Both the position numbers and the translations under genes were made by a program. A stretch of 29,261 nt of DNA, from the IMG/VR virus record IMGVR_UViG_3300009183_000276, positions 1 through 29,261 of that record; one strand, given 5' to 3'. Origin of the DNA: a virus. The notes under the pieces were generated by a model, which was not told the origin of the DNA, made no database searches, and saw only the letters and a program-made list of their open reading frames with translations. This document shows positions 1 to 29,261 of the stretch, piece by piece; within the stretch, counting starts at the first letter, position 1; every line of letters starts with the position of its first letter.

Positions 1-312
1 CGTGAGGTGTTTCGGGAGGCTGGCGTTCTGGTGGTAGGCAAAGTTCACAAAAAAGAGCATTTTTATCTGATTGTGGGCGGCACCGTGGCAATTACGACCG
101 ACGAGGGCGTCCAATTTGTAACCGGCCCCCAATTGCTGTGCAGCAAACCGGGCACAAAACGGGCGGTTTACGCCGAAACGGATGCTTTGTGCATGACTTT
201 CCACCGAGTAGAATCGGATAATGTAGAGGATGCCGAAGCTGAATTAGTTGAAGATGATGCGACATCAATGTTTGCAGTCGGCAATCAAATTAAAGCGAAG
301 GAGTTGACATGA
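1..312 (+). CDS. Cupin-like phage virion-region protein, 5' partial
   Basis: The frame is open from the first base, so the true start lies outside the window; a GTG at position 7 is a possible internal start but has no visible ribosome-binding site. What remains (about 100 residues) reads as short beta strands with GKVHKKEHFYLIVGGTVAI followed by KPGTKRAVYAETDALCMTFH. This pattern, with a His-containing strand, a GxV turn and a PGTKRAV strand, is typical of small cupin-fold proteins found between the coat gene and the ejection genes of podoviruses. The C-terminal third is acidic and probably flexible. The stop overlaps the next start (ATGA at 309-312), which suggests translational coupling. 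Its role in the particle is unknown; the fold assignment is by pattern only. Confidence 0.7.
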   Translation, partial: REVFREAGVLVVGKVHKKEHFYLIVGGTVAITTDEGVQFVTGPQLLCSKPGTKRAVYAETDALCMTFHRVESDNVEDAEAELVEDDATSMFAVGNQIKAKELT

Positions 313-1133
313 CATTCTGGGTAGCTGGAGCCGCCATTGCAGGTGGTCTTATTGGGGCGTCAGGCGCTCGGTCTGCGGCATCAACGCAAGCAGAAGCAGC
401 AACAACTGCCGCGCAAACTCAAGCAGGGTCCTCTGATAAAGCGCTTGCGCTACAAGAGAAGCTGTACAACCAACAGATCGCCCTTCAAGAACCGTACCGT
501 CAAGCTGGCCTGACTGGCCAGAACCGGCTGATGGAACTGCTGGGCTTGGGCGGCAACACAGGCGCTGCTGGGTATGGCCAATACGCGCGAGATTTTGGTG
601 CTGCTGATTTCCAAGCTGACCCTGGGTACGCATTCCGATTGTCCGAAGGACAGAAAGCGCTTGACCGGCAGGCTGCTGCGCGTGGCGGGCTTATCTCTGG
701 CGGCGCGCTTAAAGCCGCCACTCGGTATGGCCAAGACATGGGATCGCAAGAGTACCAAAGCGCCTTCAATCGCTATCAACAAAACCGCGCTAACCAGTTG
801 CAGCCTTTGGGCAACTTGATGGCGTCTGGTCAATCTGCGGCATCTAATCAAGGCGCGGCTGCTGGCAACTATGGGGCTAGCGCAGGTAACTTGATTACCG
901 GCCAAGGCAACGCTATGGCCGGTGGCATCATGGGTGCGGGCCAAGCAGGTGCGGCGGGTCAATTAGGCGCGGCCAACACGTTTGCCAACGCTCTTAACAC
1001 TGGCGTATCGTCGTATCAAAACCAAAATAATTTTAGTAACTGGTTAGCTAGGCAGCCGCAGGCAGGGTATAGCTATATGTACCCTGACCCAAATGAAGTA
1101 GGCCCACCTATTTCTGCTATGCGCCCTGTATAA
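309..1133 (+). CDS. Gly/Ala-rich DNA ejection (injection) protein
   Basis: This 274-residue protein is rich in Gly, Ala and Gln. A hydrophobic N-terminal stretch (about residues 3-20) is followed by a Gln-rich helical part. Next comes the segment FQADPGYAFRLSEGQKAL (about 100-117), then ARGG and SGGALKAATRYGQ, EYQSAFNRYQQNRANQLQPL, and a long low-complexity Gly/Ala tail. That order of motifs is characteristic of podoviral DNA-transfer proteins (functional analogues of P22 gp7), which are packaged in the capsid and leave it with the DNA to form a conduit across the cell envelope. An AAGGAG ribosome-binding site lies six bases before the ATG. It is followed at close spacing by two more large virion-type proteins, consistent with a three-protein ejection set. 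Confidence 0.75.
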   Translation: MTFWVAGAAIAGGLIGASGARSAASTQAEAATTAAQTQAGSSDKALALQEKLYNQQIALQEPYRQAGLTGQNRLMELLGLGGNTGAAGYGQYARDFGAADFQADPGYAFRLSEGQKALDRQAAARGGLISGGALKAATRYGQDMGSQEYQSAFNRYQQNRANQLQPLGNLMASGQSAASNQGAAAGNYGASAGNLITGQGNAMAGGIMGAGQAGAAGQLGAANTFANALNTGVSSYQNQNNFSNWLARQPQAGYSYMYPDPNEVGPPISAMRPV

Positions 1134-1142
1134 GGATAAATC

Positions 1143-2510
1143 ATGGCCGATCTAAACGCACTTATCGCGCAAGGCGTGCAATTCCAAGCACCGCCCAATC
1201 CGTTTGCTCAGTACGCCCAGATGCAGCAGTTGCAGCAGGGTGAACAAGCAAATCAGATGAACCAGATGAAGATGGATGAAGCGCGTGCGGCTGCTGTAGA
1301 GCGCAACGCGCTGCGTCAACTTAACCCCAGCGACCCTGGCTATGAGGCGCAACTATCTAAATTAAACCCGTCGCTTGGTATCGCGTATCGTAAAGAACGA
1401 AACGCCGCGTCAAGCGCTGAGACAAAATTAATTGCGGATAAGTTGGCGCTTCTTCCTGAAGCCTACCGCATGGCAGATACGCCAGAAGCATACTATAAAC
1501 TTCACGAATCAGTTCATAACGATCCAGTGCTTGGGCCTTGGCTAAACAGCGTGGGCGCAACCAAAGAACAAGGGCTTGCTAAACTTAACGACGCCGTTTC
1601 TAAAGGCGAATTTGGCAAACTGCGCATGGCGTCAATGCAAAGCGTAAATCAAATTCTTGAGGGCATGAAGCCTTTGATTGTGGGTGCAAGCGCAAGCGCA
1701 TACGACCCAACTACAGGCACGTTTAAACAAGCGCCTGCTGCACCTAAAGAATTTAGAAAAACTGATCTTCAATTAAATTACGACGCTGCCAAAGAACAAG
1801 GGTTTGTTGGGTCAATATTTGATTACGAGAAAAAAATTAAAGAAGCAAGCCGCGCACCTGCTTCGCCTGCTACGCCTGCCGCGCCAGTTGCGGTTGTCGG
1901 TGAGGACGGAAAAGTTAAATACGTTAGCCGCGAGGAAGCTATTGGCAAAGGCATGACGCCTGCATCGGCAATGGAAGGATTGGCGCCCAAGGAAATTCAA
2001 AACCGTGAAGCTAAGTACCCAGTAGCCAGACGCGCAGCTACTACGGTTGCTTCAACAATGACTGAAATTGAATCTACGATTGACCGATTGTTAGCCAACG
2101 AAAAAGGTTTAAACGGCATAACTGGTTTTGTTGGCGGCAGAACATTTGCAGTGACAAATGAAGCGCGTAAAGCTGAAGCCGATTTAAAGCAGTTAAAGAA
2201 TTTGGCTTTTGTCCAAGGCTTAACTGAACTGCGTAACGCATCTTCTACCGGCGCTGGCGTAGGCAACGTAAGTAACAAAGAAGGTGATAGGTTTGAAAAC
2301 TTAAAAGCGTCTCTTGAACAAACGCAATCCAAAGATGATTTAATAGCTTCGTTAAAGCGGTTGAAATCGCAATCAACATCTACAAAAAACGCGGTCAATC
2401 AATCGTTTGAAGATACTTATGCCTATAGGGCTAACGCCCCAACCGCTGCTGCGCCCAACCCCGCGCCTGTTGCACCTAACATTGACGCCCTTCTTAACAA
2501 GTACAAATAA
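1143..2510 (+). CDS. Putative internal virion / DNA ejection protein
   Basis: This is a 455-residue protein of no family I can name with certainty. The N-terminus is Gln/Met-rich and probably helical (about residues 20-50). The middle is charged and helical, and an Ala/Pro-rich linker lies around 235-255. The C-terminal half (about 285-430) is helical and Ser/Thr/Lys-rich, and the protein ends in an Ala/Pro-rich tail with a short terminal helix. No signal peptide or membrane segment is visible. AAGGA lies eight bases before the ATG. Its place between the Gly/Ala-rich ejection protein and a 671-residue protein with a hydrophobic segment matches the second of the three ejection proteins of P22-like phages (gp7, gp20, gp16). 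That functional call is inference from position and composition, not from a motif. Confidence 0.6.
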   Translation: MADLNALIAQGVQFQAPPNPFAQYAQMQQLQQGEQANQMNQMKMDEARAAAVERNALRQLNPSDPGYEAQLSKLNPSLGIAYRKERNAASSAETKLIADKLALLPEAYRMADTPEAYYKLHESVHNDPVLGPWLNSVGATKEQGLAKLNDAVSKGEFGKLRMASMQSVNQILEGMKPLIVGASASAYDPTTGTFKQAPAAPKEFRKTDLQLNYDAAKEQGFVGSIFDYEKKIKEASRAPASPATPAAPVAVVGEDGKVKYVSREEAIGKGMTPASAMEGLAPKEIQNREAKYPVARRAATTVASTMTEIESTIDRLLANEKGLNGITGFVGGRTFAVTNEARKAEADLKQLKNLAFVQGLTELRNASSTGAGVGNVSNKEGDRFENLKASLEQTQSKDDLIASLKRLKSQSTSTKNAVNQSFEDTYAYRANAPTAAAPNPAPVAPNIDALLNKYK

Positions 2511-2512
2511 TC

Positions 2513-4528
2513 ATGGCCACACTTGAACAACTTAGCGCGGCGTTGGTCAAGGCAGACGCTGCGGGTAACGCCGAAGACGCTAAAGCGTTAGCCGACGCTA
2601 TTCGTCAAATGCAAACCGCACCTGCGGCAGCGCTTAGTGTTGAAGGAATGCCCACGGCCCCGCGCCAAGAATTGACGACTGGCCAAAAAATATACCAAGC
2701 GGTGCGGCCCTATGTAGAGCCAACCGCGACCGCGCTGGGCGCAGTGGGCGGTGGTTTACTAGGTACGCCGATGGGGCCGTTGGGCGCCGTGGGTGGCGCA
2801 GGCTTGGGTTACGGCATCGCCAAACAAGCCATAACAGCCGCCGATGTGGGCATGGGTATGCAAGCCCCCGCCCAAGGGTCTGACATCGTTACACAGCCGT
2901 TTAAAAACGTGCTGGAAGGCGCCACATACGAGGCGGGCGGGCGTGTGGTTGCGCCGCTGCTTGGAAAAGCCGTGGGCGCCGTCATGGATGTAGGTCAAAT
3001 ACCCAAACAAAAAGCGGCTGAAATTGCCCGCAACGCGCTTACAACTGATTTGCCGGACGTGCTTAACGCGCTGCGCAAAGCCCCTGCGGGCACCACTGCT
3101 GCGCAGGTCACGGCTGGAATCACCAACCCAACATGGCAAGCGCTGATCGAACGCCGTCTGGCCGCCGATCCCAAGTTTACGTTAACGCTCAAAAACATGA
3201 ACGAGCAAGAAGCCGTGAACGAGTTGTCCAAGCTGGCTGGCGGCATGACCGCGACCGATGTGCGGGTGTCCACAGCGGGGGCTAAAGATAGGCTGAGCGC
3301 CATTACTACGCCGATGCGTGATACGGCGCTTGCCCGTGCCAACTTGGGCCAAAACGTGGCTGAATTGGAATCGCGGGCGGGCAGCATGAGCGACCAAGCG
3401 GCTGCTGAAGTTCAAAAAGTGCGCGAGTTGGTTAACGCCGGTAAAGTTGCTGAAGCTGCGGCGCGCTTGGAATTAATTAAAAAGAATTTGCCTGTTGGCT
3501 TTACCCAATACACATACAAGGGCCAACTAGGAAAAATGTCCGACGAGTGGGCCTCACAAGCCGCCAACGCATCTTTGGACTTGGGCCAAGGCGCTCGGTT
3601 TGCCCAAGGCGCCGCCGACAGCCTACGGTCTGTAGGCATCAAGCCTTTGAATGCGCCTGCGCTAGTCAGCAAAATAGAAGGCATGGCTGCCGCGCCTGAG
3701 TACGCAGCTAACGACGTTATGTCAACGGCGGTGAAAAATGTTGCCAATGACATCAACAAGTGGACAACCAGCGGCGGCTTAATAGACGCGGTGGCTTTAG
3801 ACGCCATCCGCAAGAACTCTGTCAACGCGGCCATTCGGCAACTGAATCCTGGCGCTGATGCAACCACGCAACGCAATTTGGCCGCGTCGGTCATGACCAA
3901 ACTCAAGCCGGTAATTGACGATGCGATTGCCAACGCTGGCGGCGCTGGGTACAAAGAATACTTGGCCACCTACGCCAAAGGCGCGCAGAAGATCGCCGAA
4001 CAAAAGCTGGCAGGCAAAGCCTTGGAATTGTTCCAGACCAACAAAGATGCGTTTGTAAAATTGGTCGAAGGCAATTCCCCGCAAGAAGTCGAGAAGATTC
4101 TTGGCCCTAACAGCTACAACATCGCCAAGGACGTGAGCGAAACCACGCTTAACACTTTGCGCGATCAAGCTACCAAAGTTGTTCGGGATGCCAACATCAA
4201 GACTCAAGTGGCCGAAGGCCAAGACGCGCTTAAAGAATTGCTGACCCAGCATATTTCTAAGCTGCGCTTGCCGTCGTACATCAACGTTTGGGCCGCAAGC
4301 GGTAACAAAGCGCTTGGTATCTTAGAAAACAAGATTGGCACCAAAACTATGCGGACTTTGACCGAAGCATTTAAGACGCCGCAAGGCACCGCAGATTTGC
4401 TTAACACACTCCCCGCCGCTGAGCGCAGCAAAGTATTGCAGTTGCTTTCCGATCCATCTAAATGGAGCGGAGCCAGTATTGTCAACGCACTGTCCCCCGA
4501 AAACCAAAACGCATTGAGTAACCAATAA
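2513..4528 (+). CDS. Large putative DNA ejection protein with hydrophobic segment
   Basis: This is a 671-residue, mostly helical protein. After an N-terminal helix (residues 1-35) comes a Gly/Ala-rich hydrophobic stretch at about 74-116 (containing GAVGGGLLG and GAGLGYGIA) that could enter a membrane. Long amphipathic helices follow to the end. No catalytic motif is evident; in particular I see no lysozyme or transglycosylase signature such as is found in some internal virion proteins. The start lies two bases after the previous stop and has no clear ribosome-binding site, so translation is probably coupled. As the third and largest protein of the block it is the likely counterpart of P22 gp16 or T7 gp16 in position, but sequence support for homology is lacking. 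Confidence 0.6.
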   Translation: MATLEQLSAALVKADAAGNAEDAKALADAIRQMQTAPAAALSVEGMPTAPRQELTTGQKIYQAVRPYVEPTATALGAVGGGLLGTPMGPLGAVGGAGLGYGIAKQAITAADVGMGMQAPAQGSDIVTQPFKNVLEGATYEAGGRVVAPLLGKAVGAVMDVGQIPKQKAAEIARNALTTDLPDVLNALRKAPAGTTAAQVTAGITNPTWQALIERRLAADPKFTLTLKNMNEQEAVNELSKLAGGMTATDVRVSTAGAKDRLSAITTPMRDTALARANLGQNVAELESRAGSMSDQAAAEVQKVRELVNAGKVAEAAARLELIKKNLPVGFTQYTYKGQLGKMSDEWASQAANASLDLGQGARFAQGAADSLRSVGIKPLNAPALVSKIEGMAAAPEYAANDVMSTAVKNVANDINKWTTSGGLIDAVALDAIRKNSVNAAIRQLNPGADATTQRNLAASVMTKLKPVIDDAIANAGGAGYKEYLATYAKGAQKIAEQKLAGKALELFQTNKDAFVKLVEGNSPQEVEKILGPNSYNIAKDVSETTLNTLRDQATKVVRDANIKTQVAEGQDALKELLTQHISKLRLPSYINVWAASGNKALGILENKIGTKTMRTLTEAFKTPQGTADLLNTLPAAERSKVLQLLSDPSKWSGASIVNALSPENQNALSNQ

Positions 4529-4746
4529 TGGATCAGCAAACTATCAACATCATCATCGGCGCGTGCTTGACCGTGGCCGGGTGGTTTGCCCGCGAGCTGT
4601 GGACAGCCGTGCAGGAGTTAAAAAACGAATTGGGCAAATTGCCGTTGACGTACGTCACCCGCGTGGACTACAAAGACGATATGCGCGAGGTCAAGGAAAT
4701 GCTGGGTAAGATTTTTGACCGGCTGGAAAACAAAGCTGACAAATGA
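4528..4746 (+). CDS. Small membrane-anchored coiled-coil protein of the lysis region
   Basis: The protein has 72 residues. Residues about 6-20 are hydrophobic (INIIIGACLTVAGWF) and would anchor the protein. The rest is charged and helical, with heptad-like spacing at the C-terminus (MREVKEMLGKIFDRLE). This is the general build of XhlA/haemolysin-like accessory proteins next to phage holins, but I cannot assign a family. Its ATG shares one base with the preceding TAA (TAATG). Neighbours downstream are a secreted protein, two holin-like proteins and the endolysin, so a lysis-accessory role is the most reasonable inference. Confidence 0.6.
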   Translation: MDQQTINIIIGACLTVAGWFARELWTAVQELKNELGKLPLTYVTRVDYKDDMREVKEMLGKIFDRLENKADK

Positions 4747-4749
4747 TTA

Positions 4750-5061
4750 ATGCGCAGCGTCATACTCTTTTTGGCGCTGAGTACGGTATCAGCCGCCCAG
4801 GACAGGCTAATCTTGAACGCGGAGCCTCCCCCGGTCAAGAAGCCGCCCAAGCCCGTGCGGATATGCGCGGTGCAGGAGTTGTACGTCATCGGATGGTCAA
4901 TACACGACCCAGCAGAACGCCACAAGGCCATGCTGGCGTGGCTGGATAAGACATCATGCAGTTCGGACGACTACGTGAATATTTGGAACGCTTTGCCCGA
5001 ATGGGCTGGCACATCAGACAGCCCCGCCCTGCGGGCCAAAATCATGGAGAAAGCAAAATGA
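4750..5061 (+). CDS. Secreted protein of the lysis region, unknown function
   Basis: This 103-residue protein has a typical short signal sequence: Arg at position 2, hydrophobic ILFLALSTVSA, and a likely cleavage after SAA or SAAQ near residue 16. The mature part begins with a Pro/Lys-rich stretch (PPPVKKPPKP), followed by ICAVQELYVIGWSIHDP, which contains one cysteine; a second lies in KTSCSS. I chose this frame over an overlapping 68-residue frame that starts at 4743, because only this one has a sensible signal peptide and continues to a coupled stop (ATGA with the next gene at 5058-5061). It lies where spanins are often encoded, but it lacks an obvious spanin layout (no lipobox, no long periplasmic coiled coil), so function is left open. 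Confidence 0.65.
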   Translation: MRSVILFLALSTVSAAQDRLILNAEPPPVKKPPKPVRICAVQELYVIGWSIHDPAERHKAMLAWLDKTSCSSDDYVNIWNALPEWAGTSDSPALRAKIMEKAK

Positions 5062-5312
5062 ACGACAACATTAAAGCGCGGCTGACATTTGCAGTGACCT
5101 TGATGGTCAGCGCCACTTTGTGTATCTCGGTGCTGGGTATGGTGGGTGCTTTTTTGATCGGACTGTGGTCAAAGGAAGTAGACAACAGCGAAATATTCAA
5201 ACTGCTAAGCCCCGCATTCCAGACCATTATCGGCGGCTTTATCGGCCTGCTGGCTGGCGTAAAGCTGTCCCACGATGAGGACGCTGTTCCTCCCTGCAAG
5301 AAAAAGGATTGA
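5058..5312 (+). CDS. Small two-segment membrane protein, possible holin
   Basis: This 84-residue protein has two hydrophobic segments: about residues 9-38 (centred on TFAVTLMVSATLCISVLGMV) and about 54-71 (FQTIIGGFIGLLAGVKL). The C-terminus is charged (CKKKD). The frame is open further upstream, but the ATG at 5058 overlaps the previous stop as ATGA, and the protein read from there is a clean membrane protein, so I take that start. Size and topology suit a class II-like holin or antiholin. The next gene encodes a better holin candidate, so this one could be a partner or regulator. That is inference from position. Confidence 0.6.
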   Translation: MNDNIKARLTFAVTLMVSATLCISVLGMVGAFLIGLWSKEVDNSEIFKLLSPAFQTIIGGFIGLLAGVKLSHDEDAVPPCKKKD

Positions 5313-5313
5313 T

Positions 5314-5808
5314 ATGTTTGAACTACTAGGCGGCGGTGTCATTGGCTCTTTGCTTGGCGGCGTGTTCCGACTTGCGCCGGAGGTGCTGAAGTGGATGGAC
5401 AAGAAGAACGAGCGTACCCATGAGTTGGCCATGTTCCAGCAGCAGTGCCAGTTAGAGACGCTGCGCGGTCAACAGAAACTGGCCGAGATTGGCGCCCAAC
5501 GCGAGGCTGCGGTGGACGCTGGCGTGATGGACGCATTCAACAGCGCCATTGAGCAACAAACAGAGATGGTTAAGGCTGCCGGGGGCTGGGTGGCCAGTCT
5601 GTCGGCCAGCGTGCGCCCTGTGGTGACGTACTGGATTCTGCTTCTTTGGTCGTTTGTTCACATCTGGTTTGCATGGAACGCTTGGGCAATGGGCGCACAC
5701 CCTGACGCCGTGTTCAAACTGATGATGTCTGGCGACTTTGCCGCGCTGGTCAGCGGCACCCTTAACTACTGGTTCCTTGACCGCACCTTGGCCAAGCGCG
5801 GAATATGA
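5314..5808 (+). CDS. GTA-type three-TM holin
   Basis: This 164-residue protein has a Gly-rich hydrophobic N-terminus (residues 2-19, GGGVIGSLLGGVF) and a long charged helix (about 26-90, with KKNERTHELAMFQQQ). Two further membrane segments lie around 104-124 (VTYWILLLWSFVHIWF) and 142-155. The ASVRPVVTY segment before the second helix is a hallmark of the holin family of gene-transfer agents (GTA_holin_3TM). It would open the inner membrane so that the endolysin, which has no signal sequence, can reach the murein. An in-frame ATG at 5275 lies inside the previous gene. I prefer 5314, which has AAGGA eight bases upstream and follows the previous TGA by one base. The endolysin start overlaps the end of this gene. 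Confidence 0.75.
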   Translation: MFELLGGGVIGSLLGGVFRLAPEVLKWMDKKNERTHELAMFQQQCQLETLRGQQKLAEIGAQREAAVDAGVMDAFNSAIEQQTEMVKAAGGWVASLSASVRPVVTYWILLLWSFVHIWFAWNAWAMGAHPDAVFKLMMSGDFAALVSGTLNYWFLDRTLAKRGI

Positions 5809-6251
5809 AGCTGGAGATCGCCGCCGCGCTGTGCAAACAGTTCGAGGGCTTTTCGTCCAAGCCTTACCTATGCCCAGCCGGTATCCCAACGACAGGCTTT
5901 GGCTCGACCTATTATTCTGACGGGCGCAAAGTCACGCTGCAAGACCCGCCCATTTCTGCCCAAGAAGCAGAAGCGCTGCTGCTGCATGAGTTGCACCACA
6001 CCTTTTTACCTGGCGTACTGCGCCACTGCCCTATCCTGTTGACGGACGAGCGAAAGTGCAACGCCATTGTAGACTTCACCTACAACTTAGGAATTGGCCG
6101 TCTCCAGACCAGCACGCTCAAACGCAAGATCAACGCGCAGGACTGGGACGGCGCCAAGGAACAATTAAAACTATGGAATAAGGGCAACGGGCGTGTGCTG
6201 CCTGGTCTGGTCAAACGTCGGACTGCCGAATGCGCCTTATTTCCTTCATAG
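5805..6251 (+). CDS. Endolysin, GH24 lysozyme (muramidase)
   Basis: This is a 148-residue T4/P22-type lysozyme that hydrolyses the MurNAc-GlcNAc bond of peptidoglycan at the end of infection. The catalytic region is at the N-terminus: FEGF with E14, then C23 and T29 (spacing E-x8-C-x5-T), followed by TTGFGST. The family usually has Asp at the middle position; here it is Cys. The later family motif NAIVDFTYNLGIG (about 86-98) and the C-terminal KRRTAECALF are also present. Length is normal for single-domain phage lysozymes. No signal peptide or N-terminal anchor is seen, so export must depend on the holin just upstream. The last 41 bases overlap a small gene on the opposite strand. Confidence 0.93.
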   Translation: MKLEIAAALCKQFEGFSSKPYLCPAGIPTTGFGSTYYSDGRKVTLQDPPISAQEAEALLLHELHHTFLPGVLRHCPILLTDERKCNAIVDFTYNLGIGRLQTSTLKRKINAQDWDGAKEQLKLWNKGNGRVLPGLVKRRTAECALFPS

Positions 6252-6378
6252 CGTCCCTCAAGTCGCCACGCAACTGTTCGAGGGCGTCCTGCTGGGCTTG
6301 CAAGCGTAGGTAAGCCTCGGTAGCAAACTTGGCCAAGTTCTCGTTTGTCCAGGCTGCAAAGTTTGGTAGGTCGTTCAT
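6211..6378 (-). CDS. Small helical protein, last gene of leftward operon 1
   Basis: This 55-residue hypothetical protein begins MNDLPNFAAW and continues as a single predicted amphipathic helix (ENLAKFATEAYLRLQAQQDAL) ending in Arg-rich KEIRRIRQSDV. Its ATG overlaps the stop of the preceding gene as ATGA (6375-6378). It runs 41 bases into the 3' end of the endolysin gene on the other strand, so the two transcripts are complementary there. No function can be inferred beyond a probable coiled-coil or oligomeric protein. Confidence 0.6.
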   Translation of the reverse strand: MNDLPNFAAWTNENLAKFATEAYLRLQAQQDALEQLRGDLRDAMKEIRRIRQSDV

Positions 6379-6611
6379 GGCATTGGGCAGTTTTCAGGTG
6401 GGACAACAACGCACCAGATGGCGCTCCATTTACCTGGGCCACGGCCTTCCTTGGCAATCCAGCGGTCGATGTAGGCGTCGGGCATCTTCTGCAAGCTGCG
6501 CCCGGCGTTGGTGTAGTTCATGTTGAGGTAGTTGGATATGTCCAGCAGCGTCAAGCCGTCGGCGTACTTGTGCAACAACATTCGTATGCGGTGTTGGGGT
6601 GGCGTGTTCAA
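6375..6611 (-). CDS. Small winged-helix DNA-binding-like protein
   Basis: This 78-residue protein contains a helix-turn-helix pattern: LTLLDISNYLNMNYTNAGRSL (about residues 20-40) has a short helix, a turn and a putative recognition helix, then a basic wing (AKEGRGPGKWSAIW). The start is TTG at 6611 within TTGA, overlapping the previous stop, with AAGGGG upstream; the next in-frame ATG would be ten codons later and lacks such a site. It is probably a transcriptional or replication-associated DNA-binding protein, but the target is unknown. It is the penultimate gene of the leftward operon. Confidence 0.65.
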   Translation of the reverse strand: MNTPPQHRIRMLLHKYADGLTLLDISNYLNMNYTNAGRSLQKMPDAYIDRWIAKEGRGPGKWSAIWCVVVPPENCPMP

Positions 6612-6799
6612 GAATTTTTCCCCTTCAGTTTAGCCAGGCACCATGAAACACCTTGGTCGAAAGTGTCAGGCATTTCTTCAATTTCTTTCCAATCCTCATC
6701 CGTCAGCCCTACCCATGCGCGCTGTGCATCCCGCACACCTTCCTTGTAGCCTCTATTAAATTCAGCATCAAGCACTTGTTGCATTACTTCAATTTTCAT
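6608..6799 (-). CDS. Small acidic protein with WVGLT motif
   Basis: This is a 63-residue protein of unknown function. I start it at the ATG at 6799, which has GGAGG at good spacing and overlaps the upstream stop (ATGA at 6796-6799); the longer frame upstream would run through the neighbouring gene. The sequence has an N-terminal helix (EVMQQVLDAEFNRGYKEGVR), then RAWVGLTDEDWKEIEEM and a C-terminal AKLKGKN. The WVGLT-plus-KLKxKN arrangement is shared with the 105-residue protein at 6956-7273, suggesting a shuffled module. Confidence 0.65.
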   Translation of the reverse strand: MKIEVMQQVLDAEFNRGYKEGVRDAQRAWVGLTDEDWKEIEEMPDTFDQGVSWCLAKLKGKNS

Positions 6800-6963
6800 G
6801 TGTTCTTTTCCTCCAACATCTTGACATAAGCACAAAGGTTTTGAAAGACATGTGGCTCTAGCGCCACCACTTTGTTTTCGTGGTGATTGACGGCAAGCCA
6901 TATTTGATAGCCGTCAAAACTGGCGTACACGCCATCACCTAAATAGGTACTGTGTTCATCCAC
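6796..6963 (-). CDS. Small conserved-type phage protein (YLGDGVYASFDG)
   Basis: This 55-residue protein starts with GTG at 6963, eight bases inside the end of the upstream gene, with AAAGGAG six to seven bases before it. The only nearby ATG is out of frame and stops after six codons. The protein reads as a compact beta fold, YLGDGVYASFDGYQIWLAV, followed by a helix (PHVFQNLCAYVKMLEEK). Proteins of this size with a YLGDGVYA opening recur in proteobacterial phages; no function is known to me. The stop overlaps the next start as ATGA. Confidence 0.7.
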   Translation of the reverse strand: MDEHSTYLGDGVYASFDGYQIWLAVNHHENKVVALEPHVFQNLCAYVKMLEEKNT

Positions 6964-7273
6964 AATTTTTCTCCTTTAGTTTGGCTTCAATGGCTTGGGC
7001 AAAGCCCTGCGGATGAGGATAATCAGCATGAATCAACGCTATCTCATCTAACGTCAGCCCTACCCAAGGGCGCTGCGCTGGCTGCGCCAAGGCTGCGTGC
7101 CACCCTTCCCATGCCCAATACTCAAAGCTGTCTACTATGCAAGGATTAATTTCGTTTAATGAGTGATGATTGCTATCCCACCATTCGTCAAACGCATCTT
7201 GCATCAGTTTGGCTTGCGCTGGCTGTGCCAACTTGTCCCGCGCTGCTGCTTTCTTTGATTCGTAGCCTGTCAT
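6956..7273 (-). CDS. Small modular protein with WW-rich and WVGLT motifs
   Basis: This is a 105-residue hypothetical protein with two recognisable parts. The first (about residues 25-63) has DAFDEWWDSN and DSFEYWAWEGWHAAL, an aromatic-rich helical pattern common in small phage proteins. The second begins after LAQPAQ with RPWVGLTLDEIALI and ends IEAKLKEKN. LAQPAQ occurs twice (about 16-21 and 62-67), flanking the first part. AAGGAG sits six bases before the ATG. Its TGA overlaps the GTG start of the next gene. No catalytic residues are obvious. Confidence 0.7.
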   Translation of the reverse strand: MTGYESKKAAARDKLAQPAQAKLMQDAFDEWWDSNHHSLNEINPCIVDSFEYWAWEGWHAALAQPAQRPWVGLTLDEIALIHADYPHPQGFAQAIEAKLKEKNCG

Positions 7274-7497
7274 GTGTTGCTCCTTGCTCTGATTTCGTTT
7301 TCCAAAAATTCGATGTGGGACTCAGCCTTGTCCAATGTCCGTACAAGATCGTCACGTTGTTGGACAACGGTGGTTGCTAACTCTTGCATCACTTGCAACT
7401 GGTGTTGCAGATGATTCTGAGGCTTTGTGTTCACACCACGGACGCGCAAGCGCATGATGGCTAAGCGGTGTTGTGCTAGTTCGTCTTTGAGTTTCAT
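7270..7497 (-). CDS. Small coiled-coil protein
   Basis: This is a 75-residue, highly charged, probably all-helical protein: MKLKDELAQHRLAIMRLRV, then HLQHQLQVMQELATTVVQQR and LDKAESHIEFLENEIRAR. A longer frame extends upstream, but the ATG at 7497 overlaps the upstream stop as ATGA and has a GGGGTGG sequence just before it. Heptad-like Leu/Ile/Val spacing suggests a coiled coil. Function is unknown. Confidence 0.65.
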   Translation of the reverse strand: MKLKDELAQHRLAIMRLRVRGVNTKPQNHLQHQLQVMQELATTVVQQRDDLVRTLDKAESHIEFLENEIRARSNT

Positions 7498-7625
7498 AGC
7501 CACCCCAAGTGTTTGCAAACAATAATGAGCATAAAAACTAACACCATAAATTGCGCTTGCCATTTTTCTCCATGAGGCGCAATCCAAATGGTTCCTAGGA
7601 TTACCATAAGCTGCGTATCAGTCAT
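7494..7625 (-). CDS. Tiny single-pass membrane protein (43 aa)
   Basis: The sequence MTDTQLMVILGTIWIAPHGE is followed by a hydrophobic segment (FMVLVFMLIIVCKHLGW, about residues 27-43). The segment is long enough to cross a membrane. The start at 7625 overlaps the upstream stop (ATGA) and the stop overlaps the next start (ATGA), which argues that it is translated. Function is unknown; a host-membrane effector or a lysis-timing peptide would fit. Confidence 0.55.
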   Translation of the reverse strand: MTDTQLMVILGTIWIAPHGEKWQAQFMVLVFMLIIVCKHLGWL

Positions 7626-7789
7626 TTGAACACCGCCGCTACAAGCATGGACGCACCCACCACAAAGATCACCCACACAATCAGGCCCTTGACCTGTTGC
7701 ACAAACTGCGCGTAATCGCTGGTCTCGGGCTCATCGTACTCCCAGTCCTTTTGCTTGGGCTCCATGTATTTTTTGTCTGCTTCAGTCAC
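7622..7789 (-). CDS. Tiny tail-anchored membrane protein (55 aa)
   Basis: The start is GTG at 7789, with AAGGAG seven bases upstream inside the preceding gene; that site decides the start over an internal ATG eight codons later. An acidic, polar N-terminal half (KKYMEPKQKDWEYDEPETSD) is followed by a C-terminal membrane segment (about 36-53, LIVWVIFVVGASMLVAAV). This is a tail-anchored topology. It is encoded directly before another tiny membrane protein, and the two may act together. Function is unknown. Confidence 0.6.
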   Translation of the reverse strand: MTEADKKYMEPKQKDWEYDEPETSDYAQFVQQVKGLIVWVIFVVGASMLVAAVFK

Positions 7790-7979
7790 GTTTGTACTCC
7801 TTCAGTCGCTCGTTAAGACGCTCAATGCGGGCTAGGCTAAGTTTGAGGCAAGCCTCTGCGTACTCGGTGGCGTTCTCTGACTCAAGCCTTTCGAGATGCG
7901 CTTGGGCCAAAGAATGCGTAATGACTTCTAGGGGAGTTAAGTCACGCCAATAGTCTTTAAAGAATTTTAAGAATTTCAT
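7782..7979 (-). CDS. Small helical phage protein (WRDLTPLEVIT)
   Basis: This 65-residue basic/aromatic N-terminus (MKFLKFFKDYWRDLTPLEVI) is followed by two charged helices (LAQAHLERLESENATEYA and SLARIERLNERLKEYKRD). Small proteins with the W-R-D-L-T-P-L-E opening and a C-terminal RIERLxxRL helix are frequent in proteobacterial phages, without known function. The ATG overlaps the upstream TGA as ATGA. Confidence 0.7.
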   Translation of the reverse strand: MKFLKFFKDYWRDLTPLEVITHSLAQAHLERLESENATEYAEACLKLSLARIERLNERLKEYKRD

Positions 7980-8167
7980 GGTAATTTAGCTTCCTTTAAT
8001 ATTTCCATTCTCTCCCGCGCGACGCGCAGGGTGTTGTACCGCTGGTGCAAACGCTCCAGCACCGATACTCTTTGGAACGTCTTGCGTTCGTTATTTAGTA
8101 GGCCCAGCACTTCTTCTTCAGACAGCGTGGGCAGACGGTCATTTAGACCTCGCCAAGTGTTTTTCAA
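7976..8167 (-). CDS. Small charged helical protein, TTG start
   Basis: This 63-residue protein begins MKNTWRGLNDRLPTLSEEEV and continues with LLNNERKTFQRVSVLERLHQ and a final Arg/Glu-rich helix. There is no ATG or GTG in frame before an upstream stop; the TTG at 8167 has GGAG eight bases before it, so this is the likely start. It overlaps the previous gene by 29 bases. It is probably a helical oligomer; function is unknown. Confidence 0.65.
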   Translation of the reverse strand: MKNTWRGLNDRLPTLSEEEVLGLLNNERKTFQRVSVLERLHQRYNTLRVARERMEILKEAKLP

Positions 8168-8291
8168 TTCGTGTCTCCAGTTTAGCTATCAAGTTGACGC
8201 AGCGGTCATACGCTCGGTAGGCGATGGTCAGTTGGCGTGACCGTAGTTTGAGTTCGGCCTTGGCCGCTTTAAGTTGTGCTTTCAGTAACAT
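8139..8291 (-). CDS. Small basic helical protein (50 aa)
   Basis: The sequence starts MLLKAQLKAAKAELKLRSRQ and continues LTIAYRAYDRCVNLIAKLE, then RIEKHLARSK. It is very basic and fully helical by composition, so it could bind nucleic acid. The ATG at 8291 lies ten bases inside the helicase 3' end, and GGAGG just upstream supports it. The 3' end overlaps the next gene by 29 bases in another frame. Confidence 0.6.
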   Translation of the reverse strand: MLLKAQLKAAKAELKLRSRQLTIAYRAYDRCVNLIAKLETRIEKHLARSK

Positions 8292-9592
8292 AGTTCCTCC
8301 ATTGCAATATCAGAAATAGCGCGCTTGTTGTGCAGCGCCGCCCAGATGCGTTCATCCACCGTTTTGTTGGTCAGCATGACGTAGCACCACACGTCGTGGC
8401 GCTGGCCGCTGCGGTGCAGCCGCCCTACGGTCTGCTCGTACAGTTCGAGCGACCAGGGCAAGGACAGGAAAACAATCCGGCAGCCGCCATGCTGCAAGTT
8501 GAGCCCGTGGCCAGCCGACTTGGGATGCACCAGCAATAGTTCGATGGTGCCAGCGTTCCATCGCTCAATAGCACGGTCGTCGTCCAGCGTCTGGGCGTGC
8601 GGGTAGCGCCGCTTGAGTTCGGCCAGTTCCTCTTGGTAGTTGTAGACAATAAGTGTGTTGGCACGTTGGTTCTCCTCCAGCAACTCGTGCAGCCGGTCAA
8701 ACTTGGCCGTGTCGTACCACACTGGCGTCTGCACCGTGATCCACTTGCCGGGCACGTCTGAGGGCGTCTGTACGGTGTCGTACACAAACCCGCTGGCAAG
8801 CTGCTGCAACTTGCCGGTGACCACGGCGGCGTTGACGGCGGTGATGTCTTCCAGCTTGAAATCTTTTTTCATGGTGTCGTAGGGCTTGCGATTGTTCAAG
8901 TCGCAGCGCACCTCCACCGTATGGAGCGGGGGCAGCTTGTCGCTATACTCGCCTGCGTCCAAGACAAACGTCGCAGGCTTAATCACGGCCATGACCTTCT
9001 CCAAACTGCCCTTGCGCGGTGACCACTCGCCAAAGTCGGGGTTGATTAGCACGAAATACTGCTGCATGAACGCGCCCTTGGAGCGCCCCAGCAGCGCCTG
9101 GTCAACGATCTTGCACTGGCCGAACACATCCTCCAAGCCATTGCTGGTGAACGAACCGGTCAGGCCCCAGCGGATGCCAATGGGCGTCAGGAATTTAAGC
9201 AGGTCTTTGAAGCGCTTGCCGCTGGGGTTCTTCAAGCGCGTCAGTTCGTCAAACACCACCGCGTCAAAGGCGCCCGTGGGCAGGTTCTCGTAGTTGGTCA
9301 CCACCACCTGGGCGTCTGACGCGAAGGCAGCGGCCCGCTGCTTGGCCGTGCCCACGGCAGCGGCCAGCGTGATGTTGGGCGCCCACTTGGGCTGCTCGGT
9401 CGGCCAGACGCTGGCGGCCACGCGCTTGGGCGCCAGCACGAGGAAGCGCTTGGCGTGGCCAGCCAGCAGCATATCCTGCATGGCTGTCAGCGTGATGGCC
9501 GTCTTGCCCGCGCCGACGGGGGCGAGGATCATCGCCCTGTCGCGCTCAAACAGGAAGTCAGCCGCCTGTTCTTGATATGGTCTAAGTTTCAA
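8282..9592 (-). CDS. SF2 helicase/translocase, SNF2-like
   Basis: This is a 436-residue ATP-dependent DNA translocase. The Q-motif region RPYQEQAADFLFE is at residues 4-16 and Walker A APVGAGKT at 24-31. The Walker B position reads VVFDELTRLKN (112-122; DELT rather than DEAH or DEGH). Motif III GLTGSFTSN is at 143-151, a C-terminal helicase lobe has GHGLNLQHG, and motif VI QTVGRLHRSGQ is at 387-397. The GRLHRSGQ form is typical of SNF2-type enzymes. The start is TTG at 9592, inside the end of the methyltransferase gene with GAGG before it; a later ATG (residue 21) would remove the Q-motif. Phages often encode such a helicase beside a VRR-NUC nuclease, and the pair is thought to act in replication or recombination. 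The substrate here is unproven. Confidence 0.88.
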   Translation of the reverse strand: MKLRPYQEQAADFLFERDRAMILAPVGAGKTAITLTAMQDMLLAGHAKRFLVLAPKRVAASVWPTEQPKWAPNITLAAAVGTAKQRAAAFASDAQVVVTNYENLPTGAFDAVVFDELTRLKNPSGKRFKDLLKFLTPIGIRWGLTGSFTSNGLEDVFGQCKIVDQALLGRSKGAFMQQYFVLINPDFGEWSPRKGSLEKVMAVIKPATFVLDAGEYSDKLPPLHTVEVRCDLNNRKPYDTMKKDFKLEDITAVNAAVVTGKLQQLASGFVYDTVQTPSDVPGKWITVQTPVWYDTAKFDRLHELLEENQRANTLIVYNYQEELAELKRRYPHAQTLDDDRAIERWNAGTIELLLVHPKSAGHGLNLQHGGCRIVFLSLPWSLELYEQTVGRLHRSGQRHDVWCYVMLTNKTVDERIWAALHNKRAISDIAMEELCY

Positions 9593-10436
9593 GGTACGCC
9601 TCTATGAGTGCTTGCGCTGCTTGCGGGACGATGGCGTTGCCGTAGGCGCGCAGGCGTCCCACTCTGGCGGTAGCCCCATGAGCCAACGGGAATGTGCTGG
9701 GTTCAACTGGCCGATATTTTCCGTCTCGGCAAGCAAGCCAATCGGCGGGGCGCCAGAAACCAGGCGCGCCGCATTGGGTAACTCGCTGTTTTTGTGTTTC
9801 GCCGCTCCCGCTGACCCTCGTCCATCCGCTCTTAACGGTGTTGGCCAACTCGCCAAATTCGCTGCCGCTTGCAAGCCGGGGGCTGGCCCCCTTTTGTTGT
9901 CCGGCGGTCGAGGCCCACCCGTTGTATCGCCCACTATTGGCGTCGGCCACAAACCAAAGTCGTTGCCGGATGTGCGGCGCGCCGACGCCCGCAGCAGGGA
10001 TACCGACCGCCCCGCAGGCGTAGTCTTCTCTTTCCAAGTCAGTTTGAACAAGGTCGAGCCAACCGTGGTTAGCCGCTGCTTCAACTTGCTCACCAAAGAT
10101 AACTGGAGGGCGGCACTCGCGGATGAGATTGAACCAGACGGGCCAGAGATGGCGCTCATCGGCGGCTCCTTTTTGGTTGCCTGCGGCGCTAAAAGGTTGG
10201 CATGGGCAACTACCCGTCCAAACAGGTCTACTGTCAGGCCATCCTGATTGACGTAGCGCATGGCTCCAGACTCCGATACCAGCAAAGAAATGGCACTGGG
10301 TGTAGCCTGCAAGGTCGGCGGGTTTAACATCTGTAATACTCCGTTCGTCAACAATTCCGTGGGCGATATGCCCTGCGTCTATTAGGTTGCGTAGCCACTG
10401 CGCGGCATACGGGTCAATTTCGTTGTAGTAGTTCAT
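9582..10436 (-). CDS. DNA (cytosine-5)-methyltransferase
   Basis: This 284-residue enzyme transfers a methyl group from S-adenosylmethionine to C5 of cytosine. Motif I is HFFAGIGVWSHAL (residues 49-61). Motif IV is GSCPCQPFS (75-83), with catalytic C79. Motif VI reads GEQV (115-118) rather than the usual ENV, keeping the Glu. Motif VIII is HIRQRLWFVA (155-164), and motif X is AYGNAIVPQAAQALI near the C-terminus. The start at 10436 overlaps the VRR-NUC stop as ATGA; a longer frame upstream lies inside that gene. The target-recognition region is short and its sequence specificity cannot be read. In phages such enzymes usually protect DNA from host restriction. Most of the gene is also read in a second frame (see 9602-10330). 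Confidence 0.92.
   Translation of the reverse strand: MNYYNEIDPYAAQWLRNLIDAGHIAHGIVDERSITDVKPADLAGYTQCHFFAGIGVWSHALRQSGWPDSRPVWTGSCPCQPFSAAGNQKGAADERHLWPVWFNLIRECRPPVIFGEQVEAAANHGWLDLVQTDLEREDYACGAVGIPAAGVGAPHIRQRLWFVADANSGRYNGWASTAGQQKGASPRLASGSEFGELANTVKSGWTRVSGSGETQKQRVTQCGAPGFWRPADWLACRDGKYRPVEPSTFPLAHGATARVGRLRAYGNAIVPQAAQALIEAYLET
9602..10330 (-). CDS. Overprinted protein in alternate frame of methyltransferase gene
   Basis: This 242-residue frame lies almost entirely within the methyltransferase gene, on the same strand in a different frame. It has its own ATG at 10330 with GGAG nine bases upstream. It contains GSTLFKLTWKEKTTPAGRS, then LLRASARRTS, LWPTPIVGD, a second WPTPLRADGRG, and near the end LNPAHSRWLMGLPPEWDACA. 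From memory, these are hallmarks of a recurrent hypothetical protein family of phages: a GSTLYKLTWK core, RASxRRTS, repeated WPTP, and a C-terminal LNPxxxxWLMGxPxxW. The last motif also resembles C-terminal ends annotated on some phage cytosine methyltransferases. No function is known to me. Two frames with recognisable family features over the same DNA is unusual. Homology was not tested here. Confidence 0.6.
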   Translation of the reverse strand: MLNPPTLQATPSAISLLVSESGAMRYVNQDGLTVDLFGRVVAHANLLAPQATKKEPPMSAISGPSGSISSASAALQLSLVSKLKQRLTTVGSTLFKLTWKEKTTPAGRSVSLLRASARRTSGNDFGLWPTPIVGDTTGGPRPPDNKRGPAPGLQAAANLASWPTPLRADGRGSAGAAKHKNSELPNAARLVSGAPPIGLLAETENIGQLNPAHSRWLMGLPPEWDACAPTATPSSRKQRKHS

Positions 10437-10717
10437 TTTTTTAGCTGAATTTTGTTGGCCCACGCTTCTATCTGTTCCTCGTTCCACAAACACAAATACT
10501 TCTGATTCAGCCGGATCATGTCCAAAGCAAATTGCTTTTGGAGTTCTGATAGCCTGCCTTTATCGGTCTTTAATTCCACGAACCAAGTGCTGCCGTCAGG
10601 AAAGCACGCTATCCTGTCGGCTACGCCTTTGCGCCCTGGCGAGGTGAACTTCCACGACCGCCCGCCTGCTCGTGCTACCGTCCAAACAAAATAATTTTCG
10701 ATGTCTTTTTCTTTCAT
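10433..10717 (-). CDS. VRR-NUC domain nuclease
   Basis: This is a 94-residue stand-alone VRR-NUC protein of the PD-(D/E)XK superfamily. The fold signature is visible in order: an N-terminal helix with KDIENYFVWTV, basic GRSWKFTSPGRKGVADRI (residues 19-36, with D34), FVELK (46-50, with E48 and K50 as the ExK pair), then SELQKQF (Q60) and a C-terminal helix. Stand-alone viral members act as structure-specific nucleases, probably on branched DNA. It is the first gene of the leftward operon, directly before the methyltransferase and the SNF2-like helicase. The ATG has no strong ribosome-binding site in view. Confidence 0.88.
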   Translation of the reverse strand: MKEKDIENYFVWTVARAGGRSWKFTSPGRKGVADRIACFPDGSTWFVELKTDKGRLSELQKQFALDMIRLNQKYLCLWNEEQIEAWANKIQLKK

Positions 10718-10728
10718 GTCAAGAAGTT

Positions 10729-10748
10729 TAGCACAAAAAATTATGCTA
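10729..10748. promoter_or_regulatory. Inverted repeat, candidate operator in divergent region
   Basis: TAGCA (10729-10733) and TGCTA (10744-10748) form an inverted repeat with a 10-base AT-rich centre, in the 63-base gap between the divergent nuclease and DUF2800 genes. The right arm overlaps the rightward extended -10 element. The left-facing strand also has a CATAAT (10740-10745) with a TTGATG 15 bases upstream, a weaker promoter candidate for the leftward operon. A regulator bound here could control both directions. This is a short repeat, so confidence is limited. Confidence 0.4.
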
Positions 10749-10752
10749 CACT
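10744..10752 (+). promoter_or_regulatory. Extended -10 promoter for replication operon
   Basis: TGCTACACT contains the TG dinucleotide one base before TACACT, an extended -10 element that can work without a good -35. None is evident 17 bases upstream. It lies 28 bases before the ATG of the DUF2800 gene, which has AAAGGA (10769-10774) as ribosome-binding site. Confidence 0.5.
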
Positions 10753-10780
10753 GAACGCCTCATCAACTAAAGGACGTTAA

Positions 10781-11908
10781 ATGCAACATTCCAGTATCGT
10801 CGGCGGTAGCACCGCCAAGAGGGTAATCAATTGCCCTGGCTCGGTGGCCTTGGTGGCCAAGATGCCGCCCAAGCCTTCCAGCAAATTCGCAGACGAGGGC
10901 ACGCTGCTGCACAACGTGATCGCCGAGATCATCATGTCGGACAACCCGCCCGAGCATTACCTTGGCCACAAGTACGAAGCGCAGGTGCTGACCCAAGAAC
11001 TGATCGACTACAAACTCAAGCCAGCACTGGCTGCGCTTGACGAGATCGACCCCAACAAGGAGATGGAAATTGAAGCCGAAACAAGCGTTAACTTTGGTGA
11101 CTTGCTCCCTGGCGTATTTGGCTCGACTGACCTTATTGGTCGCATGGGCACTCGCGCTGTTGTTCTCGATTGGAAGTTTGGCGACGGTGTTGCTGTGGAT
11201 GTCGAGGAGAACCCGCAACTGATGTTTTACGCTGCGGCTGCCATGCGCACCCCCGCGTCTGCATGGGCCTTTGAGGGCGTCACCGAGATTGAGATGGTGA
11301 TCGTGCAGCCGCCCGCTGTAAAACGCTGGGTGACCACGCCCAAGCGCATCGCTGAATTTGAATTGCAACTGGTGCAGGCCGTCAAGGCGTCCGAGAAACC
11401 CGACGCGGTTCTGCGCGCTGGCGAACATTGCCGCTGGTGCGCAGCCAAGCCGGTGTGCCCACAAATGACCGGCGCAGTTGACCGCGCCCTGAAGACGATC
11501 ATTGACAACCTCGACCCGCCGACCATTGCCACTTATCTTAAAAATGCTGATATGCTGGAGCAGTGGATCACTGACCTGCGCGCCTTGGCGCTCCAACTGC
11601 TGGAGTCTGGCGCCAAACTACCTGACTACAAACTGGTCGCCAAGCGAGCGATCCGTTCATGGACTAGCGAGGACAAGGCCAAGGTCGCCCTGTTCGCGTT
11701 TGGTCTCACCGAATCTGAAGTGTTGGAGACGTCTGTGATCTCTCCGGCCAAAGCTGAGAAGGCGCTCAAAAAGCGCAAGCAGGCTTTGCCGGACGATCTG
11801 GTCGTCGCCATCAGTTCAGGTAACACCTTGGCCAGCGCGGATGATCCACGCCCCGAGGTGATGCTCCTGGGTAAGCAATTAACCGCTGCCCTTTCTAAAC
11901 TCAACTAA
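10781..11908 (+). CDS. DUF2800-type PD-(D/E)XK nuclease with Cas4/AddB-like Fe-S cysteines
   Basis: This 375-residue protein shows the nuclease motifs of the RecB/Cas4/AddB group in order: GTLLH (residues 40-44), GSTD (114-117), LDWK (129-132, giving D130 and K132), and QLMFY (146-150). One cysteine near the N-terminus (C18, in VINCPGS) and three after the core (C217, C220, C226, in HCRWC and KPVCP) match the 1+3 cysteine layout that holds a 4Fe-4S cluster in Cas4 and AddB. It is probably a DNA exonuclease used in phage recombination or end processing. It is the first gene of the rightward replication operon. The C-terminal 140 residues are helical and may be an accessory domain. The family name is by pattern; activity is inferred. 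Confidence 0.85.
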   Translation: MQHSSIVGGSTAKRVINCPGSVALVAKMPPKPSSKFADEGTLLHNVIAEIIMSDNPPEHYLGHKYEAQVLTQELIDYKLKPALAALDEIDPNKEMEIEAETSVNFGDLLPGVFGSTDLIGRMGTRAVVLDWKFGDGVAVDVEENPQLMFYAAAAMRTPASAWAFEGVTEIEMVIVQPPAVKRWVTTPKRIAEFELQLVQAVKASEKPDAVLRAGEHCRWCAAKPVCPQMTGAVDRALKTIIDNLDPPTIATYLKNADMLEQWITDLRALALQLLESGAKLPDYKLVAKRAIRSWTSEDKAKVALFAFGLTESEVLETSVISPAKAEKALKKRKQALPDDLVVAISSGNTLASADDPRPEVMLLGKQLTAALSKLN

Positions 11909-11916
11909 GGACTATC

Positions 11917-12552
11917 ATGTCAAATATAGTAGCGTTCTCCCAAGCGGGCTTGCCCGCAGTTTCCACCCTCGCAACTTCCCTGCGTGCAATTCAATCCGAT
12001 GTCGGCGGCAGCGGCACGGTCATCCTGAAAATGGACAAGACCGGCCACTGGGTGTTTGGTGCAGACCAAACCGAAGTCGAAGACGACAGCACCTGGGCGG
12101 TCAATCCCTTTTCGTTTGTCCACGGCTTCATTGCTTGGGGAGACGGCGAGGTGTTGGGCGAGAAAATGGTGCCCGTGTCCCAACCCCTGCCGGAGTTGGA
12201 CGGGGCGCCCCCAGCCGCCAAGAAGGGTTGGGAAACTCAGGTAGGCATGAGCCTAAAACGCCTGACCGGCGAAGACAAGGGCATGGAAGCGCGCTTCACG
12301 ACCACTTCGGTGGGCGGGAAGAAAGCGGTACAAGCCTTGGCCGTCGCCTTGGCAGATCAGGTCGAGAAAGACCAAAGCAAGCCCGTGCCAGTGGTGTCCC
12401 TCAAGAAGGAACACTATCAGCACAAATCATATGGCCGGATTTTCACGCCGGTCTTTGAGGTAGTGCAGTGGCTTTCGTTGGACGGCGATGCCGAGCCGAA
12501 GAAGGTTGAAGAAGCCCCCGCAGTGGGCCGTCGTCGTCGCGCAGCGGCCTGA
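11917..12552 (+). CDS. Conserved-type phage replication-module protein, possible ssDNA-binding
   Basis: This 211-residue protein has the look of an OB-like or beta-barrel core: GTVILKMDKTGHWVFGADQ, then FVHGFIAWGDGEVLGEKMVP and GWETQVGMSLKRL. A basic-acidic C-terminal tail ends in GRRRRAAA. It lies between the Cas4/AddB-like nuclease and DNA polymerase and its stop overlaps the polymerase start (TGATG). Phage recombination modules often carry a single-stranded DNA-binding protein in that place, so that role is the leading guess, but I see no diagnostic motif and the basic rather than acidic tail is not typical. Ribosome-binding site: AAGGAC about seven bases before the ATG. Confidence 0.65.
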   Translation: MSNIVAFSQAGLPAVSTLATSLRAIQSDVGGSGTVILKMDKTGHWVFGADQTEVEDDSTWAVNPFSFVHGFIAWGDGEVLGEKMVPVSQPLPELDGAPPAAKKGWETQVGMSLKRLTGEDKGMEARFTTTSVGGKKAVQALAVALADQVEKDQSKPVPVVSLKKEHYQHKSYGRIFTPVFEVVQWLSLDGDAEPKKVEEAPAVGRRRRAAA

Positions 12553-14456
12553 TGACTCTCTGGGTTGACTTTGAGACCCGTAGCGCCTGCGACCTGACGG
12601 TCGCGGGCGTTTACAACTACGCCCAGCACCCGAGTACCGAGGTGCTGTGTATGTCGTATGCCTTTGGCGACGATGACGTGCAGACATGGCTGCCCCACCA
12701 ACCTTTTCCTAAATGGCTGATGAGCCGTCACACTGGCCCAATCTACGCCCACAACGCCGCGTTTGAGCGCTTAATTTTTTGGTACGTCTTGCAGATCGAC
12801 TTTGATCTGGAGCAGTTCGTTTGCACCGCAGCGCAGGCCCGCGCCAATTGCGCGCCTGGTTCGCTGGAGGACGTGGGCCGCTTTGCTGGCGCGTCCATGA
12901 AGAAAGACCACCGGGGCGCTCAACTGATCCGCAAGATGTCGATCCCGCCTTACGAGGAATCGCCCGAGTTGACCGCCGAGATGGTGGCCTACTGCGAACA
13001 GGACGTGCGCGCCATGCGGGCGATCAGCAAGGCCATGCGGCCCCTGTCTGCCCAAGAGTTGCAGGACTATCACGTCAACGAGCGCATCAACGATCGTGGC
13101 GTGCTGGTGGACGTGCCCCTGTGCCAAGCCGCCGTCAAGTACGCCAGCGCTGAGTTGGCTGAAATTCAAGAGATCGTCGCCGAGGTGACCGGCGGCGCCA
13201 TCGCCAGCGTGCGCTCCCCCAAGATGCGCGAGTGGGTGCTGGAGCGCGTTGGCCCCGAGGCCAAGAAGCTGATGGAGAAGGACGGCAAGTATTCCATTGA
13301 CAAAACCGTCAGGGCAAACCTGCTGCTGATGGACAACCCTGATGAGGTTCCCCATGACGTTCAAGAAGTCATCCAATGCGCCGACGACCTATGGGCGTCC
13401 TCGGTTGCGAAGTTCAGCCGCCTTGCGGGTCTGGCAGATGAAGAAGATCGACGAGTTCGCGGCGCTTTTGTGTTTGCGGGGGGTTCCGCCACAGGCCGTG
13501 CATCAAGTTATGGCGCTCAAGTCCACAACTTCACCCGAAAATGTGCTCAATCTCCTGAAGATGTGCGCTTGGCGATGGTACGCGGCCACGCAATCGTCCC
13601 CAGGTACGGAAAGCGCGTCACCGACGTCCTCAAAGGGATGCTCCGTCCTGCACTGATACCAGCCAAGGGTAAATACCTAGTCGTGGCCGATTGGTCGGCC
13701 ATTGAGGCTAGGGTAAACCCTTGGTTGTCTGGCAGGGGCGACGAGAAGCTGGCCTTGTTTGCGTCCGGCGAGGACGTGTACAAAGTCAACGCTGCTGCGA
13801 CGTTTGGGGTGTCTGTGTCTCAGGTCAACAAAGACCAGCGCCAGATCGGCAAGGTGCAGGAGTTGGCCTGCGGCTTTGCTGGCGGCGTGGGCGCCTTTGC
13901 TGCGATGGGCCGCGCCTACGGCATCCTGCTGCCCGAGTCGGACGCCCGGCGCATGGTAGACGCATGGCGTAGGGCAAACCCTTGGTCGGTGCCGTACTGG
14001 CAAGACCTAGAATCTGCCTACACCCGAGCGATGCGTAACAAGGGCAAAGAGTTCAGCGCCGGTCGGGTGACCTATATGTTTGACGGCCTGCACCTGTGGT
14101 ACATCCTGCCATCGGGTCGCGTCCTTTGCTACCCCTACGCACGACTGGAAACCGAAGGTGTGACCTACGCTAAAGCCGCTTGGAAACCCGCCGCTGACGC
14201 CAAGGAGTGGCCACGCGCCCGCCTGTGGAAGGGACTGGCCTGCGAGAACATCACCCAGGCCGTGGCCAATGACCTGCTGCGCCATTCGCTGCGCCAGCTT
14301 GACGACGTGGTGCTGCACGTCCACGACGAGATCGTGATCGAAACCAGTACGCCCAACCCCGACGCCCTGCGCTCGGTCATGTGTACCCCGCCCGACTGGG
14401 CCAAGGGTTTACCCCTAGACGCTGAAGTATCAATCATGGAAAGGTATGGAAAATGA
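12552..14456 (+). CDS. DNA polymerase I-type (family A) with 3'-5' exonuclease
   Basis: This is a 634-residue replicative polymerase. The N-terminal proofreading domain has Exo I DFETR (D6, E8), Exo II around YAHNAAFER (H67, N68, F71) and Exo III YCEQD (Y147, D151). The polymerase domain has TGRASSYGAQVHNFTR (about 314-329), motif A VVADWSAIEARV (D380, E385), motif B starting RQIGKVQELACGF (R430, K434) and motif C HVHDEIVIE (589-597, D592). The tyrosine position of the standard motif B is replaced by a GFAGG context, as in other phage enzymes of this compact subgroup. There is no 5'-3' exonuclease domain. The gene overlaps both neighbours by one to four bases, indicating coupled expression with the nuclease and the primase-helicase. 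Confidence 0.93.
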   Translation: MTLWVDFETRSACDLTVAGVYNYAQHPSTEVLCMSYAFGDDDVQTWLPHQPFPKWLMSRHTGPIYAHNAAFERLIFWYVLQIDFDLEQFVCTAAQARANCAPGSLEDVGRFAGASMKKDHRGAQLIRKMSIPPYEESPELTAEMVAYCEQDVRAMRAISKAMRPLSAQELQDYHVNERINDRGVLVDVPLCQAAVKYASAELAEIQEIVAEVTGGAIASVRSPKMREWVLERVGPEAKKLMEKDGKYSIDKTVRANLLLMDNPDEVPHDVQEVIQCADDLWASSVAKFSRLAGLADEEDRRVRGAFVFAGGSATGRASSYGAQVHNFTRKCAQSPEDVRLAMVRGHAIVPRYGKRVTDVLKGMLRPALIPAKGKYLVVADWSAIEARVNPWLSGRGDEKLALFASGEDVYKVNAAATFGVSVSQVNKDQRQIGKVQELACGFAGGVGAFAAMGRAYGILLPESDARRMVDAWRRANPWSVPYWQDLESAYTRAMRNKGKEFSAGRVTYMFDGLHLWYILPSGRVLCYPYARLETEGVTYAKAAWKPAADAKEWPRARLWKGLACENITQAVANDLLRHSLRQLDDVVLHVHDEIVIETSTPNPDALRSVMCTPPDWAKGLPLDAEVSIMERYGK

Positions 14457-16735
14457 GTTTTTTAAAATATCTCGAAGACGTGGCGCCTGAGGGCGAGGTC
14501 ATTTTGTTCGTGCGCCAAAAGCCCATATTGGCCGAGGGCGAGTTGCAATACCATGCCGATGGCGCCATCAAATGCACTTGGCCCGCCTACCTGCCCAAGA
14601 GATGGAAGCCCGACCAGGCGTGGTACGCCAATACCGGCTGCTTCATCATCGACCGATTCGACCAAGGCCGCGCCTCTGCCCGTGCTGATAACTGTGAGCG
14701 GGTCGCCTTCCTCGTGCTGGACGACGTGGGCACCAAGGCCAAGGAGCCGCCCATCGCCCCGACGTGGATCATGGAGACCAGCCCCAATAACTACCAGTAC
14801 GGCTACACTTTCGCGCTGGATGACCAGCCCCTGAAGGCCGACTTCAGCGCCGCCATCGTGGCCATTGCCGAGGCGGGTTACACCGACGGCGGGGCCATCA
14901 ACCCCGTGCGCAACTTTCGACTGCCCGGCTCGGTCAACCTCAAACCAGGCCGCGAGGACTTTGCTTCCCGCCTCGTCGAGTTCAACCCCGAGCGTGAGTT
15001 CTCCCTGCCTCAGATATGCGAGGCGCTGGGCGTGACGCCCAACCCAGCCGACACCGCCACAGTGCGCCCCATACGCCTTACAGACGACGGCGGCGACGAT
15101 GTGCTGGCGTGGGCTGCTGCGCGTGGCGACCTGCTGGAGAAGGGCAATTCAAGCGGCTGGTGGGGCGTGGTCTGCCCCAATCATGGCGAGCATTCAGACG
15201 GCAACCCGATGGGCCGATACAACCCTGTAAGCCGCGCCTACTGCTGCCTGCACGAGCATTGCTCCGAGTTGGACAGCGTGGCCTACTTGGCGTGGGTCGA
15301 GGAGCAGGGCGGTCCAAAGCGAGCCCACGGCCTGCGCGATGAGTTGCTGGCTGCCGTCATGGAGAACACCCTCGCCAAGCTGACCCCCAATGTAGAGTAC
15401 CCCGACGAGGCCGCTGCGGTCATCGCCGAGGTGGAGCGGCGCGAGTTGGGCCGCGTGGAGATGAGCGGGTGGTTCGAGCGGTTTGCGTACATCCAAGACG
15501 ACGACTCTTATTTTGATATGCAAGACCGGCGCGAACTGATGCGCAAGACCTTCAACGCCATGTTCAGGCACATCGACTGCCGGTCGCGTCACGGCAAACA
15601 CGGCAAGGTCGAGGCGTCGGTCGCGTTCGACGAACACCGCCAAGACAAGGGCGCCAGGGCGCTGGTCGGCATCACCTACGCTGCGGGTGAGACTGTGCTG
15701 GTGTCGCGTGAGGGGCTGGTGTACGGCAACCGCTGGCGCGACGCCCGCCCGGCGCCCGTGTCCGGTGACGCGACGCCGTGGCTGCGCCATGTCGAGCGCA
15801 TGGTGCCCATCGACTTCGAGCGCGAACACCTGCTAAACGTCTTGGCCCATAAAGTGCAGTTCCCCAGCCACAAGATCAACCATGCCGTCCTGATGGGCGG
15901 CAATCACGGCTCGGGCAAAGACACCCTCTTTGCGCCGTTCTTTTGGGCCATAGGCGGCAAAGCCAAACTCAATTGCTCGCTGGTCAAGAATGAAGACCTG
16001 ACCAGCCAGTGGGGCTATGCCCTTGAATGTGAAGTGATGGAAATTCAAGAACTGCGCCAGTCAGAGGCCAAAGACCGCCGCGCCTTAGAGAACATCCTAA
16101 AGCCCATCATCGCCGCGCCCCCGGAGTTGCTGACAGTCAACCGCAAGGGTCTGCACCCCTACCAGGCGCTGAACCGCGTGTTCGTGGTCGCGTTCTCCAA
16201 TGAGCGCGTGGCGATTAGTTTGCCCTCAGAGGATCGCCGCTGGTTTGTCCTATGGTCAGATGCGACCAAGATGCCAGAGACAGACGCGCTCAGAATGTGG
16301 AACTGGTACACCATGCGTAGCGGGTTCGAGGCCGTGGCCCATTACCTGCACACCAGAGACGTGTCGGCCTTCAACCCTAACGCCACGCCCCCATTCACTG
16401 AGGCCAAGGCCATCATGGTCGAGCATGGAATGAGCGGAGCAGAATCGTTCCTGGTTAATTTGATCCGCTCCAGATCGCGCGCCTTTAGCGCTGGCGTGGT
16501 CGGCGCGCCCTTCTACGCGTTGTGCGACGAATTGCAGTTATACGCCCCCCAAGGCGTGCGCATTGTGCCCGCTGCGCTGCTGCACGCGTTAAAAGAGGCC
16601 GGATGGCATGATATGGGGCGCCTGGCGTCGCGCGAGTATCAAACCAAAAAGCACATATTTTGCGCGCCTGAATTGGCCCATAGCACGCGCTCAGAGTTGC
16701 GCAGGGCCATAGAAAAAGCCCCCGAAGGGGCTTAA
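14453..16735 (+). CDS. Primase-helicase (prim-pol-like N-terminus, SF3 helicase)
   Basis: This is a 760-residue replication protein. The N-terminal region has FLVLDDVGTK (86-95) and NPVRNFRLPGSVNLKP (150-165), which match the RepB/prim-pol type of primase. A zinc-binding region follows: C241 and H244 (CPNHGEH), then C264/C265, H267 and C270 (YCCLHEHC). The C-terminal helicase has Walker A MGGNHGSGKDTLF (481-493), a Walker B-like VMEIQEL (528-534), and the superfamily 3/DUF5906 segment FVVAFSNERVAISLPSEDRR. It would prime and unwind the phage origin together with the polymerase upstream. The gene 3' end contains a terminator for the opposing operon. Start by ATGA overlap with the polymerase stop. 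Confidence 0.9.
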   Translation: MSFLKYLEDVAPEGEVILFVRQKPILAEGELQYHADGAIKCTWPAYLPKRWKPDQAWYANTGCFIIDRFDQGRASARADNCERVAFLVLDDVGTKAKEPPIAPTWIMETSPNNYQYGYTFALDDQPLKADFSAAIVAIAEAGYTDGGAINPVRNFRLPGSVNLKPGREDFASRLVEFNPEREFSLPQICEALGVTPNPADTATVRPIRLTDDGGDDVLAWAAARGDLLEKGNSSGWWGVVCPNHGEHSDGNPMGRYNPVSRAYCCLHEHCSELDSVAYLAWVEEQGGPKRAHGLRDELLAAVMENTLAKLTPNVEYPDEAAAVIAEVERRELGRVEMSGWFERFAYIQDDDSYFDMQDRRELMRKTFNAMFRHIDCRSRHGKHGKVEASVAFDEHRQDKGARALVGITYAAGETVLVSREGLVYGNRWRDARPAPVSGDATPWLRHVERMVPIDFEREHLLNVLAHKVQFPSHKINHAVLMGGNHGSGKDTLFAPFFWAIGGKAKLNCSLVKNEDLTSQWGYALECEVMEIQELRQSEAKDRRALENILKPIIAAPPELLTVNRKGLHPYQALNRVFVVAFSNERVAISLPSEDRRWFVLWSDATKMPETDALRMWNWYTMRSGFEAVAHYLHTRDVSAFNPNATPPFTEAKAIMVEHGMSGAESFLVNLIRSRSRAFSAGVVGAPFYALCDELQLYAPQGVRIVPAALLHALKEAGWHDMGRLASREYQTKKHIFCAPELAHSTRSELRRAIEKAPEGA
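16711..16733 (-). terminator. Rho-independent terminator of leftward operon 2
   Basis: A perfect 7-bp stem (AAGCCCC at 16716-16722 with GGGGCTT at 16727-16733) closes a four-base loop. Read leftward, the loop is TTCG, the stem ends in CTT and is followed by TTTCT, the form of a strong intrinsic terminator. Read rightward there is no T tract. It lies inside the last codons of the primase-helicase gene. Confidence 0.75.
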
Positions 16736-16794
16736 TCAAGGTCTAGCAGGATCGCCAGGATCGCGGCCACCAGGGCCGCTAAGACTATGAGCAC
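16732..16794 (-). CDS. Putative 20-residue membrane peptide
   Basis: A GTG at 16794 overlaps the end of the upstream gene and opens a 20-codon frame, MLIVLAALVAAILAILLDLD, which is almost wholly hydrophobic. It stops at TAA just before the terminator. There is no good ribosome-binding site, so expression would rely on coupling. It may be chance; I report it because it fits the tightly packed operon and other tiny membrane proteins are encoded nearby. Confidence 0.3.
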   Translation of the reverse strand: MLIVLAALVAAILAILLDLD

Positions 16795-16979
16795 AAAGCC
16801 CGCGTCGCATCGTCGCGGGTTTTCTCGTTGTCGTCGTCTAATAAGGCGGCCAGCACATCGCCCAGGTGCGTGCTGCGTGCTATTTCATCACCCAGGGCGC
16901 GCTGTAGACTGTCGATGCGGTCGAGCAGGTTCGCGGTTTGAATGTTGCCGTTGATGTAGGCGTGTCGTTCGTCAATCAT
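16785..16979 (-). CDS. Small helical protein (64 aa)
   Basis: This hypothetical protein begins MIDERHAYINGNIQTANLLD and continues with RIDSLQRALGDEIARSTHLG, then an acidic DDDNEKTRDDATRAL. It is probably two helices. The ATG overlaps the preceding stop (ATGA at 16976-16979) and has GAGG six bases before it. No function can be assigned. Confidence 0.6.
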   Translation of the reverse strand: MIDERHAYINGNIQTANLLDRIDSLQRALGDEIARSTHLGDVLAALLDDDNEKTRDDATRALCS

Positions 16980-17083
16980 AAGTACCTCACTAATAAAACG
17001 GCCAGAATCAGGCCAATTGAGACGGCCAGCGCAGCGCTGGCGATGGGGCGCGCAGGCGGCGCCGGTTTATAGTGTTCGCGCAT
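16976..17083 (-). CDS. Tiny single-pass membrane protein (35 aa)
   Basis: The sequence is MREHYKPAPPARPIASAALA, then a hydrophobic stretch (VSIGLILAVLLV) ending RYL. The short basic/Pro-rich N-terminus and single membrane helix suggest an inner-membrane peptide. The ATG at 17083 has GGA eight bases upstream and lies 17 bases inside the previous gene; the stop overlaps the next start as ATGA. Function is unknown. Confidence 0.55.
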   Translation of the reverse strand: MREHYKPAPPARPIASAALAVSIGLILAVLLVRYL

Positions 17084-17240
17084 TTTTCAATTCCAAGGTT
17101 ATAGCGCGCGCCAACTGGCGCGCATCATGGGTCAATTTATCGGCCATCATGGCCCGGTCGATCTGTTCGTTCGTGGGCTGCACTGGCGCCGGTGGCGGCG
17201 CATATGGCCGCAAAATGGCCTCAAATAGCGGGTGAATCAT
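17067..17240 (-). CDS. Small helical protein with Pro-rich linker (57 aa)
   Basis: MIHPLFEAILRPYAPPPAPV is followed by a helical segment, NEQIDRAMMADKLTHDARQL, and ARAITLELKNARTL. I place the start at the ATG at 17240, which overlaps the previous stop as ATGA; a GTG seven codons upstream lies within the preceding gene. The TNEQIDRAMMADKLTHDARQ segment is the most protein-like part. Function is unknown. Confidence 0.6.
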   Translation of the reverse strand: MIHPLFEAILRPYAPPPAPVQPTNEQIDRAMMADKLTHDARQLARAITLELKNARTL

Positions 17241-17371
17241 AGTCCACTTACCCGGTAGCACGCGCCATCACTGCGCTGCACGTCAATGGTGCCTGCGCGA
17301 TGTATGGCCAGGATTAGCACACGTTCGAGGCGGCCATATAGTGAGATATGGATATATTGTCCGATTTTCAT
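17237..17371 (-). CDS. Small protein, possible beta-barrel fold (44 aa)
   Basis: MKIGQYIHISLYGRLERVLI is followed by LAIHRAGTIDVQRSDGACYR and VSGL. The alternation of hydrophobic and polar residues and the turns suggest a small beta-sheet (SH3-like) protein. AGAGG lies seven bases before the ATG. Both ends overlap the neighbouring genes by four bases (ATGA), which supports translation. It contains a 13-base sequence (17306-17318) that is repeated in the noncoding gap at 17553-17565. Confidence 0.55.
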   Translation of the reverse strand: MKIGQYIHISLYGRLERVLILAIHRAGTIDVQRSDGACYRVSGL

Positions 17372-17529
17372 TTTGCGGCCTCTAATTGTTCTAAAAATTC
17401 AATCGCGTTGTTTAACGCGTCGCCTATAGTTTCGGCGCTGCCATCGCTTTTCTCTTGATTTTTAACGACGCGCGACAATGCAGCGCGCACGTCGTATAAA
17501 TCGAATAATGCATTTTGAATGTGTTCCAT
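17368..17529 (-). CDS. Small acidic helical protein (53 aa)
   Basis: The sequence is MEHIQNALFDLYDVRAALSR, then VVKNQEKSDGSAETIGDALN and NAIEFLEQLEAAK. It is probably a helical hairpin. The upstream leader contains CAGTAAACGAAAGTAAATT, related to the leaders before the two upstream genes. The stop overlaps the next start as ATGA. Function is unknown. Confidence 0.6.
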   Translation of the reverse strand: MEHIQNALFDLYDVRAALSRVVKNQEKSDGSAETIGDALNNAIEFLEQLEAAK

Positions 17530-17552
17530 AATTTACTTTCGTTTACTGTATC

Positions 17553-17565
17553 GGCCAGGATTAGC
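17553..17565. repeat. 13-base direct repeat (second copy 17306-17318)
   Basis: GGCCAGGATTAGC occurs here, in the 71-base gap between the DUF7227-type gene and the 53-residue gene, and again at 17306-17318 inside the 44-residue gene. One copy is noncoding and the other coding. It may be a chance or duplicated remnant; no other features are seen in this gap. Confidence 0.35.
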
Positions 17566-17600
17566 CCGTAAACGCTGGCGCGCAGCGCTTGCAGATAACC

Positions 17601-18260
17601 CTACGCTGCCAGGCGCAGATTAATCACGCGATGGCGCGAGCCATGCGCAGGGAATGCCACAATGGCCGCGCGCTGGCGCTGGCATAGTTGACACGTGGCG
17701 CAGCTGACGTCGTCGCGTTGTGTGGCCGGGCAAATAACAACCGGGCGCCCTGCTGGCGTCGTTGTATTGGCCGTCGTCGTTGACGGCACGACGACGACGA
17801 CCGGACCGGCATTTTGATCGGCCAAATAATCGGCATCGGCCAAATCATTGGCGGACAGATTGACAGTAAAGCCCCATGTATTGGCGTGCCGGATCCATGC
17901 GATGCTGGCCGCGTCGCGATGATGCGAATAAGTAAAGCCCCGGCGGCCAGCATTGGCCGCGACCAATTGGCCAAGCTTCACGGCATCAATTGTGCCGTCT
18001 ACTTGGGGTAAATCGCCTGCCTGATTGTGGCGCCACAATTGGCCATCGGGCAGTGCTGCGATCGATTGTGTGAATTGGCCCCATGTGGTGCCGCGTGTGC
18101 CGTTGGAGACTGCCGCCCAATGTAGCGCGAGCGGCCCGCTGGCCGCGTAGCATTCTGCGCGCATGGCGCAGTCTGCCGGGCAGCTGTCGCGCTCTGTGGT
18201 GGATACTGGAATTGGGCCGGTTTTGACATTGGCCGATTTGGGGGATAGGTGCACTTGCAT
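17601..18260 (-). CDS. DUF7227/Gp88-like cysteine-rich protein
   Basis: This 219-residue protein has an N-terminal cysteine cluster, CPADCAMRAECYA (C27, C31, C37). It continues with SGPLALHWAAVS, LPDGQLWRHNQAGDLP (about 70-85), GRRGFTYSHH, and WGFTVNLSAND. A second cluster, CATCQLCQ (C187, C190, C193), is preceded by C177 in VVICPAT. These features match a phage family annotated as DUF7227 and resemble Gp88-type proteins. The cysteines suggest iron-sulfur or zinc binding. No enzymatic function is established to my knowledge. It is the largest gene of the second leftward operon and has a hairpin-plus-AAAGG leader. Codon use is rich in TTG-GCC, giving many GGCC sites. Confidence 0.72.
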   Translation of the reverse strand: MQVHLSPKSANVKTGPIPVSTTERDSCPADCAMRAECYAASGPLALHWAAVSNGTRGTTWGQFTQSIAALPDGQLWRHNQAGDLPQVDGTIDAVKLGQLVAANAGRRGFTYSHHRDAASIAWIRHANTWGFTVNLSANDLADADYLADQNAGPVVVVVPSTTTANTTTPAGRPVVICPATQRDDVSCATCQLCQRQRAAIVAFPAHGSRHRVINLRLAA

Positions 18261-18274
18261 GATTTGCCTTTACT
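18258..18274 (-). repeat. Repeated translation leader, copy near DUF7227-type gene
   Basis: The 17 bases ending in the start codon (AGTAAAGGCAAATCATG on the minus strand) are identical to those at 18504-18520 in front of the next gene upstream. They contain AAAGG as ribosome-binding site at seven-base spacing. Both copies follow a perfect hairpin. A related leader (CAGTAAACGAAAG) precedes the gene starting at 17529. Confidence 0.7.
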
Positions 18275-18286
18275 GTAGTGGATTGA

Positions 18287-18309
18287 CGGCCAGGCTTGGC
18301 GCCTGGCCG
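18287..18309 (-). other. Intercistronic hairpin upstream of DUF7227-type gene
   Basis: A perfect 9-bp stem, CGGCCAGGC (18287-18295) with GCCTGGCCG (18301-18309), closes a five-base loop. It lies between the stop of the 62-residue gene and the start of the DUF7227-type gene. There is no T tract on either side, so it is not a typical terminator; it may stabilise or process the transcript or limit readthrough. Confidence 0.6.
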
Positions 18310-18317
18310 GGTTTGAA

Positions 18318-18506
18318 TTATGCAATGAATTCGCGATTGTTAACTACGCCATGCGCCAGTGCAATGGCCATGATCTCGTTTTGTGATTTGCTGGTGCGCG
18401 CGGCGCGATACAGTGCGGACAATGCGCGCGCCATGTAATCGGGGCCAAGCCCGGCGGCGCTGTAACGAATGATTGTGCTGATTTCGCGGTTTTCTGATTT
18501 GGTCAT
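18318..18506 (-). CDS. Small protein, first gene of leftward operon 2 (62 aa)
   Basis: This 62-residue hypothetical protein begins MTKSENREISTIIRYSAAGL and continues GPDYMARALSALYRAARTSK, SQNEIMAIALAHGVVNNREF. It is helical and contains a pattern that could be a short helix-turn-helix, but no family is recognised. It has AAAGG seven bases before the ATG at 18506, in a leader duplicated before the next gene. The strong promoter at 18550-18577 lies directly upstream. As the first gene of an early-looking operon it may be a regulator; that is inference. Confidence 0.65.
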   Translation of the reverse strand: MTKSENREISTIIRYSAAGLGPDYMARALSALYRAARTSKSQNEIMAIALAHGVVNNREFIA

Positions 18507-18520
18507 GATTTGCCTTTACT
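18504..18520 (-). repeat. Repeated translation leader, copy before operon-2 first gene
   Basis: The bases AGTAAAGGCAAATCATG on the minus strand are the exact duplicate of 18258-18274. The copy here also follows a hairpin (18526-18545). The repeat ends with the start codon, so it carries the ribosome-binding site. Confidence 0.7.
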
Positions 18521-18525
18521 TTATT

Positions 18526-18545
18526 GCATGGCGATGTTGCCATGC
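18526..18545. promoter_or_regulatory. Inverted repeat at the transcription start of operon 2
   Basis: GCATGGC (18526-18532) and GCCATGC (18539-18545) form a perfect 7-bp inverted repeat around six bases. The expected start of the promoter at 18550-18577 falls at about 18543, so the repeat covers +1 and the first bases of the transcript. It could be an operator or a 5' hairpin in the RNA. Confidence 0.55.
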
Positions 18546-18549
18546 CTGT

Positions 18550-18580
18550 ATTGTAAGGGATTTTCTTGCATTGTCAATGC
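18550..18580 (-). promoter_or_regulatory. Sigma70-type promoter of leftward operon 2 with palindromic -35
   Basis: On the minus strand TTGACA (18572-18577) is a perfect -35 and TACAAT (18550-18555) a near-consensus -10, 16 bases apart. The -35 is embedded in the perfect palindrome GCATTGACAATGC (18568-18580). It would drive the genes from 18506 leftward to the terminator at 16711-16733. Confidence 0.8.
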
Positions 18581-18688
18581 TTATTTTCTAGGTGTTTACC
18601 CTATGTGGGCTGTTTTGTTGGCGTTTTGATGGCGTGATGTTGGCGCTGCGAATCCGGGGCTTTTCGCTCTTAGTTGGCAGTATTGGCT

Positions 18689-18750
18689 GTTTGATTTATA
18701 TATGTTTAGGAATTAATTGTATATTTTATAATGTGAAATGTATGTAAAAG
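18689..18750. other. AT-rich segment, candidate DNA-unwinding element
   Basis: About 62 bases are strongly AT-rich in a GC-rich phage, flanked on both sides by iteron-like repeats. It includes TATAAT at 18727-18732 on the plus strand, a perfect -10 hexamer but with only a weak -35 (TTTAGG) 16 bases upstream. It may be an unwinding element or a promoter for a leader transcript towards the terminase genes. Confidence 0.45.
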
Positions 18751-19017
18751 AGCTGGAGCGATTTAAATTGGCTGTCTAAACCGCCAACACTGCCTACATC
18801 GCCGCCAACCCCATGATTCACGCATAAATCCGCGCGCCACGCTGGCGCATGGTGTTGGCCATGTTGGCTATTTGGTTTGCATGGCCAACACTGCCAACAC
18901 CTGCCAACCTTGACCTGCCAGCCCCAAGCCCGTAACTCGATGGCGTTGGCATAGCCAACATAGCCAACACCTACCGCCCAGGTAATCCCTTAACATTTTG
19001 CGTAGGATTTTGGCTGA

Positions 19018-19046
19018 GGGGGTGGGGGTAGGGCCGAGCGGAAGGG
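19018..19046 (+). other. G-rich tract, possible G-quadruplex
   Basis: Four G runs occur: five G at 19018-19022, five G at 19024-19028, GGG at 19031-19033 and GGG at 19044-19046, with spacers of 1, 2 and 10 bases. It lies between the repeat array and the terminase promoter on the non-template strand. The long last loop makes quadruplex formation uncertain. Confidence 0.35.
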
Positions 19047-19084
19047 CCAACGTTGACGGAGGGCTCACAAACAAAATTTTTTTT

Positions 19085-19093
19085 TGGTATAAA
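19085..19093 (+). promoter_or_regulatory. Extended -10 promoter for packaging/structural genes
   Basis: TGGTATAAA contains TG one base before TATAAA, an extended -10 like that before the replication operon. A TTGACG at 19053 is too far away (29 bases) to serve as -35. A T tract precedes it. The small terminase gene starts 35 bases downstream with AAGGAG (19117-19122). Confidence 0.5.
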
Positions 19094-19127
19094 CTCACAG
19101 CACACGCCACCAGGCGAAGGAGAACAG

Positions 19128-19538
19128 ATGTTCAAATCACTGCCGCTTACAGTTCGCCATGTCAAGGCCACTGAATCGCGCTTGCAAGCAATCTACGACG
19201 CCGGTAAGCTGGGGCTCAAGGGCGACACACTGGCGCTTGCTTCTGGTATGCGACCTGACGAGTACCGCCATTTGTGCCAATTTGACCCACTGGCCGAGAT
19301 GGCCGCAATCAAAGGCAAAGCGGACGGCGAACGCGAGATGGCGCAGATATTGCATAAGGCCGCCCAAGAAGGCGACGCCAAGGCGGCGCTTGAAATCCTC
19401 AAGCACCAACACGGCTGGGTGGCCAAGCAGTCCATCTCGGTGGACATTGACCAGCGCATTTCTATCACCCAGGCGCTTCAAGAAGCCGAGTTGCGCGTAA
19501 TTGAGGTTGTCGATGCAGTCCACCAAATACAGCGCTGA
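19128..19538 (+). CDS. terS: Terminase small subunit
   Basis: This 136-residue protein starts at ATG 19128, which has AAGGAG six bases upstream; an in-frame upstream extension lies in noncoding DNA. The N-terminal part (VRHVKATESRLQAIYDAGKL) and GDTLALASGMRPDEYRHLCQ look like the helix-turn-helix DNA-binding part of small terminases that recognises the packaging site. It is followed by helical KADGEREMAQILHKAAQEGD and AALEILKHQHGWVAK, the latter (LKxxxGW) typical of the family. The C-terminus would contact the large subunit, whose gene overlaps by 26 bases. Assignment rests on motif pattern plus position. Confidence 0.82.
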   Translation: MFKSLPLTVRHVKATESRLQAIYDAGKLGLKGDTLALASGMRPDEYRHLCQFDPLAEMAAIKGKADGEREMAQILHKAAQEGDAKAALEILKHQHGWVAKQSISVDIDQRISITQALQEAELRVIEVVDAVHQIQR

Positions 19539-21036
19539 AGACGAACAGGAACTGATGGCGCGTCTGTGGACGCCGCGCATCAAGGACAACCCACTGAATT
19601 TTGTGATGCTCACGTTCCCGTGGGGCGTCAAGGGCACGCCGTTGGAACACTTCAAGGGGCCGCGCAAGTGGCAGCGCGAGGTGCTGCAAGACATCGCCGA
19701 CCACATCCAAGAGAACAAAGGGCTGTTGGACTTCAACGTGCTGCAAGAGGCGATCTCGTCGGGGCGCGGTATTGGCAAGTCGGCCTTGGTCAGTTGGGTC
19801 ACGATTTGGATGCTGTCCACCCGCATCGGGTCATCGACCATCATCTCGGCCAACTCGGAAAGCCAGCTAAGATCAATCACCTGGGCCGAGATCACCAAGT
19901 GGCTGGCGATGTCGCTCAACTCGCACTGGTTTGAGGTTAGCGCCACCCGGCTGATGCCCGCCAAGTGGCTGACTGAACTGGTCGAGCGTGACCTTAAGAA
20001 AGGCACGCGCTACTGGGGCGTCGAGGGGCGGCTGTGGTCGGAGGAGAACCCAGACGCCTACGCCGGTGTGCATAACTACGACGGGGTACTGGTCATCTTC
20101 GACGAGGCATCGGGTATCGCCGACGCGATCTGGGCGGTGACCAGCGGCTTCTTTACAGAGAACACGCCCAACAGGTTCTGGCTGGCGTTCTCCAATCCGC
20201 GCCGCAACACGGGGTACTTCTACGAGGCGTTCAACTCCAAGCGGGAGTTCTGGAAAACCAAGGTAGTGGACGCCCGCACGGTCGAGGGCACCGACAAACA
20301 GGTCTACGAGCGGATCATCCAAGAGTACGGCAGCGACAGCAGTCAAGCGCACGTCGAGGTCTACGGGATGTTCCCCAGCGCCGGGGACGACCAGTTCATC
20401 CCAGCCGACGTGGTGGACGAGGCCATGAAGCGGGAGCGGTACAAAGACCTGTCGGCGCCGATCATCATCGGGGTCGATCCGGCGCGCTACGGCGCCGACG
20501 CCACGGTCATCGCTGTGCGCCAGGGGCGGGACATTGTGAACATAGCGCGGCACCGGGGCGACGACACTATGACGGTGGTCGGGCACGTCATTGAGGCCAT
20601 AGAGGAGTACAAACCGACGCTGGTGGTGATCGACGAGGGTGGGCTGGGCGCTGGGATCGTGGACAGGCTCAAGGAGCAGCGGTACAAAATCAAGGGTATA
20701 AACTTCGGAAACAAGGCGAAAAACCCGATAATGTACGGAAATATGCGCGCCCAGATGTGGGGCGAGATGCGGGAGTGGCTGAAATCTGCTAGTATTCCGA
20801 CCGACAGGTTCTTGAAGACGGACTTGATTTCGCCTAAGATGAAGCCTGATTCACGTGGAACAATTTTCTTGGAGAGCAAGAAAGATATGAAATCGCGGGG
20901 CCTTGCATCACCAGACGCAGCGGACGCTATTTGCGTGACGTTTGCTTTTCCTGTGGCCCACCGCGAGTATACTGAGCCGACACGCCGCGTCAACTCCCAA
21001 GGCAGCGCGGTACATAACTCATGGATGGGGTCTTAA
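19513..21036 (+). CDS. terL: Terminase large subunit (ATPase and nuclease)
   Basis: This is the 507-residue motor and headful/cos nuclease for DNA packaging. The ATPase has Walker A SSGRGIGKSAL (82-92) and Walker B VLVIFDE (192-198), followed by a coupling segment around FSNPRRNTG. The RNase H-like nuclease has GVDPARYGADATV (D322), VVIDEGGLGAG (D374) and SPDAADA (D468, D471). I start at the ATG at 19513, with GAGG six bases upstream, rather than a TTG four codons earlier. The length and motif order are normal. It is preceded by the small subunit and followed by a 47-residue protein and the portal, the standard packaging cluster. Confidence 0.94.
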   Translation: MQSTKYSAEDEQELMARLWTPRIKDNPLNFVMLTFPWGVKGTPLEHFKGPRKWQREVLQDIADHIQENKGLLDFNVLQEAISSGRGIGKSALVSWVTIWMLSTRIGSSTIISANSESQLRSITWAEITKWLAMSLNSHWFEVSATRLMPAKWLTELVERDLKKGTRYWGVEGRLWSEENPDAYAGVHNYDGVLVIFDEASGIADAIWAVTSGFFTENTPNRFWLAFSNPRRNTGYFYEAFNSKREFWKTKVVDARTVEGTDKQVYERIIQEYGSDSSQAHVEVYGMFPSAGDDQFIPADVVDEAMKRERYKDLSAPIIIGVDPARYGADATVIAVRQGRDIVNIARHRGDDTMTVVGHVIEAIEEYKPTLVVIDEGGLGAGIVDRLKEQRYKIKGINFGNKAKNPIMYGNMRAQMWGEMREWLKSASIPTDRFLKTDLISPKMKPDSRGTIFLESKKDMKSRGLASPDAADAICVTFAFPVAHREYTEPTRRVNSQGSAVHNSWMGS

Positions 21037-21037
21037 T

Positions 21038-21181
21038 ATGCCGCTGGTCAAATCAAAATCACCTGAAGCCTTCCGCAAGAACGTGGCGGCTGAAGTTAAG
21101 GCTGGTAAGCCGGTCAAACAGGCCGTCGCCATAGCGTACGCGGCTAAGCGCAGCGCCCCAACCCCAGCTAAGAAGAAATAA
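21038..21181 (+). CDS. Small basic protein between terminase and portal (47 aa)
   Basis: MPLVKSKSPEAFRKNVAAEV continues with KAGKPVKQAVAIAYAAKRSA and a Lys-rich end. Proteins of this type (K-S-K-x-x-A-F-x-x-N-V-A-x-E, GKPxKQAVAIAY) recur in proteobacterial phages, often next to the portal or terminase gene; function is unknown. A longer open frame runs upstream inside terL. I take the ATG at 21038 just after the terL stop. The stop overlaps the portal start by one base. Confidence 0.75.
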   Translation: MPLVKSKSPEAFRKNVAAEVKAGKPVKQAVAIAYAAKRSAPTPAKKK

Positions 21182-23367
21182 TGGCTGACTACACAGGCAT
21201 AGCAGCCGCAGGCGCGGTAGCCAACGGAGGCGGTCAAAAAGACAGCACCTCCAGCGTACTGGCCACCGCCCGCAGCCGACTGGACATGGCGATCTCGGCA
21301 CTTTCGGAAAGCCGGGAAGACGAGATCGACGACTTGAGATTTTACGCCGGTAGCCCGGACAACCAGTGGCAATGGCCCGCTGATGTGCTGGCCACTCGCG
21401 GCGCGGTGCAGGGTCAAACGATCAACGCCCGCCCATGCCTGACCATCAACAAACTGCCGCAGCACGTCCGGCAAGTGACCAATGACCAACGTCAAAACAG
21501 GCCAACTGGCAAAGTTATTCCAGCCGATGACCACGCCGACATCGACGTCGCCGAAGTATTTAACGGCATGGTCAGGCATATTGAGTACATCTCGGACGCA
21601 GATGTCGCTTACGACACCGCCTGCGAAAACCAAGTCTCCTACGGCGAAGGCTACATCCGTCTCCTGACTGAGTATTGCAGCGACGACACATTTGACCAAG
21701 ACATCAAAATTGGCCGGATTCGCAACAGTTTCTCGGTTTACATGGACCCGACCATCCAAGACCCGTGCGGCTCGGATGCCAAGTGGTGCTTTATCACCGA
21801 GGACATCTCCAAAGACGATTATGTGCGGATGTACCCCGACTCGGCGCCTATCACAACGCTGCAAACGCTGGGTGTAGGCGACCAAAACCTATCACAGTGG
21901 CTCAATGAGGACACGATCCGCATCGCTGACTACTATTACGTTGATTACGACAAGGGCACGCTCAATTTGTACCCTGGCAACGCCACGGCGTTTAACGGAA
22001 CCCCCGAAGACAAGCAGTTGCGGGCTGTTTATGGCAAGCCCAAAAAGTCGCGCCAGTCTGACCGGCCACGGATCAAGTATTGCAAGATTAACGGGTACGA
22101 AATCCTTGAAGAACGCGAGTGGGCGGGCAAATATATCCCCGTTGTACGCATTGTTGGCAATGAATTTGAGGTTGACGGTCGCTTGTATGTCTCTGGCCTA
22201 GTGCGTAACGCCAAGGATGCCCAGCGGATGTACAACTATTGGGTATCCCAAGAGGCCGAAATGCTGGCTTTGGCACCCAAAGCACCATTTATTGGGTACG
22301 GTGGCCAGTTTGAGGGATATGAAAACCAGTGGAAAACAGCAAATACGACCAACTGGCCGTATTTGGAGGTCAATCCAGACGTTACAGACGGCCAAGGCGC
22401 CGTTTTGCCACTGCCACAGCGGGCTCAGCCCCCAATGGCGTCCACCGGCCTCCTACAGGCCAAAGCTGGGGCTGCTGAGGACATTAAATCGTCCACTGGG
22501 CAGTACAACGCATCTTTGGGCATGACATCCAACGAGCGCAGCGGCAAAGCCATCTTGGCCCGCCAGCGCGAGGGCGATGTTGGGACTTACCACTATGGTG
22601 ACAACTTGGCCCGTGGCGTGCGTTACCTGACGCGCCAACTGATTGACCTGATCCCCAAAATCTACGATACCCAGCGCATTGCGCGGGTGATTGGCGAGGA
22701 CGGCGAGACAAGCATGGTTAAGATCGACCCGATGCAAACCGAGCCGGTCAAGAAGATCATGGATCAGCAGGGCATCGTGATCGACAAAATTTACAACCCC
22801 GGCGTCGGCAAGTACGACGTGGTAGCCACCACCGGCCCAGGCTACGCGACCAAGCGCCAAGAGGCGCTGGAGGCGATGGGCCAACTGTTGCAGGGCAACC
22901 CGCAGCTATGGCAGGTGGCCGGTGACCTGTTCGTCAAGAACATGGACTGGCCGGGCGCCCAAGAGATGGCCAAGCGGTTTGCCAAGACGATTGACCCCAA
23001 ACTCATGCAAGACGGCGACAAGCCGCCTGAGTTGCAGGCCGCTGAGCAGCAGATTCAGGCGATGGGCCAAGAAATGGAGCAGATGCACCAGATGATCGTG
23101 AATGCTGGCAAGTCGATTGAGGCGCAGGATATGCACCGCAAAGACTTTGAGGCCACGGTCAAGGCGTACCAAGCTGAGACACAGCGCATTTCCGCTGTGC
23201 AGGCGTCTATGTCGCCCGAGCAGATTCAAGACATCGTGCTGGGCACCGTCCACGGCATGATTACCTCTGGCGACTTGGTGTCTGAGATGCCAGGGCGTGA
23301 TGTAGACACCGAGATGCCGCAAGAAGGCATGGAGCAGATGCAACAACCTATGGGAATGCCACAATGA
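21181..23367 (+). CDS. Portal protein (P22-like)
   Basis: This 728-residue protein is near the length of the P22 portal (725). It forms the dodecameric ring at the capsid vertex through which DNA enters and leaves. Features include an N-terminal region with SESREDEIDDLRFYAGSPDNQW (about 40-61), TINKLPQHVRQVTNDQRQNR, a ENQVSYGEGYIRLLTEY segment, SFSVYMDPTIQDP, the core GMTSNERSGKAILARQREGD, and long C-terminal Gln/Met-rich helices (about 600-700) that would form the barrel. No active site is expected. It lies after terL and its stop overlaps the next gene (ATGA). Confidence 0.92.
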   Translation: MADYTGIAAAGAVANGGGQKDSTSSVLATARSRLDMAISALSESREDEIDDLRFYAGSPDNQWQWPADVLATRGAVQGQTINARPCLTINKLPQHVRQVTNDQRQNRPTGKVIPADDHADIDVAEVFNGMVRHIEYISDADVAYDTACENQVSYGEGYIRLLTEYCSDDTFDQDIKIGRIRNSFSVYMDPTIQDPCGSDAKWCFITEDISKDDYVRMYPDSAPITTLQTLGVGDQNLSQWLNEDTIRIADYYYVDYDKGTLNLYPGNATAFNGTPEDKQLRAVYGKPKKSRQSDRPRIKYCKINGYEILEEREWAGKYIPVVRIVGNEFEVDGRLYVSGLVRNAKDAQRMYNYWVSQEAEMLALAPKAPFIGYGGQFEGYENQWKTANTTNWPYLEVNPDVTDGQGAVLPLPQRAQPPMASTGLLQAKAGAAEDIKSSTGQYNASLGMTSNERSGKAILARQREGDVGTYHYGDNLARGVRYLTRQLIDLIPKIYDTQRIARVIGEDGETSMVKIDPMQTEPVKKIMDQQGIVIDKIYNPGVGKYDVVATTGPGYATKRQEALEAMGQLLQGNPQLWQVAGDLFVKNMDWPGAQEMAKRFAKTIDPKLMQDGDKPPELQAAEQQIQAMGQEMEQMHQMIVNAGKSIEAQDMHRKDFEATVKAYQAETQRISAVQASMSPEQIQDIVLGTVHGMITSGDLVSEMPGRDVDTEMPQEGMEQMQQPMGMPQ

Positions 23368-23726
23368 AAGCCGCAGATTTTGTAGGAATGCTATTTCTAG
23401 CCCGTGACGTTGCCCACAGCGTCCATTTGAACACGCGCAGCTACTCCAAGCACGTCGCGCTCAACACCTTCTATGACAGCATCATTGACCACGCAGATGC
23501 GTTTGCAGAAGCCTATCAGGGCCGTCACGGTCTGATGGGGCCAATTACGCTGCATTCGGCCACCAAAACGGCCAATATCATCGACTTTTTGAAAAGCCAA
23601 CTTGACGAAATCGAGAAGGTGCGCTACGACGTGTGCGATAAATCTGACTCGTCGCTCCAGCAACTCATTGATAATATCGTGGAGTTGTACCTGTCCACCC
23701 TGTATAAACTCCGCTTTTTAGCATAA
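23364..23726 (+). CDS. Dps/ferritin-like DUF5856-type protein
   Basis: This 120-residue, all-helical protein of a type annotated as DUF5856 in phages carries histidines and acids at the spacing of the Dps ferroxidase centre. Dps of E. coli uses H51, H63, D67, D78 and E82; here the same spacing gives H18, H30, N34, D45 and E49. The local context also agrees: AHSVHLNTRSYSKH against AHWNMRG, and IIDHADAFAE against LIDHLDTMAE. The protein is shorter than cellular Dps (about 165 residues) and lacks the Lys-rich tail. It may be a mini-ferritin or a retained fold with another role in the virion. The comparison is from memory of the Dps sequence. Confidence 0.72.
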   Translation: MKAADFVGMLFLARDVAHSVHLNTRSYSKHVALNTFYDSIIDHADAFAEAYQGRHGLMGPITLHSATKTANIIDFLKSQLDEIEKVRYDVCDKSDSSLQQLIDNIVELYLSTLYKLRFLA

Positions 23727-23735
23727 GGAACCATC

Positions 23736-24002
23736 ATGGCACTCTACAAACAAGGCAATGCAGACTCGCAGGTCAAGATCGGCGGCGGCAAGCTGTACGG
23801 CGTTTTTATTTCCTCAACTACCAGCGGCACTTTTGCGTTGTACGATAGCGCTACGGCCAGCACCGCAGACCCTAAAATCGCCAACACTGTGACCGTGACC
23901 GCAGGCACACAGTACATATCATTCCCCGCAGGTATCTGGTTTAGCAAAGGTCTGTACATTGACATTGCTAGTACCATCGAATACACAATCGTGTACGAAT
24001 AA
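23736..24002 (+). CDS. Small beta-rich virion-type protein (88 aa)
   Basis: [20 protein letters not shown] is followed by alternating strands ([39 protein letters not shown]) and ends [16 protein letters not shown]. It is nearly all beta by pattern, without signal peptide or cysteines. Proteins of this kind sit next to fibre genes and often are head- or fibre-decorating proteins; that is inference from position. AAGGA is seven bases before the ATG. Confidence 0.65.
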
Positions 24003-24013
24003 GGAGCGCCGCA

Positions 24014-27000
24014 ATGGCAGATGTAAAGATTTCCCAACTGCCAGCAGCTACGACCCCTTTAACGGGGGCTGAGCAAGTTCCGCTGGTACAAGGTGGTGTC
24101 ACCAAACGCACCACTGTTTTAGACCTGGGCGCTTCTCAGACCTTGCAGACCGTTACGTCCAACGGCGCCAGCACGACCATCAACTCGCTGTTTAACGGTG
24201 CCAATATCGGCACTTTTAGCGGCGTTCCAGCAGTCACGTCTGTTGGCTCAACAGTGGGCTTGGCCAACTCAACCAACGCCGTTGTTCTTGTGGCCGACGC
24301 ATGGCGCGGCACCAGCAACAACAACATCAACTTGGGCGCGTCTGGCTACAACTGGAACAACATCTACGGCACGACCTTTAACGTAGGCTCGGGCACGGCC
24401 AGCATGACGGCCTCGGGCAACAACCTGGTGCTGAACGCCGTGGCGGCTGCCGTGGCAGGCGTTGGGTTTGCTCCGGCCACAGACAACTTGTATTTCTTGG
24501 GTGGTTCGTCACTCAGGTGGAAAGCCTTGTACTTGGGCGACGGCGCCCTGACTTGGAATTCCTACGCCATCCCAGCCCCGACCGGCGGCACAACGACCTT
24601 TTTGCGTAACGATGGCACTTGGGCCGTCCCAGCAGGCGGTGGTGGCGGTTCGGGCACGGTCACCTCGGTTTCGGTTGTTTCTGCGAATGGACTTGCTGGC
24701 ACGGTGGCCACGGCCACAACCACTCCGGCCATTACGCTGTCTACCAGCATTACCGGCGTCCTCAAAGGCAACGGAACGGCCATTTCTGCGGCTACAGCAG
24801 GCACTGACTATGTAGCCCCCGGCGGCGCCCTTGGGACGCCATCCAGCGGCACTTTGACCAACGCTACGGGCCTCCCGCTGACAACCGGCGTGACGGGCTT
24901 GCTGCCTGTGGCCAACGGCGGCACTGGCACGGCTACACCTGCGCTGGTCGCGGGCACCAACGTGACCATTACAGGCACTTGGCCAAACCAGACGATTAAC
25001 GCGTCCGGCGGCGGCAGCATGACTTACCCAGGGGCTGGCATTGCCAACTCCACCGGCTCGGCTTGGGGCACGTCTTACAGCACCACGGGCACCGGCACAG
25101 TGCTGGCTTTGGCCACATCGCCCACCTTGGTGACGCCCGTGCTGGGCACGCCCACATCGGGCAACTTTAGCACCGGCACGTTCACTTGGCCAACGTTCAA
25201 CCAAAACACTTCTGGCACGGCTGCGGGGCTATCTGCTACCTTGGCTGTGGCTTCTGGCGGTACAGGGCAGACGACCTATACCGACGGGCAATTGCTGATC
25301 GGCAATACCACAGGCAACACACTTACAAAAGCCACGTTGACTGCGGGCACTGGCGTCACCATTACCAACGGGGCGGGTGCCATTACCATTAACGCCACGG
25401 GAACTGGCGGCACAGTGACGTCAGTAGCTGCGTTGACTTTGGGCACCACAGGTACAGACGTTTCGTCTACTGTGGCTACAGGCACCACAACCCCTGTCAT
25501 TACGCTTAATCTGCCGTCTGCATCGGCTACCAATCGGGGCGCGCTCACCGCTGCTGACTGGACTACGTTTAACAACAAAGGCTCGGGCACTGTGACTTCG
25601 GTTGGCTGGACAGGTGGTATTGTGTCGGTAGCTACAGGCACGACAACCCCAGCGTTCACAATCGCGGGAACTTCTGGTGGCGTGCCGTACTTTAATAGCG
25701 GAACAACCTGGGCCACATCGGCTGCTTTGGCGGCCAATGCTTTGGTTGTTGGCGGCGGGGCTGGGGTTGCTCCTGCAACCGTTACTACAGGCACTGGCGT
25801 TGTTACGGCGCTTGGCGTAAATACTGGGACTGCGGGCGCTTTTGTAGTCAACGGCGGCGCTTTAGGAACTCCATCAAGCGGAACGCTCACTAGCGCAACT
25901 GGGTTGCCTTTAACAACTGGCGTTACAGGAACTTTGCCAATTGCCAATGGTGGCACTGGCCTGACAACCACGCCAGCAAACGGCGCCTTAGACATCGGCA
26001 ATGGTACGGGCTTTACCCGTACTACTTTGACCGCTGGCACAGGCATTACAGTCACCAACGCATCCGGAGCTATCACAATTGCTGCTGCTGGTGGCAACAC
26101 TCCAATCGGTACAGACCTTGCCTCTACTGACTACAATTTGACAATGCCAACTGCTTTGGCCTCAACTACTGGTGCCCCAGTAATGCAAGCAGTGTCTCTT
26201 GATGGAACAAAAGAATTAATGCTGATTGGTGGTAATTCATCATTACAAGCAGTTGTTTGGGACGGAAGCGCTTTTGGCACAATGGTTCTTGTTAGAAGTG
26301 GAGATTTTTCTACTAGAAGAAGTTGCGCTATTATTGCTTTATCATCCACTTCTGTTTTAGTTTCATCTTTAGTAGATATTACCACAGCACTTCAAACTGT
26401 TGTTTTATCTATTAGCGGAACTACTATTACAGTAAATACGGCTGTTTCTACTACTTTAGGCGCAACTTCAAATCTAATTAATCAAGATACTAGATTTGTT
26501 GCTTGTGGTTCTTCCTATGTATTAAATTATTTTAAGGACGGCACTTTGGCTCCGTGTTTTAGAGCAATTACAGTAAGTGGAACAACTCCAACTGTTGGCT
26601 CAGAATTGGCGTTATTAAGTGGGCAATATACTTATGCTCATTCTTATGCTTATACAAGTTCAGTTTTGTTAAGTTTAAGCAGTGATTCAAACAATATTTA
26701 TGTTCAACCAATATCTGTTAGCGGAACAACGCTTACATTAGGAACTAGCGCAACAATTGTTAATAGCAGCGCAGTCTTTGTTTCTGGTGTGCTTAGTTCT
26801 GGTCGCGTAGCAATTGCATATCCTACAAGTGCAAATGCAAACGTTTCTTGTTCTATTATTTCAGTAACAACAACGGTCGCGTCTGTATCAACAGCAGGAA
26901 CAACTTTAAATGTTACAACTTTGTACCCAGTAATGCAAGTTTTTGGCACACAGGCTTTTGTGTTATCTGGTTATGGAGCAAGTGACCAAATATCAGTTTT

Positions 27001-27508
27001 AACTGATACTGCTGGGGTTGCAAGCGTTGGAACACCAGTAACGCCACTTCAAGGCAGTAGAATGGTTGGATATTTAAGCACAGGAAAAGTATTTTTATCA
27101 AGCGTTACAAATGGAAATTCTTCTTATTATCAATATGGAATTTCTTCAGGAGCAGCAGTTGTTGAGAAAACATTTCCAAATGTAACAAGTACAACAACTA
27201 TTGTTGTTCAAACTTTTGGTAATACAGTTTATTATAATCAACCGTTATCTGGCCCTGCCGTATCTGGGAATAATTCTTCTTTTGTGCCATTAAGAACATC
27301 TGCTGGAAAAACATCATACGCTTCAACAACATTTTTGCCATTTTCTACTAGCATTGATGGTTCTTACATCGCAAAAACACAACAAAGCCCGTATACAAGC
27401 ACTGGTGTTTTTAATGACGGTATATCAACAACAACGGCATGGGGGTTCCCAGCATTGCAATCAACAACAACAACAAATTTAGTAATAAGAAAGATTGTTC
27501 TATCATGA
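24014..27508 (+). CDS. Tail fibre / receptor-binding protein (1164 aa)
   Basis: The N-terminus [20 protein letters not shown] is typical of phage fibre attachment ends. Residues about 210-700 are Gly/Thr/Ser-rich with recurring elements such as [20 protein letters not shown] and [10 protein letters not shown], normal for elongated trimeric fibres. From about residue 715 the sequence changes to short repeats of the form VSGTTxTVG or VSGTTLTLG every 45-50 residues (for example about 802, 859, 906), suggesting a beta-propeller-like receptor-binding domain. DNA composition changes at about 26140: the 3' third is much richer in A and T than the rest. The gene lies between portal and scaffold genes. 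AAGGAG precedes the ATG. Confidence 0.85.
24821..24928 (+). repeat. Fibre internal protein repeat, copy 1
   Basis: Thirty-six codons (residues 270-305; starts [17 protein letters not shown], ends ANGGTG). Thirty-three residues match copy 2 at 25853-25960, but only ten codons are the same at DNA level. Confidence 0.8.
25853..25960 (+). repeat. Fibre internal protein repeat, copy 2
   Basis: Residues 614-649 ([17 protein letters not shown] to ANGGTG). The protein is 33/36 identical to copy 1 and the codons use more A and T at third positions, so the repeat is visible in protein but largely lost in DNA. Confidence 0.8.
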
Positions 27509-27858
27509 AAAAAATTATTACTCAGTCGGGTAAGTTTGGCCCATATAACAATGTTGAAGTTCTTGATGATCGTTACCATGTAGATGGTGCTGACCTTCCT
27601 TTTACGGTTATTGGACAAGGCGAGATTAGCGATGTTGTAGACGGGGATTTTCCAGTTGTTGTGGTTCGTCCACCGTACGATGAAACAGCAACATCTGTGC
27701 GTGAGCAACGCAGCGCCAAACTGGCCGAGTCGGACTGGACTCAGCTTACCGATGCGCCGATAAACAGCGCGCTGTGGGCTGTCTACCGCCAGCAGCTACG
27801 CGATGTACCTAGTCAAGTTGGCTTTCCGTGGGAGATAAATTGGCCCACACAGCCCTAA
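27505..27858 (+). CDS. Tail fibre assembly chaperone-like protein
   Basis: This 117-residue protein has an N-terminal beta part ([34 protein letters not shown]). The C-terminal domain contains [40 protein letters not shown] and [10 protein letters not shown], a pattern of the phage tail assembly chaperone family. The ATG overlaps the fibre stop (ATGA), so it is made with the fibre it probably helps fold or trim. I take 27505 rather than an upstream in-frame ATG inside the fibre gene. The first half keeps the AT-rich composition of the fibre end, and the composition returns to phage average at about 27700. Confidence 0.8.
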
Positions 27859-27886
27859 AAGATACGGCATAATGCCCGAAAACGTA

Positions 27887-27902
27887 CTGGTGCGCTCACC
27901 AG
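27887..27902 (+). other. Hairpin before scaffold gene
   Basis: CTGGTG and CACCAG form a perfect 6-bp stem with a four-base loop in the 65-base gap between chaperone and scaffold genes. No T tract follows. It may be an RNA processing or translational control element; no clear promoter is seen in the gap. Confidence 0.45.
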
Positions 27903-27923
27903 GGATTCTATGGAATCGAAAAA

Positions 27924-28685
27924 ATGTCAGAAGAAATCCTAGCGGAAGTTGAATCCGTGCCAGATCAGGTTGCAACGGCTGCGCCTGAGACTGAAGTTAA
28001 AACGCCGGAAGTAGAGACGCCCAAGACCTTCACACAAGAAGATTTGGACGCAGCTATTGGAAAACGCCTTGCAAGAGAGCAACGAAAGTGGGAACGGGAA
28101 CAAGCGCAACGCCAAGCAGAAGTGCAGACGTTGAGGGCTCCAGCCGCCCAGTCCGTTGACCAGTTTGAGACACCTGAAGCCTATGCAGAAGCATTGGCCC
28201 TCCAGCGTGCCGAAGAACTTGTCGCCAAACGGGACGCGGCCAAACAGCAATCGCAAATTCTTGAAAGCTACCACGAACGTGAAGAAGAAGCCCGTGGCAA
28301 ATACGAGGACTTTGAACAAGTCGCGTACAACCCCAAACTTCCGATCACCGACGTGATGGCAGAGACGATCCGATCTTCGGATGTTGGGCCTGAGTTAGCT
28401 TACTACCTCGGTTCTAACCCCAAGGACGCGGAACGCATCTCCCGTATGTCGCCACTCGGTCAGGCAAAAGAGATTGGGAAGATTGAAGCCAAATTGGCCG
28501 CTGATCCTCCTATGAAACGTACGACATCCGCGCCAGCGCCAATTTCGCCTGTCACCGCCCGATCCACTGGATCACCGGCCTATGACACTACTGATCCACG
28601 GTCTATCAAGACTATGTCGGATTCGCAGTGGATTGAAGCCGAACGGGCACGCCAGCGTAAGAAGTGGGAAGCGCAAAACCGCTAA
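27924..28685 (+). CDS. Capsid scaffolding protein
   Basis: This 253-residue protein has an acidic, Glu/Pro-rich N-terminus (about 1-35). A long charged helix contains EDLDAAIGKRLAREQRKWER and QFETPEAYAEALALQRAEEL. A globular/helical middle (SSDVGPELAYYLGSNPKDAE) and an Ala/Pro/Ser linker follow, and the C-terminus is basic (SDSQWIEAERARQRKKWEA), like the coat-binding helix-turn-helix at the end of P22 scaffold. The position directly before the coat gene supports the call. It directs procapsid assembly and leaves before DNA packaging. The ribosome-binding site (GGA at about ten bases) is weak. Confidence 0.88.
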   Translation: MSEEILAEVESVPDQVATAAPETEVKTPEVETPKTFTQEDLDAAIGKRLAREQRKWEREQAQRQAEVQTLRAPAAQSVDQFETPEAYAEALALQRAEELVAKRDAAKQQSQILESYHEREEEARGKYEDFEQVAYNPKLPITDVMAETIRSSDVGPELAYYLGSNPKDAERISRMSPLGQAKEIGKIEAKLAADPPMKRTTSAPAPISPVTARSTGSPAYDTTDPRSIKTMSDSQWIEAERARQRKKWEAQNR

Positions 28686-28706
28686 CTTTTTTAAGGACTT
28701 TTTTTC

Positions 28707-29261
28707 ATGTCTAATAGTATCCTAACCATTGATATGATTACCCGGAAGGCTCTCGAAATCCTCGAGAACAACCTGGTACTCACCCGTAACGTAAACCGTC
28801 AGTACGACGACAGCTTCGCTGTTGAAGGTGCCAAGATCGGTTCCACCCTGCGTATCCGTTTGCCTGACCGCGCTTTGGTCACTGACGGTGCCGCCCTGCA
28901 AGTTCAGGACGACAACGAGCAGTTCACCACTTTGACGGTTTCTACCCAAAAGCACATCGGCGTCAACTTCACATCTGCTGAATTGACCATGCAATTGGAT
29001 GACTTTGCTGAGCGTGTGTTGAAGCCGCGTATTTCCCAGTTGGCCTCCAGCATTGACGCTGATGTTGCCAATGCCTACAAAACCATCGGTAATAGCGTTG
29101 GCACTCCCGGCACCACTCCTTCGACTTCGTTGGTCTTGCTCCAAGCCCAGCAAAAGCTGAACGAGAACGCTGCTGTGATGAACCCCCGCTATGCAACGGT
29201 TAACCCCGCTGCAAACGCTGGTCTGGTTGAAGGCATGAAAGGTCTGTTCAACCCCACCGAC
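28707..29261 (+). CDS. Major capsid (coat) protein, P22 gp5-like, 3' partial
   Basis: The frame is open to the window end (185 codons seen; complete members have about 400-430 residues). It begins MSNSILTIDMITRKALEILE and continues NNLVLTRNVNRQYDDSFAVE, IGSTLRIRLPDRALVTDGAA, KHIGVNFTSAELTMQLDDFA and ERVLKPRISQLASSIDADVA. This N-terminal arm and P-loop order is characteristic of the P22 coat family (HK97 fold). AAGGA lies in a T-rich leader 11 bases before the ATG. The gene is probably the most highly expressed of the phage. Confidence 0.93.
   Translation, partial: MSNSILTIDMITRKALEILENNLVLTRNVNRQYDDSFAVEGAKIGSTLRIRLPDRALVTDGAALQVQDDNEQFTTLTVSTQKHIGVNFTSAELTMQLDDFAERVLKPRISQLASSIDADVANAYKTIGNSVGTPGTTPSTSLVLLQAQQKLNENAAVMNPRYATVNPAANAGLVEGMKGLFNPTD

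Follow-up and report, generated by a model that had tools for sequence, protein, structure and literature searches.

A conserved phage promoter–leader cassette that joins an operator-like dyad to a predicted 5′-terminal mRNA hairpin

The window, by which we mean the whole 29,261-base virus record analysed here, carries a leftward promoter–leader cassette that is real and conserved among relatives: a σ70-type promoter is overlain by an operator-like dyad and is followed, at the predicted 5′ end of the message, by a hairpin (Table 1). On comparative grounds, we consider it fairly probable that the dyad serves as an operator over the −10 hexamer and that the 5′-terminal mRNA hairpin slows decay. 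The record is judged from its terminase relatives to belong to a tailed phage of the podovirus type, and it encodes DNA polymerase A, a primase-type protein, an SNF2-type helicase and a cytosine methylase. The terminase genes start some 500 bases rightward of the promoter. No Rfam families or tRNAs were detected in the window, and there was no DNA-level match to positions 17600–19200 among phage records.

Table 1. Features of the promoter, its leader and the leftward operon in the window
Feature	Position	Strand	Basis or remark
−35 hexamer, TTGACA	18572–18577	−	Sequence read
−10 hexamer, TACAAT	18550–18555	−	Sequence read; TACA is part of the right arm of the dyad
Predicted transcription start, A, 7th base after the −10 hexamer	18543	−	Inferred from sequence
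Upstream box, AGGGTAAACACCTA, with A-rich GAAAATA; exchangeable module (type A)	18582–18602	−	Single match in the window, 0.08 expected
13-base palindrome GCATTGACAATGC of the sequence-only reading	18568–18580	−	Exact in 1/112 promoters; judged incidental
19-bp dyad TGCAAGAAAATCCCTTACA, consensus TGYAA-N9-TTACA; candidate operator	18552–18570	−	Sole exact match in the window
5′-terminal mRNA hairpin, DNA GCATGGC-N6-GCCATGC (7+6+7)	18526–18545	−	Fold and covariation counts
First gene of the leftward operon, 62 aa, no family match	18318–18506	−	
Second gene, 219 aa, DUF7227 (PF23872)	17601–18260	−	

The promoter itself is as the sequence-only reading had described it: both hexamers are present on the − strand with a spacer of 16 bases, inside the 16–18 bp range, and together they match the σ70 consensus at 11 of 12 positions. 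It is the single site of this quality in the window, dinucleotide shuffles giving 0.1 per window. The hexamers suggest that it is read leftward by the host RNA polymerase with the vegetative sigma factor, and common phage practice would make it an early promoter. A start near 18543 had also been proposed, and this is consistent with the promoter, the predicted start falling on exactly that base; of the 112 promoters described below, 81 have A and 11 have G at the predicted start.

Relatives were collected by two routes. A search with DUF7227 gave 80 viral-contig loci, 75 of which (the window included) have at least 600 bases of upstream sequence; a strict promoter precedes the DUF7227 gene in 43 of these 75, 39 of them distinct. 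Additionally, all viral contigs were scanned with two patterns; these returned 52 and 101 stretches, which, once the window was added, yielded 112 distinct leaders long enough to use. These 112 were selected by the −35 hexamer, dyad and −10 hexamer together, so the conservation of those three elements among them is by selection; the upstream boxes, the leader and the cargo were free to vary. The cargo does vary: the first genes fall into 31 families in the 100 leaders for which one could be called, the largest being that of the 62-aa protein of the window (41/100), and 46 of the 112 have DUF7227 no more than 4 kb away. With 31 first-gene families behind the same promoter and leader, the cassette is conserved while its cargo turns over. 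Among relatives in bacterial genomes (25 loci), there was no convincing box-plus-hairpin, and no such box occurs in the part of DSL-LC05, a named relative, that was scanned. In ctNMl277, one site with a single mismatch and a downstream fold lie inside an annotated gene, and we judged them to be due to chance. The interval that separates the first gene of the window from that for DUF7227 holds, at 18287–18309, a nine-pair GC-rich hairpin that also occurs in L002 and is not followed by a U run on the transcript strand.

A 19-bp dyad that had been missed by the sequence-only reading extends from the spacer into the −10 hexamer, to which it is locked; it is kept even without TTGACA. In the window, six of its nine mirrored positions are symmetric. 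When 35 promoters were aligned on the −10 hexamer and every possible centre of symmetry was scored, the centre 6 nt upstream of the hexamer stood out, with 71% of mirrored positions complementary versus 42% for the next best. The 35 are drawn from the 39 distinct promoters, leaving out L005, L040, L045 and L049, which are of another repeat type: these have a different kind of promoter with repeated ACCCACTGGGT-like and CCGTAACC units, and neither dyad nor hairpin. The dyad is found with at most one mismatch in 51 of the 75 sequences and with at most two in 63; matches at two mismatches are frequent by chance (333 in 1,133,491 positions elsewhere), and only the 51 were therefore used. It keeps a constant distance to the −10 hexamer in promoters with 16-base and 17-base spacers alike. 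Position 4 covaries across the arms (27/36 versus 17.4 expected in shuffles, a count that kinship may inflate), and positions 2 and 3 show no covariation across the arms. The exact box is present in 28 of 38 larger records, mostly as a single copy, versus 1/38 for a reversed-pattern control. One record (L126, G021) has two dyad boxes, at 12273–12293 and 12702–12722, 430 bases apart on one strand; most records have one. Such a conserved dyad overlapping the promoter has the form of an operator-controlled σ70 promoter. The earlier suggestion that one or two regulators act at the two palindromes is plausible as regards regulation, but the element is a different one, namely, this dyad, together with the upstream box.

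Since a protein bound at the dyad would block the polymerase, repression is the likelier mode of action for its regulator; indeed, a dyad that is centred between the −35 and −10 hexamers and overlaps the latter is typical of repressors. Activation is possible too, given that the dyad persists without TTGACA, which is absent or weak (at least two mismatches at the right distance) in 14 of the 51 dyad-keeping relatives. It is conceivable, though we would not expect it, that the dyad is not the operator of a phage repressor at all, and is instead the site of an activator or a host regulator that links the operon to a signal from the host: the 14 relatives that lost TTGACA would fit such an arrangement, as would the single site that most of the 38 records have and our failure to recognize a conserved phage regulator in the records searched, whereas the location of the centre between the hexamers, with one arm over the −10, speaks against it. 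We know of no host regulator with a TGYAA-N9-TTACA site.

Among the ORFs common to 11 records, none was recognized as a conserved regulator; their nameable conserved genes serve replication, packaging and structure, and there are a few small unknowns besides. The window encodes, at 6375–6611, a 78-aa protein with a strongly conserved C-terminal VVPPENCPMP tail, a middle portion that by eye resembles a helix-turn-helix or winged helix, and 26 viral relatives; Pfam gave no match to it. It was rejected as a general regulator, its family occurring in only 3 of the 38 records.

Upstream of the −35 hexamer, the window sequence reads AGGGTAAACACCTAGAAAATA, and the module found there appears to be exchangeable. 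Within 40 nt upstream of the hexamer, 65 of the 112 promoters have an AGGG-N5-CCTA-like box and 88 have an A-tract; other promoters carry TGCAA-type or different boxes. In L024, L025 and L073, which are without TTGACA, the AGGG box lies (by eye) 11–12 bp nearer the dyad, a shift of approximately one helical turn, as if the box and the dyad must face the same side. In L059, a large inverted repeat, GGTGTCAATT...AATTGACACC, replaces the AGGG box upstream of the dyad, and one half of it is common to L002.

Repeats also occupy the interval that separates the promoter from the terminase genes. At 18770–18965 of the window, there is an array of TGTTGGC/GCCAACA units, with nine copies in 420 nt and in both orientations; the relatives have arrays at the same place built from other units (GTCCACA, GCCCACA, TGACCCA, CACTAAC/AAGTTAG or GACTACA). 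These resemble iterons whose specificity is diverging. Their reader is unlikely to be the small subunit of the terminase, which is almost identical in L012 and L059 even though the repeat units of the two differ.

The second element of the cassette is the 7+7 inverted repeat over the predicted transcription start, a repeat that the sequence-only reading had taken for a probable regulator site. The repeat is present; however, it is conserved by pairing and not by letters, which an RNA hairpin explains better than an operator. The transcript of the window would begin at 18543 with AUGGC-AACAUC-GCCAU (predicted −6.2 kcal/mol), the DNA palindrome extending 2 bp further upstream. Taking the 7th base after the −10 hexamer as the start, and counting as a hairpin any fold of −4 kcal/mol or lower that begins within the first 3 nt, we find one in 83 of the 112 distinct leaders, compared with 295 of 2240 dinucleotide shuffles (13%) and 33 of 336 downstream windows (10%). 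Relative to these predicted starts, pairing begins at +1 in 63 of the hairpin leaders, at +2 in 20 and at +3 in none, and the 83 leaders contain 57 distinct hairpin sequences. The exact 7+6+7 geometry, with at least six of seven pairs, is seen in 49 of 130 leaders versus 1.9% of shuffles.

Covariation was scored in an alignment chosen for the 7+6+7 geometry, comprising 22 of 52 leaders (30 were aligned and 8 dropped after MAFFT had shifted them). In these 22, 89% of cells are paired and there are 39 two-sided changes, with no more than 40% paired in slid controls; the covariation score is 0.622 versus 0.195 in shuffles, none of 500 scoring as high, and the slid controls reach at most 0.114. 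The most direct illustration is the pair L036 and L076, in which the 31 bases after the −10 hexamer are identical except for a G–C to A–U exchange across the stem. RNAalifold, applied to a MAFFT alignment of 31 leaders, returned no consensus pair; we put this down to misaligned 3′ arms of differing loop lengths, and for this reason used the fixed-geometry counts. The hairpin is absent, by the fold definition given above, from 29 of the 112 leaders, several of which are short and unstructured, and it is therefore not essential. An intrinsic terminator was considered and rejected: after the stem, the transcript strand continues AATAAAG, with no U run.

Whether the repeat acts as RNA or as DNA was approached through its loops and its imperfect pairs. 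A scan in which TTACGCT and a GCGC stem were fixed and the four-base loop could take any sequence found 64 stretches with 52 distinct sites, of which 13 have a left dyad half-site (at most two mismatches) and 39 do not. The loops of the 13 are GCAA (5), GTAA (4), GAAA (3) and TTCG (1), that is, all GNRA (12) or UUCG (1), although the 13 include near relatives and do not amount to 13 independent events; the other 39 sites show mixed loops. GNRA and UUCG loops stabilize RNA, and some GNA-type loops stabilize DNA hairpins too. Among departures from perfect stems, G·U (13) and A·C (15) are equally common, where selection on RNA should favour G·U. By eye, about half of the A·C cases come from two related stem types, and we have weighed the loops above this parity on that account. 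On balance, we consider it most likely that the second palindrome acts as RNA.

That it is instead a DNA operator, at which a repressor dimer sits at +1 and has diverged in specificity along with its site from phage to phage, strikes us as unlikely. Such an operator would be in keeping with the perfect inverted repeat of the window, with the A·C departures being as common as G·U, and with the 17 of 72 distinct hairpins whose pairing can be extended upstream of the predicted start; the other 55 cannot be extended, a number that carries little information, since chance alone would account for most of it. It would not account for arm sequences and loop lengths (4–10) that vary freely against a boundary fixed at +1/+2, nor for the GNRA or UUCG loops at 13 of 13 sites.

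A conserved structure within a leader could mark a translational or processing control element, recognized by an RNA-binding protein, a small RNA or a nuclease, and the leaders that lack the hairpin would sit well with this; we nonetheless rate such a role as improbable, as neither the sequence nor the loop is conserved, making one common partner unlikely, and as the hairpin keeps its distance from the gene. Its 3′ end lies at +16 to +23, well before the AUG, whose median position in each of the larger hairpin families falls between about +44 and +54 (+38 in the window); it ends approximately 20–30 nt before the start codon, and the ribosome site thereby stays free. Start codons in two hairpin-less families are at +25 and +32. 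A stem that begins at or next to the predicted first nucleotide and leaves the ribosome site unoccluded has the features of a stabilizing stem-loop, which is the role that we prefer.

The palindrome around the −35 hexamer fared differently. It is present, with TTGACA inside it, as the sequence-only reading had noted; as a regulator site it is contradicted by the relatives, under the refuting condition that this reading had itself set, in that the hexamers are conserved and the palindrome is found in 1 of 112, the window itself. The three bases preceding TTGACA are most often TTG (46), GTG (15) or TGC (14) among the 112 promoters, and are GCA once, in the window only. TTGACAA has a small built-in symmetry, and the remainder of the palindrome looks like chance; we judge it to be an incidental, private feature of one phage. 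The window holds 7 exact 6+1+6 palindromes (9.0 in shuffles) and 17 exact 7+7 short-loop repeats (12.9 in shuffles), with no clear excess; these numbers are not beyond chance, and the case consequently rests on placement and relatives. An ordinary σ70 promoter with two chance palindromes, which equality with the shuffles would allow and which holds for the −35 palindrome, is very hard to credit for the second, whose structure at +1/+2 is conserved with compensatory changes.

Each part of the cassette has parallels. In early promoters of the lambda PR type, an operator dyad overlaps the hexamers, as the candidate operator does here, with the difference that the present phages usually have one dyad per genome. 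The leader of T7 gene 10, which also follows a strong phage promoter, likewise has its hairpin at +1; T7 transcribes with a polymerase of its own, in contrast to the σ70-type hexamers here. PMC3997798 describes a 5′ hairpin that stabilizes bla mRNA and impedes RppH, and cites the 5′-terminal stabilizing stem-loops of the ompA and papA leaders (Emory, Bouvet and Belasco 1992). As in those leaders, the hairpin described here is at the extreme 5′ end, with 0–1 unpaired bases, and away from the ribosome site; unlike them, the putative stabilizer is clade-wide, sequence-free and tied to one promoter type. Phage CUUCGG hairpins, one of which is linked in PMC8948821 to the stability of the T4 gene 32 message, are also leader hairpins, and some loops here are UUCG. 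The present hairpin differs in standing at the predicted primary start and in that most of its loops are not UUCG; PMC3014915, which also bears on this subject, places RNase E processing of gene 32 messages 71 nt upstream of the start codon. The promoter of the N4-type virion RNA polymerase has, according to PMC4496689, a DNA hairpin upstream of the start with a heptamer centred at −11. We rejected this model, as the hairpin here spans +1 to approximately +20 (predicted start) and is preceded by σ70-type hexamers. Among the open-access papers searched on phage leader hairpins, a set with few subscription papers or preprints, we found no description of the cassette.

In the mechanism that we favour, a dimeric regulator on TGYAA-N9-TTACA, centred 6 bp upstream of the −10 hexamer, would exclude the polymerase, and the upstream box (AGGGT..CCTA with an A-tract in the window, others in the relatives) would presumably provide an exchangeable input. 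The transcript would begin at the predicted +1 or +2 with the hairpin, the letters of its arms varying and the pairing being kept. The paired 5′ end would hinder pyrophosphate removal and 5′-end-dependent decay by RNase E, and the polycistronic message would thus stay alive while the cargo genes change from phage to phage. More tentatively, a large clade of freshwater phages may keep the cassette as a unit in which the dyad is fixed, the boxes and cargo are swappable, and the sequence-free hairpin is a structural cap against the 5′-end-dependent decay of the host, with the dyad being read by a type of regulator that has yet to be reported from phages.

If this is correct, more than 100 environmental phage promoters would become recognizable, and their start sites predictable, with nothing but the sequence to go on. 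Dozens of different stems at a single position would constitute a natural mutational series for the protection of messages at the 5′ end. Moreover, the cassette would mark an operon into which new phage genes are taken up, with 31 first-gene families so far, and this operon would be a place to look for possible host-takeover or counter-defence genes.

Follow-up and report, generated by a model that had tools for sequence, protein, structure and literature searches.

A putative iteron-type replication origin in a podophage genome fragment, with repeats that appear to change in step with the wing of the phage primase-helicase

The window, a 29,261-base linear virus fragment from IMG/VR, carries an array of short repeats that is very probably the replication origin of a podophage, with the repeats (iterons) read by the wing of the C-terminal winged helix of the primase-helicase. 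The array, its conserved layout, its covariation with the helicase, a blind prediction of its letters and the domain architecture of the helicase were all computed here. A first-pass annotation of this DNA had proposed an iteron-type origin, and an origin is the best supported reading of the array; however, the binding proteins that it put forward and a switch in GC skew at the array did not hold up.

The genes of the window are podophage-like and include a family A DNA polymerase, a primase-helicase, a DUF2800 nuclease-like protein, a terminase and a portal. The large terminases of epsilon15-like phages resemble that of the window, and the nearest relatives of the window are nearly all uncultured, metagenome-derived phages. 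A DNA search with the array region gave no match among named phages, and an Rfam search found nothing. Two relatives of the helicase, at 86% and 64%, are on contigs of one Rhodoferax metagenome bin; therefore, with the usual caution about binning, a betaproteobacterium is a plausible host of the phage.

The array occupies the stretch that separates the first leftward gene (start 18506) from the small terminase gene (19128-19538, plus strand), and the ORFs overlapping it are short mechanical ones only. The small terminase gene is the ORF 3' of the array, and in relatives its homologues immediately precede the large terminase gene. There are exactly 14 copies of GCCAAC/GTTGGC on the two strands at 18617-19051, which confirms the count reported earlier for this noncoding stretch. 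In dinucleotide-preserving shuffles of the array region (n=1000), the mean number of GCCAAC copies is 0.7 and the maximum is 4, and the top count for any hexamer is at most 11. The motif had also been described as not reaching such density elsewhere, and indeed the count elsewhere in the window is at most 4 copies per 430-bp stretch. The repeat unit is 7 bp (GCCAACA), which is the reading at 9 of the 14 copies, and is found mostly in pairs 9 bp apart. With up to one mismatch to GCCAACA there are 21 sites at 18500-19127. The 9-10 base periodicity noticed before corresponds to tandem pairs 9-10 bp apart, which within the window are confined to the array.

The sites surround an AT-rich core at 18689-18748, which is a candidate unwinding element. 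The best 60-mer of this block is 85% AT and is centred 409 bp ahead of the small terminase gene, in agreement with the AT-rich block previously placed between a left and a right group of repeats. Left of the core all sites are on the minus strand. These are the left iterons at 18604-18644 (GCCCACA at 18604-18610; GCCAACA at 18616-18622 and 18638-18644) and a pair at 18672-18687 that adjoins the core, with GCCAACT at 18672-18678 and GCCAATA at 18681-18687, 9 bp apart. Right of the core the sites are mostly on the plus strand. A conserved box, GCGATTTAAA (18758-18767, plus strand), is ahead of the first plus iterons, which form the right group at 18783-18810 (GCCAACA at 18783-18789, GCCTACA at 18792-18798 and GCCAACC at 18804-18810). 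This group is followed by a minus-strand pair 9 bp apart at 18853-18868 (18853-18859 and 18862-18868) and a plus-strand triplet at 18884-18909 with spacings of 9-10 bp (starts at 18884, 18893 and 18903); the pair and the triplet make an inverted repeat at 18852-18891. Further iterons at 18944-18969 comprise a minus site (18944-18950) and a plus pair 9 bp apart (18954-18960 and 18963-18969). The array therefore has short sites, spaced in pairs by roughly one helical turn, on both sides of an AT-rich stretch, as in origins of the P4 alpha and SaPI Rep kind. Two relatives, L147 and L152, both retain a perfect DnaA-box-like sequence, TTATCCACA, just after their iteron triplet, which suggests that in some of these origins the DnaA protein of the host may be involved.

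A G-rich block, GGGGGTGGGGGTAGGGCC...GGGCCAACG (19018-19052, plus strand; also written GGGGGtGGGGGTAGGGCC...GGGCCAACG or GGGGGtGGGGGTAGGGCCGA...), is a candidate packaging or promoter element. In 67 of 82 relatives it is conserved at a distance of about 130 bp ahead of the small terminase gene, independently of the iteron letters. The 14th GCCAAC copy (19046) is inside the GGGCCAACG stretch of this block. Since that stretch recurs in relatives with other iteron letters, the 14th copy is probably not an iteron and is not counted as one. The block itself may be a packaging site, a promoter element or a G-quadruplex.

Cumulative GC skew, proposed earlier as a check, does not switch at the array, either in the window or in the nine relatives that were analysed (eight near-complete ones and MW202483). 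Since there is no consistent switch and the total range in the eight near-complete relatives is only 200-310 G-minus-C, the skew is uninformative for these phages.

The layout of the array is kept in relatives while its letters change. Related loci were fetched with the large terminase or the helicase as the query, and about 190 distinct loci have this array layout at a position about 430 bp ahead of the small terminase gene. The iteron words among them are GCCAACA, GCCGACA, GCCTACA, GCCCACA, GTCCACA, ACCCACA, ACTCACA and ACCCAAA, all of which fit the pattern [G/A]-N-C/T/A-N-A-[C/A]-A. Layout statistics were taken from 82 non-redundant phages. The AT core has a median of 77% AT and again precedes the small terminase gene by about 430 bp. 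To the left of the core, 337 sites are on the minus strand and 78 on the plus strand; to the right of it, 497 are plus and 173 minus. The 9-bp pairing, the orientation and the AT core are thus all retained, which is the outcome that the first-pass annotation had expected of an origin on comparison of motif spacing in related phages. The box (GCGATTTAAA/GCGACTGAAA) is present in 48 of the 82, and the distance from the start of the box to the first plus iteron is usually 16 or 25 bp, two values that differ by one unit. Tandem pairs in the near-complete relatives are at the array locus, except for one isolated pair elsewhere in one phage. L163 and L323 have no tandem iteron pairs. L163 also has a translated phrase, GHGRGPSGWSPP, that recurs in several mechanical ORFs at 8400-13500 and points to a dispersed DNA repeat.

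Relatives also have other elements near the array. In 22 of the 82 relatives, though not in the window, a palindrome array (about GTTAGTG-n-CACTAAC) separates the iterons from the small terminase gene. Counted from the small terminase gene it extends from -318 to -113 in L041 and from -256 to -130 in L147, and it must be read by a binder other than that of the iterons. L087, L088, L118 and L120 (two of them very close) have a dense GCAGGC/CCTGCC array at the same proximal place. This element turns over fast. In MW202483 (L341) an annotated homing endonuclease gene (27644-28090) is found between the array and the small terminase gene. The window has a leftward gene for a DUF7227 protein (17601-18260, E 3e-82), which is present in 22 of the 82 relatives.

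The array is intergenic and lies between divergent operons, and in L147 and L152 no more than 60 bp separates an iteron pair from the start codon of the small terminase gene. These features would suit a multi-operator transcription switch, with a repressor or activator binding the array, or with the helicase itself regulating the divergent operons and the late promoter. However, none of the seven small genes of the window that were checked is present in more than 22 of the 82 array carriers, and the letters of the motif are tracked by the primase-helicase. The sigma-70-like promoter of the leftward operon (18550-18577, minus strand; TTGACA, 16 nt, TACAAT; 11/12) is also outside of the array. 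A switch is therefore an unlikely reading, although a regulatory side role of the helicase is possible.

The small leftward proteins, the DUF7227 protein (22/82) and the winged-helix protein encoded at 6375-6611 were considered as binders of the iterons and are too rare among array carriers. Two of them had been named as candidate binders by the first-pass annotation. The gene of the first leftward product (62 aa) occurs in 10 of the 82 array carriers, and the gene at 6375-6611 in two of nine larger genomes.

The proposed iteron-binding initiator is the primase-helicase, a 760-aa protein of the VapE/D5 type (14453-16735, plus strand), on the basis of Pfam DUF5906, fold matches and covariation. 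The helicase region of the NrS-1 primase-polymerase (6k9c) matches it by sequence with an E of 3e-12 and is the top fold match too. A fold search with the model of the protein matched NrS-1, SaPI5 PriRep (7ola, 7pds) and D5-type helicases. The C-terminal winged-helix domain (residues 662-737; 16436-16663, plus strand) is predicted with high confidence (pLDDT mostly 89-97) and consists of helix 662-672, strand 682-684, helices 687-695 and 706-715, and strands 719-724 and 733-737. The last two strands and the loop between them form the wing (16607-16663, plus strand), which contains the covarying residues 721, 723, 725, 727, 730 and 735. When the isolated C-terminal domain was searched, Foldseek gave no confident match (best E 0.24) and VIA-align gave generic winged-helix matches (best Z 6.4). 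An SF3/D5-type primase-helicase with a C-terminal winged helix is thus encoded in the genome of the array. The third helix of a winged helix is the DNA-reading part in many such domains. In this protein that helix (706-715) is nearly invariant among relatives.

The letters of the iterons vary with residues of the wing. A column scan in the 82 phages covered the helicase, the polymerase and both terminase subunits, with 1,419 variable columns in total. The top column is VapE 723 for motif position 1, 730 for position 2, 725 for position 4 and 735 for position 6, the last being followed by VapE 727 and 721. The best predictor of each variable base is therefore within helicase residues 721-735. 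When the sequences are sorted by iteron class, Lys725 is associated with C at base 4, Ser725 with G and Ala725 mostly with A or T. Asp or Glu at 730 accompanies GTCCACA and, together with Lys725, T at base 2. Leu723 accompanies A at base 1; Leu721 and Gly727 accompany ACCCAAA, with Leu721 associated with A at base 6. Judged from these sequences, the phage's own primase-helicase is the protein that tracks the iteron letters, and it does so via its C-terminal wing. The indication that the C-terminal domain specifies the repeat sequence comes from covariation and from blind prediction.

The association is looser for the wing with A725 and Q730, which occurs with GCCAACA arrays in some phages and with mixed GCC[A/C/T]ACA or ACCCACA arrays in others; the phages with mixed GCC[A/C/T]ACA arrays include some that are closely related to the window. 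Since the same wing is found with differing arrays, either Ala725 specifies base 4 loosely or another factor contributes. L239, L240, L242, L092-L105 and L130 have the wing of the window, yet their arrays are mixed (GCC[A/C/T]ACA and ACC[C/T]ACA). These phages perhaps have a relaxed specificity or an origin caught in transition.

Covariation of this kind could also arise by shared ancestry only, if arrays and wings had simply been passed on together within clades and did not bind each other. These phages do share ancestry, and further VapE columns score as well. Independent pairs were therefore compared on a tree of helicase residues 1-640, from which the C-terminus was left out. For residue 725 and base 4, 4.7 of 8 pairs change in the same direction and 0 in the opposite one (median p 0.06). 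For residue 730 and base 2 the figures are 6.1 of 8 and essentially 0 (median p 0.031). These tree-based p-values are modest; however, several independent changes are concordant and essentially none are opposite, which argues against ancestry as the sole cause. A within-clade permutation, in which motif labels were shuffled only inside clades of 80% identity (300 permutations), points the same way. Residue 725 ranks first for bases 2 and 4, with a score reached in 0 of 300 permutations, and residue 730 ranks third for base 2. Bases 1 and 6 are not separated inside close clades, and some columns of TerS and the large terminase score in this test too (TerS 39, z 6.5; TerS 42, z 5.4).

The phages L147 and L152 form a natural pair with helicases that are 92% identical. 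Eight differences occur in the last 120 residues, and five of these are at 724, 725, 730, 732 and 736. The flanking DNA can be aligned, and the five aligned iterons are GCCAACA in one phage and GCCCACA in the other. As read from the alignment, all five have switched together with the wing, and a concerted change in so close a pair is difficult to ascribe to clade structure.

The iterons of further phages could be predicted from the wing. The prediction rules were written down before new phages were fetched with two other helicases as queries. The test set consists of 60 helicases less than 95% identical to any earlier one or to each other, and these proteins are 68-95% identical to the training set. 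An array was callable in 46 of the 60 and not callable in 14. The prediction was correct in 32 of 33 cases for base 4 and in 39 of 46 for base 2; for base 6 it was correct in 44 of 46, compared with 43 of 46 from always guessing C. K725 is found with C in 32 of 33 test cases, against 2 of 13 for other residues (Fisher p 7e-8, relatedness ignored). The combination of K725 and D730 is found with T in 25 of 29, against 0 of 17 (Fisher p 3e-9, relatedness ignored). Met725 occurs with T in all three of its test cases and is a new entry in the base-by-residue table. Since the prediction works at this distance from the training set, and since the top columns are on a wing expected to touch DNA and not at random positions, it is very unlikely that ancestry by itself accounts for the covariation.

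In essentially all relatives the array immediately precedes the terminase genes, a position that would also be expected of a packaging (pac or cos) site, where the small terminase binds repeats upstream of its own gene and cutting starts. The presence of a separate G-rich block upstream of that gene and the TerS columns that score in the within-clade test could be taken in favor of packaging. In the full scan, however, TerS columns lead for no motif position, so that the small terminase, another binder suggested by the first-pass annotation, is not the best tracker of the letters. A TerS about 90% identical to that of the window occurs with GCCAACA, GCCGACA and mixed arrays, and the iteron switch between L147 and L152 goes with changes in the wing of the helicase. 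As a packaging candidate, the conserved G-rich block is also better than the iterons. It is therefore improbable that the iterons are a packaging site.

For the preferred reading, an origin recognized by the primase-helicase, we infer binding, melting, priming and origin use as follows. The 7-bp iterons would be recognized via the wing of the C-terminal winged helix. The primase-helicase would gather on the divergent pairs and triplets on both sides of the AT-rich core, melt the core and then load itself as the helicase. The N-terminal part of the protein would probably prime DNA synthesis. Among related phages, wing residues and all copies of the iteron change together, so that the iterons are largely predictable from the wing and vice versa.

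Origins of this kind, known from P4 alpha and SaPI Rep, have been described before. P4 alpha is a primase-helicase initiator with a Toprim-type primase, and its C-terminal winged helix binds short repeats in the origin (PMC4234260). The type-1 repeats of P4 (NC_001609), TGTTCACA/C, form 9-bp pairs in both orientations. The 9-bp pairing is the same as in the array here, and the repeats are one base from the TGTCCACA class of relatives. P4 has a second cis site (crr), whereas a tandem-pair scan found none in the window fragment or in relatives, apart from the one isolated pair in one phage. A comparison of P4 alpha with the C-terminal profile of the window protein by hhalign, using a profile low in diversity, found no sequence similarity.

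In SaPI Rep and SCCmec Cch2, the C-terminal domain recognizes iterons downstream of its own gene (PMC7581432). The phage system resembles SaPI Rep, PriRep and Cch2 in having iterons 3' of the helicase gene, and the model of the window protein matches SaPI5 PriRep. Unlike SaPI Rep and Cch2, the proposed initiator here is one 760-aa protein encoded by a tailed phage, the motif diversifies with wing residues, and the array is about 2 kb or more downstream of the helicase gene, beyond a leftward operon. NrS-1 is the closest solved relative of the helicase part, and a non-exhaustive search of the literature found no iteron recognition code for it.

Differing iterons among related replicons have been described in other systems. 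In the PLE/ICP1 system, PLE iterons diversify in a manner that evades an origin-cutting nuclease, and Odn, a RepA-mimicking nuclease of ICP1, may exert selection for changed iterons (PMC8263062). Among closely related geminiviruses, differences in the iterons are common (PMC12548392). In both, as is proposed here, the differing iterons of related replicons are matched by their initiators. These initiators (RepA_N in PLE/ICP1, a rolling-circle Rep in geminiviruses) are unrelated to the one proposed here, a primase-helicase that would read the iterons with its wing, and the present data differ in providing a base-by-residue table over about 190 distinct loci. A rapid concerted change of iterons across one phage family, together with a wing-based code, appears to be new. 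No description of the origins of this podophage family was found in the literature, in a search mostly outside of subscription journals.

For the family as a whole, it is likely that in these freshwater podophages the iterons diversify in step with the wing of the helicase and not with the recognition helix, following nearly a base-by-residue code. The result would be many groups of origin specificity, for which satellites, origin-targeting nucleases or co-infecting relatives are possible drivers. The origins of most environmental phages are unknown, and in the present case the sequence alone suffices to assign both an origin and its initiator. The natural variants, L147 and L152 above all, offer a testable case of an initiator that changes its DNA target while the origin is kept. 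A possible driver is escape from parasites that borrow or cut the origin, which ties these phages to phage-satellite conflicts (PMC8263062).
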